A stretch of DNA of 64,000 nt from Neonectria sp. B-13 (lineage: Eukaryota > Ascomycota > Sordariomycetes > Hypocreales > Nectriaceae): positions 4,219,296 through 4,283,295 of the forward strand of contig NOKP01000001.1 of assembly GCA_002682825.1 (NCBI GenBank), in the 5' to 3' direction. The notes beneath the pieces are model-generated. The model made no database searches. It saw only the letters and a list, made by a program, of their open reading frames with translations, and was not told the origin of the DNA. Positions within the stretch are counted from its first letter, which is position 1, and every line of letters begins with the position of its first letter. Below are positions 1-64,000 of this stretch, piece after piece. The translations under genes and the position numbers were made by a program.

Positions 1-764
1 GCTATATCTAACAAGCACTGTCGCTGTTCATAACTCACCTCTCAACCTTTTGGAAAAACGAGTTTCATCTTCGCGAAATTGCACATTGTGGTTGACTCCT
101 TATATGAGTTGCTTCGCTTCCTAGCAGCAGACGCATGGCCATTGGCTGCGTGAAGCTTGTACTTACCACAAAGAGCAATCGGTGCCTGAACCTACTGGGC
201 CTGTCATGCAAATGTCATCACTTAGCCCCAATGATATTGCAGGTCATGTATGACTTGTATCACTGCTTCCTCTGTTAGATAAGAAATCACATTTAAGCGC
301 CCAATGGCTGGATAAAGTAATATACAAGATGAGAGAGACGTCTTCTCTTTTCGAGGATATCCACTTTTTCTTCAGGGAACCCGAGCGGAGGAGCCGCTCA
401 AGGTGATCGCTGCGTCAGTAACCATTCTCATATGGCCATAGATTGCATCAAGTCATCAGCATTTCGTTTACAGTGTCAAGACGCAATAACGTAAAAATGG
501 AACGGAAATACCCGAGAACTGTATAGCACAGCGCATTTGGTTTGAAGAATTCTTGGCTTGTCCCCGCGAAACTGGTATCCTGTCACACAGCTTCTCCACA
601 TAATGCACAATCTGCAACACCGTGCCATCGTGGTATCAAAATCCCCCCAACTCCGATTCTCCCATAGTAAAATAACGGCCGTAATAGCGTCGTGGAGCGT
701 AGTCCCCCATCCCATCATGATATTCTTGGTGAGATCCTCTTTTGTTTTGGACGCGGCTTGTTTA
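1..764. other. intergenic, 3' side of annexin gene
   Basis: No supported gene. The open frames at 476-1070 overlap the last annexin exon and are its shadows. The stretch probably holds the annexin 3' UTR and the flank of a gene outside the window. Confidence 0.5.
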
Positions 765-2249
765 TTACCACGGCTCGCCAATCGCAGCGAGCAGCGCCTT
801 CCTGTAGTCGCCCGACGTTTCGCCCTTGATCCTGCTCCCCAGGCTTCTTCCATACCGCTGTTGGTAGGCTCCTTTAATGTTGGCGAGAGCGTTGCGGTCC
901 CAGTGGTATCGGATAACACGAGTAACGAGCAAGTGGTCCTTGGTTCCCATCCCGGCCATGGAGTCCTCGAGAACCTTGGCAGCATTCATGTACTTGTCAG
1001 TGGCGTTACGGAGCTGGAAGAGCAGAGCGTCCTCCATATGGCCAGAAAATTCCTAGGCAGAAGTCAGTAAGGCTAGTCACCAGGCGTATTGGATAAATCA
1101 ATCTTACACTCTTGATGACCTTTTCCAGGTCTTTATTGAACTTTTGCCTGTAGGTGTGGGAAATTGCACGGATCTGATTGTCGTTGCGCTTGCTGAGGAT
1201 GCTGCAGACCAAGATCTCGTCGGTGCCCATCATGCCCTCGGTTGCTTTGTAGATTTGCATGACGTCGTCGTCGACCTGCTGCGGGTTGACGGGAGCGGAG
1301 TCTTCAGCTCTCTTACCATCCAGGACCATGAGAAAATGCCTTTCAGTCTTCATGCTCAAATCGCCACGAACAACCGTTTCCAGCTTGTCGTGGAAGGTGC
1401 GGTAGTAGGCGCTCTTTATAGCCTGGATGTCTGCGTTCGATCGGCCGAGCAGAATGTCATTCAGGACAAGCTCCTTGGTGCCTAGACCAACCATGGCGTC
1501 ATGCAGGTTATGCACATCGGCCAGAAGAGGGCCGCGTGCAAACTGGACCAGAGCCAACTCAAACCAGGAGCTGACCTCGCTCTTGATGTCGGACACGAGA
1601 CTACGTTTGAACGCGCGCTCATAGGCCGTGCGAAGGGCCTCAATTTGCAAAGGATCTTTGTTTGCCAAGATGGAGATCAATGCCTTCTCATCCGTGCCAA
1701 ATCCCTTCATAGCCTTGCGCAGAGCCTGGGCGTCGGAGCTGGGGTCCCATTGGATGACCTGAGGGGGCCCGTAGCCCAGTGACGCCGGCGTTGGGGGCGT
1801 TATCGGCGCACCATACTGTTGAGCGGGTGGCGCGCCATACGGTGCACCGGCAGGAGGCGCACCATACTGCGCGGGCGGCTGGCCGTACTGCTGGGGAGGA
1901 GGACCCTGGGGAGCACCGTACTGTTGAGGGGGAGGTTGCTGTTGCTGTTGCTGATAGCCGCCGCCGTAGGGCGGTTGCTGAGGCGGGGGCTGCTGGTAAC
2001 CGCCGTGGGGAGGGTATTGACCAGGCGGGGGTTGCTGCTGCTGGTAGCCCCCGTAGGGCGGTTGCTGAGGTGGAGGCTGCTGGTAGCCGCCTTGCTGGGG
2101 AGGATACTGGCCGTGCTGCGGGGGATACTGGCCAGGCGGAGGAGGCGGGTACTGCTGGCCGTAGCCCTGAGGCGGTTCTGCGACGGTGGTTAGGAGGATT
2201 TGTGATGGAGGAGAACGGGAGACTCACGACCGTATCCTTGGTATGACAT
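765..2249 (-). CDS. annexin with Pro/Gly/Gln-rich N-terminal domain
   Basis: This gene encodes a calcium-dependent phospholipid-binding annexin, expected in the cytosol and at membranes (vesicle traffic, membrane repair). The model has three exons on the minus strand: 2228-2249, 1108-2177 and 765-1052. The introns are 50 and 55 nt, with GTGAGT/GTAAGA donors, CTAAC/CTGAC-type branch points and CAG/TAG acceptors. The product is 459 aa. Residues 1 to about 150 are low-complexity P/Q/G/Y sequence (repeated QQPPYGGYQQ-like units). Four annexin repeats follow: the first holds KGFGTDEKAL near residue 165, the second GLGTKE, the third MMGTDE and the fourth GMGTKD. The GxGT calcium loops are intact, so it looks functional. 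The first exon is only 22 nt and ends in phase 1, so simple ORF calling misses the true start. It resembles filamentous-fungal annexins; the family call is firm, the paralogue assignment is not. Confidence 0.93.
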
Positions 2250-3991
2250 GACCGCGGGCAGGATTTGGTGTTTGGGTGTTGGGGTTAGACCGGGCGCTGT
2301 GGAATAGAGGGGTATTGTCCCTGTCTTGTTGGTGGCGTCGCGTTGACGAGTAAGTTAGAGGGCTGGAGATTTGGAGTCGGAGGGGCAGAATGTGGTTTGC
2401 AAGAATTAAAAACCTGACCGTGAAGCAGGTGTGCGGCTCTCTATTTTAAGTAGGCAGGTACGGAAACACGGCCACCCATCTCCAACTCTGCCTGAGGTCA
2501 TGCCCAGACGCTTGCAGCTACTCAGCCTTGGGGATGGTCGGTATAGTGGGTGTAGTGGGCATGGTCGCGTTGGTGCCTTCGTGGAAGCCAGTGGCGGAGC
2601 AGCGGCGGCGCGGCCCAGTGGACGTCATTTCTGCGCCCATGCAGGTCCACGAGACCAATGAATTTTCGCCCCCATCGGTCTCGGACTTTACCTCATCATT
2701 GAATGTACGAAGACTGGGACAGTTTGGATGCAGTCCGATGTGTCCACAATTGGGTAAGCAGGAGAAAAAAAGGCTATTCTTAACCTACCAACCTACTTAC
2801 TTCATGTCTCCCGTCGACATCCGAACGCCACACTTTGCGCCCAGTATCCATCTACGATGACCATGCGCGGACTTCTTCCTCGCCAGAAAGGCTGGCTGGC
2901 TGGCAGAACCATCTCCCCACAAACGCCTCAGCTGAGAAGAGCCGTCGGAAGAAGAACGCCACAGTCCACGGAGCTGCCCGCCGTCTGGCCTGTCTGTCTT
3001 GCAAGGTTGCTGGGGGGATTAATCGAGCCGCCCAAGTGCGGCCAGAAGAACGCCTCATGACCCAAGTGGATCCCAAATCCGGTATCGCAACAAGAGGAGC
3101 ACCAGCCACCTTTTGACGAATCCTCCACGCCCCTCGCATAGACTCGCACCGCCACTCAACCTTGCGCAACACCAGTAGCTGTAGACGCAGCGATGAACCA
3201 AATTAACATGGAACGGTATTCGTACCCAAGTATGCCTCGCCAAAGGATCGACCGACTGTTGCAGCGTTGCGAAAGTCTGCATGCATTCGCATCCACAACA
3301 GACTCGCATCGGTCGGTGCACAGTTAACATGTGCCCATCTGCACTCCTGTCGCATCGCCAGTTACGCCAAAGTTGCTCGTCCTTTTTGCTTTCTGCACCG
3401 AACCCAATCTGCCACAAAACTCCGGGCAGCCAATCACATCGCTTGCGCAGACTGATTCCAGGTGGCTGGTGAAGCACCCCAGTCGCGGCTAGTTTTCCGA
3501 TGGCGTGCACCTGAAAAGCCCACTGAACCATCCACCAACCGCAACACGCATCCCACTAAATGACAGGAGTCTGAACCACTGAGCCCAGGCCCAGCCGCAA
3601 CGGGACCTAGCGTCGTAGCGGCTCTCCAACCACCACCAATTCGCGACAACACCAGCCATCCCAATTGCACCTGTTATAACGAATCTAGAAACCCTGTGTT
3701 TGGGTGCAATCAGTTTCCTCTCACATTCATGCAGCTTTGCGCACAGCCTGTACCTGCAAATCATATTCACCTTGTGTTGTCCGTGATTCACGTTCCTTCT
3801 CGTGGTCTTTTCAAGAATAATCCCTCTTCAACCTCGCCTTCTTCCGCAGGGCCCCACCCTTGAATACCTTCATCTACCTGCCTTCTTGTAACAGCATCGC
3901 AAGCACTCACAACTCATTCGACGCCACAACAAAATCGCTCGCACTCTTCTCAAAATCACGGAAGCGACCTTGCGGAACAGGTCTCGTCAAT
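2250..3991. other. divergent intergenic region, annexin / secreted protein
   Basis: A 1.7-kb spacer between two divergent genes, presumably holding both promoters. The last ~80 bases before the right-hand gene are pyrimidine-rich (3790-3860), as in many fungal core promoters. Short open frames on both strands show no recognisable protein. Confidence 0.5.
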
Positions 3992-5083
3992 ATGCGCGGG
4001 CTCATCCCCCTTCTTTTGGCCCTCTCCGCCTCCTACACCACCATCACTGCCCTCCCAACCAAGCCCATGGTTGTGGCCCGTGAACCCGCCTCCAAACCGA
4101 AGTACTCGGTAGTACCTCTCGAACCTGGCGAAGGTGACGACGGGTCTGGATCGGACTCAGGATCAGGTTCAGGAAGCGGCGACGACAACGAGGATGGCGA
4201 CAACACCGTTACTGTGATCAAGACCGTGGTAAAGACCAAAGATCCCCTCACGCAAACCGTCACTCAAACTGGCGAGGCCGAGACTGTCACCGCTCCCGCA
4301 AAGACCGTCACCAAGGAGATCCAGACGACCATCTCCGTCATCGACATTGATGAGGATTTCACCAAAACCATCACTGTCATCCCTGAGCCTACCAGCACCA
4401 GCACGGGCTCCTCGGATTCAACAACCAGCACTGAGTCAAAGGCCGCCGACACCTCCGATGCCAAATCCGAGCCCACTACCATCCAGGGCTCTGATGGACA
4501 AACCCAGTCGAACTCTGGTGAGCCCACCTCTACAGGACAGAGCTCCATAACCACAATCGAGTCTACCACGGAACCTGCAACCGAGTCCGCCACTCTGTCT
4601 GCTACTGAGTCTGCCACTGAGCCCCTCACTGGATCTGCAATTGAGCCTGTCACTAAGGTCGTCACTGAACCCACCACTCAGTCTGCTCCCGAGTCGACAA
4701 CTTCTGTTGCGCTGGTTGATACCACCACCCAACACTCGGAGGAAACGCTCCCGACTGAAGCGGCATCATCCTCCATCGAGCAGACCTCCACCGAGGAGAC
4801 CACCACCCAGGAGACCACCACCCAGGAGACCACCCTGAGCACCAGCACAACTGTGCAGGCGACCTTCCCCACGGTGCCCACCACTTACATCAACGAGGAG
4901 ACTACCCAGACTGCCACTACAGTTGAGCAGACAACCTTCTCCACGATTCCCACCACCTTCATCACCTCATCCATCAGTCTGTCCTCCGTCTCTTCCGTGG
5001 CGATTCCCACTCCGCAGACGTACGACGACGGCAGGTGGCACACCATCTACCCCCCTGGCAACGGCACCGTCTCACGCCGCTAA
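3992..5083 (+). CDS. secreted Ser/Thr/Glu-rich repeat protein, function unknown
   Basis: A single-exon gene for a 363-aa protein. I chose the ATG at 3992 because the protein then opens with a clear signal peptide (MRGLIPLLLALSASYTTITA, cleavage near residue 20-21). The longer open frame from 3860 would place 44 non-conserved residues in front of it. After the signal comes an acidic GSGSD-rich stretch (about residues 46-66), then Thr-Val-Thr-rich sequence and a long Ser/Thr/Glu low-complexity region with degenerate tandem units such as ESATEP and ETTTQ. There is no C-terminal hydrophobic tail (it ends GNGTVSRR), so no GPI anchor is predicted. The composition fits a heavily O-mannosylated wall or extracellular protein. 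No catalytic domain is recognised. The antisense frames through this gene are shadows of its biased codons. Confidence 0.75.
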   Translation: MRGLIPLLLALSASYTTITALPTKPMVVAREPASKPKYSVVPLEPGEGDDGSGSDSGSGSGSGDDNEDGDNTVTVIKTVVKTKDPLTQTVTQTGEAETVTAPAKTVTKEIQTTISVIDIDEDFTKTITVIPEPTSTSTGSSDSTTSTESKAADTSDAKSEPTTIQGSDGQTQSNSGEPTSTGQSSITTIESTTEPATESATLSATESATEPLTGSAIEPVTKVVTEPTTQSAPESTTSVALVDTTTQHSEETLPTEAASSSIEQTSTEETTTQETTTQETTLSTSTTVQATFPTVPTTYINEETTQTATTVEQTTFSTIPTTFITSSISLSSVSSVAIPTPQTYDDGRWHTIYPPGNGTVSRR

Positions 5084-5896
5084 TTTACCACTACCGAGAC
5101 TACGAAATAATTAAACAAAGAAGAGCGATGCATCAGAGAATACCATGTTTGAGTATCTGGGTTTAATTGGGGAAATGGAAAGGGGAACATTGCGACAAGG
5201 AAAAATGAACATAGCACAGCATCCTTGAGCGCGCATCCTCAAGCATTGCGAGGAGTTTTAGATAGCGGGAAGAAGACGTGCGTACCAAGCGCTGGGACGC
5301 CTCGTCGGAAGTAATGAGTAATTCCAACAAGACATTTATAAACATCATCTCTGTTCAAAGATCGCCTCGCGTATGCTAGCTCCCATTTGTTACTAACATC
5401 TCCTTGACTGGCCTGGCTGGGACTGAGGTTAAGCTGCAAGGGTAATCCCAGGGGTGTTTTAATCATGCAAGGTGGGAATGATATGTCAACTGGGAATTCA
5501 CGGTGAGCTCCACATGGACAAAGCGTGGTGGCGGCGTCTAGAAGTCCGTTTGGTTCAGCTTACACAAAGAGTTGAAACCGCCCGTATAATGGCTGTCATA
5601 TGAGCTATTCGGTATCATATTTTTGTTTTGTCTGAGTATCAATATATGTAGGGAAACGGTTCTCATCGGATCTCCCCATCTTCTATTCTCATCAAATGGC
5701 TTCGGCGTCTTGTGAGAATTGCAATCCAATCCGCAACTCTTCGAGTCTAGCTCTCTGAACATTTCCACCAGGTCTCGACCTGAAATCATGTAAGTGCCGT
5801 CTGACTTAGTTCAATTTCATTCGATGCTTACAATCTTTTAGAAACAATAACAACACTACCCACTCACCCTATCCACCTGGCAGAAGCGCGGTTACG
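5084..5896. other. intergenic with possible 5' non-coding exon and intron
   Basis: No independent gene seen. A plausible intron lies at 5788-5841 (donor GTAAGT, acceptor TTTTAG). It would join to the leader of the next gene, and the frame stays open from the acceptor to the ATG at 5897. Confidence 0.4.
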
Positions 5897-6139
5897 ATGA
5901 ACGCCTCAACCGGTCCGTTCCACGGTATCGCGGGAGCCAACACTACGACCATCGTTGTCCCCGGTGACTCTCAAGACAGACATCAGTCTTTCGTCGTTGC
6001 TATCTCTACTGGCGTCGTCATCTTCGTGGTTATTGGCACCTTCGTGGTCTTTCTGGTCCTGAGATATAGAACCCAGCAACGTCGCCGCCGGGAGCGCATC
6101 GGCGGTACCACGGCCGAGGGTAGCAGCACGGCCGTCTAA
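5897..6139 (+). CDS. small single-pass membrane protein (80 aa), hypothetical
   Basis: A short open frame with a convincing membrane topology. About 33 Ser/Thr/Asn-rich residues, with N-glycosylation sequons NAS and NTT, precede a strong transmembrane segment (about 34-56, VVAISTGVVIFVVIGTFVVF core). The tail is very basic (RYRTQQRRRRER). This is the plan of a small type I/III plasma-membrane or ER protein with the basic side in the cytosol. The frame is open upstream to an acceptor-like TTTTAG at 5841. If the intron 5788-5841 is real, about 25 further residues could be joined, but no in-frame ATG was found in that upstream piece. No family is recognised. Confidence 0.5.
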   Translation: MNASTGPFHGIAGANTTTIVVPGDSQDRHQSFVVAISTGVVIFVVIGTFVVFLVLRYRTQQRRRRERIGGTTAEGSSTAV

Positions 6140-7099
6140 TTTCTGGGGCATTTCGCCGTCGAAAATGAGTGACTTTGGATACTTGCTTGGATTATCATTG
6201 GGGTTGGCGGATCTGGGTATGGACTGGAATTTGGAGGAACCTGCGGGTCGAGGACCGGCACAGGTAGACTAGATAGGCCTTGATACATCAAGGCATATAT
6301 GACCTCACTCGCATCTCTTATGATATGTATTTGGTTGTTGACTTAAACTTTATGTGTGTCTCGATAACTTCTGGTACCTGTAGTGTGTAGCCCCCCGCAG
6401 CCACGTGGCTCGCAGCTTGCAAAGTCATGATGTTATAAGCTTGAGACAGAAAACACCATGTAGCTCTCATTCACAGATAGCATGAGTCCCCGAAACCTTC
6501 TGAGCCATGCCCCATCATATTGTCTCATATTAGTTCATCCATGTTTAAGTCATGGCGCCCTTCAACCCCAACTTAAGCATCCACAGATTCACAAAACACA
6601 ACTCGTCCCACACCCGCACCAAACTAACAGACCGACAAGCCCAACCCTATGCAAACCATCACCTCCACAGACAACACTCTCCACAAAATCACGCAGTGTG
6701 ACGGAGCCGATGACTTGCTCTAATTTTCCTCTCACCATTGTTGCTTCGCTACCCTGCCGGTGCTCCAATGAGACCCATCCACGTCCGGTTTGGACCCCAC
6801 TGCCAACAACGCCCACGCACTGGGCATCAACAGGAATTCACTCAAACGAAAATGGTGAGAGGCGGTATGAGACGGCTGGTTTATTTAGCAGTAGAGCTTT
6901 CTAAAACTTCTCCCATCTCATATCAAAATTCTTGCCTCTGGAAAATACAAAAAATCGAGGTATAACAGACGTTTCCTGCCGCTGCGGTCTACAAGCGGTC
7001 TGCCCTAGCAGTGTCGTCTCATCCCCGTTTCCCCACACATTACCGGCGCCGTCTCCGATCTCACTTCGGCCCCGGGCCCGGATCTTCCAAATAGCAAAA
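6140..7099. other. intergenic
   Basis: No supported gene. Open frames at 6482-6904 and 6901-7686 have no domain signature; the second is antisense to the next gene. The region presumably holds the promoter of the gene at 7100. Confidence 0.5.
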
Positions 7100-7555
7100 A
7101 TGCGTTTCAGCAATAACTTCCTCTCCTCCGCAACTACGATGATCGCGGCTGCTCTCTTGCTGTCGTCCCTCATCGTCCAGTCCATGGCGACACCAGGCCC
7201 AGACCCAGCCATAACCTTTGCCGCCCAGCGCAACCCTCTGGTCCGCCGCGCCGAGGATGTCGGCTCGGCGTGCGACTCGGAAGGCCAGTGGAATTGCATG
7301 ACGAGCTCGTGGCAGAGGTGCGCCAGTGGGCTGTGGAGTGAGGAGATCCAGTGCGCTGGGGGGACAAAATGCACCCCGTCGGGCCACACGACTGAATTCA
7401 GGGTCGAGTACGAGGGGAACGACGACGGGGACGGAAATGGAACGAGTGGTTCAAATGGTTCGAGTGTTGGACCGAAAGGAAAGTTAAGTAAGGCGACAGT
7501 GCTGGTTACGTTTGGGCTGTGGGTGATCGTAGCTGTCGTCGGAGGAACTTGTTGA
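7100..7555 (+). CDS. secreted Cys-rich protein, Kex2 site, GPI-like tail, possible CBM
   Basis: A single-exon gene for a 151-aa protein. The ATG at 7100 gives an N-terminal hydrophobic signal peptide (about residues 1-30, with SSATTMIAAALLLSSLIVQS). A dibasic Kex2-type site (LVRR, about residue 50) follows. Next is a compact module with five cysteines in the pattern C-x8-C, QRC, IQC, TKC (about residues 56-94; EGQWNC, QRCASGLW, CAGGTKCTPSG). The spacing and the C..G.W....C..GT.C pattern resemble small fungal carbohydrate-binding modules (CBM19/CBM52-like), but I cannot confirm the family. Then come an acidic/Gly/Asn/Ser linker and a C-terminal hydrophobic segment (about 129-150) of the kind replaced by a GPI anchor. 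A wall-anchored or plasma-membrane surface protein is likely. It could also be an effector-like protein. Confidence 0.7.
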   Translation: MRFSNNFLSSATTMIAAALLLSSLIVQSMATPGPDPAITFAAQRNPLVRRAEDVGSACDSEGQWNCMTSSWQRCASGLWSEEIQCAGGTKCTPSGHTTEFRVEYEGNDDGDGNGTSGSNGSSVGPKGKLSKATVLVTFGLWVIVAVVGGTC

Positions 7556-8948
7556 AGAGGCAGTTGTGATGCTCGGGATGGATGGGCGACACGGCGTTTG
7601 GGAGTTCTCGTCAGTATTAGAGGACCTTGATTGGCAGTTCGTATCGATAGGTCACATTGATGGATTTCCTGTCCATTTTCCATCAACGGCTATGTCCTTT
7701 TTTCATATTTCTTTTTCGACCCGGCGCAGGTCAACCTCGTCGCATTTACGAATGAGTGGGTGGTTGACACGATGAGCCAAGACTTAGATCTACTTCATAG
7801 CTCCAACTGACAGCTCTGGCGCTAGCCTTTCCCGGGCGCGAATGGGCCTTTGGTCTAAATTGATGTTTCGGTCTTTCAGGAGAGTCCTCTTTCGTCAGGG
7901 TATTCCACCCCTTTTGTCGGTCTCCTCGTTTCGAGGCACAAGGCGATGTCTTGGCGAGCAGCAAACAGCCAACCCAGTGCCGAGAACCCGGGTCAAGCTC
8001 TTGGATTGATGCGCGTGAGCAGGAACTCTAAAAGGGCTAGGGCGCTTTGTGAGATTATTCCTACTAGTTCTGCGTGCTCGGGCGACTGGTATCACTCGGT
8101 AATAGAGTATACAATAAATCCTCCAAGCGGGCCGGACCATGCGACGGAGAATAGCCCTATTGGGATGACGGAGGATGGTGCGAAGCGACGACGTTGCAGG
8201 CATCTTTTCCCAGAAACATGCCCACCAATGAAACTATGCTGATCGCCCTGTGTCTGTTCTTTCGACATTTCGACATTCCAGAGGAACGGAAGAGTCGGCG
8301 CAGCAGTGCAACACTACTAGTATGGTTTCCCCCCTTGGTGTTCGTCGAAGCCTAAGTGCTCGCCCCCTGTTTGCACTGCTACGCCGCTGCTTCGGGAACG
8401 GAATGACAGGATAGCCAGGCCCCAAAGAGGAATTCTAGGCCTGAAACAGGACGGTATTCTACCTGAGTGCGCAAAGAGAGCATTTTATTCCGTCGCCCTT
8501 TGACCTACTACAATGCCCACCCGCGATGTACCATCGGCGGAGTGCCAGAAGCAATAGTCCGTAGTCCCTAGCATATAGAACGCGAGGCCTGTGCCGAAGC
8601 GATAAATCTCCCGGAAGACGCCTTGTAGGTGCTATAAGTCGTGCATCTCCACCCCGCCTTTGCCAACTTCGGGTCCCAAGTCCGCGTCCCACGTTTCCAT
8701 TTTCCCGCCTCCCGCTTCCCATGTCGGTACTCAGCAGGGCAAACAATGACCCCTGCTTGGCTCGGCCTCTGCTCATTGGCCCATCTGTTGCGTCCATTGC
8801 CCGATTCTGACCTTCTGCCTCGTGTTTCACCATGCCTCCAACCGGACGACATCTGGTTTCTCCTCCAATCGGCGCCCGCATGTCCGTATATCCAAGGACC
8901 GTCGCGATGGGAGAGCCAAGCAAGCATGGCCCTGTAAAGGCGATCGCA
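7556..8948. other. intergenic
   Basis: About 1.4 kb without a supported gene. Frames on both strands around 8459-8974 have no recognisable protein features. It probably contains the upstream control region of rglA. Confidence 0.5.
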
Positions 8949-8954
8949 TATATA
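8949..8954 (+). promoter_or_regulatory. TATA-like box of rglA
   Basis: TATATA in the context GCATATATACACCGG, about 175 bp before the rglA start codon. It is followed by a long pyrimidine-rich stretch (about 8980-9080), which in filamentous fungi often precedes transcription starts. The assignment is by position and motif only. Confidence 0.4.
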
Positions 8955-9127
8955 CACCGGGTCGTCATCGTCAACAGCCTCCCTTTTCCTTTTTTTGCTC
9001 TCTGGCTTGCTCGTGTTCTTTCCCTCTGCCTTGGTTCCGTGTACTTCTTGGTTCGTTCCTGTTTTCTTCGCCTTACTACCGAGTCTTCCGTCGCCTAGTT
9101 GCGGCTTGACTTGAAATCACCATCATC

Positions 9128-10827
9128 ATGGTTTCCTGGAAAAGCCTGGCTGTGCTTCTGGTGAGCGCCGTTCCGGCTCTGGCAGCCTTCGGAGTCACCG
9201 AGTCCACCGCCAGCTATGTCGTCGACACCGCCAGCTCCAATGGCTTCGTCGTCACCATCAAGCGCAGCGACTGCTCCATCACCTCGCTGAAGTACCGCAG
9301 CACCGAGTACCAGTACAGTTCCCAGACCTCCCACATCGCCTCTGGTCTGGGCTCGGCCACCGTCTCGTACACCACCCACAGCAGTAAGCCCTCATCAAGA
9401 AAAGAAGGGGAAAAAACCCATCCATGTTCTTCTGGTCTGACCGTCTCCCTGCAGCCAACTACATCAAGGTCAAGTGTGTCGCCGACAACAGCGACTTCGA
9501 CCTGACCCACTACTACGTCTTCAAGAATGGCGAGAGCGTCATCTACATGGCCACCGACACCACCTCGGAGCCCGCCATTGGCGAGCTGCGATACATCACT
9601 CGCCTCGACCGATCCAAGCTGCCCGATGAGTACCCCTTCGGCGACGCCTCCAACACCTCCGGCGGCTCTGCCATCGAGGGCTCCGACGTCTACCTCGTCT
9701 CTGGCCAGACCCGCTCCAAGTTCTACTCGTCCGAGCGCTTCATCGACAACGACGTCTACTGCTTCCAGAGCAGCGCCGAGGACATCCACGCTTGTATTGT
9801 TGCGCATGCTTCGCGCTCATACGAGAAGAGCTCCGGCGGCCCCTTCTTCCGCGACATCAACACCAACAACAACGGTGACTTCAGTGCCCTGACCTTCTAC
9901 ATGAACTCCAACCACGCCCAGACCGAGGCTTACCGCCAGGGGTTCCACGGCCCCTACGCCCTCTCCTTCTCGCGCACCGGCATCCCTTCGCAGAGCTCCT
10001 TCGACTTCAGCTTCTTTAGTGACCTGTCCATCTCCGGCTACACTGCCGACTCCGCCCGCGGCCGCGTGTCTGGTACCGCCTCCGGCATCGAGTCCGGTTT
10101 CACCGGCGTCGTCCACTGGTACAACTCCAACTACCAATACTGGGCCTACGCCTCGTCCTCCGGCTCATACACCTCCCCTTACATGGTCCCCGGCACGTAC
10201 ACCATGGTCCTCTACCAGAAGGAGCTCAGCGTCGCCTCCAAGAGCGTCACCGTCTCGGCCGGCAGCACCACTTCGTCCTCCATCAGCGCCACCTCGGACA
10301 TCACCACCGGCTCGCACACCTCCGTCTTCCAGATCGGCGACTGGGACGGCCAGCCCACCGGTTTCCTCAACGCTGCGAACCAGCTCCGGATGCACCCCAG
10401 CGACAGCCGCATGTCCAGCTGGGGCCCCGTCACCTACACCGTCGGGTCCAGCTCCGTCGGCAGCTTCCCCATGGCGCTGTTCAAGACGGTCAACAACCCT
10501 GTCACCATCAAGTTCACCCTCGCCTCTGCCATCTCCTCGGCCGCCACGCTCCGCATCGGCACCACTCTTGCCTTCGCTAGCGGTCGCCCCTCAGTGACTG
10601 TCAACACCAGCTTCACCAAGGCCTTCAGTGCGCCCACCAAGATCGACTCCCGAGGTGTGACCCGCGGTGCCTACCGCGGCTTGGGCGAGGTGTACGATGC
10701 CACCATCCCCGCAGGTACCCTGGTCAAGGGAACCAACACCATCACCATCGAGGTCATCTCTGGAAGCTCTGGCGACACCTACTTGAACCCCAACTTCATC
10801 TTCGATGCCGTTGAGTTGTTTTACTAG
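9128..10827 (+). CDS. rglA: rhamnogalacturonate lyase, polysaccharide lyase family 4
   Basis: A secreted enzyme that cleaves the rhamnose-galacturonic acid backbone of pectin rhamnogalacturonan I by beta-elimination. The model has exons 9128-9383 and 9455-10827 with a 71-nt phase-1 intron (GTAAGC...CTGCAG), giving 542 aa. A signal peptide spans residues 1-19 (cleavage after ALA). The start [14 protein letters not shown] and the following [24 protein letters not shown] pattern match fungal RglA/RhgB lyases. The three-domain plan is visible: a catalytic beta-sandwich (about 20-280), an FnIII-like domain (about 285-355, VSGTASG...[10 protein letters not shown]) and a C-terminal carbohydrate-binding-like jelly roll (about 365-542, [16 protein letters not shown]). 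The Lys of [11 protein letters not shown] (about 174) and the His of NSNHAQTE (about 239) are candidates for the catalytic Lys/His. The length matches the RglA subfamily, not the longer RglB. Expression is expected to respond to pectin. Confidence 0.93.
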
Positions 10828-11472
10828 GTTGATATGGCATGCCGTCCGTGACGGCTCTTTCTCTCTTCCACCATGTACATATTGGCAGACGCCAGAACCC
10901 GATACATAGCAGAGCTGTTTTTAGTTGTTTAAATTGAAGCCGCCATGTCCCTAAAATGTGTCCTATCTCAATTTAATGACACTTATTATGTTAGTAGCCA
11001 CCAGCTTTTCGCACTAACATGCTTGATTGCACTTCGTGGTGTCATTGCCTTAATCAGCATGCACGATCTCAAGAAGTCGGTGATAACTCCCGGCCTCCTA
11101 TTGGATGTAGTCTCCAGGAAACCATCCGTTCATCCAAAAGAGGGAATGCGGGGACGATCATAAAGTTAAGCAGGGGGTCACCGATCCACTTGGTCAAGCC
11201 TCTTATGCTGTCCGCCGCTCTTGACGGACTTTGCGGAGTTGACCAAGTGGCTCACCTCAGCCGTTTGTTAACGGTCGCGGCTCAAGTGCTGCGCAATCAA
11301 TGGGATGGCAGGCCTGGCACTAACACTTGCAGGCCAACCGCCTTTTTGGTGCATATGAATGTCTCTAGCTCAGGAATGGTATAACTGGGAGAGAAGTCGG
11401 CTGCTCCAGTTCGTTTTGAATCATCGTTCCCCAATACTTTCCAGACTCTGCATCATCAGAATCAAACCTTGA
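10828..11472. other. intergenic with inverted repeat (promoter of SDR gene)
   Basis: Holds the rglA 3' UTR and the SDR promoter. The notable element is an inverted repeat at 11186-11250 (listed separately). No coding sequence is supported. Confidence 0.5.
11186..11250. repeat. 12-bp perfect inverted repeat enclosing CCG-N10-CGG
   Basis: CCACTTGGTCAA (11186-11197) is repeated as TTGACCAAGTGG (11239-11250) with a 41-nt spacer. Inside, GTCCG (11210-11214) and CGGAC (11225-11229) form a second nested inverted pair around CCG-N10-CGG, the kind of everted triplet bound by Zn2Cys6 factors. It lies about 220 bp before the SDR start codon. It may be a regulatory site or simply a DNA/RNA hairpin. Confidence 0.5.
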
Positions 11473-12673
11473 ATGAAAATGACATCCCCCCAAGGCACTA
11501 TACTGTTGACCGGTGCCAATGGTGGTCTTGGCTCGGCCATTATCTCCAACTTCCTCAAGAGGCCTGAGCTGGCTGCCTACACCGGCGTATACACCGTCCG
11601 GAAAGCTGCAGCGGCCACACAGCTTAAGACAGTCCTCGATGCAGGGCCTTCGGCACACAAGCATGAGATCGTCGACCTAGATCTCAGCTCCCTAGCGAGT
11701 GTCCGGAAGACAGCCGTCGAGATCAACCGCCGAGTCGCTGCAGGAGAGCTGCCTCCTATAAAGGCACTTATCCTCAATGCCGCCTACCAAGACCACGAGG
11801 AACTTGTAAGTTCTGTGTTTCGCGCGAGAACAAGAGTGATTAATACGTGCTAACTGGTACAGAACATAACCCCAGATGGCTATGAGATAACCTGGCATGT
11901 CAACTATCTAGCGAACCAATTACTGGCCCTCATGCTTCTCCAGAGCATGGACAAGAACGGCCGGATTCTCATCATTGGCAGCTGGTCTCATGAGTGAGTA
12001 CCCATCCGGGTAGGACTCAAGCATGACAGTGGTTCTAATGCTTTGACTTTAGTATTGACGACAAACGCAACACCATCGGTGGCGAGCCGTACAAGGGCCG
12101 GGCCACACTATTTCCTAGCGCGGAGGAGCTTGCCAAGGGGAAATGGAGCACTCCTGCAGATGGTGATGGATGGTTCACAGGCTATCGACGATACGGAGCG
12201 AGCAAGCTTTGTGTCGTCATGCTCATGTAAGTTACCCAACCACAATACGGTGTTTGACATCACTTACCAGTCTTAGGCACGAACTTGCCAATCGCATCGG
12301 TACGGACCCAGAGCTGTCCAACATCACAGTTGTCGGTTTGGACCCTGGTGCAATGGGCTCAGACTTGACCCGACGCGGCAGCTCTTCCATGCAGTTCAAT
12401 ACCAAGAGGCTTCTCCCCATTATAGCCTACGTAGCGGTCAAGTTTAGCCCAAACGGCTCGATGCGTCCACTGTGGAAAAGTGCGGGGGATGTGGTACGGT
12501 TGTGCTTTGATGTCGATGCCCCCAAGGGAAAGGCACTCTACCTCAACGGCACAGATGAGCTTGAGACGTCAAAAGAGGCGAGGGACGCGACGAAGAGAAA
12601 GTCCCTGTGGGACTATGGGCTTGTTGCTGCCGGGATTACACATGGCGACACTGTACTGCGGGATTGGCAGTAA
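11473..12673 (+). CDS. short-chain dehydrogenase/reductase
   Basis: An NAD(P)-dependent oxidoreductase of the SDR superfamily; the substrate is unknown. The model has four exons: 11473-11805, 11863-11993, 12053-12226 and 12277-12673. Introns of 57, 59 and 50 nt all have GTAAGT/GTGAGT donors and AG acceptors. The product is 344 aa. The cofactor motif TGANGGLG lies at residues 13-20, LILNAA replaces the usual NNAG, a Ser follows in IIGSWSH, and the active-site YGASK places Tyr202 and Lys206. The insert between the Ser strand and the Tyr helix is long, as in fungal ketoreductase-like or protochlorophyllide-reductase-like SDRs. An alternative start six bases downstream (11479) has the better Kozak context. 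It follows rglA on the same strand but with its own promoter region, so no functional link is claimed. Confidence 0.88.
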
Positions 12674-15222
12674 CATGATGGGCCATGTTAGGCAATCATG
12701 ATGCTCCTGTGGGAGGCTGTTTGCAATGTTTCACCGTTGCTACCTTTGTATTTTAGTCCAGTCAGTATAACCATCTGTCACGTTTCTTAAATCACTTCCC
12801 AGGGCTGCACACAGATTTGAACTGCGTACCCCGAGCTTTCGACCAAAGTTCGCAAAGACTGCCGAGAACAGGAGCGCCGGAGCTAATGTTGACGTTTTAG
12901 CCTCGATCTTCCGGGAGTCATCATGGGTACGACGATCCGGGCTGGGGTGCAACAGTCTCTTCGTCTGCCGGCCGGCTTAACTGACGAGCCATGTAATGTC
13001 TACAGGGGCTTATACTCCCTGGAGTGAATCAGGGGAGGCTGATGAACTGCAGGGGTAGGGGGTGAGAGAGAGACAGACAGAAAGATAGAAAGTTGGAAGC
13101 GCCAGAGTTGCCGGATATGTAGGCGGTCTCCTGACTACTGCGTTGAAGACTAGAGAAGCAATCTAGAAGAAGAGGCGGTCTAATTGACAAGGTTGGTTGA
13201 AAGTGCTTGAGACGGTCGAGACGGTAGAAACGGCGTAAAATCAAGGACAAGGCCTCGAGAGTCGAAAGAGAGCCAGGAAGCAAGGACAAAAGGAAAGAAG
13301 AGGTAAGGCCTCAATGTGTCCTGTGTCCTGCCCTAAATTGAGGCGTTCCTTGGCTGCCAGTAGACGGAAGGTGCCACGGCCCGCCCTCCACTTGGTGACT
13401 TTGAGCAGGTGTAACCCCCAAGTTTCACCCGGCCCCTGCCCCATCTCTGCCCCATCTGAAACAGGCCACTTGTAGGCGGGGCCGTCCCTACAATCTGCGC
13501 GATGCGGATGTGCAGGAATGAGACTCAAGCCCGCCCGTTCCTCGTTCCTCGTTCCTGCATGAAAATGGTCTGAACTCTGGCCTTGAACTCTAATAGCACG
13601 AAGGCATATCCACATTGTACTACTGACAATTGCAATGTTTGGGCCGTCTGTCGAGTTCCCACGGGCGCAACGTAAATACATCCAAGATGCGGCCCAGAAT
13701 AATACTTCGCAGTCAACCCGACGCTATTTACGAATACAGTGATGACTTCCGTGTGGATGCCGATGGACCTAGTAGCCGTACGCAAATAGAGGGCGAGGGA
13801 AAGCGCCCTAGCGAGCACCATGTCAGTCCGGCGCACACGGGTGCTGGGGTTCTGCGGCTAGGGTCCACTGGCAGTTGGGATGAAGCCGTATTAAAAAGGG
13901 ACCCCGTGTAGTATTATTGCGATGGGCAAGGGACAACTCTTTATTTGGAGTGTACAGGGGGAAGGATGGTCCAGGGCATGGATGGTCAGGGCATGACTGA
14001 CGATGGATCTACATAGTATCCCAGAGCAGAGTCGCCTTGGAGCGCCAGGGGGCTTTGGAGAAGCACGATGGGTCGTCAACTGTGCAATGATTTGGTGCCG
14101 ATGCTGCAACGAACAGGCCAGAGAGTTCTAGACGATGGATTCAACCAACCTTGGGTACCTGCAAACCACCTGAACAATTAGCGCCCGCGCCAGCAACAGC
14201 GCCAGCCGCCCCCTCCCAGCGCCTGAGCCATCCCCGGCGGAGGTCCAGCGGGCACTCTCAAACCCAGTCAAGCCGCCTCACCAGCGTCGTGCTCCCACAG
14301 CGCTTGTGGCGTCGTGACATTGGCGCCCCCTGCACCCGACAGCCAGCCAGCCAGCCAACGGCAACGGTTGTAGAACCACCCAAACTGCGTCAGAACTGCG
14401 CGGCCTGACCTGGGATGCCTGCGCTGACATGGTTGGCTGACGGCACTCGAGGAACCAACAAGTCAACAAACCCGGAGAAATGGGCTGCCTGCCTGCCAAA
14501 TTACTGGAGATGCGCTGCTACAGCTCCGAGGTAGAGTGCTCCTCCTGGTGCCAGTCAATCTCCTCATTCCAGGCTCCATCCGATGTTTGCAGTACCAAAG
14601 TACTACGTGCACGCAGACGGGATGGAGCACGGAGTAGGGATGTACCAGCTGTTAAATTAAGACTGATGATGGCCCAACAACCAGCGTCACACCTTGCCTT
14701 TTTTTCTTAAGACGGGACGAGCTGCTCCTTTGGTGTTCCTTGCTGTACATCATACGCCCTCTCTTTCAAATTCCAAATTTCAAATTCGTCCGGCCTGGAG
14801 CTGACACATTCGCCTGGATCCTGGCATCGATTTTCTTTGTTGCTTGCCGATCGATTCTCCTCCTTTCACCTACTCACTCACTTATTACTCGATCATCCGC
14901 TTGCCTGGCTTCTCACCAATTCAGACCTAATTAGAGAAGCGTCTATCCCTTCTAGAAACACACCTCCGCCACACTTCGATCCCCGCCTTTTCGATCCCCG
15001 GCTCCATTCGTTTCGACTCTCGAGCGCCGAAGTCATCAGCGGACTCTCATCTCCAGCCCGAGCTGTGGTTTCGAGCAACCAAAAATAACTAGCGGCGACA
15101 CGAGGCACTCCCACCACACACCGTGACGCGACTACTGCTGCTCAGCCCACCCGCCGCCTCAGTTCCAATCCAGGCCTTCTTGAAACCAACCAACCGGCGG
15201 TCAGCCGTTAACACTTGGCGAG
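12674..15222. other. intergenic, 2.5 kb
   Basis: No convincing gene. A T-arm-like sequence near 12815 (minus strand) has no matching acceptor stem and is not called. The last ~500 bases before 15223 are pyrimidine-rich and are likely promoter and long 5' UTR of the next gene. Confidence 0.45.
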
Positions 15223-18104
15223 ATGCCCGTCATGTGGGACAACCTGAAAACCGGCACTGGGCCAGGCTCCCAACCTAAACTGGTGCCGCCTCAAAGCCTC
15301 AAGGAGCGGGCCTTTCGCGGCCAGACGTCACAACCCCAATCGCAACCGCAACAACACAGCCAAACCACCGCCAGCAGACAAAGCATCGACGACGGCGACG
15401 GTGACGATCAGGCTTTCTGGCAAAACGACTTCGACAGCCGCCTCAACGGCCTCGGCATTCGGAACACTCCCCTTCGGTACGAGGTTCGCCGCGGTAAGAC
15501 TGTGCCCCAGCCCGGGTCCAGTCAACAACGTCAACTGTAAGTCCACTCCAGTGATGTAGTGTCTTGTTCGCGATGCATAGAAATGCCCAGGCCTGCTGGC
15601 GTGGCCTTGCCAGTGCGCTGGGCCAGCACCTGCGAAATGTTGCGTGTCTTGGCTGGCGCAGCACCGCCATTGATGCAACCCCGAGTTGAGGCGGGCGCGT
15701 GCGAGCTGTGGGATCCGGATGTTGGCGCAGCACTTCGACTGCCGCTTATGGCGCAACGCAGCCGTGTCTTCAGCCCAGACTGAACTTGACAGCTGTGCAG
15801 TCGTGAAGTTCATGCTCGCCGCCCGCGCTTTCGGTTGGTGCGGGCGGATCCCTGATGTGCTAGGGTGCACCGTCGTCCTAGATCCTTCATCATTCCTCCT
15901 TCCTTCTTTGTCCTCTCCACGAATATACCCATGGGCTATCTTACTCTTTCCTCGAAATCTCTCGCACATTGCCAAACTCAAGAACGGATCATCACGAGGA
16001 ACACACCTGGCTGACTCTGCTTCCCCGTGACCGCAGCTCCCCTCCCCTCGACTCCGACAGCGCGGAAGCTCCTCCCGCTCATCATCTTCCACCTCGAAAC
16101 CCACGACGACTCAACCCTCACGATTGGCGCCCGACTTCCTCCCTCTACGGTGAAAACGAGGCCAAGGACCATCACCACCCGCCCTCTGCGCCTTCCAAGT
16201 CCAAGACACCTGCCAAAGACATGTACGGCCGTCCCATCGCCGTCGACATCTCCCCGCCCAGCTCGCCTGACATCAATGTGACACAACATGGGTGAGTCTA
16301 CTTTTTGGTCCTCAACCACTTCATTGTGTGTTTCTTGACTATTGCCTTTTTGCCGCTCTGGCATATAATCTTTTTCATTGTCCCTTCCTCTTCGAGCCTC
16401 GAGCACAACCGAGTTCTCAGGCCTAGCAATACGGCTTCTGCAACTGCTCCTCTTCTCGTTACCTCCCTCACCAGCAACCACAATCTTCAGATAAGAATGA
16501 AGTCGCTGAATTTCCGAACCTCATGGCTGATCCAGTGTTTCACGTACAGAGCATACCCCGATGATGATGTCTCACCCATTGATGAAGGCCCCGACCAGTC
16601 ACAGCAGGAGCTTCTCTACGGCATTCGAAACACTTCTCCACAGGAGCCCCGGAGTCATATCCCCACGATGCGTCGTGAAAGAAGGGCTGAGCAGGACAAG
16701 CTTGCCGGAAAGTTGAAGCAATCGAGGTCGAAGGACATGCTACGAGATCAGCAGAGCGATGCAGTTCAACATCCTTGGGAAGTAGTACCAGGTCAAAGCG
16801 AAGGGCCTCACGCCGGTCGTGCAGGGTTCGGGCTTACTACCACCGTCACTGGACCTCAGGTTCCTCGATCTGGCAACCCTGCACCCACTTTTGGGCAGCG
16901 CATGCGACAACTTACTAGAGGAAAGACGGACCCCGTCGAGAATCGGCCTCCGTGGAATGGAGCCAGCGGCCGTGCGCCGTTGGTTGATCCTGTCCGGGAT
17001 GACTTGGGTGCCGCACCGCTCGGCCTCGCACGCCGGAGTAGCAAGCGTGGTGGGCGGACTGGTGGTGTCTCGCCTGAAACGTCCAATATCGCTGCCTCGA
17101 CTGTCCGACGATTGCTACCCTCCAGGTCCAACCAGAAGCTCAAAGAGGCTTCCAAAACACCATCTCCAGAGCTTAGCTCGCACGGAGCACCCTCCCACGC
17201 ATATCCCAGTCCTCCCTACAACGACTCTCCAATTTCACATTCTCATGCCCCTGTTCTAACGAGTCGCCCCGCGCAGGCTGCGCCCCGCCTTGCTCCCAAC
17301 GTCCCTGATCCAAACAAGGCCATCAAGAGAAAGCCGTCACCCTCAACTCATACTCAATCTCACCATCCCCATAATTCGACTTCGAGTTCCGTCTATACAG
17401 CCTACACTGACCAAAGCGTGGCAACGTACGTCCCTCGCCTCGCCACGGCAGCGCCGACGAGTCCCTTCTCAGCCGATGACCCGTGGGTACCTCCCCCTTC
17501 GCGTTTCAGCGTCACGACTTGCAACACAACAGCTCCCGACTCTCCTCGTCACTCGATCGAGGAAGAACGTCCTCCGATGCCCACTCCGCCGAAGCAATTT
17601 CATTCAGTGATGGACCGTAGGAGGCCAGTTCCTGGGGGCGACAGCGCGAGGCAACCTACCGACGAGCCGATTGTCATTTCCATCAAATCCACGTTTTCAT
17701 CGAGTAAACCAGGAAACGATGGGGCCAGCACCGATCGCCCGGTCTCTATCGTATCGACCACCAAGGCGCTCCCCCCAGCACCACCGGAGGTTCAGTCCGC
17801 AGGCGATCGCGTTGCATATCTCAACGCCCGACTCGATAGTTTAGCCCACCGACGGGGCAACATAAACAAAGGCATCAAGCAAATGACGGAGCTGATGCCG
17901 ACCGATAACTTAATGTCGAGCGCAGAAGTCTTGCGCAGACGGGAGATTGAGAAACAAAAGGTGGAGGATCTCAAGGAAGAGCTGGCGGAGATCCAGAGAG
18001 AAGAATATGACTTGGGTTTGAAGCTCTATCGGGCGAACAAGCGCCTGGAGAGAGAGGCGAATTTTGAGAGCTCGGCACTGTGGGTTAGAAGAGCTACAAG
18101 TTGA
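15223..18104 (+). CDS. hypothetical low-complexity protein with C-terminal coiled coil
   Basis: A predicted 707-aa protein encoded by three exons: 15223-15536, 16037-16291 and 16550-18104. The introns are unusually long for this window (500 and 258 nt), with GTAAGT/GTGAGT donors and GCAG/ACAG acceptors, both phase 2. The frame is kept across both junctions. The N-terminus (MPVMWDNLKTG) and a block around QAFWQNDFDSRLNGLGIRNT look conserved in character. The middle is disordered and rich in Pro/Ser. The last ~110 residues form a charged coiled coil (VAYLNARLDSLAHRRGNINK..., IEKQKVEDLKEELAEIQREE). No enzyme motif was found. Such a plan fits a scaffold or cytoskeleton-associated protein, but I do not recognise the family. 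The first intron is the weakest part of the model; an extra small exon or alternative start inside it is possible. Confidence 0.7.
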
Positions 18105-18441
18105 GTGAGGTTGGCTGGCTGTGTTTGAAATCGTATGGGTGGTTAGATGGAAAGTCAAGGTCAAGTCCCCGGAGTACTACGAGCAAGGTGTTGTGGTTTG
18201 TCATGCATATCGGACGGCGTCGATTCGATTACTCTTTTTTTCTTGTTGTTGGCGTCATATTCGCGCTGCTGGCCTGGCGATGATACCTAGAGGTTTGAGA
18301 TTAACTTGAGGCGGTTGAGAGTTAAGATACTATGTCTTATGTAATTGGCATTGCTATATGTGTGTCTAGGTCAGAGGTCTACCTTGCCTCTTAGTGACCC
18401 TGTATTCTCACGACCTACAAAACCTCGTTTTTACTTATCAG

Positions 18442-19107
18442 TCAGTCATCAAGAAACCACACACGTGCTGTAGACTTCCCAGCTTTTGTCTTCGATTGAC
18501 CTGCAGGATCGGAGCCCTTCGGTGGTAACCCGCCGCACCGGCCCTCCCAGCAGTTCTGGCAGTAATCACCCTCGCCTCCCGGGCGAAGAGCTATGTAGCA
18601 GCGGCAGTCCTCTTGAAGGCTATGCTTGCAAAAGACGTGAACTCCGGTCCGGGGCGGCTGGCGCGGGATGCGGGGCTCCGCATGTGGGGCCGTTCCCTTC
18701 GCCGGGTTAGGGGTCCGGGCCGAGCTTGCAGGGGACGACCCAGATGACTGTTCCTCGGAGTGGAAGCGGCTTCGCAGGCCAGCAGGTACTCGCTTTCTCA
18801 GTGGGCTGTGAGTGCTCTCTTGCGAGGCCGGCGGCGGCGACGCCGGTGGCGGAAGGTGCAGGGCACGCAGGGACGAATATGCCGAGACTCTAGTTAACGG
18901 CGAGGTGTTGTGTTCCTTGCTCGGGGATTGTTTTTCTGCGGCAGATCCGTGCCTGGAGAAGTCGGGGAACTGGATGAACCCCTCGGCGCTGACGTTGGAC
19001 TCGGCGACCTGGTAGATACTGTCCCTCTGGAGCCGCGTATCCCGGCGGAGGAATCGGGGGCCGGCTCCCCCCTCGGGGCTTGGCATTTTGAACTCGTTGG
19101 AACTCAT
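18442..19107 (-). CDS. hypothetical protein with C-terminal Cys cluster
   Basis: A single coding exon for 221 aa. The start at 19107 follows a good 5' UTR intron on the minus strand (donor GTGAGT, branch ACTAAC, acceptor CACAG ending five bases before the ATG). A longer frame up to 19155 would run through that intron. Residues 1 to about 150 are disordered and rich in Ser/Pro/Arg. The C-terminal part has a compact motif with six cysteines at 160, 168, 170, 183, 186 and 191 (C-x7-C-x-C-x12-C-x2-C-x4-C, in VFCKHSLQEDCRC and YCQNCWEGRC), which could bind zinc. The protein ends RVWFLDD. I do not recognise the family. It is convergent with the coiled-coil gene to its left (337-bp gap). Confidence 0.65.
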   Translation of the reverse strand: MSSNEFKMPSPEGGAGPRFLRRDTRLQRDSIYQVAESNVSAEGFIQFPDFSRHGSAAEKQSPSKEHNTSPLTRVSAYSSLRALHLPPPASPPPASQESTHSPLRKRVPAGLRSRFHSEEQSSGSSPASSARTPNPAKGTAPHAEPRIPRQPPRTGVHVFCKHSLQEDCRCYIALRPGGEGDYCQNCWEGRCGGLPPKGSDPAGQSKTKAGKSTARVWFLDD

Positions 19108-20213
19108 GTTTGCTGTGCACTTCACGTTAGTCTCACAGCTGAATCTACCACTCACCTATCTTATTTAGCACGTATTGCTCTTGCTCAGCTGTAGTATGAG
19201 GCGCCGGCGTTGGCAGTTGGCGCTTAATCTGGGCTGGTTTAGGCTACTTGATGAGGCCCTTGTTTCTCTGGGGAAGAATTGCCGCCGAGTGTCTCCCTAT
19301 TTATACTTCCACGACGGGGGTGGTGACTTTCTCGTGATATGAATGAGGGGGCTCTGGGTTGCAGTTCAGAAAGGCGCTGTTTGAGCAAGCAGTGAGGTGT
19401 GCGACGATATTCCTCAGTGACTAAGTTCCTTTCACTAATTCGGCGTATCCTAGCATGGGTACCAACGGGTGTGCTTCATGCAATTGTTCATCTCAAAATA
19501 CGACAGAACATGTATGGTAGGTATAGATGGTACTTTAAAGGAGGTTCAGCTTCACTCATTCGAGCACTCATCTGGCTACTTGCTGTCATTCATGACAACC
19601 TCGTTTTAAATCGGCTACCCTACACCAATCATGAAATCTTGTACATAATCACTTCTTTCGGTCGAACTACTCATCTTCGCCTATGTAGCCACGACTGATA
19701 TTTTACTGTATGCGGAAAACGGTGATTCCAAGCCTCCTACAGTTCTAACATGTATTGCTGCGTTGTAATGTGTGCATGCTTCAGTTGTCAAGTAGCAGAA
19801 CAGGTGACATGGTGATGGTAGTTTTGCCTCCGTCTTACAAACTCCGAAAAACAACCACCATGAGATTCAATTTATTGTGCGAATACTATCAAGTTATTAT
19901 CATCAACATTTAAATACGGTCACCGGATTTCTAGAGACTCCTCAGCACCACAGATCGTGGTACTAAAACGTGAGAATATCAAGTGGGCACCTTGGGAGAC
20001 GCTATACAGACCCAGACCCAGATCCACACGCAGTGCCCTAAAACAAACAGGTTGAGCTACCGGCAGATGTAACATTGCACAAGGAGAGGAATTCGCCTAG
20101 ACCACTCACTGCATTGAAGATGTCATGAGTGAGATAGTCAAATTTACATTTCGACGCACTGCTCCTCCCTTGGGTAGGCGTCTACGATGGTGAGCAAAAA
20201 GTCATTCCTAAGG
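19108..20213. other. intergenic, AT-richer
   Basis: Contains the 5' UTR intron of the gene on its left (about 19112-19160) and then about 1 kb of AT-richer sequence with only spurious frames. No RNA gene was recognised before the tRNA pair. Confidence 0.5.
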
Positions 20214-20225
20214 AAAAAAATAAAA
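20214..20225 (-). terminator. Pol III terminator of tRNA-Arg copy A
   Basis: On the minus strand TTTT-A-TTTTTTT starts 22 nt past the tRNA 3' end. Runs of four or more T stop RNA polymerase III. Confidence 0.75.
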
Positions 20226-20246
20226 TCACACTTGATTGTGCTTGTA

Positions 20247-20371
20247 GGTCACGGTGGGGCTCGAACCCACGATCTCCTGATTCGTAGTCAGACGCCTTGC
20301 TAGAGGGGTTGTTAGATGATGATCTGTTTATGGGAGGATGGGAAGATGCATACCCATTGGGCCACGCGACC
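20247..20371 (-). tRNA. tRNA-Arg (anticodon ACG), copy A, interrupted in the D-loop
   Basis: Read on the minus strand, a complete tRNA-Arg cloverleaf is present but split. The 5' part is acceptor GGTCGCG, then TG and D-arm GCCCAATGG. After a 54-nt insert come AAGGC (D-stem 3' side), anticodon stem TCTGA/TCAGG with loop CTACGAA (anticodon ACG), variable AGATC, T-stem GTGGG/CCCAC with loop TTCGAGC, and acceptor CGTGACC. There is no intron at the canonical 37/38 position. The internal Pol III A box (TGGCCCAATGG) ends exactly where the insert begins, and the B box (GGTTCGAGCCC) is intact. Without the insert the tRNA body is 71 nt, with G18-G19 and A21 in place. The next genomic base (discriminator 73) is T. 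Without the insert removed, the D-arm could not form normally. Confidence 0.9.
20300..20353 (-). other. 54-nt spliceosomal-type intron in D-loop of tRNA copy A
   Basis: The insert begins GTATGCATC and ends CTAACAACCCCTCTAG: donor GTATGC, branch point CTAAC 11 nt before a TAG acceptor. Its size and signals match the protein-gene introns in this window (for example 55 nt in the kinesin gene, 50 nt in the RRM-GAR gene). Precise GT-AG removal joins AATGG to CAAGGC and restores a 7-nt D-loop. Confidence 0.8.
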
Positions 20372-20444
20372 GTGCTGTTCTGATGGTGAAGTTGCGGCGT
20401 CTTGCAGTCTAAGTTGTGAGACACAGACACGACCGAGTTGAAGC

Positions 20445-20449
20445 AAAAA
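20445..20449 (-). terminator. Pol III terminator of tRNA-Arg copy B
   Basis: TTTTT on the minus strand, about five bases past the tRNA 3' end. Confidence 0.75.
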
Positions 20450-20453
20450 GATA

Positions 20454-20579
20454 GGTCACGGTGGGGCTCGAACCCACGATCTCCTGATTCGTAGTCAGAC
20501 GCCTTGCTGGATGGATTGTTAGTTACTGAGACACAGTCTAGCATTCGAGAATGATGCTTACCCATTGGGCCACGCGACC
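20454..20579 (-). tRNA. tRNA-Arg (anticodon ACG), copy B, interrupted in the D-loop
   Basis: The second copy, 82 bp upstream of copy A in transcription order, has tRNA halves identical to copy A (18 nt before and 53 nt after the insert). Acceptor GGTCGCG pairs with CGTGACC through one G-T wobble. The anticodon loop is CTACGAA, the T-loop TTCGAGC, and the discriminator T. The insert sits at exactly the same D-loop position as in copy A but is 55 nt long with a largely different sequence. Preservation of every stem in both copies argues that these are working genes, not relics. Confidence 0.9.
20507..20561 (-). other. 55-nt spliceosomal-type intron in D-loop of tRNA copy B
   Basis: Begins GTAAGCATC and ends ACTAACAATCCATCCAG: a canonical fungal donor, an ACTAAC branch point 13 nt before the CAG acceptor, and typical length. 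The first ~9 and last ~18 bases resemble copy A; the middle does not. Confidence 0.82.
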
Positions 20580-21230
20580 GTGTTGTTCCGATGTGTAAAT
20601 TGCTCGATTTTGTGGTCTATATTGTGGGCATGGCTTTGCTCGCTTTGAAGTGGAGATTTTGCGTCGTGGCTCCGCATTCATGAGACCTGTCACGTGGGCT
20701 GGCTCCACCGTAGCAGGTACGGGAGTGGGGAGGTACTTGCATCAAAATGTGGCAGTGCGACCACTACTACTTACTTACACGTCTAGTTCTGAGAAGATCA
20801 GAGTGTGGGTGATCAAGTGCATATATTACAGTCGAACGGCTGACACTCGGCTTGGCGGTGTATGACTCGTCTTACCGCGACAAGCAACAGGCCACTTCAA
20901 TTTGGATACCCTCGACCTTTGACACGGGGCTATTTCCCAAGGGCGTTGGTTGAGCTCCATCAGAACATTCCTTGAAGTCTCCTGTGCTCTGTACAGTTGA
21001 CATGATAATTGATGTCAATGCTTACTCAATATGAGAGTGAGATGGGACAAGATGAAGGATTTCCCAAAGCAGAAGCTTCTATTAGTGGCTCGACCTAGAG
21101 TCGTCGAGAAGAGATGTAAGTCATAACGCACCGGCCTGGGACGCGGCGTCGAATGGAGTCTATGCACTTAGGTTATATACAAGGGTGTTGGCCGTAGGCT
21201 CTTCTGATATATGCACAACGCAAGCTCGAA
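20580..21230. other. intergenic
   Basis: About 650 bp between the tRNA pair and the 3' end of the hydrolase gene. No gene supported. The first ~50 bases resemble the flank of copy A and look like part of the same tandem duplication. Confidence 0.5.
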
Positions 21231-22277
21231 TTAGTTCCTCCGCTTCGTGTTCAACCACCGAAGTAGCGCTCGGTGGAAGCGCTCTGGGTGGGATATCTGG
21301 GGCGCGTGTCCGAGGTCGGGGAACCTGAAGAGATGGCCGTTGGGGATCTGGGAGGCGACTTGTCGACCCAGGATGTCGAACTGGCCGAGCTTCGCAGCAA
21401 CCTCCGGCGATGACCATGTAGACCCGATGGCTGTAATGTCCTGCTCACCCACCATGACCAGGGTCCGGGCCTTGATGTCCTTGAAGTAGTGGGCGATGGG
21501 CTGGGTGAGGACCAAGTCGACGATCTGCGCCTGGATCTTGACGTAGTTCTCGCGCTGGGAGCCGTAGTAGATGTTGACGAGCATGTTGACCCACGTGTCG
21601 TACTCGTCCTTCCAGTCGCCGACATAGTAGGCCGTCTTCTCATAGCCCTTGATCGAGGCAAAGCTCGAGGCCGACTCGGTCGTCCAAGTCTCGTCGATGC
21701 CGATGTAGGGGACGCCCTTCTGCACGTAGTCCTCCCATCCGACGGCGTTGATCATGACGAGATCATCCACGGTCTCGGGATACTGCAGCGAGAAGCGCGT
21801 CGACAGCATGCCGCCCATGGAGTGGCCGATGACGGTGACCTTGTCGACGTCGAGGGCGTCGAGTAACCCGCGGGTGTTCCAGGCAAACTGGTGGAGGCTG
21901 AACTGGTAGTCCGCCGGCTTGGAGCTCTTACAGAAGCCAATCTGGTCCGGCACGATGACGCGCCATCCCTCGGCCCTCAGCGCGTCGATGGTGCCCTCCC
22001 AGGTCGCACCGCAGAAGTTCTTGCCGTGGAACAAAATGGCCGTCCTGCCGTTGGGCTTGCACTTGGGCTTGGGCCTGACGTCCATAAAGGCCATCTCAAG
22101 GTCCTGGAGCTGGCTCTTGAACTTGAAGAGCTTCACGGGGAAGGGATATGTGAAGTTGGAGCCATTGAGCTCCTCCGCGAGGTCGCCCTCGTAGATGGTT
22201 CCACTGGCCTGAGCTGCGACGAGGCCGGCTGAGAGGAAGCCGGCCGAGAGGAGGGAGAGGATGGAGAACTTCATCAT
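21231..22277 (-). CDS. secreted alpha/beta hydrolase
   Basis: A single-exon gene for 348 aa. The N-terminal signal peptide (about 1-22, ILSLLSAGFLSAGLVAA) implies secretion or the endomembrane lumen. The alpha/beta-hydrolase fold is clear: an HG oxyanion segment ILFHGKNFCG (81-90), nucleophile elbow GHSMGG with Ser153, an acidic residue Asp280 in VMVGEQDITAIG, and His324 in DLGHAPQISHP. A cap region (about 185-260) lies between strands 6 and 7. The fold covers epoxide hydrolases, esterases, C-C hydrolases and haloperoxidases. The sequence alone does not settle the substrate. Start codons at 22277 and 22274 are adjacent; either gives the same signal peptide. Confidence 0.88.
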   Translation of the reverse strand: MMKFSILSLLSAGFLSAGLVAAQASGTIYEGDLAEELNGSNFTYPFPVKLFKFKSQLQDLEMAFMDVRPKPKCKPNGRTAILFHGKNFCGATWEGTIDALRAEGWRVIVPDQIGFCKSSKPADYQFSLHQFAWNTRGLLDALDVDKVTVIGHSMGGMLSTRFSLQYPETVDDLVMINAVGWEDYVQKGVPYIGIDETWTTESASSFASIKGYEKTAYYVGDWKDEYDTWVNMLVNIYYGSQRENYVKIQAQIVDLVLTQPIAHYFKDIKARTLVMVGEQDITAIGSTWSSPEVAAKLGQFDILGRQVASQIPNGHLFRFPDLGHAPQISHPERFHRALLRWLNTKRRN

Positions 22278-24622
22278 GGAGATGGCTCAATGCGATTGAC
22301 AAGATTGCGCCGAACGTTGCAACAATGATGAAGAGAGAAGCAGAAGGGGGGGGCGGAGGGCGAGAATGAGTGGACGGCTCAGGATGAGTGCGCGCCAAGT
22401 ACTGTACATATTGACATACCTAGAAGCCGGGCACTTAAGAGCGCAGTCGAGCAGTTCAGTCCGAATGTTCCTGCAGAAATGACATGGCTGTGACCCTATG
22501 CGTTCCCTCCCTCCCTCCCATTATCGCGCGGATGGATGTAACGGCGACCCGGACCAGGGTGGCAGGACACCAACTCCGCGAGCTTCCGGAACCGTACCTA
22601 GCTCAGGTTGTGAAGTCGTCCTGGCGATGCAAAGATCCCAACGGCCTGGGTAAGGCTGTGCGCGTAGGATTGGTGCAGCCGGCCGGTTCTGGACGAGCAG
22701 CATGGATGAGGTTGGTCGGGAGAAGTTGTGTCCTCCCGGGTGTTGGCCCGTGATTCCCTCCGGGTCGACCGACAATGGCACCCGAGACGGAGGAGCCCGC
22801 CGCATTTGACTTCCCGGCACCCCTGGGGAATTGGTTCCGGGGAAGAAAAGACGCTTGGTGTATTCTTATTGAGGGCTGTGACACTGTGGGAGTGAGTAGG
22901 TATTTGCCTCTTGTTGCTCGAGCTGCTTGTCTCTCCTCCGCACACACACTGACACACATAATCTCTCTCTCATCAGTCTCTCTAGCCCACCTGCATTCTG
23001 GCGTCAGGGGTTCCCCTGGCTTGTCTCCTAGCGTGGCCGCTCCCGAGCCAGATCTAGAAGCTCGGCCGAAAGCTCTCCGTTTCTATCACTGACCTGATGT
23101 GAGCAGCCGTTGGAGACTCGAGTCTGCCCACACGCACACTCTAACGCCTCGCCGTCCAATATTTTTTCTTTTTTTCTTTCCTTTTTGCCGTATGATGTCC
23201 ACGTCCGAATGACTACGTACATGGCCGCTCTAGCTTCGGCTCTTGGTTGCAAGATATGAAATGCTGTCCCTGGTGGCACATGGCTCTGTTGTCTGTCTCG
23301 TCTGTTGCTGAGATGTCATGTTGACAGCGCTGGGGAGATAGATTAGGGCGCCGACATTGGCCCCTATGTCAGCGAAGCTATCAACCATATGCCACGGTTC
23401 TGTTGGATGCAGGTCTAACACTTAGGGCAAAGGCATCCTTGTAAGTTTGTTGGCCGTTGGGGAAAACAACCGTGCCCCGTTACATCCGGGCGTCGCGGGG
23501 GTGGCTCGCACTGGACAGGGTTGCAATGGCATCTGGATATCCTGTTCTTCCTTTTCAACTTCCCGGACGTTTCCAAGTCTCCCAGCTCGAAAACCCGGTT
23601 GGTTCTCGTTTGTCCCCAACGATGCATGAGCGCGTGACGATGCTTGCTTCTCTGTTGACTCGAGACAAAACACAAGTGTAGCCGGCCACGGGATAATTGG
23701 TTCCAACTGACGCGTGGAACGAGAGAAAAAGCAAAGCCCAAAGGGTTGCACGTCAAAGTGAGCTGTTACTCGCACACAAACAAACGCTGCAGAAGGGCAT
23801 GCGAATACCGATGTGTGGATAGGCTGTGTCTAGGCTCCATGCTTCTGACACATGGCCGAGAAAGCCTCCGATCGGGGGAGCTGCCTTAGAAGGTAGGTCG
23901 GTCGGACAGGGCAGAGGCTTGGCTAAACGGAAAAAGTCGTTCACATGCTTGGGAAAAGACATACTCCAACTTGAGAAGATCTAGCACCGGATCGTAGGGA
24001 TAGATGGAACCGATATTTCATGTACTTCTTGTTGATAGTTATCTACCAGTGCCAACCACGGCCTCCGTTTTATGACCACAGTGTGTCGACAACTGCATTG
24101 ATGCATTCAGGCCAAGGGAATAAGCAAGCACTCAACGCTTGCTTGCTATATGTCAAGTTTACTCTCAAGTAGTCTACCGAAGCCGCCTCGACAAGGGTTC
24201 CTTTCCATGCCACACCTCATGCCACCCACATTTACCATACCTGCTCATTCGGGAACGGCCTCTCGAATCCATCTCTTACGCCGGACCAAGCCTGAAGCCA
24301 AAAGCTGCTACATCGAGACCCTTGGCCCGAGTGTCCGCGAGGCCAATCGAGGTTCGGCATCCGGGACGATGCAGGGTTAATGTCCCGAAGAGTCCGTATC
24401 CGTAGGTGTACCTGCAGAAGCAAAGACATACTTTCGTCAGCTATGGCGGTGCAGTGCATATGACCCACGACTGCCACGGCCGCTTTGAGACACAAGAGGA
24501 CTTGTTGGGTTTCTGCTGGAGCGATATATGAAGGACAACTTCTACTCTCGGACCCCTTCACGGCCCGGCCCGGTGGTGCTGTTCTGCGCGAGCACATCTT
24601 CACCGCGGTTTACTTGTCCATC
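22278..24622. other. divergent intergenic region, 2.3 kb
   Basis: Lies between the hydrolase (-) and the 7TM protein (+) and presumably carries both promoters. Overlapping short frames on both strands (22484-23775) have no protein signature. A weak ATATAT element lies at 24524-24529, about 95 bp before the next start codon. Confidence 0.45.
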
Positions 24623-25981
24623 ATGGCTTCCGGAAACACGCCTGGTGAGAGCAACGCATGGATGGTACGCACCCCCTGCATCGTCTTCTTCATCTTGACG
24701 CCCATCTTCATTAGTCTTCGGATATCGAGTCGGATAGCACGAAGGACGGGGATGGGGTGGGATGACTGGACCATTGTCATATCTTTTGTAAGTGGTCACT
24801 GAAATTTACCGGACTCAGAATCGACCATTCGATCGAACTAACCTGACGTTCCCAGGCCTGTACTCTAGTAGTGCAGGTTCTAATGATGATCTCCTGCAAT
24901 TACGGGTTCGGCCAACACGTCAAGACCCTGGCCATCGAGAACAAGTTAATGGCTCTCAAGGTATGGCATGGAGTTTCTCTACTTGTTACTCAATCAAAGC
25001 CTCTCTGTTCATTTCACAGTAAAACCACTTCCTGACTCGTCATCCAGCTTTTCTACGTCGCCCAGATCTTCTACAAGTTCACCATCAACCTCACCAAAGT
25101 CTCCATCCTGCTGCTCTACCTCCGCATCTTCCTCCAACAATGGTTCCGAATCTGCACTTATATCCTTATGGGAATCATTGCCTCCTACACGATCGCAACG
25201 GTATGCTCGTCCATCTGGCAATGCAGCCCTATCGAGGGTGCTTGGAATAAATCCATCGATCCCAAATGCATTAGCCTGACGAAGAACTGGTATGCCAATG
25301 CGGGCTTCTCGATTGCAACCGATGTTTTGATCTTGTTGCTGCCCATGCAGCCTCTCTGGGCGAGCAACTTGCCCGTGGCGCAGAAGAGAGCTCTCATGCT
25401 TGTGTTTGCGCTTGGTGGCTTGTAAGTGACCATGTGACCCTTCTTCAACAGTGTTCTCGGAAACTAACGACTATCCAGTGTTACAGTGACCTCCATCATG
25501 CGCTCGACAACTCTGAATTTCTCGACGACCAGCCCCGACACGACATGTAGGCTACCTCTATCTACCTACAACCGCTCTTCGGATCAAACTAACTCTTGCG
25601 ACAGATGACATCACCTCTACGCTCTGGACCATGATCGAAGAAAACGTCGCCATCATCTGCGCCTGTCTCCCGATGTGCCGCATGCCCCTCGCATTCCTCT
25701 TCCCAGCCGTCTTCGCCTCAAATGCTGCGAGTTCATACGATTACGGATCCTCGGAGCGCTCACGAGACCAACCCAACAGCTGGAAGCCATATATGGGTCC
25801 GCGAAAAGCAGAAGGCTATTCCCAGAGCATGGCCGTACACACCACACACGCTGCAAGCGAAGAATATATCCTGGATCCCGTGCATGGCAACGGGCAGTTG
25901 ATTTCCTCAGCGGACTCAACGACAATCCGAAAGACGACTGAATATGGAATTACGTATGAAGACCCAGAAAGAAAGGGCTAA
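24623..25981 (+). CDS. seven-helix integral membrane protein, fungal rhodopsin-type (PTH11/SAT4-like)
   Basis: The model has five exons: 24623-24787, 24856-24960, 25048-25421, 25479-25546 and 25605-25981. Introns of 68, 87, 57 and 58 nt keep frame, giving 362 aa. Seven hydrophobic segments are visible: PCIVFFILTPIFISLRI, WTIVISFACTLVVQVLMM, the FYVAQIFYKF..SILLLYLRIF helix, ICTYILMGIIASYTIATV, NAGFSIATDVLILLLPM, RALMLVFALGGLFVTVTSI and LWTMIEENVAIICACLP. Family hallmarks include GWDDWTI after helix 1, KVSILLLYLRIF, WxC in the fourth loop, and ENVAIICACLP in the last helix. These define the large fungal rhodopsin-domain family that includes PTH11-like receptors. There is no N-terminal CFEM domain. 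The hydrophilic tail (about 80 residues) is cytosolic. A sensing role is plausible; ligand and pathway are unknown. Confidence 0.87.
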
Positions 25982-26415
25982 GGTGGTTTACTGGGTGTTT
26001 CTTTTTCAAGGTACCTAGGTATGGACGTTGGGCTTGTGTTGTACCGGGAAACGATACCAAGGAGTATGATGGATTGGGATTAAGGCAACGATGGCCGGCA
26101 TTAGGGGTTCAACTGGGGTTCCAAGAGGGTATGAATGATAACGAAAGCGGTTCACGACTCGGGTAGTGAAAGACATAGCTAGCAAGTAATTTTGGCTCTT
26201 CTGTTGCCATTCTAGTCCTATACCCACGGCATACATATCTAAAGTTGTTATGTGACGGTCAGTGTTCCAGGTGGAGGCATATTTGGTTATCTGCTCGAGA
26301 GGGCACATCTATGCAAATGACCCTTGGGTAATAATATGAGCTTGGAGTACGTTGATTTATTTTTACACATAACTAGGCGTGGTATACATATGAGCAGACA
26401 AATAAGAGGAGTACT
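25982..26415. other. convergent intergenic region
   Basis: 3' UTRs of two converging genes. Nothing else seen. Confidence 0.6.
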
Positions 26416-27663
26416 CTAACTCATTCCGTCCATGAACTCTACCCGATCCAGGATCATATTTCGGTAGCCCATATACTCCTTCAGGCCTTCCCACTCTGGC
26501 CCTGACTCTTCTCCGTGCCTCCAAGGCTCCTTGAAGCCCCACGCGCAGGCAATCTCGTCCAGCGCTGCACGTTCCTCCTCTCTCAGCCACCGATAGCGCA
26601 GCGGCGTGCCGGGCGCCCACGTCACTCGCCTCATCTGGTCCTTGTGGCTGAGCTTTGCGATCATGCCCAATGATCCCACCACGAAGAAGTAACCCGAGAT
26701 ACCGGCGACACCCAGACCCGTCGCGGTCACGACATCCATGGTGTTCTGCCAGTAGGCGGCATAGGCAGATGCCAGGCCGAAGATGCCAAAGGGCAGGGTG
26801 GTGAGAGCTAGCGCAGGGGCGGTCGAGTGCTTGAGCAGCTTTTGACGCTTGAAGGCCGGGAGGCTAAACGAGGCCTCAACGATACCGAGGGCCGAGTCCA
26901 AGTTCTTCGCATCTATGGCGGTCTGCAAGGCCATGTTGGCGACATCATTCTCAATGGCCCTCATGGCCGAATTGGGGTTCCGGCGGGCGTATTGAATAAC
27001 GCCACTCTTGACCACGGGCCGGGGCTTGGTGGCAAACTGCTCCAGGACAGAGGGAAGCGATTCCGGGCGACCTAGGGATGCCTGGATCACAACGTACAAC
27101 TCGAGAAACTCGGGAGTCATTTCAACGTTTGGTTGGGTGATGATGGTGTATGCCGAGTACGAGATCTTGTTGATGCTATCCCTCAGCTCGGCATCGATCA
27201 GCGGCTTGGCGCCCGTCCTCTTGGAGCCCAGGGCCATGAGTTTCGATGTAGAAGCCCTCGCCTGGGCCTGGGCCTTTTTCACTAGAGGCTGCAGAGCTTC
27301 GGCAGCCTTGAGGCATGTCTCCAGCGCCGCAGCCGTCAATTGCTTGGCTGGGATTCCATCGGTCGAGAGGAACTTGTCCCTAGTGTCCTCCACGGCCTTG
27401 GCCAGCTGGGCCGGGTTCAGCAACTCGATTGGTGTAGTCGAGTTCGCAAGGGTTGAAGGTCGAAAAGTTGTCGGCTCGGGAACGGATGAAGCAGTGGCAA
27501 GCCATCGCACGCCGGCGGGCCTCGCGTTCAAGCTTCGGACATGGCGAGTCTGTGATGACAAGGCCCTGCGGATGAAGGCCTGGTTGCCCGCTGGTGCTGG
27601 CGCAAAGGCACACAGCTGACAGACGGAGCCGATCTGCCTCGGGTTCGCTCGTCGCATTGTCAT
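26416..27663 (-). CDS. predicted mitochondrial inner-membrane protein, function unknown
   Basis: A single-exon gene for 415 aa. The N-terminus is Arg/Ala/Ser-rich with almost no acidic residues over the first ~60 positions (RRALSSQTRHVRSLNARPAG), a typical mitochondrial presequence. A helical middle part (about 80-280) is followed by two hydrophobic segments (about 285-308, ALALTTLPFGIFGLASAYAA, and about 315-335, TATGLGVAGISGYFFVVGSL). A conserved-looking C-terminal part follows (KDQMRRVTWAPGTPLRYRWL and AALDEIACAWGFKEPWRHGE). I do not recognise a named family. The topology suggests a membrane-anchored assembly or expression factor. The start could be either of two in-frame ATGs (27663 or 27657). 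Confidence 0.75.
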   Translation of the reverse strand: MTMRRANPRQIGSVCQLCAFAPAPAGNQAFIRRALSSQTRHVRSLNARPAGVRWLATASSVPEPTTFRPSTLANSTTPIELLNPAQLAKAVEDTRDKFLSTDGIPAKQLTAAALETCLKAAEALQPLVKKAQAQARASTSKLMALGSKRTGAKPLIDAELRDSINKISYSAYTIITQPNVEMTPEFLELYVVIQASLGRPESLPSVLEQFATKPRPVVKSGVIQYARRNPNSAMRAIENDVANMALQTAIDAKNLDSALGIVEASFSLPAFKRQKLLKHSTAPALALTTLPFGIFGLASAYAAYWQNTMDVVTATGLGVAGISGYFFVVGSLGMIAKLSHKDQMRRVTWAPGTPLRYRWLREEERAALDEIACAWGFKEPWRHGEESGPEWEGLKEYMGYRNMILDRVEFMDGMS

Positions 27664-28344
27664 AGTCGCAGAGGCTGAACTGTGTTGTCGTGGCGTCGGT
27701 GAGGATTCGGAGAGGGCCAGGCGAGTTCGGCCTCCACGGAGGTGTGGTCAATGGCTTGAGCCTGATTGGGCGACTTTGATTGCAGTTCTGGTCCTTGGGT
27801 TTCCATCCAACACGATCTTGACCTTGCGTCGGCGGATCAGACTTCTTAGTCCAACCGCAGGTTCACCGTTCAGTCAGGTGACTAACGGCGTTTGGCGTAG
27901 CTCGAAACGGTCGGTTGGTGGGGTGGATAACGGAGACGTTCTAGGATCCTCCTGGAAACGGTCACCCTGTAGTGACAGGTCTTCGCAACTTCACATCGGC
28001 CTGTCTTTTCACACGTAGCGACCAAAAGGATACACAATGTGATTGACTTTATGTATACTGGGTGCCTAATTAACTATATCTAAGTGATAGAAAACTCGAC
28101 GTTATTGCAAACTACGATATGCAACCTCAACCACCTTTCAAAGACTCCATTGTGCCTCAGTGATATTGGGGAGAGGAAGATAGTTCAAATGGAATAGTAG
28201 CGATTGGAAAGTGAGACATATATGAGAACCGTTAAATTTTTGTTTGACGAAGTTCTACTGTCCTGAATGCATTAGTAGCTACTGGCAGTCTGCGAAACAT
28301 GCGATTTTCGGATAGTGAGACCAAAAGTCTGTTTACGGTTGAAC
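27664..28344. other. intergenic
   Basis: Promoter side of the mitochondrial-protein gene. No coding sequence or RNA gene seen. The AT content rises from about 28020 on. Confidence 0.45.
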
Positions 28345-28611
28345 CTAGCGTTGAACAAATTGGTACTTCAGGCCACCGTAGTTTTTCGCAACTCCCACCC
28401 CACAGCTTGCAAGGTCCTTCAAGAACTGGTGTCTCCCAGGCGTCATCAAATCAATGATAGCCTCATTGTTTTTGAGACTCTGTGCGTCCAATGCGACATC
28501 GAGGGTTTCGAAAACTGTGCTCGACGTTGTCTTAACTCGAACGGTGCGTGAGCTGCGCCTCGGAAGCTCAACATTGACAAGATCCTCGCATTCTTCAACA
28601 CAAGTTGCCAT
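28345..28611 (-). CDS. small hypothetical ORF (88 aa), uncertain
   Basis: An open frame with ATG in fair context (CAAAATGGC), even amino-acid composition and plausible codon use. It reads MATCVEECEDLVNVELPRR at the start and ends GGLKYQFVQR. No signal peptide, membrane segment or known domain is present. It lies alone in a 2.3-kb AT-richer spacer. It could be a tiny gene, an exon of an unresolved gene, or chance. No splice partner was found. Confidence 0.25.
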   Translation of the reverse strand: MATCVEECEDLVNVELPRRSSRTVRVKTTSSTVFETLDVALDAQSLKNNEAIIDLMTPGRHQFLKDLASCGVGVAKNYGGLKYQFVQR

Positions 28612-30016
28612 TTTGCGAGAAAGGATACCTGGTCGTAATTTGACGTCCAGAAATATGAGAAAGAAATAGGGAGAGTCGTTGGAGAAGATGTTCCGGAAGT
28701 GCTTGGGGAGAATGCAGGTCGAATTGGTGCCTCGATTAAGGAAAAGGAGGTAAACGCTGAACGAAGCTGACTTATTTAACTGTTCGCGGAAAACATCAAA
28801 GCACTTATGCTAGTCTCCGTTACTGTGTTACGGGAACTGTTGACCAACTGATGCACTGGCTTCACCATTCTTCTCAGTCTGCGGTAATCAGCACATGGAT
28901 TCACAATCTACCACCAAGAATGACAAGCATCACGCTAGTCTCGAGTAAACAAGCGGCGGAAGTTTGAGTGGATATGTGTTTGAGACCAGTCTTTTTACAC
29001 TTAATCTGTGAGGTCATGTATGGAAGTATTTAGGAAGGGGCCAACAAGTGACGGACTTTACCTAGGACTAAGGCACCTACTAGGTAGGTAAGCATAGGTA
29101 AGTTCGCGAAACTCACAGTCGACAAATAACCAAGAAAGTCGACCTCTGCTTAAACCAGCTTATCTTCAAAAGCAGTGTTGATGGAGATTGACCCGTTGTG
29201 CGTAATTGTACATAGTAAAGTCTGTCTTCTTGTTGACTTCATATGGTAACTTCATTCAAAGTGAGATACCTTAAATGAGATTCGACAATCGCAGCAATCG
29301 TCGGCGGGAACTCGGAAGCGGCCCCACTGCAGCTATTTCCCATGCGCCTTCCGCCGGTGCCTACGACTACGAAGCACTGTTGCAGACATAAACCAATTTT
29401 AACGTTTCTCCTTTAGCCATAACTAGCCGAAACATCCGAGAAATGTGCAAATATTCACAGACCATCGGTGCATATTGGAAGATGTGATCCGCGTATTGGG
29501 CCCCAGCACCGAGACGCCTGTGGATGGATGTCGCTGTCAGTGACGGTTGGTCCTGTCACTAAATTTGTGCTCTGAGTCTTCCCCAGGGCTGTCCGTTCAG
29601 AAGCCGTCCAGCCAGGTGCAAAGCGGGGCACCAAGCCAAGCGTCCAGAAGGCAATAGCGGCCTGCAAGCAGTGCCCCCTTAGCAGCGTAAGCGGCCGCCA
29701 TGACGAAACATTCGCACGCGGCTGGAGCATCGCCCCAGGCTCTCAACACCAACACTTCTCACCTGCACATAGGCGGTCGTCTCCTCCCACCAGCACCGTC
29801 TTTACTGCTTCTACCACCGTCGCGCGCACAACCTCCCGGTCTACTTCAAGCCGCGAGACCGTTCCAACCGAGGGCAGCTTTCCCCTCCGACCTCTTATAG
29901 CTGCCCAATCCTTTATCGACAGCGCCCAAGGATCACAACTCATCCGTCCAGTCCGTCACCACCCATCGAACGATACAACACCACGGCCGTCACCACGACC
30001 AAGGATCGACCTCACT
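28612..30016. other. intergenic, AT-richer
   Basis: No gene supported. The sequence includes a TAGGTAGGTAAG-like motif near 29083-29100 of the kind scattered through intergenic DNA here. Promoter of the verprolin gene at the right end. Confidence 0.45.
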
Positions 30017-31408
30017 ATGCCTCCCCCACCCCCCCCTCCCCCACCGCCGCCGCCAGGCTTTGGCGGACCACCACCTCCGCCTCCTCCTCCCCCCGGAGGC
30101 ATGCCCTCGAGGCCTCCAGCTGCAGCCGGAAACAGAGTACGTAGTAGAACATCATGCTCTGGCATGCCTCCATCCGGCGACCCTTCTCACAAATCAAATC
30201 TAACTCACTTCCGCTAGGGTGCTCTCTTGACAGACATTACTAAAGGCAGGCCTCTCAAGAAGGCCGTCACCAACGACCGCTCGGCGCCGATTGTCAGTAA
30301 AGAATCATCTTCATCAGGCCCTCCAGTCGGTGGCGCGCCACCAATCCCGGGGCTCGGCGGAGCCCCAAAGCCTCCTGGTGGACTCGCGCCGCCCATGCTG
30401 GGAAACCGGGCGAGAAGCAACAGTGATCAGGGCTCCCGAGATTCGACGGTCGGAGCCGTGGACTCGGCGCCACCCCAGCTGGGCGGACTATTTGCTGGAG
30501 GGATGCCGAAGCTGAAAAAGAGAGGAGGGGTCGATACGGGCGCAAACAGAGATTCATCGTACCTGTCGGATCCAGGAGAGCGCACAAGTTCAGCGCCGAA
30601 GCCTCCGGCCTTTTCTGCGCCTAAACCCCCCCCAGGCGCGGCTCCAACGATCCCCGGACGACCTCCGATGCCGCCCCCGGGGGGAGTCTCGAGCCTGAGG
30701 AAGACGACGCCGATGGGATCCAAGGGACCACCTCCACCCATTGGGAAGAAGCCTCCACCTTTGCCGACATCTCGAAAGCCGTCTTCCATGTCCTTCACTT
30801 CAACCACCTCTGCGCCCTCCGCTCCGGCGCCCCCTCCGCCTCCTCCAGCGCCATCCTCCGGTGCCGCTCCCGCAGCACCACCGCCTCCACCTCCGACCTC
30901 AGCGCCTCCTCGTCCATCTCCTCCGCCGGTGTCACGGTCACAACCACCTCCACCGCCGCCTCCTCCTGCATCCCATTCGACGCCTTCTCTGGCCGCCCAG
31001 GCTGCCATCCGCGCCGCCGGGCAAGCGTCCCCAAGCTCCGCACCGCCAGCGCCACCACCTCCTCCCCCGTCTTCAGCTCCCCTACCACCTTCCGCTCCTT
31101 CTCCGCCTGCACCGGGCCCGACCCGGTCTCGAGGCTCATCTCTCCGCCAGTCCATGTTTGACCCGGCTGCCTTTACTCTCACAGCCAACGGCGCCAAATC
31201 ACCTTCCCCGGCTCGACACTCGCCTTCAAACGTCTCCGGAAACGGCCTCGGAAACGGCCTCGGAAACGAACGCTTAGTGGTTAATGATTCAAGATGGAAA
31301 TTCCAGGATGAATCCGCATTGCCCAAGCCGAGGGATTTCGTCGGAGGCACAAAGAGGTACAGAGCAGGGAGGGGGAGCAGTGTGCCGCTGGATCTGAGTG
31401 CTCTATAA
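30017..31408 (+). CDS. vrp1: verprolin / WIP-like actin-binding protein
   Basis: Verprolin links actin monomers, type I myosin and the WASP protein (Las17) at cortical actin patches for endocytosis and polarised growth. Exons 30017-30136 and 30218-31408 (81-nt phase-0 intron, donor GTACGT, CTAAC branch, TAG acceptor) give 436 aa. The protein opens with a polyproline run (MPPPPPPPPPPPPGFGG). A WH2 actin-monomer-binding motif follows immediately after the splice junction (residues 41-55, GALLTDITKGRPLKK). Next come many SH3-ligand type polyproline tracts (about 60-340). The C-terminus holds SRWKFQDESALPKPRDF and KRYRAGRGSSVPL, which matches the WASP-binding end of the WIP/verprolin family. The G/C-rich proline codons create long spurious antisense frames (30427-31458). 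Confidence 0.9.
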
Positions 31409-31757
31409 AAAACCATGAGGCTTGAGGCACGGTCATGTAAATGGCTTCTAAAGCCCATGCGGCTTAGTTTGCCGGTCGTGTTTTGGGGCAGAATTTAAAC
31501 GGTTCTATCAAATTTGTATAGATTGAAATGTCAATACCAGTTCACATGCGCTCATGGGCCTGAGAGCCGCTCGCGCTCTTCCTCCTGCCCAAATTTCACG
31601 ATTATATCGTTTCAAGCAAGCAAGCAAAGCACCGAGACTCAACTCAGTAGAGAAATTAGATCAGTGAATCCATGCCAAATCTATCGGCACGATATAGTAC
31701 ACTTGAGTTACATTGCGCTTGCAGTATTGTACAGATACACAGCCAACCGAGCCAAAT
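31409..31757. other. convergent intergenic region
   Basis: 3' ends of verprolin (+) and the mL54 gene (-). Nothing else seen. Confidence 0.6.
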
Positions 31758-32409
31758 CTACATGGACTTTAGGTAGTTGTCCTCCTTGATCTTTGCCTTC
31801 CTTTCTTTACGCATCGCCTTCTTCAAGTCGTCTCTCTTCTGGGCCGCCTCAATATTGTGCTCAACGCTGCTGTTCTCCTCACCGACGAGGTTGACGGACT
31901 GATGCTGCAGGGGGATCTTGGGGGCCAGGGCGTCGAGGTTGCCCTCAGCGAGCGCCTGGGCCTCGGCGGCCTTCTGGCGCTTCGCTGCGATTTGGCGCTG
32001 CTTCTTCGATTTCGCTGTCGGATATGTTAGCAAGGCGAAGTCAAAGTCTGGACGGCCGTGGCGCCAACTGGCAGAGTGACATACAGAACTCGTCACCAGC
32101 GCCGTCGTCTGCAGAATCCTTGTTTGACTTGATCACGTCCAAGCACGACCACAGCCACTCGGGGTACTCCTCATCCTTCAGCGCAACTGGGTCGTGTCCG
32201 TTCTTGAGGTAGTTCAGCCCAGTGAGCTTGGTTCCAGCTGGACACGATGACCGCGCAGCAGGGGCGTCCTTTGCAACCTCGCCAGGCTCGGTAGCTGGGG
32301 TCGAAAGTTGGGGTTCGGTGGATCGGAAAGGGACCGTCGTCGAGAATTGACGGAGAATAGGGAGCGGACGCCGCGTCACGGTGGCCCGGAGGCACCTGGT
32401 GCAGAACAT
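31758..32409 (-). CDS. mrpl37: mitochondrial large-subunit ribosomal protein mL54 (MRPL37)
   Basis: A component of the mitochondrial ribosome. Exons 32085-32409 and 31758-32014 (70-nt phase-1 intron, donor GTATGT, CTAAC branch, CAG acceptor) give 193 aa. I chose the ATG at 32409 because it opens a mitochondrial presequence (MFCTRCLRATVTRRPLPILR). The longer upstream frame (to 32499) has no such property. The family signature is in exon 1: CPAGTKLTGLNYLKNGHDPV and KDEEYPEWLWSCLD. The second exon encodes a Lys/Arg-rich helical tail (KSKKQRQIAAKRQKAAEAQA) ending in a coiled-coil-like stretch. It lies head-to-tail with the complex I gene upstream. Confidence 0.9.
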
Positions 32410-32827
32410 GGCGAATGTGGTGATGGTTTGTTTGAAGTCGTGGTAGACGAGGCTCAACCACTGGGGAGAAATTTTGGAGTGGATGTGGGGGAGGACCAAT
32501 TAGAATAGCGGCAACGGCCAATTGTCAGCCTCGCCATTAATGCCCGCTAGGTTCCAAAGCCAATGCGGCGAGGGAATGATGAATTGAGAGGGCAGAATTC
32601 TCATCAGGGCATGCGTTCATGGGATATTGGGATTCATTTCCATTTCATTGCTTCCTGATATATACACAGTCATACAGGGTCGAAGTGATTCCTTCACCAT
32701 CGCGGCCAAGACCGAGGTTGTGGCAGCACAATGCCATGATCCCATCGAGGCCAAAATTCCCTCGCGTCTAGTCAATCCAGCGGCTTCTGCGCCGTCTCTT
32801 GGGCTCGTAATATCACTGAAGCCCGGT
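32410..32827. other. intergenic, promoter of mL54 gene
   Basis: 418 bp between two minus-strand genes. It contains the 3' UTR of the complex I gene and the mL54 promoter. Confidence 0.55.
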
Positions 32828-33273
32828 TTACGAAGAGAACCTGGCCTGGTTCATCTTGGCAACCTGGTCGCTGGTGTGCACCTTGGCTAGCCGGTCCATC
32901 TCCTCGTCCTGCTTGGTCACGTAGTTCTGCTGTAGGAATTTGGTGCCCTTGATCTTGTTCGTCTTCAACAATTGCAGGTATCGCTCTGGTCCTCGTCATC
33001 AGCGGTTGCTCATACTACACGCCCTCAATCCCGTGCCGTCGACTAACCTCGGAGGTGGCCGCAGTTTTCCAGGTGGTTCACGCCCTCGCGCACGTAGCAC
33101 TTGCCCAGCTCCTCGCCGACGAGGCGGGTCATCATGGCACCGACCCATTGCTCGCGGATGATGGCATCCTCGGCCGCCTTGAACGCCTTGGTGTCGTCGA
33201 AGTCGACGCCGTTGAAGGTGGGAGGGACGGCGGGCTTCTGGGCCTGGAACTGCGCGGACTCGGGGGTAGGCAT
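32828..33273 (-). CDS. NADH:ubiquinone oxidoreductase (complex I) ~12-kDa subunit, PDSW/NDUFB10 type
   Basis: An accessory membrane-arm subunit of respiratory complex I. Exons 33048-33273 and 32828-32985 (62-nt phase-1 intron, donor GTTAGT, CAG acceptor) give 127 aa. The signature is PTPESAQF at the start, DDTKAFKAAEDAIIREQWV, then KCYVREGVNHLENCGHLRER with the paired cysteines typical of this subunit, and a helical tail (YLQLLKTNKIKGTKFLQQNY). It matches the fungal 12-kDa/PDSW subunit from end to end. There is no cleavable presequence, as expected for this subunit. It shares a short divergent promoter region with the nucleolin-like gene to the right. Confidence 0.92.
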
Positions 33274-33699
33274 GGCGGCGGTTTAAATTAAGCCTCGGGC
33301 TGTCGAATTGGACGTCGTTACGAAGCGAAGGTGCGCGGTTGGGTTATACTCGATCGATCTCGACAACTTGAATGTCTGCACTCTAGCTTGAGCTCAATTG
33401 ATTGATGTCCAATGACAGGCGACCTGATTTCTCAGGCACTAACTCACCGCCCAGACCACCTTCCTCCTCTGTAGCCGCTTTTCAACTCACCGCTTTTGGC
33501 TGCCCCACTATTTGGCTGGCAGGAAAAAAAAAAAACTCTGCCCGCGAGTCGCAAGCCCAACCACCAGCTTAAAACCCATACAAGGCGCAAGGAAATCCTC
33601 TTTTCCCACTCACCCTCTCCCTCTTCTTTCTTCCTCTCGTGTTAGACTACTATCCTTGAGGCACTTCTCCATCCCATATCCCCCCCAACAACATTCACA
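33274..33699. promoter_or_regulatory. 426-bp divergent promoter region, complex I subunit / RRM-GAR gene
   Basis: Only 426 bp separate the two start codons, so the regulatory DNA is probably shared. The right half is pyrimidine-rich (about 33600-33690). There is no clear TATA box. An A-run lies at 33523-33534. Confidence 0.6.
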
Positions 33700-35261
33700 A
33701 TGGCCAAGTCTAAGACCAAGGATTCCAAGAAGGCCGAGGCCGTCAGCGCCGTCAAGGCCAGCGGTGCCACCAAGGTCTCCAAGTCCAACTCCAAGGAGCT
33801 GGCCAAGGCCGCCGCCAAGAAGGTTGAGAAGAAGGACTCAAAGAAGAAGAAGGTCGTTGAGCCTGAGTCTTCTTCTGACTCTTCCGAGGAGGAGAAGGAG
33901 GACTCTGACTCCGAGAGCGAGGCCGACGCCTCGTCCGACTCCGACTCTTCCGAGGACGAGAAGCCCGCCAAGAAGGCCGTCGCCAACGGCAAGGCTGCTA
34001 AGGCCAAGGCTGCCCCTGCTCCCGCCTCTTCTTCCGACTCCGACTCCGACAGCGACTCTGAGTCCGAGGAGGAGAAGCCCAAGGCCAAGGCCGTCAAGGC
34101 CAACGGTGCTGCCAAGGCCAAGGCTGAGTCCTCTGACTCTTCCGACTCCGACTCCGACAGTGAGGAGGAGAAGGCCGATACCAAGACTGCTGATAAGGTT
34201 GGTACCTTCTCTCCTGTCCATTGACTTCTGATGCTAACCACGACCAGACTTCCGATTCGGACGACTCTGACGACAGCGACGACTCTGATTCCGCGTCTGA
34301 TTCCGAGGCCAAGAAGACTGAGGAGGCTCCTTCCAAGAAGCGCAAGGCTGAGGAGAACATTGAGACCGATGACGCTAAGAAGACCAAGACTGAGGGTGCC
34401 TCTACCCTCTTTGCTGGTAGCCTGAGCTGGAACATCGATGACGATGCCCTGTACGAGTCCTTCAAGAAGTTCGACGGTCTCGCCAGTGCTCGTGTTGTCA
34501 CCGACAAGATGAGCGGCCGTAGCCGTGGCTTCGGATATGTCGACTTCAACGATGCTGAGTCGGCCAAGGTCGCTTATGAGGCTATGCAGGGCCAGGAGCT
34601 TGACGGTCGTGCCATCAACCTGGACTACGCCAACGCTCGCTCCAGCGATGCCAACCCTCAGGCTCGTGCCAACGACCGCGCCCAGAAGCACGGTGACACT
34701 ATCAGCCCCGAGAGCGATACTCTCTTCGTTGGCAACCTGCCCTTTGATGTCGACCAGGACACCATCAGTGAATTCTTCAACGAAGTTTGCGCTGTCGCCA
34801 GCGTCCGACTTCCTACCGATCCGTGAGTACTTGCTCTTTTTGACATCTGCAATCCATAACTAACCCCACATAGCGAGACTGGTAACCTGAAGGGCTTTGG
34901 ATACGTCAGCTTCTCCTCTGTTGAGGATGCCAAGAAGGTCTTCGAGATCAAGAACGGCGCTCCTGTCGGCCACGGACGCAATGCCCGTGCCGTCCGCCTG
35001 GATTATGCTCAGAACCGTCCCCAGCGCGAGGGTGGTGGTGGTGGCGGCTTCGGCGGTGGCCGTGGTGGCGGCCGTGGAGGTTTCGGTGATCGAGGTGGTC
35101 GTGGAGGCGGTCGCGGCTTCGGTGGTGGCCGTGGCGGCGGCCGTGGTGGCTTCGGTGACCGTGGTGGTGGTCGTGGAGGCTTCGGTGACCGGGGTGGTCG
35201 TGGAGGCGGTCGCGGCCGAGGTGCTCCCAGCTATGCTGGCACCAAGATGACCTTCGACTAA
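33700..35261 (+). CDS. nsr1: nucleolin-like nucleolar protein with two RRMs and GAR tail (Nsr1/Gar2 type)
   Basis: This protein acts in pre-rRNA processing and ribosome assembly in the nucleolus. Exons 33700-34197, 34248-34822 and 34874-35261 (50- and 51-nt introns) give 486 aa. Domain order: a Lys/Ala-rich start, then alternating acidic serine tracts (SDSDSDS, SSDSSEEEKED; likely CK2 targets) to about residue 190, and a basic NLS-like KKRKAEE. RRM1 spans about 218-292 (RNP2 LFAGSL, RNP1 RGFGYVDF). RRM2 spans about 318-395 (RNP2 LFVGNL, RNP1 KGFGYVSF). The RGG/GAR domain spans about 401-475 (repeats of GGRGGFGDRGG). The layout is exactly that of yeast Nsr1, fission yeast Gar2 and animal nucleolin. 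The GAR codons form a DNA-level repeat (35030-35220). Confidence 0.95.
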
Positions 35262-37521
35262 ATGTCGTTCACAAGTTGCGGACCGAGGGCTTCGGCGGGA
35301 TTACCATTTCAGTGGGCTTTAGTGGGCTGTCCTTTCAAAACAAGTTGGTGCTCCATCGTGGAGCTGTGGGCTTTGAGAATGCGCTTCAAGCATGAAGCAA
35401 TGTCAGACCTGGGGGCTTTTTCACTTGGGAACCGTGGGCTCGTGGCATCCAGAGGGTACACTTGAAGGCGCTTTTTGATTTTGGGATCGGAACACAAACT
35501 GCCATCTTGGCAGGATACCATGTGGGCTTCTGAGGGATTCGACGGCTCCTTTTGGGAAGAATCTCCCGTAGTCTTGTTTACGAGGCTTCGGGGTGGGGAC
35601 CAAGCTGGCTTACAATACTTCTGAGGGTCCTGGGGGCTTTTCTAACGCCATAATGTAGACGGTCTCACTCGGTTGTGAGGACCTGGTCTATGGCCACCTT
35701 GTACACTTGTATACGAGTCGCTTCTGCTTTTTCTGTATCGGTGAGTATACCACTTCCGCGTACGTTTTGATGAATGTCGGCATCCACACATCCTAGTTAG
35801 AAGGCGTAATAAAAGTTGATCATGTTTTTTACGATGAAACAAATGATGTCAGTTCTCGAGTGATAATCTACACTGTGCATGAATGATGAGTCTCGTGCAG
35901 TCGAACGATTTAGGCTGAGGTCAGGTGTTCTTTGTCTCAAGGCGAACCAGGAGGTCGAAACGGTCGAGTTGTGGGCGCATCCAAAGGTTGAGACTGGATG
36001 ACTAACGACACCAGAGCCCTGCAGCCTATCAACGGCACGTTTTGAGCATGCAGAGCGTGGCGCGTTGGGGATGGATTACGGTTGAGAACGAGAGAGAGTC
36101 AGACAGCGCGTGCGGCATGTCCAGTCGCAAGGCAGCCCACACATAGCGTGAGCAAGTAATTATAGTGCTTCGCTGAGACGCGACGCTTATTGCTCACTCG
36201 CACGTCTGGCGGCATTCCGTCCGGCGATTATGGAAGGGAGTGGATCACAGGGCCACGATGGAGGAGGGGCTGGCGGGCTAGGAGAGAACTTAGAAGTGCT
36301 CAACAAGCATGGGTGTTGTTTTGAATTGTTGCTTTCTTCGTTTGAGCGCCGGTACTCGTGCTTCGTAGTTGTTGCGCGGTCGAATGTTGTTCGTGAACTT
36401 TGTCTGTGAGTATTCGGGTATGTGGCGGCGGATGCACACATGGCACGACCTTGTCTCACATATATCGTACAGTAGTGGTTGATAGAGCGACACAGCTGTG
36501 GAAGCATCGGCGAGCGGGATGCGCCACGGCAGCTGATGGCGGCGGATGATGCCATGCTACTAAGGCCTGCAAGCTTGCAACTTTGCTGTGTAAGCCAGGT
36601 TGGCTTTTAGGTAGATTCAGATCAGGGAGGGAGGCCGCAGGCAGATCGACAAGCCGCTGTTGGGCACCCGCCGGGCACTCTTGCTTGCACTTGGCACACT
36701 GTAGGTACACCCAGCCAATGCGATGGAGGCCCTGATAGCAAGGTAGGCCCAGAATTCCTCTCCTCTATGCCGCTGTGCTTTGCTCTATTCGTAGTCTACG
36801 CTGTGCTGTTGCGTGCGCGTGGGCGCAAGCCTCTTGATGAACTGCTTTGGGCAACCCCCGCTTGTGCTCATGACCGGCCGGTTCGTGCGCCTGAACCAGG
36901 CGGGGGGGTATTATGGCGTACCGCTACATGACAACGAGTGCTTCATAGTCCCTTCGGGACTTTCAGCACAGTGCGGTGAGCCCCGTCGTCATCATTGCTC
37001 CTGCCCAAAATGGGCAGAGGCGCGTCACTTCTGTTGACATCCTTCGTATTTCCACGCGATCTGACGTCGGCGCATGGTGCGCTCGCACTGTGCCCCCACC
37101 CATCTCATAAGTATCAGTACCAACGCCCTTATCGATGTGCGACTGGGCTTGCTCTCGTGCTCCAACAAAGGCAACCCAAACCACAACTCGATCCATCCCT
37201 CACCGACCCAGCCCCGACTTCGCTGCCCAGGTCATCCTCACAGCCTCCTTTTTTAACTTCCTTTATCCGTCACCCCATTCTCGACACGTCTCCTCTCTCT
37301 TCTGTCATCTGTTCCGCTCCCGAAACATCGCCAAAACGTTGCCTCCCTGGCTCGATACCGCGTGAGATAAGCGGGGCTTGCGCCGTGCGCCCGTACACCC
37401 AACGTTGCGTTGGCACTTCGCCAAGTAATTTCCCATATCTCCGAGTCGGGCTCTATCAACGAAGCCTTCCCGGAACTTCACTTGGACTTGGATTTCATCG
37501 ACGCAAACAAAAGCCACAGCT
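35262..37521. other. intergenic, 2.3 kb
   Basis: The 3' UTR of the RRM-GAR gene, then spacer with only spurious frames (35262-35842, 36187-37525). The last ~300 bases before 37522 are rich in C and T and are probably the promoter/5' leader of the next gene. Confidence 0.5.
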
Positions 37522-38796
37522 ATGAGCGAGCAGGCGAGCCAGAGCTGGCAAGGAGGTAGAGTGTCGCGAGCCGGTACACGATCAAGCCCAGGACTCCCTC
37601 AACAGAGGCGCTTCGATGGTTTGTCTTTGTCCTTGTCTTCCGTCGGTCATCGGGCTCTTCCGCTGACAGACCCAGAATCATGGGTAGAGGTCTCCTCTCA
37701 GCCTTCTTCGTCTTCCCTCTCGAGCATAGGCGATGAAATCGTCACCACCGGGCTGCGCGTCGGCGGCCCCTATACTCGTCGGCGGCGCTTACAACCTCCC
37801 GCGAGATCGCTCCCGCAGCAGCAGGCAGCCATTCACGCCTCCGCCACTGAGGCAAGCAGCCAGGAAGAATACGAAGAGAGCGACAGCGAGAGTGAAGACG
37901 AGCGACTGCTTGCCAGCTCGACCGAAAACGTTCATCCGTCCGAGGAAGAGATGGACATGGACTCGGACGCAGACTCGGACGGCGATAACGTCACCGCGCT
38001 AGGCAGAGTGTCTGACCAACCCGTCTTTCAACCACAGCCAAATGCATTCTCACACCCCCCATCGCATCAAGCTCAAAGGAGCAACTCGACCACCTCAACT
38101 ATGCCGCCTCCTCCGCATCCCCACAGTGGTTTCACACGGCCGTCGTTTTCTCAACGATCCCAAATGCGGGCCAATAACGCCGGCCCCAACTTCATGTCCC
38201 CTGCAGTCCGCGAGGAAAACGATGCCGCTCTACGGGCCTCTCTTACCACACTCCTCTCTTGTGCCGCCGCTGCCCGGGCCTTGCCCAAGTCGAAGGAGGA
38301 GGTTGAGTCCCAGCGGACTTCAAACACGGGTGTGGGCCCCAGCTCGCAGCCCATGGGCTTAAGGTTGGTTCCGGAGTCGGAGCTGGACGCGGAGCCTTCG
38401 CGGGCCCAACGTGCACGGCCGGCGACACCGTCTCCACCCCGGAAACGGGGCTCCCCCACCAGGTCCGCCCCTACCGACAAGGCCAAGCACGGCGCCGCAA
38501 CCGGCTCGGTAACACGGGCTACAAAGAAGAAGAAGACTGCTCAGTCAGAGGAGACCCTCATCTCTCCTACCCTTCTCACCTGGGTTGTCAGCGCTGGTGT
38601 CGTTGTCCTTGTATCCGTTGTGGGGTTTGGGGCTGGATATGTTATTGGTCGGGAGGTTGGAAAGCAGGAGGTGTTGGCGGTCAGCGTTGGTAGCGTCAAC
38701 GAAACCACGTCGTGCGGCGGCGAAGTCATAAGGTCATCTGGCAGCGGGCTGCGTAGGCTACGATGGGGAGCCGTGGGGAAGAGTATCGTCGCTTAG
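37522..38796 (+). CDS. hypothetical single-pass membrane protein, disordered N-terminal domain
   Basis: A single-exon gene for 424 aa. Residues 1 to about 345 are predicted disordered. They include a Ser-rich start, an acidic block (about 113-160, EEYEESDSESEDERLL and EEEMDMDSDADSDGD), a Pro/His-rich segment and a basic segment before the membrane (PPRKRGSPTRSAPTDKAKHG, then TKKKKTAQ). One strong transmembrane helix follows (about 353-375, LLTWVVSAGVVVLVSVVGFG), then GAGYVIGREVGKQE and a ~45-residue tail. The positive-inside rule puts the long N-terminal part in the cytosol or nucleoplasm. It could be an ER, nuclear-envelope or peroxisomal membrane protein. No named family is recognised. Confidence 0.65.
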   Translation: MSEQASQSWQGGRVSRAGTRSSPGLPQQRRFDGLSLSLSSVGHRALPLTDPESWVEVSSQPSSSSLSSIGDEIVTTGLRVGGPYTRRRRLQPPARSLPQQQAAIHASATEASSQEEYEESDSESEDERLLASSTENVHPSEEEMDMDSDADSDGDNVTALGRVSDQPVFQPQPNAFSHPPSHQAQRSNSTTSTMPPPPHPHSGFTRPSFSQRSQMRANNAGPNFMSPAVREENDAALRASLTTLLSCAAAARALPKSKEEVESQRTSNTGVGPSSQPMGLRLVPESELDAEPSRAQRARPATPSPPRKRGSPTRSAPTDKAKHGAATGSVTRATKKKKTAQSEETLISPTLLTWVVSAGVVVLVSVVGFGAGYVIGREVGKQEVLAVSVGSVNETTSCGGEVIRSSGSGLRRLRWGAVGKSIVA

Positions 38797-41769
38797 ATAC
38801 GGTGGGTCCTGGGTTGTTTCCCATTTTAGACTCGCCATGAAGGAGCGGGCGGGTCTCTGTTCCGAGAGCGAGCTTTCGCAGGGAGGGGCGTTGAGGACTG
38901 GTGAGTGATGTGTTCTTACGAGACACGCAGCCCACACCCCAGCCGAGATAATGTCGGCGTTTCTTGATTGCTGGCATGAACAACACGTTAGTGTTTGTTT
39001 TTTATTCTTTATTATTCAGATTGGTTGGGATACAGGTCTCATGGAAGGTCAGGGTGGCATAGTCGGTTAATCATTTCGATTTGGTATCTCACTCGGTAGT
39101 TAGATACTGGAATCAATGGCGTAAATGTTTCCCCTCTTTAATAAAGGACACGAGGATTGTTAATTTTCCCTTTCTGGAAGAGGCACGTCCGAGTTGTAGT
39201 TCGCTTTTGGTACCTCTATCTCGTATGTCAGTTCGAGTGGAGGTTCTGAGGCCCTTGTAACTGAGGAAGTTGGATCGTTTTCCTCCCGCGATGTTTGAGG
39301 GAGGCGGCCCATGCAATGATGTGGCTGAGTTGGGAAACGTCGGTAAGACTTGACGGTTAGAGGTGTAGTGTCCAAAGCTGATCAGACCTTGCAATGCAAT
39401 AAGGACATTGGTTCACCACACCCGTGTCACCCATACAATCTTAGATTCCGCCGTAACAGGTAGGTAGGTGAGCAAGTTGCTGAGGCAGGATAAGGTCTGA
39501 ACCTGGGCAAACACGTGCATCAATGAACCCGAAATGTTTCCTTGGTGACTAGCCATGAGCCCTCAACCGGTTTGGACTGGACCAGTCCGGTCCTGGTGAT
39601 CAAGGGACCTTTGCGAGCTTGGGTGCGATAATGGGCCGTACAAGATTTCCACTTTGGCTGGGGAGGGTCTTCAAGAAGAAAGGGAACACGGCTGACCCAT
39701 CAAACCCTGGATCACTTGTACAAGAATATACGGTCAAGTGCACGCGCTCATTCTTCGCAGTGGGCCTCCTGGTATTCCGGACCGGCCCTTGTCCGGTCGT
39801 CTTCTCCGATGGGCACCGCCAGAGCGCGGGTCGCCGGGCGCCGGGGGTTCCAAGGGTGGTCCGGCCGGGGGACGAACATTGGGGTTTCAGGGTCCCGTCC
39901 CGATCCCGAATACGGAAGGCTGCGGGGGGCTGCGGGTTTGCAATTGCAGCGCTGCCAGCAGGTCAGCCCACCAGCGGGGCGGAGGCACGGGCGGAGGGCA
40001 CGGTAGTCGATGATCGGAGCGATCCGGGATGGAATGGGATGGGCCAGCGCAGGGCAACTTGTGGGGGAAAAAGGCATGTTTCTCAACTGGGATTGTGTAT
40101 TTTTGGGCAAGGAGTGAAAGTTTTCCTTCGTAGAGAGTGATTCCTTCGTAGTGAGTGATGGTATTTGTCGTTGATATATCAATGGTATGGACACGATAGG
40201 TCATAGAGAAACGCAACATCTGATTACCTGCAAGTTCCAATTGTGGCCAAGAAGAACATGGTCTGTCTTGTGTATGATGCTTGATACTGTTTAGATACTG
40301 TCAATCAAGTCGAAGATAGCTGGTCGACCAAAGGGGTCTTCACGAAGAACGTTCAGCGAATGTCAACAGTAGCATGTGATGGAACTGACATGCGATAATG
40401 ATGCTCATTAAAAAATTGCAAACCTCCAATTGACCAATGGGCAATATTTCAAAATGGTCTTATTCATCGGGTTCATCAGGGATCGGGACTGGGAAGAGAG
40501 ACCGGCGACGAGGGTTGAGAGCACGGCACACGGGGTGGCGGGCGGTGACGACGGCAATGGGGAGGGAGAACAAAGGTCGAGTTCTTATTCGGATCGGGCG
40601 TCTGCCAGGTAGACTACGAAGTACATAGTATTCGTACCCAAGTAGGAGTATTGGTGCTACGAATAGAAAACCCCCCCAAAAATCCCCAAGGCCAAGACAA
40701 GCAAGAGCCCAATCAACGACGCTGCTGACAACCCATCAGCCCATTTCGTTGGAGGTACCTAGTCGCTGTTATGTGCCGCCGTTGCGCACCGAGAGTTCGC
40801 GTCAAAGGGAGCCGTGGCAGGGGGGGATTGGGACGACGGCATTGCCCGCTGGCTGCTCCAAACATCTCGGACGATGAACGGGGTCGCATCATCCAAGGGC
40901 CCGTTGCGAACCCCCGCCACAGGGAAGCGAACCCGAAAAACTAAGAGGCTCTGTTTGGTGGCGGCCCAGGCCATTGGTGAAAGGGACTTGCAAGAAAAGG
41001 TGGTGGGGGATCTCGTCTTGAACGAGATACGAATACGAACAGCCAATGAGAGGGCGCGCGGCCACCTTTAGATTGTCGACTGGTCTGTGCGCCCAGTGCC
41101 GTCCCAGGCAGGGAACGGAGCGGGTAATTGGGTGTCAACCGCCAGGCACGGCTGTCCACAGCACAGGGCAGGCAGCGCCCGGCATGGCATCACTACAGGG
41201 CAATGCCAAAAGGCCGCCACCACAGGGCAACGGCAGAGCACGGAACCCGCCTACAGGGGCTTGCAGTGCCTCGTACACCGCCTGGGTACAGTGGTAGCGC
41301 TGGCGGGACTTTTCTGCTGTCAATTGATGTACGAATACCGCGTACGAATACATGTTAGTGGTGGCCCCTGGTGGTGGGTGAGTGAGTGTGGATCCTTCCC
41401 CCAACTGACGGGTTCGGAACGCCCCCCCCTGCCCTGTTCTGTCCCAGCGTCCCTCTTGTCCCATGGCTCCTGCTCCCCTTGTCGGCTTGTCCCCCCTGGT
41501 CCCCTTGCCATGTCGGTCGGCAGAAAAAAGTCGGGGCCGTTCAATTACATATCAGTTAATCTCCTTCGCTGTCCATCTCTTCTCGACCCTCTCTCCTCCT
41601 CCAAGGTACTTGAATTGCGGGATCCTCTGCTCTTCATCGCCCTCTCCTTTCTCCCTATCGGGTGTCTTGTCCCTTTCTCTCGTCTTTCTGTCTTCTGTTC
41701 TCCTAGCCAGCACGAGCACGTCGCCAAACCACCTCCACCAACGAAACAACCACCCGCCGCCCTTTCGCG
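38797..41769. other. intergenic, 3 kb, upstream of cyp51B
   Basis: No supported gene. The open frame at 39619-40140 lacks any protein-like feature, and the one at 41087-42100 runs into cyp51B out of frame. The region contains a short direct repeat (40123-40158). About 250 bp of pyrimidine-rich sequence precede the cyp51B start. Confidence 0.5.
40123..40158. repeat. 18-bp direct repeat, two units
   Basis: TTCCTTCGTAGAGAGTGA is followed at once by TTCCTTCGTAGTGAGTGA (one mismatch). Function unknown. Confidence 0.7.
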
Positions 41770-43502
<1,733 letters not shown>

Positions 43503-44099
43503 ACTCACGATGATGTAGGAAGGGAAGACCAAACTTGTATATATGCAGCAATGCGACGGGCGTGCTGAGGAGTTGGAGAGCATAATGATTTGGCTGGCAT
43601 GAAAACTTTTGCTGCGCAGTGCCGGTGAAGGGCCCCGGCAGTATTACCATACATCTCTTAATACGAAAAACGTTAAGCTAGAAAGAGCTGGTGGAGATTC
43701 TGATGCGGTGATGTGACATGTCGAGTATCGCTGTCGTGATACGTGCAATGTTAGGTAAGTGGTGGGCTGGATCGGCATTGGGATGCCGGCAGCAATAAAC
43801 CCCACACTTTGCTTTGGGTGCAGGTGCTCAGATGACAGCGTCATGAACGAACTATGAGACCTGGAACTCGACAGTGCATCTTCAACTTCCCTGGAAATGT
43901 CCTGGGTCATTCCGATGCGGAATTGAGACTAGGAAGTGAATGACTCTAGCTAACCTGCTTCCTAGTGAGACTCAAACCCCTTCCGCCAAGTGGTCAACGA
44001 CGTGCTGATGAGGCCCATAGCCGAAACTTCAACCAAGGGAGTTGTGCATTTCGACACACCCATACTCAACTGAGGAGAGCAACCGCAACTAAGAATAAC
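43503..44099. other. intergenic
   Basis: About 600 bp with the cyp51B 3' UTR and the promoter of the next gene. No gene seen. Confidence 0.55.
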
Positions 44100-45044
44100 A
44101 TGGGTGAAGAGTACGGCCCTTTGGTTCGTCTTTGGGGCATTCGCCCTTCCCAGCTCCCACCGGCCGGGGCAATGGATGATGACCTCAAACCCCTTCTCAG
44201 CTCCATTCTCAAGGAGGCCCTACCATTCCTCAACGTTGTCCCAGCGCAGTCTCCCGACGCTCTCTCGCTCTGGAAGCCTAAATCTACCAAGACTTTCCCC
44301 CACTCCGTCGCGGCAGTCCGGCTTTATGAGCGGACCGTGCCAGCCGAGCAGCTCCGCGCCGTCGTCAAGGAACATCACCCGCCGGGGGTCGACGGCAGAC
44401 ACGTATCTGCCGAGACGTGGGCGCTGCGACAGAGCGTGCACGAGGACGCCACCACGGCGGGAACGGCGTCTTGGGCCGAATTCGTGCGGTGCTTCAAGGA
44501 GCAGCACGCCGAGGCGGAGGTAGCCTTCACGCCAAACATCCTCAGCACGACGGTGCGCCGCGAGTGGGACTGTGCGGGCGTTGAGGTCGAAGCTGAGGAC
44601 GGCGGCCCGGTGTGGGTAGACTGGACGCTGCGCAGCGAGGAATCGGTGCATCAGCTGCCGGCGCCGTTAAACAGGCGCGTGTTTCCGGTGATCCAGGCAA
44701 CGGCGGCGATGCGCGGGCGGCGGGAGTTTGTGGTGGTGCAGATTGCGGCGCAACCTGAGGAAGACGAGGTCGAGACCGGACACGAGGGAAGGGTGAGGGC
44801 GGCGTACACGAGTGTCGAGACGGTGCGGGAGACGGCCGATGGCAAGCTCGAGTGGACGATGGGGACGGCGTCCAACGCGGGCGGAGTGTTGCCGGCGTGG
44901 ATGCAGCGGATGGCGGTGCCGGGGCAGATTGCCAAGGATGTGGACATGTTTATGCACTGGATTTCAACGGAGAGGGAGAAGAAGGAGAGTGAGATACTGG
45001 GAGGGCATGGGGAAGGAGGAGGAGAAGAATCGCAGACGGCGTGA
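44100..45044 (+). CDS. DUF3074 (START-like) domain protein
   Basis: A single-exon gene for 314 aa. The ATG at 44100 (AACATGGGTG, good context) is preferred over the longer frame from 43965. Residues about 75-290 carry the pattern I associate with the fungal DUF3074 family, a START/Bet v 1-like fold. It contains WALRQSVHEDATTAGTASWA, EFVRCFKEQHAEAE with a conserved His, AFTPNILST, a Trp-rich strand (VWVDWTLR), VFPVIQATA, and a C-terminal amphipathic helix (MQRMAVPGQIAKDVDMFMHW). The fold binds hydrophobic ligands in other families. The ligand and role of this protein are unknown. Confidence 0.75.
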   Translation: MGEEYGPLVRLWGIRPSQLPPAGAMDDDLKPLLSSILKEALPFLNVVPAQSPDALSLWKPKSTKTFPHSVAAVRLYERTVPAEQLRAVVKEHHPPGVDGRHVSAETWALRQSVHEDATTAGTASWAEFVRCFKEQHAEAEVAFTPNILSTTVRREWDCAGVEVEAEDGGPVWVDWTLRSEESVHQLPAPLNRRVFPVIQATAAMRGRREFVVVQIAAQPEEDEVETGHEGRVRAAYTSVETVRETADGKLEWTMGTASNAGGVLPAWMQRMAVPGQIAKDVDMFMHWISTEREKKESEILGGHGEGGGEESQTA

Positions 45045-45603
45045 AGAGGTAGATATGCTGGTTAGGAATGGATCAAAGTATCATCCAATCGGTGGCGTTT
45101 CTAGGAGTTGACGTTTGGGTTTCAAGAGAGACTTACGTACCTTACTAAATTCCCATTGGCTCCTAAATTTGTTCTTGTATAGGTAGGGTGTCTTCTTGGT
45201 CTTGACTACTTATATGATAACACCTGGTGTATGCTTCTGGCTGGTGGGTGTTAGGCTTGGAGTTGCAAGTGTGGTACCTTGGGTTAGGTAGGCAGGTACG
45301 TTGAGTGGTTGGATCATGTCGCTCCTTCCTCGGGTGGCCTCTTTCCTTTCTTATTGCCAACACGTAAGGCAAGGCAGTCCAAGGCACTCATCTCATGCAG
45401 CAAGGCAGACACCAAGCTCGAAACCTTGAACCTGCTTGTAGCAGATCTTGTAACCTCCACCTTGGATGGCGTCCTCTCCTCTATCATCGCGGTCCCGATA
45501 CAAACCACAACTGGCTGATCTTTCAGTACCATACCTTTTAAACTCACCCGAGGATGTGTCTTTCATTCCACCACATCTGAGTCCACCTATATCATCCATC
45601 TAA
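45045..45603. other. intergenic
   Basis: Promoter and 3' UTR DNA; nothing specific seen. Confidence 0.55.
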
Positions 45604-46617
45604 ATGGCTACAATGCAGAAGCGCCGGCGTTCAGTGCCCCCAGGGGTCACTCCGAACCACGACCCATTCCCGGCTAACGATGACGCCCAAGCTCTCACCG
45701 CAACCTCACCGACAAGTCCACTCACCGCGCCCACACGATCCTCGAAGCTCCTCACCCAGGCTGATGCCCTCGCTAAGATGACCTTTGAGCTCAACCTCCG
45801 CGCCGTCTGTGGCCATGCCGAGCGGCTCGAGCGCGAGGTCCGCACCCTCGTCTCCTATACTGAGCATGACAAGGAGTTCCGCCGCGAGAACGAGACTCGT
45901 TTGGCCACGATGATGCACGAGATTGAAGCCGTTAAAGCGCACATGGCCAAGGTTGAGGATAAGCAGGAGGGCGTGAAGGGAGGCTTGGAAAGCCAGCAGC
46001 GGCAGGCGACTGAGGTATTGGATGGGTTTAAAAAAGAGATGTCGGATCTGAGGGGGCTCATTGGCGGCTTGTCCAGCCAACTCAACCAGTTCCAAACTTC
46101 GGATGATATTAAAGAGGAGCCTCGACCTTCACCCACAACTTCTCGTTGCATGGAGACGAGGGCCATGCGTCGGGCGAACAAACGGGTTGAAACACAGCCT
46201 CGAGACCAGCAAAGTAAGAAACGCTCCATCGAAACATGAAGGTGCCTTGACTAACGTCCACCAGATATAGACGGAGCCAACATCAAGTCTCGCATTCAGG
46301 AAGCCATAAACTCTACCCGCCGTTGGAACCGAGACCACAAGGTTACCAAGCTCCCGGACTCTCAGTTTGCTGCAAACTACCTCAAGAAACAGTCCCAGCG
46401 CGACCCGGACGTGGCAGTTCTCCTCCAACGCTCCCTTCAGAAACGCATTCGCCTCCGCAGCAGTCTCGATTCGGGGAAGGCTGCGCCCCGACCCCGGAGC
46501 CTCGAGGAGCTTTGCCGGACTGTCGCCTGGCAGGATGTCATTGATATGGTTAAGGATGTTTTGGTGGTTAATGCGCAGAACTCGGCAAGGCTCCTGGGGA
46601 GAGGGATGGCGCCCTGA
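45604..46617 (+). CDS. hypothetical coiled-coil protein
   Basis: Exons 45604-46213 and 46265-46617 (51-nt phase-1 intron, donor GTAAGA, branch ACTAAC, acceptor CAG) give 320 aa. Splicing extends the first-exon frame, which would otherwise stop after the donor, into a well-composed C-terminal part. Residues about 50-160 are a charged coiled coil (KLLTQADALAKMTFELNLRA, EIEAVKAHMAKVEDKQEGVK). A basic, disordered linker follows. The C-terminal globular part (about 205-320) has RIQEAINSTRRWNRDHKVTK, FAANYLKKQSQRDPDVAVLL and LEELCRTVAWQDVIDMVKDV. No known family is recognised. The plan, coiled coil plus small helical domain, suggests an oligomeric adaptor. Confidence 0.75.
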
Positions 46618-46922
46618 GTAGCACTGGGTTGGTTAAGTTAACCTGAGATATCATGGCGCATGTAAGGGGCCCAAGGTTGCAAAGCATATGAAGCACCTGG
46701 GAGAAGGAGTGAGTAAGTAGCGTTCAAGTAACCGCTCGAGGAAGAAACTCATTGTAACAGAAAGCCCCGTAAGGCGTTAAAATGTACGACGTGGTATTTT
46801 ATATCTAAGCCCGCAAATCAACCTCCCATTTCCTGTCCTAGTCTGCACCCCAAACGCCGTTTTACCTCCAGCGAGTAATATCCGCAAGCACATTATTATC
46901 GTCTTCCATATTGTCGCCTATC
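46618..46922. other. convergent intergenic region
   Basis: 3' UTRs of the coiled-coil gene (+) and TAF7 (-). Confidence 0.6.
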
Positions 46923-48476
46923 CTAGTCATCGATCTCGATGCCAATCGATGACTTCTTGAGCTCAATCTCCGACTTGAGCTGCTTGATCTGGGCCTCGAT
47001 TCGGTTCCGCAGGATCTTGTTTTGCGTGCGGCCCAGCTCCGTCTGCTTGTTGCCCAGCTGCTTCTGCAGGTCTGCGATGATGTCCTTGACGCCCTGCTCC
47101 TCGTCACGCTGGGCACGGGCGTCCTCGTCAAGTTCGTCATCCTCGTCGTCGTCATCGTCATCGTCCGACACCTCTTCGGACTCGTCGGCCTCGATACTAT
47201 CATGCAGAGCGGGCGTGTTGGCCTGAGTGGCAGTCATAGGCGTGCCCATGTCGATGCCGGTGGCGGGCGTCTCGGCTGCGAGGTCGTCTGCGAAGGCGGC
47301 TTCGAGATCGGCCATGAGGTCGTCGTCGTTGCCGTCGCCATCGTCACCAAATATGTCCTGACTCTGACTCTGGAAGTAGTCCATGCTGTCGTCCATCTCG
47401 CCTTCGGCGTCCTCATCAGCATCCTCATCGTCAACCTCCGGTTGCGGCTCTTCCATCCATTCCCACCGCGTAGAGGTGGCCTTGGCGTCCTCGCCGAGCA
47501 AGCGCTCGACTTCGGCTTCTTTATCCTCAATTTCCTTCCGGCTGATCGTCTTGGCGAAGCGACGGTTGAGGCAGTCGTGCATGGGTGGCGTCAGGCCATG
47601 CGGCCACTTGAAGTGGGTGTCAATCATGCTTGGAAGGGGAGCTTGTTTCGCTTCGACCTCGCTGGCCACCGGTTGGAAGACCAGCAGCATCTGACAAATG
47701 TCGGCCGACTTGAGGAAGGACTTGCGGTCCCACGTCTTCATTGCCTCAGTGATGGTAGGTAAATCGACCATGACGGCTGCATAGCGTTGACCCTTGACCG
47801 TCAACATTGCTCGTCGCGTGTCCTCCTCGAAGAACTTCAGCTGGATATCGGCCCCACCCATGCTTCGCGCAACGCCTATCTTGCCATTCTCCATACACCA
47901 GCGCACGTAATCGCAGTGCTCCCCCGGCAGCATTCGCAGGACGAACTGCTCCTCGATCGAAGGGTCCTTCTCCCGGTCGCTCGCCTCTGAGTCGTACCCA
48001 TCGCCGGGCGGATGCATAGGCGCCCGGCCCTTGGGTTTCACGACCAGTGTTGGGGTCATGGCAGCCTTAGCCATGGCGGCTTTGGTCAGGGCGGATTTGG
48101 TCGTTGCGGACTTGGCCAGTAAGGACTTGTTCGCCTTGAGCTTGATTTTGGTCGCCGGGTGCGACGCGGAGAGGGGTTCGTCATCGTCGTCATCGTGTGG
48201 GCGCTTCTTGCTGTCGACGAGCTTTTGCGTGGGTTTGGTCTGTCTGCCGGCCTTGGTCTTCGCGGGCGGCTTGTCGGCGGGCGTCGTCGGCTGGGACTGT
48301 GTGATCTTGAGCTTGACTTTGCGCGAGCCGCCCTCGGTGGGCGTGGGAGCGCCAGCGGTGGTAGCGGAGGGTGTCGCGTTGGCGTCGGCGACGAAGGAAG
48401 AGGATCGGCTGACATTGATCTTGAGTCGCGGCTTTGGCGGCGGCGCTGGGCCAGCGCCGGGCGCGGGTGAAGACAT
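46923..48476 (-). CDS. taf7: transcription initiation factor TFIID subunit 7 (TAF7)
   Basis: A subunit of TFIID that contacts TAF1 in RNA polymerase II preinitiation complexes. A single exon encodes 517 aa. The N-terminal 170 residues are basic and disordered, with three similar short motifs (PRLKINVS, KVKLKITQ, KIKLKANK at about 16, 53 and 110). The TAFII55 domain (about 172-345) is unmistakable: SIEEQFVLRMLPGEHCDYVR, WCMENGKIGVARSMG, RAMLTVKGQRYAAVMVDLPT, ITEAMKTWDRKSFLKSADIC, QMLLVFQPV. After the conserved HGLTPPMHDCLNRRF segment comes an acidic tail (about 370-460) and a terminal coiled coil (KDIIADLQKQLGNKQTELGR) ending SSIGIEIDD. Organisation and length fit fungal TAF7. The basic/acidic extensions are typical of the family. 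Confidence 0.94.
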   Translation of the reverse strand: MSSPAPGAGPAPPPKPRLKINVSRSSSFVADANATPSATTAGAPTPTEGGSRKVKLKITQSQPTTPADKPPAKTKAGRQTKPTQKLVDSKKRPHDDDDDEPLSASHPATKIKLKANKSLLAKSATTKSALTKAAMAKAAMTPTLVVKPKGRAPMHPPGDGYDSEASDREKDPSIEEQFVLRMLPGEHCDYVRWCMENGKIGVARSMGGADIQLKFFEEDTRRAMLTVKGQRYAAVMVDLPTITEAMKTWDRKSFLKSADICQMLLVFQPVASEVEAKQAPLPSMIDTHFKWPHGLTPPMHDCLNRRFAKTISRKEIEDKEAEVERLLGEDAKATSTRWEWMEEPQPEVDDEDADEDAEGEMDDSMDYFQSQSQDIFGDDGDGNDDDLMADLEAAFADDLAAETPATGIDMGTPMTATQANTPALHDSIEADESEEVSDDDDDDDEDDELDEDARAQRDEEQGVKDIIADLQKQLGNKQTELGRTQNKILRNRIEAQIKQLKSEIELKKSSIGIEIDD

Positions 48477-49339
48477 GGTGGCGACTGGGAAAGCTCGTCA
48501 CAGAGGGAGTGCAGCTGGACCACGAGTGGTGTTCCTGCTCCGCGCTGAGCAGCCTGGTGTGAGTTCGAGCGCCCTGTATTAATCTGGCGAAGGGATCATC
48601 CGAGAAGCTTTGTTGAGATTATGGCGTAGGCCTCGCGAGGTTTAGAAACGGTCGAGGGCGAGGTTCACAATGCTGCGTGTGTGGTGAGTGGAAGATGGCG
48701 AGTTTAAATTGAAATGCGAGCAACGTTAAAGTGAGGAACTCAGCCGGGTGTAGGACGCGGGAAGGTGGCGCAGGCCCGCTTTTATCCGCGATGAAGCCAC
48801 CACAAGTTGAAGCACCTGAGGCTAGCGAGCACCAACTTCGTGATCTGAATTAGAGCTGGGGAAATCAAAGTACGAGGTTCCGGCATTCATTGGTGGCTGT
48901 CAAAAACAGGATGTTCGTATGTTAAAAGGACTTATAGTCGCAAACCTTCTGGCATGTGAAAACCTTGATTCAATTTTTGCATTTGTTCAGTTGAGTGAAA
49001 GAATACACTATATATAGTCCATCACGGATAGTATGACGATCCAGTTCAACATCAAATGCGAGGATAGTATTGCAATGTGTCGAGATCTAACCGTAAATCG
49101 GCTTGCCCATATGAGCCTGATTATTTCTTGCTATAGATACAACGAATGAAAGGGGTTAAACAAAATGCGGCATCAAGCAATCGCCCAAGAATATATGCCA
49201 CCGACAAACGCCAACCAGTGCCCCATGTAATTGGTGGGTATATTTTCGTTCCTCCTTAGTAGTCTCCGCGCATTATGAGACACCGAACAAATCAAAGCGC
49301 TCTGAGTGAATGCAGAACAGTGAATTGGGTCGCCAAGCA
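48477..49339. other. intergenic, promoter of taf7
   Basis: Upstream DNA of taf7 and 3' UTR of the glycosyltransferase-like gene. No gene seen. Confidence 0.55.
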
Positions 49340-51178
49340 TCACCAGTTGATACCAGTCCATCCGTACGACCCGTCAACATTCACCCAGCCGGCCTTTTCG
49401 ATGCCGTCTTCCCAGCCCATCATTACGCCCAGTAGACGACACCCCATGGCACTGACGGCACAAACCACCTGGTCGCTTGCGCCAGCAAGCACTGCTAGAT
49501 CCATCATGTACGCCCGTCCGATGAGGCTCCGCAATCTCAGCGTCTGCTCTGACGGGGGCGCCATGTGCCGAGCCTCCATGTTTACGTTGTGCACACTCAC
49601 GCCGTTGGGGGCGTTGGCAGCGTTGTTCTTGCGATCAACACCGAGGTTCCAAAACATGGGTGAAAAGAAGCCCCCCTCCCAGCCGAAAGTTTCGTCGACA
49701 AAGTGGCGAAGCGCATGTGGATTGGGGTTGGCCTCGTCAATGGCCACCTTCGAGGCCAGACGGATTCGCTCCTGGGAGGAGACAACCTTGGAAAACTCGG
49801 CTTCCTCGTACACGGTCGGGTCATCGGTGGCGACGACGGTAACAGAATCGCGGTTGATAGTGGTATCCGTCGAAGACCTGTTGTAGTACTCTTCAACAAG
49901 ATTTCCGACAGTCTCGAGGAACACTTCGGCGGGGATGTAGCCATCACGGTACTGGTACTCGATAGGGTGCTGATCTCCGTGGCGAATATGAAGCCCAATG
50001 ATGGGCATGTCCGGAATACTGGAGTCGACTGTCTTGGCTTTGGCCTGCAGTCCACTGACGCGTTCATCGACATATGCCTGGTCCTGTTTATTCAAGCCGA
50101 ACATCGCCTGGTATCCCGTGTGGGCGAGATCAAAGAGTCCGCGTAATCCGTTGTCAGTGCCAGCCGTGCGATGGCTCTTAGCTAGCAAAGCTGGGAAGAT
50201 TTCTTTTGCGGTCACAGTTGAGACGACCAGGTGACTAGCCTGAAAGGGGCAGGGAACGATGTGGTGTCGAGGAGGCGGCCGGCAGCCAGGGACAGGAGGA
50301 GACGTGAATATGTCAGTGTAGGCACCGTAGGCCCAGCGAGTGTCGTCGATGAAGAAGGCCCGGCCCTGCTCCTTGGCCAGCCCATAAAAGGTCCACAACA
50401 TCATAAGCGTGTTGCCCAACCCGGCATCTGGAGTCTCCAACACGAAGGTCATGGAGCTCTGGCAGACGGGCTTGTACTGCATTGATTCTTTGTCCATTCC
50501 AACAATGTGGCCAGGTTGCTTAGCGTGGACCCCGTTGGGCGGAGAGGGCAGTAATCCCGTTCTTTCTGCCTCATATATATCAACAAAGTAGTCATCTGGG
50601 GCATCGTAGCTCAACATAGTTTGCTCTGAGATCGGGGTTTTGTGGTGAAGGTCCCTGGCGCGGGAGGAGACCTCTCGACACTGTCCACTCATGTCTGCGT
50701 ACTGGTCGATGGACAAGGGAAAATCGTAATCATGGGGAATCGAGATGGACCACTTCGATCGGCCCTTGGTGTCGCTAATAATAACGGGTGTGGGAAAGTC
50801 GGGGAAGGCGTCCTGACCAACCATTTCGAGATCCTGGACCTTGGAAAAGTAAGGCCAGACGGCCGGTATGACATCGTGGTCCCGGAAGGCTAAAGCCAGG
50901 AGATAAACAGTTGTAAGTAGTCCCGCAAGAAGGAAGAGACGACGAAAGACTCGGCTCGGCCGAGTAACTAGAATCTGAGAGGGAGTCCTCTTGGGTCTTG
51001 GGACCAAGGCAGGAAGACTAGGGGAAGGTGGGGGGGAGAAGAGAAGGTGGTTGAAGTTGAATCGAGAAGAGGTCGAAGAGAGGGGACCACGGTCGAGGTG
51101 GTTGTAGGAACCGCCTCGGCGGAGGTTCAGTCGAGCTGGAGCAATCAGCATCTTGGTGGTGGTTGCAGGAGACGCCAT
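49340..51178 (-). CDS. type II membrane glycosyltransferase-like protein (GT23/fucosyltransferase-like)
   Basis: A single exon of 612 aa from the ATG at 51178 (ACGATGGCG context); the frame extends upstream without another ATG. A cytosolic tail of about 80 residues is followed by one transmembrane segment (about 80-98, LFLLAGLLTTVYLLALAF) and a large luminal domain, the plan of Golgi glycosyltransferases. Suggestive motifs are FVLETPDAGLGNTLMMLWTF followed by AFFIDDTRWAYGAY, a GT-B style donor-domain start, and IIGLHIRHGDQHPIEYQY, like the nucleotide-sugar binding HxR motif of alpha-1,6- and O-fucosyltransferases. SVTVVATDDPTVY and the ALAGASDQVVC-like end fit the C-terminal nucleotide-binding fold (here LAVLAGASDQVVC). 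Family membership is inferred from these motifs; donor and acceptor are unknown, and many fungi lack the usual core-fucose substrate. Confidence 0.7.
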   Translation of the reverse strand: MASPATTTKMLIAPARLNLRRGGSYNHLDRGPLSSTSSRFNFNHLLFSPPPSPSLPALVPRPKRTPSQILVTRPSRVFRRLFLLAGLLTTVYLLALAFRDHDVIPAVWPYFSKVQDLEMVGQDAFPDFPTPVIISDTKGRSKWSISIPHDYDFPLSIDQYADMSGQCREVSSRARDLHHKTPISEQTMLSYDAPDDYFVDIYEAERTGLLPSPPNGVHAKQPGHIVGMDKESMQYKPVCQSSMTFVLETPDAGLGNTLMMLWTFYGLAKEQGRAFFIDDTRWAYGAYTDIFTSPPVPGCRPPPRHHIVPCPFQASHLVVSTVTAKEIFPALLAKSHRTAGTDNGLRGLFDLAHTGYQAMFGLNKQDQAYVDERVSGLQAKAKTVDSSIPDMPIIGLHIRHGDQHPIEYQYRDGYIPAEVFLETVGNLVEEYYNRSSTDTTINRDSVTVVATDDPTVYEEAEFSKVVSSQERIRLASKVAIDEANPNPHALRHFVDETFGWEGGFFSPMFWNLGVDRKNNAANAPNGVSVHNVNMEARHMAPPSEQTLRLRSLIGRAYMMDLAVLAGASDQVVCAVSAMGCRLLGVMMGWEDGIEKAGWVNVDGSYGWTGINW

Positions 51179-52430
51179 CGTAACGTCGGGTTGAAAGGGG
51201 TTGAAAGGATCGTATATAAGTTTAGAAGGCAAGACGATGGGTGATCAATGATAGTCGGGTTGAAGAGGTCGAACAAGGTGGTTCGAGGTGGGAGCAAGAG
51301 TGTGTATGTCGTGGCTTGAAGTGAATACAAGTGAAGGCGCTCGACTTTTGAAAACAAGTCCCGAGGACGAAGGAGTGACGAGAAGGGGGAGTGTGTATCC
51401 AAGACGGGCGGCAAGCCGCTGGTGCAACCAGGCAAGTAAAGAGAGAATAGAGAAGGTAGAGTCGGGAGTATTCGTGGATGAAGCTACATCTGAGAAGTCG
51501 CGAAACCGGCGTGGGTGTCGATGGTGATAGTCATGAACGGAAGTGGGTTAGTTCAGCCGAGAATCGAGTCCCCAGGTCCAAGTCCAAGTCCGAGTCGGCC
51601 TCAGCTCAAGCTGGCAATGAGGCGAAGCCGGAAGTGATCAAGGCCGTTGAAACCACAAACACCCGATCCAAAAGGGACGACGAGGGTGCGTGAGAGAAAT
51701 GAGAGGCAACGGACGACCAAAGGGGGGGGTCCGAGGATCGAATCGGGAAAACAGAACAGAGCACCAAAGTACCCAAAGAAGAAGCAGATGAAGATATGAG
51801 GGAAGGAGCGTCTGGGAGAAGCAGAGGCAAACAAACAAACAAAAAGAACCGGGGTGCAGAGGAAGACGTCAAGCCTTCGTGCTCAAGAATCGTAGTAGAG
51901 CCCGAGTGAAATTGGGGTGGATGAGGAGGAAGGGAAGGGAAGGGAAGCGCAGGAAGGAAGCGTCGGGATACAGGATGTTGGCGTTTGGCGTTTGGCGCTG
52001 GCGGCGTTCAACTTGGGCGGCATTGGGGACGTTTGCGCGCGCCGCCGGGCGGGCACCAAACCCAGAATCGGACGAGATGGGGTCCGCCAAGCCAGGGAAA
52101 GAGCGACCCCAGGGATGATGGGCCATGGATGATGGGGTTGTTGCATGGCAGGGTTTCGGGTTGCGCCTGTGCCTGCCTTGTGCTTGTGCTGTGCCCTGTG
52201 CTGTGACTTTTGTGCCTGGATTGATCGTGAAAAAAAGGCGTTGCGACCTTGGATGGGAAGGATGCTCCGGAGCTACGACAGTCGTGCCTTCCCAAGGTAG
52301 GTAGGTAAGCAGTAGCCCGCCTTACCGAGATGCAATGCTCCATCACGGGCTTACATCGTACTTACTTACATACTGGTAGTACGTACACCTTAAGCATCGC
52401 GAGCATCGCCTGGCGGTGAGTGAATGAGTG

Positions 52431-52444
52431 TCTCTCTCTCTCTC
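52431..52444. repeat. CT dinucleotide microsatellite
   Basis: Seven TC units in intergenic DNA, close to GTATACA repeats at about 52498-52520. Confidence 0.7.
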
Positions 52445-53555
52445 GCTAACATCTCCAAGTCCGAAACTTTGTGGTCAACTACCCCCGCCCCTCACTCTGT
52501 ATACAGTATACAGTATACATCGTACAATGTCAAACGGTTGCTGCAAAGCCTGCAGAAGCTGGCTCAGCGGTCACTAGTCGCAGATTGATTGACTGACTAC
52601 TCAAGTACCCCAGGGATGCGTACTATAGTAAGAGTGAGTGCGAGTAAGTACGAGGAATAAGTGCGAGTGAGCGGCGGGCGGGAGTAAGCACAGACCACAG
52701 ACCATGAACATAAACACATGGACCAGACCAGGATCCATGGACGACAATGACACAAGTCACAGACACACGATACACGGATTCGAGGGAAGTCGTTCCAAGT
52801 TGAAGAGACGGCTGCTCGACAGCCAACCAAGACAAGACGCCTGTCGCAAACATGGAACACGTCTGAATAGGCCATGCTTACGCTGGGAGTGGGAGACGAC
52901 TACCTCCAGACGAGGCCGCCATGGTAGGCGTGCAGGTCTAGCGAGGTTGCCGCGTTACAGAGCACTTATCAAAGCTACTATGATGGGCTGAGTTACTGTC
53001 CATTATGTGTATCCATCCTGCTCGATCCCTCATCCTCACCTCATCCTTCGTCCGATCACACTGCTCGATCCTTCGTCTGCCAGTCGATGAAAGTCAAAGG
53101 GCTACCTCTGACCGGAGTCACTCTTGCATGGAAACCCCGTGGGAAATCACCGGCCAGAGTACCTGCTGCTCGAGTCCCTCGAACCCCTGCCCCCAGCCAA
53201 GTCCGCAACTCCCTGACAATCTGCAGGAACGCGAAGGTGGCTTGGCAGGGGTAGCTACTAGTAGCTTAGTAGTGCCAGGACCCCGAACGGCTCCAATGCC
53301 CCCAATGAGATGCCTCGTCCAGAAGCGGCCGCTTGGCGCCTTTTCTGTTAGCCTGGTTTCACATTGAAGAGCCCACCTCAACCGCTGTAGCCAGCGAGTT
53401 CCAACGTTCAGGACCAGGGTTGCTTGGGCTCACAGGCCAATCGCCGTCAGCCGGGTTCGAGGTTCAAACGGCCCATGGCAATCTCGGCGCCGTCTTGAAC
53501 CTGCTAGACGGCGACATGTGAGCCTGGTGGCCCGTTTTGCGAGCGGCACTTTCAT

Positions 53556-53591
53556 CCCGTCTATCCCGTCTATCCCGTCTATCCCGTCTGT
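53556..53591. repeat. 9-bp minisatellite, CCCGTCTAT x4
   Basis: Three perfect CCCGTCTAT units plus one variant (CCCGTCTGT), followed by further CCCGTC-like sequence to about 53604. Confidence 0.8.
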
Positions 53592-53965
53592 CTGTCCCGT
53601 CCGTACGAAGTAGCTAATTACTGGTCTCTCTGTACGAACGAAGCCTTCATACAGATCTCTAATCTCTCAGCTTGGCAACTCTCTACACTAAACATGCCTT
53701 CTCCGAAAGCCAAGAAACAAAACAAAATGAAAAACAAAACAAGTCGCGTATCAATCTCTCGGCCGCATGTGCTCCGTGTTTTGCCTTGATCGCTGAATTT
53801 TGCATCGCAGGTTTCGACCACTGTCTCGCCATTTCTCCCACATTCATGCTCTGTCCATCCCACAACCCACCCACCGCCACTTCGCCTCACACTGCCCATG
53901 TCTCGCCATGGCTTAGGAGGCCTTGAGCAACGCCCGTCATATCGCACACACCCGGGCGGTGGCGA

Positions 53966-53999
53966 AGACGACGACGACGACGACGACTACGACGACGAC
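53966..53999. repeat. GAC/CGA trinucleotide repeat
   Basis: A near-perfect (GAC)n tract of about 34 bp with one interruption. It could encode Asp, but no gene is supported here. Confidence 0.7.
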
Positions 54000-55001
54000 A
54001 GCCACGGCAACGCGTCCATGAATCTCAAGCTCATCATGTCCCCAATCTCCACCAATGATACCCCTTCGCTCTGTGTTGCTGTACTGTAATTAGTCTACTT
54101 GTTGCGATGCGGTCTGCGACATGCAACCTACGCCCCATCGACCTGCAGTTGGCGTCTGTCACATCCTCAAACCCAGGTCCTTGTCGCATCTCTCTCTGCG
54201 AGCTTGATGCTGTCCTGCTGACAGCCAGCCGCTGACCACTGGCGCCCACAAGCCCGAGCGCTAGATCTACGTCTCTATCCTCGTCTAAGTCATAACCATA
54301 TATCCTATTTCCTCACCTAATTACTTCTTAGACTAGGTTGGTAAGTAGGTATCTTAGTTAGAGTCGGACAACTAGCTGTGAGACTACCAGTCCTCTGCTA
54401 ATACGACCTAGACATCACGAACAGCTTTAGTTCATCACGGCAGCCCAAACACATATCGTGGCAGATCGACTTGTCCTTTCTCATTCTCTGGGCCCATGCC
54501 CTCTCGTTTCTCTGACGAGGTATCTAACCAGTTCAACAGCTGGACGCTGTCCATAATGTCCGCGCCACCCTCTGGTTCATGACCGTGGGTAGGTATATAA
54601 TACACATAAAGATAATAGAAAAGAAATCGGTCCCAACGTAGACGTCTCGTCGCGTCATTCTTCTGTCGCCATAGATTACTCACACACATATGCGGCGTTT
54701 CCCGTCTCGTCCCGTCCTCGTCTAGTCAAGCCAGTTGCTGGCCTGTTCTCACCCGGAAACAACGACACGGGTGCCCACATCATGAATCAAACATAGTTTC
54801 CTCGCCTCTCTTCCCGTGTTCCCTTTTCCCGTGACAAACGAAAGTGATCGGGTATAAACGCAAACAACCTCCGTTCCCTTGACAGAGTATCCCATGCCCA
54901 AACGCCACTTGCTTCGCCTTAATTCCAGGTGCTGGCCGCTTCTCAACACGGACAAAAGAAAATCAAACTTCCTCCGCTCACTTCTCCCCTCGCCCTTGTC
55001 T

Positions 55002-57936
55002 CTATGCCTCCAATAGGATGGCCTTGGGCTCCTCGGTGAGTCCTGGCGTAGGGCTCCGTCGCAGAGGCTCCATGCTGTGTGCAGGTTCTGCTGGCAAGGA
55101 ATCCACCTTCTGCGCGTTCGCCAGTCGCACGCTTCCTCGCGTGCCCCGAACCACCTGCCCTGTCTCCACCCGGTCTTGGAGCATCTCGTCTAGCATCTTG
55201 TTCATCTCGTCGACGCCTCGGGCCCGTTTCTTGTCGGCTTCTGGTACCAGTGGGCTGCCCGGTAATGAAGAATGGCCCTCCTTCAATACCGGCGAACGAG
55301 GTTCTGCCGAGGCCTCAGCCGTATCCCGCGAGCGCGCGGCAGTTCGCAACGCGGCCAACATTCGGTCCTTGTCATCCAGCCTCGCTCGCAAATCGGCAAT
55401 TTCGTTATCCTTGTCCCGGAGCGCGGCAGATACACTATGGTCCTCTCCAACCATGATGGCCTTGTTGGGCGCTGCGAAGCCTACCGACGCACGCGATGAG
55501 CTGGCCCGACGGGCTTGCAGAAGACGCTTTTCCAACGTAGAAATGTATCGATTCTTGTCGGCAAGATCCGATTGCAGAGCACGGTTTTGGGACGTCAGGG
55601 AGGCTGTCCCATCTCCGAATTCGCCAATGCTGTCTTCCTCCGTCTCGCCAGAATCGTTGTCTGCGGCCCTTTGGTTTCCGCCACTGGACCGTCGCCCGAT
55701 AGTCGAAGTTGCCGAGGTCATCGATGATGTTCGTTCCAGGATTGACCTGCCACCCGTCGAGGTAGCAACTGATGATCGAATAGACGCAGGCAACGAAACC
55801 TGCGAGAACCGCCCGTACTGTCCAAGTGAGCTGATGGAACCGTTCGTGTTAACGCCAATTGACTTCGAGCTGAGGATTAGGCGGTTCAAATGGTCGATCC
55901 GTTCCTTGAGTGCTGTACGCGCCAGTTGCATTTCAAGAATCTGTTCCTCGTGTCGCTCGGCAGCTTCGACCTCTCGAGCTCTCTCTTCCTCATCATTTTG
56001 AACTTTGTTTTCCTCGTCTGAGCTTTTCTTTTTCTTTTTGGCCTGGGTGTCCAATTGCTGCTTCAGCTCGAGAATCTCCATCCGGTATCGCTCCAGCATC
56101 ACGCGGGCGCCCCCATCGCCGCCAGCACCAAGCGCCTCCTCCGCCTTCTTCGCATGGCTAACAATGTTGTTTTTCGCTCTCGAGGCAAACTTGAGGGTGT
56201 TAATCGTCTCCAAAGTATGGTTGTTGGCCGATGCCGTACTACCCCCTGCACCGGTTTGAATGGTGCAGAGGATACTGACGAGGGAGTTTCCGGACAAGGC
56301 GCCTTGGAGCAGGCGGGTGAGCTTGCTGTCACGATACGGAAGATGCTTTCCGTCCTTATCGCCGCCACCCTTCGCCTCTTTCTCCTTCCATTCTGAAAGC
56401 TTCGCAATGACTGTTCCTAGGGTGAGCAAGCTCTTGTTGATATGTGCTCCTTCTTGTCGTCGCTCTTTCGACTCGGCAGCCTTTTCTGAACCTGCCAGAT
56501 CGATGAGGCTCAGTGTTGACACGCGGACACCACCGGGAGGAAGACCGGATCGCTTGCTTTCCGCTGAGGCGTTACCACCTGGTATTCGCTCTCGGCTCTC
56601 GACAACAATCTGAACGACGGCATGGCTTCGGGAACTGCGGGCGTTGAACTGAGTGCTGGCTGTTCTTCGCGCCAAGTCTCCGCGAGCGATAACTCGCAAT
56701 AGTTGGGTCGGGCTCTGCACAATCTCCTCCTTGAGCGGAGTAGCATAGACACCCCTCTTGCTATCCTCGCGTAGCTTGATTTCATCCTGCTGCACGTTGC
56801 CTCCGATACCACTCCCGGTAGGCATGCTCAAAAGGTCGTGGATCCTCTCGTTGTAAATTTCGAGGTAACTGACCCGCAGCAGAAACTCCCGGGAGGGCGT
56901 CTCTCGAATATAGGAGAAAATGTCGGTGATGGCCAGAGGAATCACACCTGGCGATGAGGCCGTTCCTTGCATTGAAAAGGTCTTGCCTGTACCGGTCATA
57001 CCGTAGGCGAATACCGTACCATGATAACCCTCCATGACTCGTCGGACTAAGCGCTTTGCAGAGTGATCATACACCCGGGAGTTGTTATCGTGAGTCGTAA
57101 AGACATTGTCTGAAAGAGCTGTTAGCGATGCCCCCCAAATCGGTGCTTTCCCAGTTCCACATACCATAGAAATGATCACCACCATCTTTGCCTCTGTATG
57201 AAATAAGTGACTTCCGTCCATCCACCATCCATTCACCCTCTGGGTGGCCGCTGTTGTTGGATGCGTCAGGCCTCACACGAACACTGACGAGGACATTGCC
57301 CTTTCCGTCCCCTTTCAACGACGCCTTGTCGGTAGACGAATCTGACTTCTGGGCCGATCCCTCGGCAGGATCGTCATAGGTTGTTGCTGATGTCGAATAC
57401 GAGTCTTGTGCTGAGGAGCTTCGGCTCTGAGGAGGAGAGGAGACACTGATTAAACCATCCGACATGCGCACGCTGGTGATGGATTTGCCGTCGGCGCTGC
57501 CGTTGAGGAAGCTAGGAGTGCTAGAGCTGAATGTGCTATATATTGAGTCCTTGTTTGAGGCTTTCGATTTTCTGGCAGTCCGGATCTTTTCGGCGGCCCG
57601 CGGGCTGGGAGGCACGCCGCTTGGGCGAGTGTCCCCCCGTGGTGGCTGAGGGAATGAGTTGATACTGACGCTCTTCCGGATCGTCTTTCCAGTGCCATTT
57701 GCTGCCAATCCAAGCTTTGGGTGCGGAAGAGCTGTTGTGGGAGCAGGCCCGGAAGGTGCCAAGCTCATCGTAGAAGGTGTTCTCAGTCCCGATCGAGGAG
57801 TACCGGGTGCTGACTTGATTGTAGGCGGATTTGGGAGGTTTCCAGTGCTCTTGCGAGTCTTGCTAACCGGCAGAGCGGGTAGGGCCATGTTGGGAGGCCC
57901 GAGAGATGGCCGCGATGGCCGCGGTAAGGCAGTCAT
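55002..57936 (-). CDS. kip2: kinesin-7 type motor, Kip2/KipA-like
   Basis: A plus-end-directed microtubule motor. Kip2/KipA kinesins carry tip proteins to microtubule plus ends and keep hyphae growing straight. Exons 57165-57936 and 55002-57109 (55-nt phase-1 intron, donor GTATGT, GCTAAC branch, TTTCAG acceptor) give 959 aa. The first ~210 residues are a basic Ser/Pro-rich extension. The motor begins at about 214 (NVLVSVRVRP). The P-loop GMTGTGKT is at 294-301, with the Kip2/CENP-E style FAYGMTGTGKTFSMQG. Switch I is NARSSRSHAVVQI and switch II LIDLAGSEKAAESKER. ETINTLKFASRAKNNIV leads into the neck. Several coiled-coil stretches follow to about 800, then a disordered tail. I used the first in-frame ATG (57936). 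The frame stays open 63 codons further upstream without an ATG, so an upstream exon is possible. Confidence 0.92.
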
Positions 57937-59835
57937 GGCGCCGGTGGTAGAATAATCGGGGAATAGGTCAAAGGAATGAATGTTCGCAGGGCTGTTGTTG
58001 GAGACCCGGTGCGTCTGTCTATGCCCTTCAGAGGGATCGGTTGTCCATGGACCACCTAGACGATGGTATGATTGAGTTGATCGGCGTCGCACTACAGGAC
58101 GTGTGCGATTTGAAATTAAATCCAAGATTTTGAGTTGTCAACTGAGCGCGGAGTGAATCCGTCCGGTCGATCACGGGGAGGAGGCTGGTTGTTGAAACGT
58201 TGGTGTGCGACGCGGCTGGGAGGAGTGTGTTCCTCGCGGGATTCGGTTGACCTGAGGCATGTACCCGTTAGTGGCGCTGAAAGTCGACGACAGCGGAGGG
58301 GTGTTTGGTGGTGCGAGTTGCGGAGTCCACATCCAGTTGTGCAGACGGAGGACGGATGATGAAGAAGGACGGATTGAAATTGCAGCAGACGTACCAACAG
58401 TCGTCAAGGGAGAAATTCCCGGTGCCGAAGAAGGGATCGAATCGAAAGGGGGCAGCGTTGAAGGGGGGATCTCTCTGCGGAGGAGCAATACAACAGAAGA
58501 CAAGGAGGGAAGGAAGTGAAACCCCTCTCACAAAAAGCAAAGACGACAGGCGTCCCCCAAGTCCCAGTGTCTCCAGGTCTTAAACAGGGTTGACGGCTAG
58601 GGGCTAGCGCAGGCAGCTTGCTCGTTTTTCGTCACTGAAGGGGCACGGTGACGGTGTTGGCCAGGGTCAGGTTCGACTATTCGAGGGAGCAGGAAGGGAA
58701 GTCGGGGGAGGGCGTTCACTGCGAAGGCAGAGGCCAAGTGGGTGCTTGTCTCTCGGGTCGGGGAGGCAACACGGATCAATATCAGGCCTGGCGACACGGT
58801 CACGGCGGCTGGCGTGGGACGTTGATCTGCTATGTACGTGCTAGCGATGGCCTGGTCTGGGCGGGAGCCGACTTCGTTGCCGGTGTCGATGCTAGTGCTA
58901 GTGCTGGGGTGGTGATGGATGCCGATGGGACTCGAACGGATTCGTATTCTACCTTAGGTACGAAGTAGTCGGCGGCGGGCTGTGGGAGCAAGTGCCGCTT
59001 GGTGTTTGGTGTTGTCGGGAGGGCGGGCAGGGCACCTAAGGACTGAGAGGACGTGCTGGAAAAGGCTGGGACCAACTTGACTGGGACCGCGTGGATCCAC
59101 TTGACAGCGAGGGATTAGGGAATGGGTGGAGTGGCGTGACGTCGCGGGTTGATGCGGGTGGTCGAATGGATTGGGAATGAGTGACTTGCACAATGAAGCA
59201 GATGCAAAAAAGAAAGAAGAAGAAGAAGCACGATGTGCGAGCGCCGGCCGCAGTTGAGGAGTTTGGTAGGGAAAATTCCAAGGGACGCTGCGATACGGGA
59301 ATCCGTCAGGCAAATAACCTTCTTTCCCATATAGCTCCCTGGTAGCAGGCGACGGGGTTCCGCCCGGGTCACCTTCTCAGTGAGGTGAGGCCATGCCTGA
59401 TCGCCCGGGGCAGACACTCTCTTACAGTGTGTACAGGACTAGCGTCGTCCATGGGGTACATTGGACACCACTGCAATCCGTACCAAAGGTCAAGTACCGC
59501 GAGGACAAGCCAGAGCGCACCCGAGCATCTCCAAGCATCCCGTCTCGTCCTTCCAAGCACCTCAAAGCACCTGCAGAGCAAGCCCTGAGATTGCAGAGAT
59601 TGCGGTGCCGACCCGGAACGGAAGGGGAAGCCAGACGCTGTAATTGCGATATGCAAGCCCGGGGGGAGTCGCACTGGGTTGACCAACCGGGGGCACCATG
59701 CAGGGCTCCCGGGGGTCCAGGGTTTGGCCAACAAGGGAGCCTTCGCCGCTCGACGAGTCCCAACCAGGGCACCATTGCAACATCCCACTGCAAGCCACTT
59801 GGGGCAATCTTGCGGGGCCCAAGCTGGAAAACGCT
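57937..59835. other. intergenic, kinesin promoter side
   Basis: Promoter/5' leader of the kinesin gene, then sequence with many short overlapping frames on both strands but no domain, signal peptide or consistent exon chain. Confidence 0.45.
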
Positions 59836-59885
59836 AGGCTTGGGTAGGCTTGGGTAGGCTTGGGGAGGCTTGGGGAGGCTTGGGG
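59836..59885. repeat. 10-bp minisatellite, AGGCTTGGGT/G x5
   Basis: Five consecutive 10-bp units: two AGGCTTGGGT and three AGGCTTGGGG. Intergenic. Confidence 0.85.
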
Positions 59886-62800
59886 GACTTGTGCTCGGAA
59901 GGAATGGCAGCGGGGACGGCGCGAACGGGGCGTCCAGGGCGAGAGTGAGGCTGGGGCGAGCTCCCTCATAGCGGCCAATGCCAGGCCAGGAACTGACAGT
60001 TGGAGGCGCCCTAGATCGACACTGGACTCTCCCTGGCTTTCTGCCGCCAGAGGGGAGCCAGCTAGACTCAGAGAGGTTAGGTCCCTGGAACCGGTCGAGA
60101 GCCTACTGTAAGGGCAGGTTGGTTTGTACGGGCATGGATGGACGGATGGTACATAACTTACTACCTACTAGTAGTGGCAAGTTTGCCAACAAGGACAATA
60201 CATGACTGGATCCTTCGTGAAGCTCTTGACTAGCTCGACGTTGAGCTGAACGTGAGACGACGGCACTAAAGCCTGGTACAGGGAGTTTAGATACTATTCG
60301 GAAATGCTTTGTAGATCCTACCAAACAAATGGACCCTGACTCCACGAACACGCTTTTGCCCTCCGCTGCTCAAGCCGCCCTCATCCTGGATGCCCTTTCA
60401 CACTGGCGTACCTTGTGCCGCGTCCCCCATCCAATTGCAATACACGGTCTCGGTTTTTTCTTCTTCAGCCATGCTGTCACCCGAGCGGGACTTGAAAGTC
60501 AGCGGCCACATCGTCACAGGTCCTTCCACTCCACAGTTCACCGGCTTCCTGCATTGGCTTCGTTTTCGCTCGCTCCCGTCCGCCCGCCCGCCCGTGTCTC
60601 TCTATCGGGTCGGCTTGCCAAAGGGAAGTTATGTTGCCCAAACTGTATTCGTAGACGTACGTCATGGACGAAGGCGTGATTATCTCCCTCCCTTTCTCTT
60701 CCCAATGTTTCGTCTTTCCTTTCCTTCTCGACTCTCCTCGCATAGCACCCCTTTCTCGCTTCCTCCCTTTCCATCGACCTCATACTCCCTGCAACGTATG
60801 TCTTTGAAACCACAATCCCATTGCCAGTTGCTAAGAGGTCCCGATCCTTTGTTGTCCGAATAGGCTAAGCTGGAAAATCTCGATGAACTGACCAAGCCAT
60901 ATTCCGGTAGCCTCGACTTTCACTCCTCTATGGGCAGCATTTACCCCTGACTACAGTACCATCCCGACCTCACATGCGGCTAGTTTAGCTCAAGGTGTGA
61001 CACCCTCTACCAAGCTGCCCGTCCGATGCATGGGGGGCAATGGAGCATCAACTCGGTATTTCGACTTGTCCCTTGCCTAGCCAATCTTCGCGAGCCTCCT
61101 CTTTGCCCGTCACGCGCCACGGGGGTCACCTTGGGGGGCCAGACGGAGACATCTCTGTCGGCTGCGGCACTGATCCCAGTACTTCGCACATTTCCGGTAT
61201 GTGATGCTACTGCGTCATCACACGGTTGTGAATTCTCTCAGGCCCGCATACGCATGTATGAAAGTACTAGACTACGTATACTTACGCACGTGGATGATGA
61301 TGAAAGTCGCCACTGCTTCGCGTTGCGTTTGCGCGTTCGTGCGTTCATAAGGCGACCGTTCAAGACTCTTGTCCTGGGCGCATTTGACATGCGCGGTAGT
61401 CCATGCATTCTTGGGCGCGCAGAAACTTATTTGAGTCGCTCAACGAGATCGTGAGAGAGAGAGAGAGGAAAAGATGAGTCCTTAAAAAAGCTACGGTCCC
61501 TGTTAGTTTGGCGGTGGTCAAGGTCCATTATGCACGGCTGCGGCGGTGGACGCAGGCACAGACGCAGGTGCTGCAGACCAGCGCGCTCGGCGATTTGGGC
61601 GATCACGATCCAACAGGGGCGGTCATTGACGTACAGTATTCGCAGGTAATTAGTAGGGTGCTGCTTGAGTTTTCATCGGCCTTTGAGATGGATGCAACAC
61701 CGACGATTCTCGGTATTTGTTCGCTGACCATCCATCAATTTGACACAAACCTCGAACCCACGAATGGCCGCGCAGCGTCAAGTGCATCCGAATCACGTCG
61801 GGGGGACAAGGCTGGCTGACATACACACAATAGCGCGTGACGGTTGTCTCTTAGCATGATCGCTGTCCCAACGCCCGCCGGTTTCGCCTCGCATCTTGAT
61901 GGCGTTGGCTGATCAGTTAGCCGGCGTCTCATCTTGCTGTCCGTCCTCCCACATGGCCGGCGCGGCCTCGATGGACCCGAGCAAAAGCGTGGCTGCAATT
62001 TCCAACCCCCCTTGTCCATCACAGTCGCATGCCGAGTTGTCATATCTCGTCTTCTGCCCAGACCCCAACGCTCGTCGCTACTGTACCAGTGTTCGTCGCT
62101 AACGTGCTCGCCCTCGGAAAAGCGTCCGTGAGCCACACCTTGGAGGGGAGCCTTGTCTGTGGCCTTACCGCATCTAGACACCCTCCACGATGAAAGGGTC
62201 GAATCATCACGCGATACTGCCAACTGCTAATGAAGAGACCATAATGCCAGATGCCCAATGCCCAACCGATCTGCACTCTTTCTCTTCCAACACACTGCCG
62301 CACAGGGCCAGTCAGCCAGCCTCAGGATTCGTCCCCTCCAAGCGTTCGCAGGGTTTCCAAGGTTCATGTGGGGAGAGCCGTTGACGAAGCACGACGAGAT
62401 GAGCAGATGCCCCCTGTTCGTCCCTTGTCGTCGTCCCTTGTCGTCGTCCTCCCCCTTCCCCCCTGAGCCATCAAGGGTTCTTCACTTGCGCTCCCGCCAA
62501 CTCGGGTCCCAAACTCCGAATACCGGCCTTTGTGGTCGTCCGGTCCATCATTGCTCAACCGAGCGTGGTGACATTGTCGGGCTTGCCGTCGCCAGCTCCC
62601 ACCCTCAGCCTACCATCGCTAATCCTTCTATCACTTCGGGCCGTGTGTGAACGCCGTGCCGCGTTTCATCCACTATCATTGACCCAATGTTTATCCTCAA
62701 CCGCACGTGGCTTCATCACAGGGTCTCCTCATAAGCATTAGTCGCATTAGCATCATCACTATCACAGTCTTGCCGTCTCTTTTAGTCGAACTCAAGGGAT

Positions 62801-64000
62801 AATAGTTGCTCTGGCGAACGGCCAAGCTTACTTGCTTTGTGCGTTCTCAAGCTGTCATGGGACCAGGACCAACGACCGGATATCAATGATTGAGCTCCTC
62901 CAGCTTACTACGTACATAGTAGTAACCTCGACTGCATCAAGTTGGACAGTTGGGCTGCACGGCACAATCAAGGATCGTCCTTGTAGCCATCCGATATCAG
63001 TGTGCCTTTTCTCCGCCAGCCTACTACATGCCTAGACGCAGTCTTTGCTTTTGCCCCCTAATGGCCCTGGTCAAGAAGTGGTTTGCCCGTGCCGCCCGGC
63101 GCGCCGTTGACAGCCCCAAGCCTCAAGGTAGCACTACGTATTTCCACATGGCTGCCCCGGTAGAACCTGAAACAGTGCAACGGAATGATTTCCAGTCCCT
63201 AGTCGCCAATTACTACAAATGTACTCCGTACTTTTATTTATTTCTCCTATTTAGACTGCAGTCTGTGGCTTCGAAACTAGATATGCATGCCAAGTACGAA
63301 TAGTACCCTGGCTGAACCCAGATGGCTAAAACACTCCCGATGGACGGATATAGCTGAAGTCTATTACCAAGCCTCAGCAGAGAGCCAAACAACCAGCAAA
63401 AGTCTAAGGCCCCTTTGAGACGCCTTGTTGGCCTTGGGAATTGTGCATTCCTCCCGTGTCTGGTCCATTGGCTACATACCCAGCCACCCGCCTACTTTTT
63501 AGCCTTCGCGAGACTTTTCGCCAGCAGGGACCCTTCTTCTACTACTCTGTATGTACTAGCCCACCCCGTTGCAACTTACGGAGTACCAGCTCTCGGGATA
63601 ATTATCACGGGGTCCACGCTGTGTGGAGTTTGCAAACCTGGGCCGGCAAAACAAACAAAAAAGGAATGTTCTCGCGGGCTCCGGCAAACGACCCCACCGG
63701 CTCGGGGGGTCATCACCGGACAAGGAAAGCTCTGTTTACATCCTCGAGCCCCGGAGGATGATGAAAGGTGAGTTTGGGGTACGTGTAGTCCGCACTACAA
63801 ATACGTGCGTATAGTATGTAGGAAGTAGTTATGTGGCACGTCCCACGTGCTGTATCTAGGGAAACTCGAAATGGTGCCGTCTTCTCCCACGTGGGTGGAT
63901 TCCTCCACGGACGCCATCCCGTCAAGCTGGACCAGCCTTTTGTTTCCGAGTTTCCGGTGCGCTTGTAACTCGCATCTTTTGCATGTCTCGTGATACAGGA
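59886..64000. other. intergenic, 4.1 kb without a recognised gene
   Basis: Frames at 60329-60863, 61026-61454, 61508-61819, 62258-62650 and 62950-63303 were read and none has a recognisable domain or a convincing splice chain. A GA microsatellite lies at 61452-61468. Short palindromic motifs such as TACGGAGTA-like sequences occur near 63220-63590. No tRNA or 5S rRNA gene was recognised. Confidence 0.4.

Follow-up and report, generated by a model that had tools for sequence, protein, structure and literature searches.

Predicted spliceosomal introns in the D-loop of all seven tRNA-Arg(ACG) genes found in a Neonectria genome

Results

Two tRNA-Arg(ACG) genes in the window are split in the D-loop

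The window, a stretch of 64,000 nucleotides from Neonectria sp. B-13, contains two tRNA-Arg(ACG) genes on the minus strand (copy 1, 20579-20453; copy 2, 20371-20246), which lie 208 bp apart from start to start (Table 1). In both copies, the 5' half ends in G18-G19 and is separated from the 3' half by an insert in the D-loop. A preliminary description of the window, made from the sequence alone, had placed minus-strand D-loop inserts of 54 and 55 nt here, and we confirmed both, with 55 nt in copy 1 and 54 nt in copy 2. The splice signals that it had assigned to the inserts are also present, namely the donors GTAAGC and GTATGC, the branch sequences ACTAAC and TCTAAC, and the ends CAG and TAG in copy 1 and copy 2, respectively. 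As it had further stated, the canonical intron site at 37/38 is uninterrupted; the anticodon loop CTACGAA is whole in these two genes and in the five others described below. A TATA-like element was looked for upstream of both copies and was not found upstream of copy 2.

Table 1 Features of the two split tRNA-Arg(ACG) genes in the window
Feature	Position	Strand	Remarks
Copy 1, TATA-like element TATAGA	20616-20621	-	42 bp upstream of the tRNA
Copy 1, 5' exon	20562-20579	-	18 nt, ends at G19
Copy 1, A box TGGCCCAATGG	20562-20572	-	inside the 5' exon
Copy 1, D-loop insert GTAAGC...CAG	20507-20561	-	55 nt, predicted spliceosomal intron
Copy 1, branch motif CTAAC	20518-20522	-	predicted branch A at 20519 (putative choice of A)
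Copy 1, 3' exon	20453-20506	-	54 nt including the discriminator T; uninterrupted anticodon loop CTACGAA
Copy 1, B box GGTTCGAGCC	20465-20474	-	inside the 3' exon
Copy 1, T run TTTTT	20445-20449	-	predicted Pol III terminator
Copy 2, 5' exon	20354-20371	-	18 nt; A box at 20354-20364
Copy 2, D-loop insert GTATGC...TAG	20300-20353	-	54 nt, predicted spliceosomal intron
Copy 2, branch motif CTAAC	20311-20315	-	predicted branch A at 20312 (putative choice of A)
Copy 2, 3' exon	20246-20299	-	54 nt including the discriminator T; B box at 20258-20267
Copy 2, T runs TTTT and TTTTTTT	20214-20225	-	predicted Pol III terminator

Seven split copies and no uninterrupted one among the matches found

We searched the 60.9-Mb assembly of this genome (123 contigs) with three query designs. 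One protein encoded in the window was also compared with known proteins; its top match, at 93% identity, is from Neonectria magnoliae, with Cylindrodendrum, Ilyonectria and Dactylonectria next, so that this single protein marks the organism as Neonectria-like. With the 3' half of the tRNA as the query, seven tRNA-Arg(ACG) genes were found, two in the window, four on contig C39 and one on contig C51. All seven matches are split and none is an uninterrupted gene; the insert follows G19 at the identical D-loop base in every copy, with lengths of 55, 54, 52, 55, 57, 54 and 55 nt. The anticodon arm, allowing up to two mismatches, gave 36 matches compared with 43 for a reversed control. Its exact matches were the seven split genes only, no uninterrupted gene was present among the places checked, and the 14 of 29 inexact matches that were examined with ARAGORN and for a B box contained no tRNA. 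The joined 72-mer gave seven matches to the 3' half and one 16-base match to a 5' half, and no full-length match. Thus, an uninterrupted tRNA-Arg(ACG) gene elsewhere in the genome, which the preliminary description had named as grounds against its reading, was looked for with three designs and not found; its absence is unproven because all three score only the best candidates.

The four genes on contig C39 lie within 3.5 kb (C39:3117900-3121450) in the orientations +, -, + and + and carry four different inserts. Assembly duplication as the source of the copies was considered and dropped, since all seven inserts differ from each other. Mirror-image pairs of matches were noticed on contigs C105, C114, C60 and C27, and likely on C38, C41 and others; on C114, C60 and C27 the paired coordinates sum to the length of the contig plus one, as in a contig that was assembled as its own inverted repeat. 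These mirror-image contigs are probably an assembly artefact that inflates the figure of 60.9 Mb, and there was no sign of the pattern at the seven ACG loci.

The split genes escape standard tRNA annotation. ARAGORN called no tRNA in the window and, genome-wide, none of the seven ACG genes. At the gathering score, Rfam missed both window genes; when the threshold was relaxed, it scored nothing but the 3' parts of the two copies, at 25.5 and 23.7 bits (cut-off 29). Over the genome, the Rfam tRNA search listed 63 places; the seven ACG genes alone fell short of the cut-off, which the other 56 exceeded. This list is not a full tRNA census: the 49 of those 56 that were typed include, for example, no tRNA for Ala or Gly. 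The longest intron among the tRNAs typed is a 47-nt anticodon-loop intron called by ARAGORN in a tRNA-Ser(TGA) gene (C94:1261965-1262092, minus strand).

Two patterns combining the A box with a donor matched 13 places each over the genome, and a B box lies behind the insert only at the seven ACG genes; the patterns catch only inserts that follow GG at the ACG site and have a GTAWGY donor. In viral contigs, the anticodon-arm pattern had no match, and none of the 13 matches to the A-box-plus-donor pattern was followed by an ACG 3' half. Genome contigs gave eight matches titled as bacteria. In the Sordariomycete Podospora anserina, the tRNAscan set is described as decoding all 61 sense codons (PMC2441463), which hints that a split tRNA-Arg(ACG) may not be universal in the class.

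The splice signals are conserved in inserts that have drifted apart

All seven inserts (52-57 nt) start with the donor GTAWGY and finish with AG, and they share the motif CTAACA as well as a T five bases from the end. In each of them CTAAC stops 10-11 nt short of the 3' border, and in each the GT...AG borders restore the host RNA; an alternative border one base further left leads to an identical product. When the inserts were shuffled, CTAAC fell in the right place in 1.3-3.6% of the shuffled sequences, compared with seven of seven real inserts. The corresponding chance product over the seven, ~1e-12, is an overstatement because the copies share ancestry and are not fully independent.

Outside these signals, there is little likeness between the inserts. 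Their middle holds 0.50 bits per column, compared with 0.46 for seven random letters, and for 19 of the 21 pairs of insert cores the similarity does not exceed the highest value in 100 shuffles. The other two pairs are slightly above all shuffles (0.72 vs 0.69), which counts against a spliceosomal reading. The exons are identical in six copies, and the C51 copy differs at 2 of 72 positions. The exon identity points to selection on each copy, because gene conversion acting along entire genes would have made the inserts uniform too.

The preliminary description had also held that the insert lengths match those of mRNA introns in the surrounding genes, and this is borne out only in part. By joining open frames in the window, we collected 23 candidate mRNA introns of 46-115 nt with CTAAC (8), CTGAC (9) or CTGAT (6) as branch motifs. 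The median of the candidates is 70 nt, and 3 of 23 are 52-57 nt long. The candidates are thus longer on the whole than the ACG inserts, which counts against a spliceosomal reading; since the set is noisy and was selected for donor and branch motifs, it shows compatibility only.

The joined tRNA and its Pol III signals

Removal of the inserts from GT to AG leaves identical tRNA bodies in the two window copies, as had been claimed; the claimed length of 71 nt lacks the discriminator base T, and the joined product is 72 nt long. These 72 nt are able to pair as a cloverleaf with a computed energy of -23.1 kcal/mol. For the sequence shared by six copies, the computed minimum is a non-cloverleaf fold (-26.8 kcal/mol), and the fold of the C51 variant (-24.4) has normal acceptor, anticodon and T arms with a different D pairing; both results count against a spliceosomal reading. 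Computed folds of unmodified tRNA sequences are often wrong. The joined D-arm has the same length as that of the uninterrupted tRNA-Thr(CGT) of the same genome, from which it differs at two bases, and is one base shorter than the D-arms of tRNA-Arg(TCT) and tRNA-Arg(CCG).

All seven genes have a complete A box that ends right at the insert, an intact B box and, within 22 nt downstream, a first run of at least four T. A TATA-like element is located at -37 to -43 in six of the seven (five TATA and one ATATGG). None of the inserts contains TTTT, and neither do 36% of shuffled sets; this absence was dropped as evidence for Pol III and says little, because 64% of shuffled sets contain such a run.

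A U6 gene of the same genome carries a similar insert

We found two matches to U6 snRNA in the genome. One of them (C83:406813-406915) is uninterrupted, while in the other (contig C1, 5177376-5177481, minus strand) the sequences CGATAC and AGAGAAG, contiguous in the intact C83 copy, are separated by a 55-nt insert, GTGAGT...CACTAAC...CAG. With its GT, CTAAC and CAG, this insert means that another Pol III-type gene here bears an insert like those of the ACG genes. It also contains the B-box-like sequence GAGTTCGAAAC; the U6 intron of fission yeast holds a B box.

Discussion

Spliceosomal removal and its alternatives

The sequence evidence that the inserts are spliceosomal introns is strong. We consider it very probable that the inserts of all seven tRNA-Arg(ACG) genes are U2-type spliceosomal introns that would be removed by the spliceosome from a Pol III transcript. 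Since the splice signals are kept in drifted inserts, the Pol III signals are kept, a bulge-helix-bulge is missing and a U6 gene has a like insert, spliceosomal removal from a Pol III transcript is, with high confidence, the most economical reading of these sequences.

The introns might be spliceosomal and the working transcripts come from Pol II, the usual source of transcripts with such introns, without any crossover to Pol III. It would then be odd that the A box, the B box and the T run are kept in all seven genes and that a like insert is found in the U6 gene of the same genome, and we regard a Pol II origin as very unlikely.

Another possibility is that the tRNA splicing endonuclease cuts out the inserts as non-canonical tRNA introns, guided by a bulge-helix-bulge or a comparable fold, and that tRNA ligase joins the halves, as is reported for Cyanidioschyzon merolae and many Crenarchaeota. 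Eukaryotic endonucleases need no strict motif at 37/38, and this genome does make use of the endonuclease route, since ARAGORN places introns after bases 36-39 in several other tRNAs. Non-canonical introns in the D-loop are described elsewhere (PMC4090602, PMC3978253). However, none of the seven inserts is at 37/38, and the junctions lack the central helix of a bulge-helix-bulge, with 1-2 of 4 pairs in all seven genes compared with 2-3 of 4 in the His and Met introns of the genome, a small control. Cleavage by the endonuclease would also leave the conserved GTAWGY, CTAACA and AG without a reason, so we give it a slim chance.

Alternatively, the seven genes could be disrupted pseudogenes, with an intact tRNA-Arg(ACG) gene outside the searched sequence. 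Short insertions in the D- or T-arm of single eukaryotic copies are usually read as pseudogenes (PMC4090602), the assembly may have gaps, and the search is confined to the best-scoring candidates. Against this stand the exons, which are intact in all seven genes, and the three query designs (3' half, anticodon arm and joined 72-mer), which revealed only split tRNA-Arg(ACG) genes among the matches examined. A set of seven pseudogenes is therefore highly improbable.

In group I introns, the last base of the 5' exon is a U, whereas all seven 5' exons here end in G; moreover, the predicted folds of the inserts vary between copies, and retention of the inserts would leave the conserved splice motifs unexplained. 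It is hardly credible that the inserts represent degenerate group I introns or self-splicing introns of another type, or that they are kept in the mature tRNA, even though fungal rRNA genes are reported to have putative group I introns of 56-81 nt (PMC3160393).

A proposed route to the mature tRNA

For spliceosomal removal, we propose the following route. The tRNA-Arg(ACG) gene would be transcribed by Pol III; TFIIIC tolerates a widened spacing of the A and B boxes in intron-bearing tRNA genes. U1 and U2 would recognise GTAWGY and CTAAC in the short uncapped transcript, and two transesterifications would release the lariat and join the exons. After joining, the D-arm would fold, and end trimming, modification and editing of A34 to inosine would follow.

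A tRNA-Arg(ACG) with A34 converted to inosine reads CGU, CGC and CGA, and the inosine-bearing tRNA-Arg is the expected reader of CGU and CGC codons, so that the spliceosome would be needed to translate them. A rough count over the stop-to-stop frames of six window ORFs gives 51 CGC and 21 CGT among 194 Arg codons. We think it likely, judging from the genes found, that the whole essential tRNA-Arg(ACG) family is off the tRNA endonuclease and matures only via the spliceosome, in which case CGU/CGC decoding and global translation would be gated by mRNA splicing, and nuclear tRNAs would have a second, separate means of intron removal. As for the origin of the introns, the tRNA-Thr(CGT)-like D-arm TGGTAAGGCG already holds the donor-like sequence GGTAAG, and we speculate that it could have favoured intron gain at this place.

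The splicing of tRNA and that of mRNA are usually treated as separate pathways with separate enzymes. If the spliceosomal reading is true, it is the signals in an RNA, whatever its class, that decide the splicing route; splicing is then possible in an uncapped Pol III transcript whose donor is preceded by a tRNA exon of 18 nt, and the decoding of two arginine codons is tied to splicing capacity. There is also an annotation blind spot, because ARAGORN misses the seven genes altogether and all of them stay under the Rfam cut-off; a tRNA-Arg(ACG) that is seemingly missing in other fungi might be split. Finally, the reading opens intron gain in tRNA genes to study.

Comparison with known systems

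Nuclear tRNA introns away from 37/38, including the D-arm, are described in C. merolae and in the nucleomorphs of cryptophytes and chlorarachniophytes (PMC4090602, PMC3978253). The ACG genes resemble these in the place of the insert; in contrast to C. merolae, for which recognition of a bulge-helix-bulge is described, they show no such structure and have conserved mRNA splice motifs. A review by Yoshihisa names nucleomorphs and C. merolae as the eukaryotes with non-canonical tRNA introns, and its accessible text contains no word beginning with 'spliceosom-' (PMC4090602). The same holds for the accessible text on tRNAscan-SE 2.0, which covers 432 fungal genomes and treats non-canonical introns for archaea (PMC8450103). 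In the open-access literature, our searches turned up no tRNA gene described as carrying a spliceosomal intron.

The preliminary description had called a spliceosome-dependent Pol III transcript unexpected and knew of no described case. For Pol III transcripts in general this does not hold, as the U6 snRNA of fission yeast has an intron and other fungi provide the same precedent (PMC5832005); for a tRNA as the host, the claim appears to stand within the open-access literature. Fungal U6 introns are similar to the inserts of the ACG genes in that a small structured RNA, as a rule made by Pol III, is interrupted by a GT...CTAAC...AG insert, as is also the case in one U6 gene here. They differ in that the tRNA host is not part of the splicing machine and in that all seven tRNA copies found are split, compared with one of the two U6 genes found. 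In fungal U3 snoRNA, ordinary spliceosomal introns likewise interrupt a non-coding structured RNA, of a class other than tRNA, and apart from U3 and U6 no small structured RNAs are described as frequent hosts of introns (PMC5832005).

The rDNA of ascomycetes and lichens also has spliceosomal introns outside Pol II transcripts, in this case in an rRNA made by Pol I, and a 57-bp spliceosomal intron of lichen rDNA was removed after its transfer into yeast rDNA (PMC8527467). Taken together with these systems, the kind of intron proposed here is known, and the tRNA as its host appears to be new among the open-access literature.
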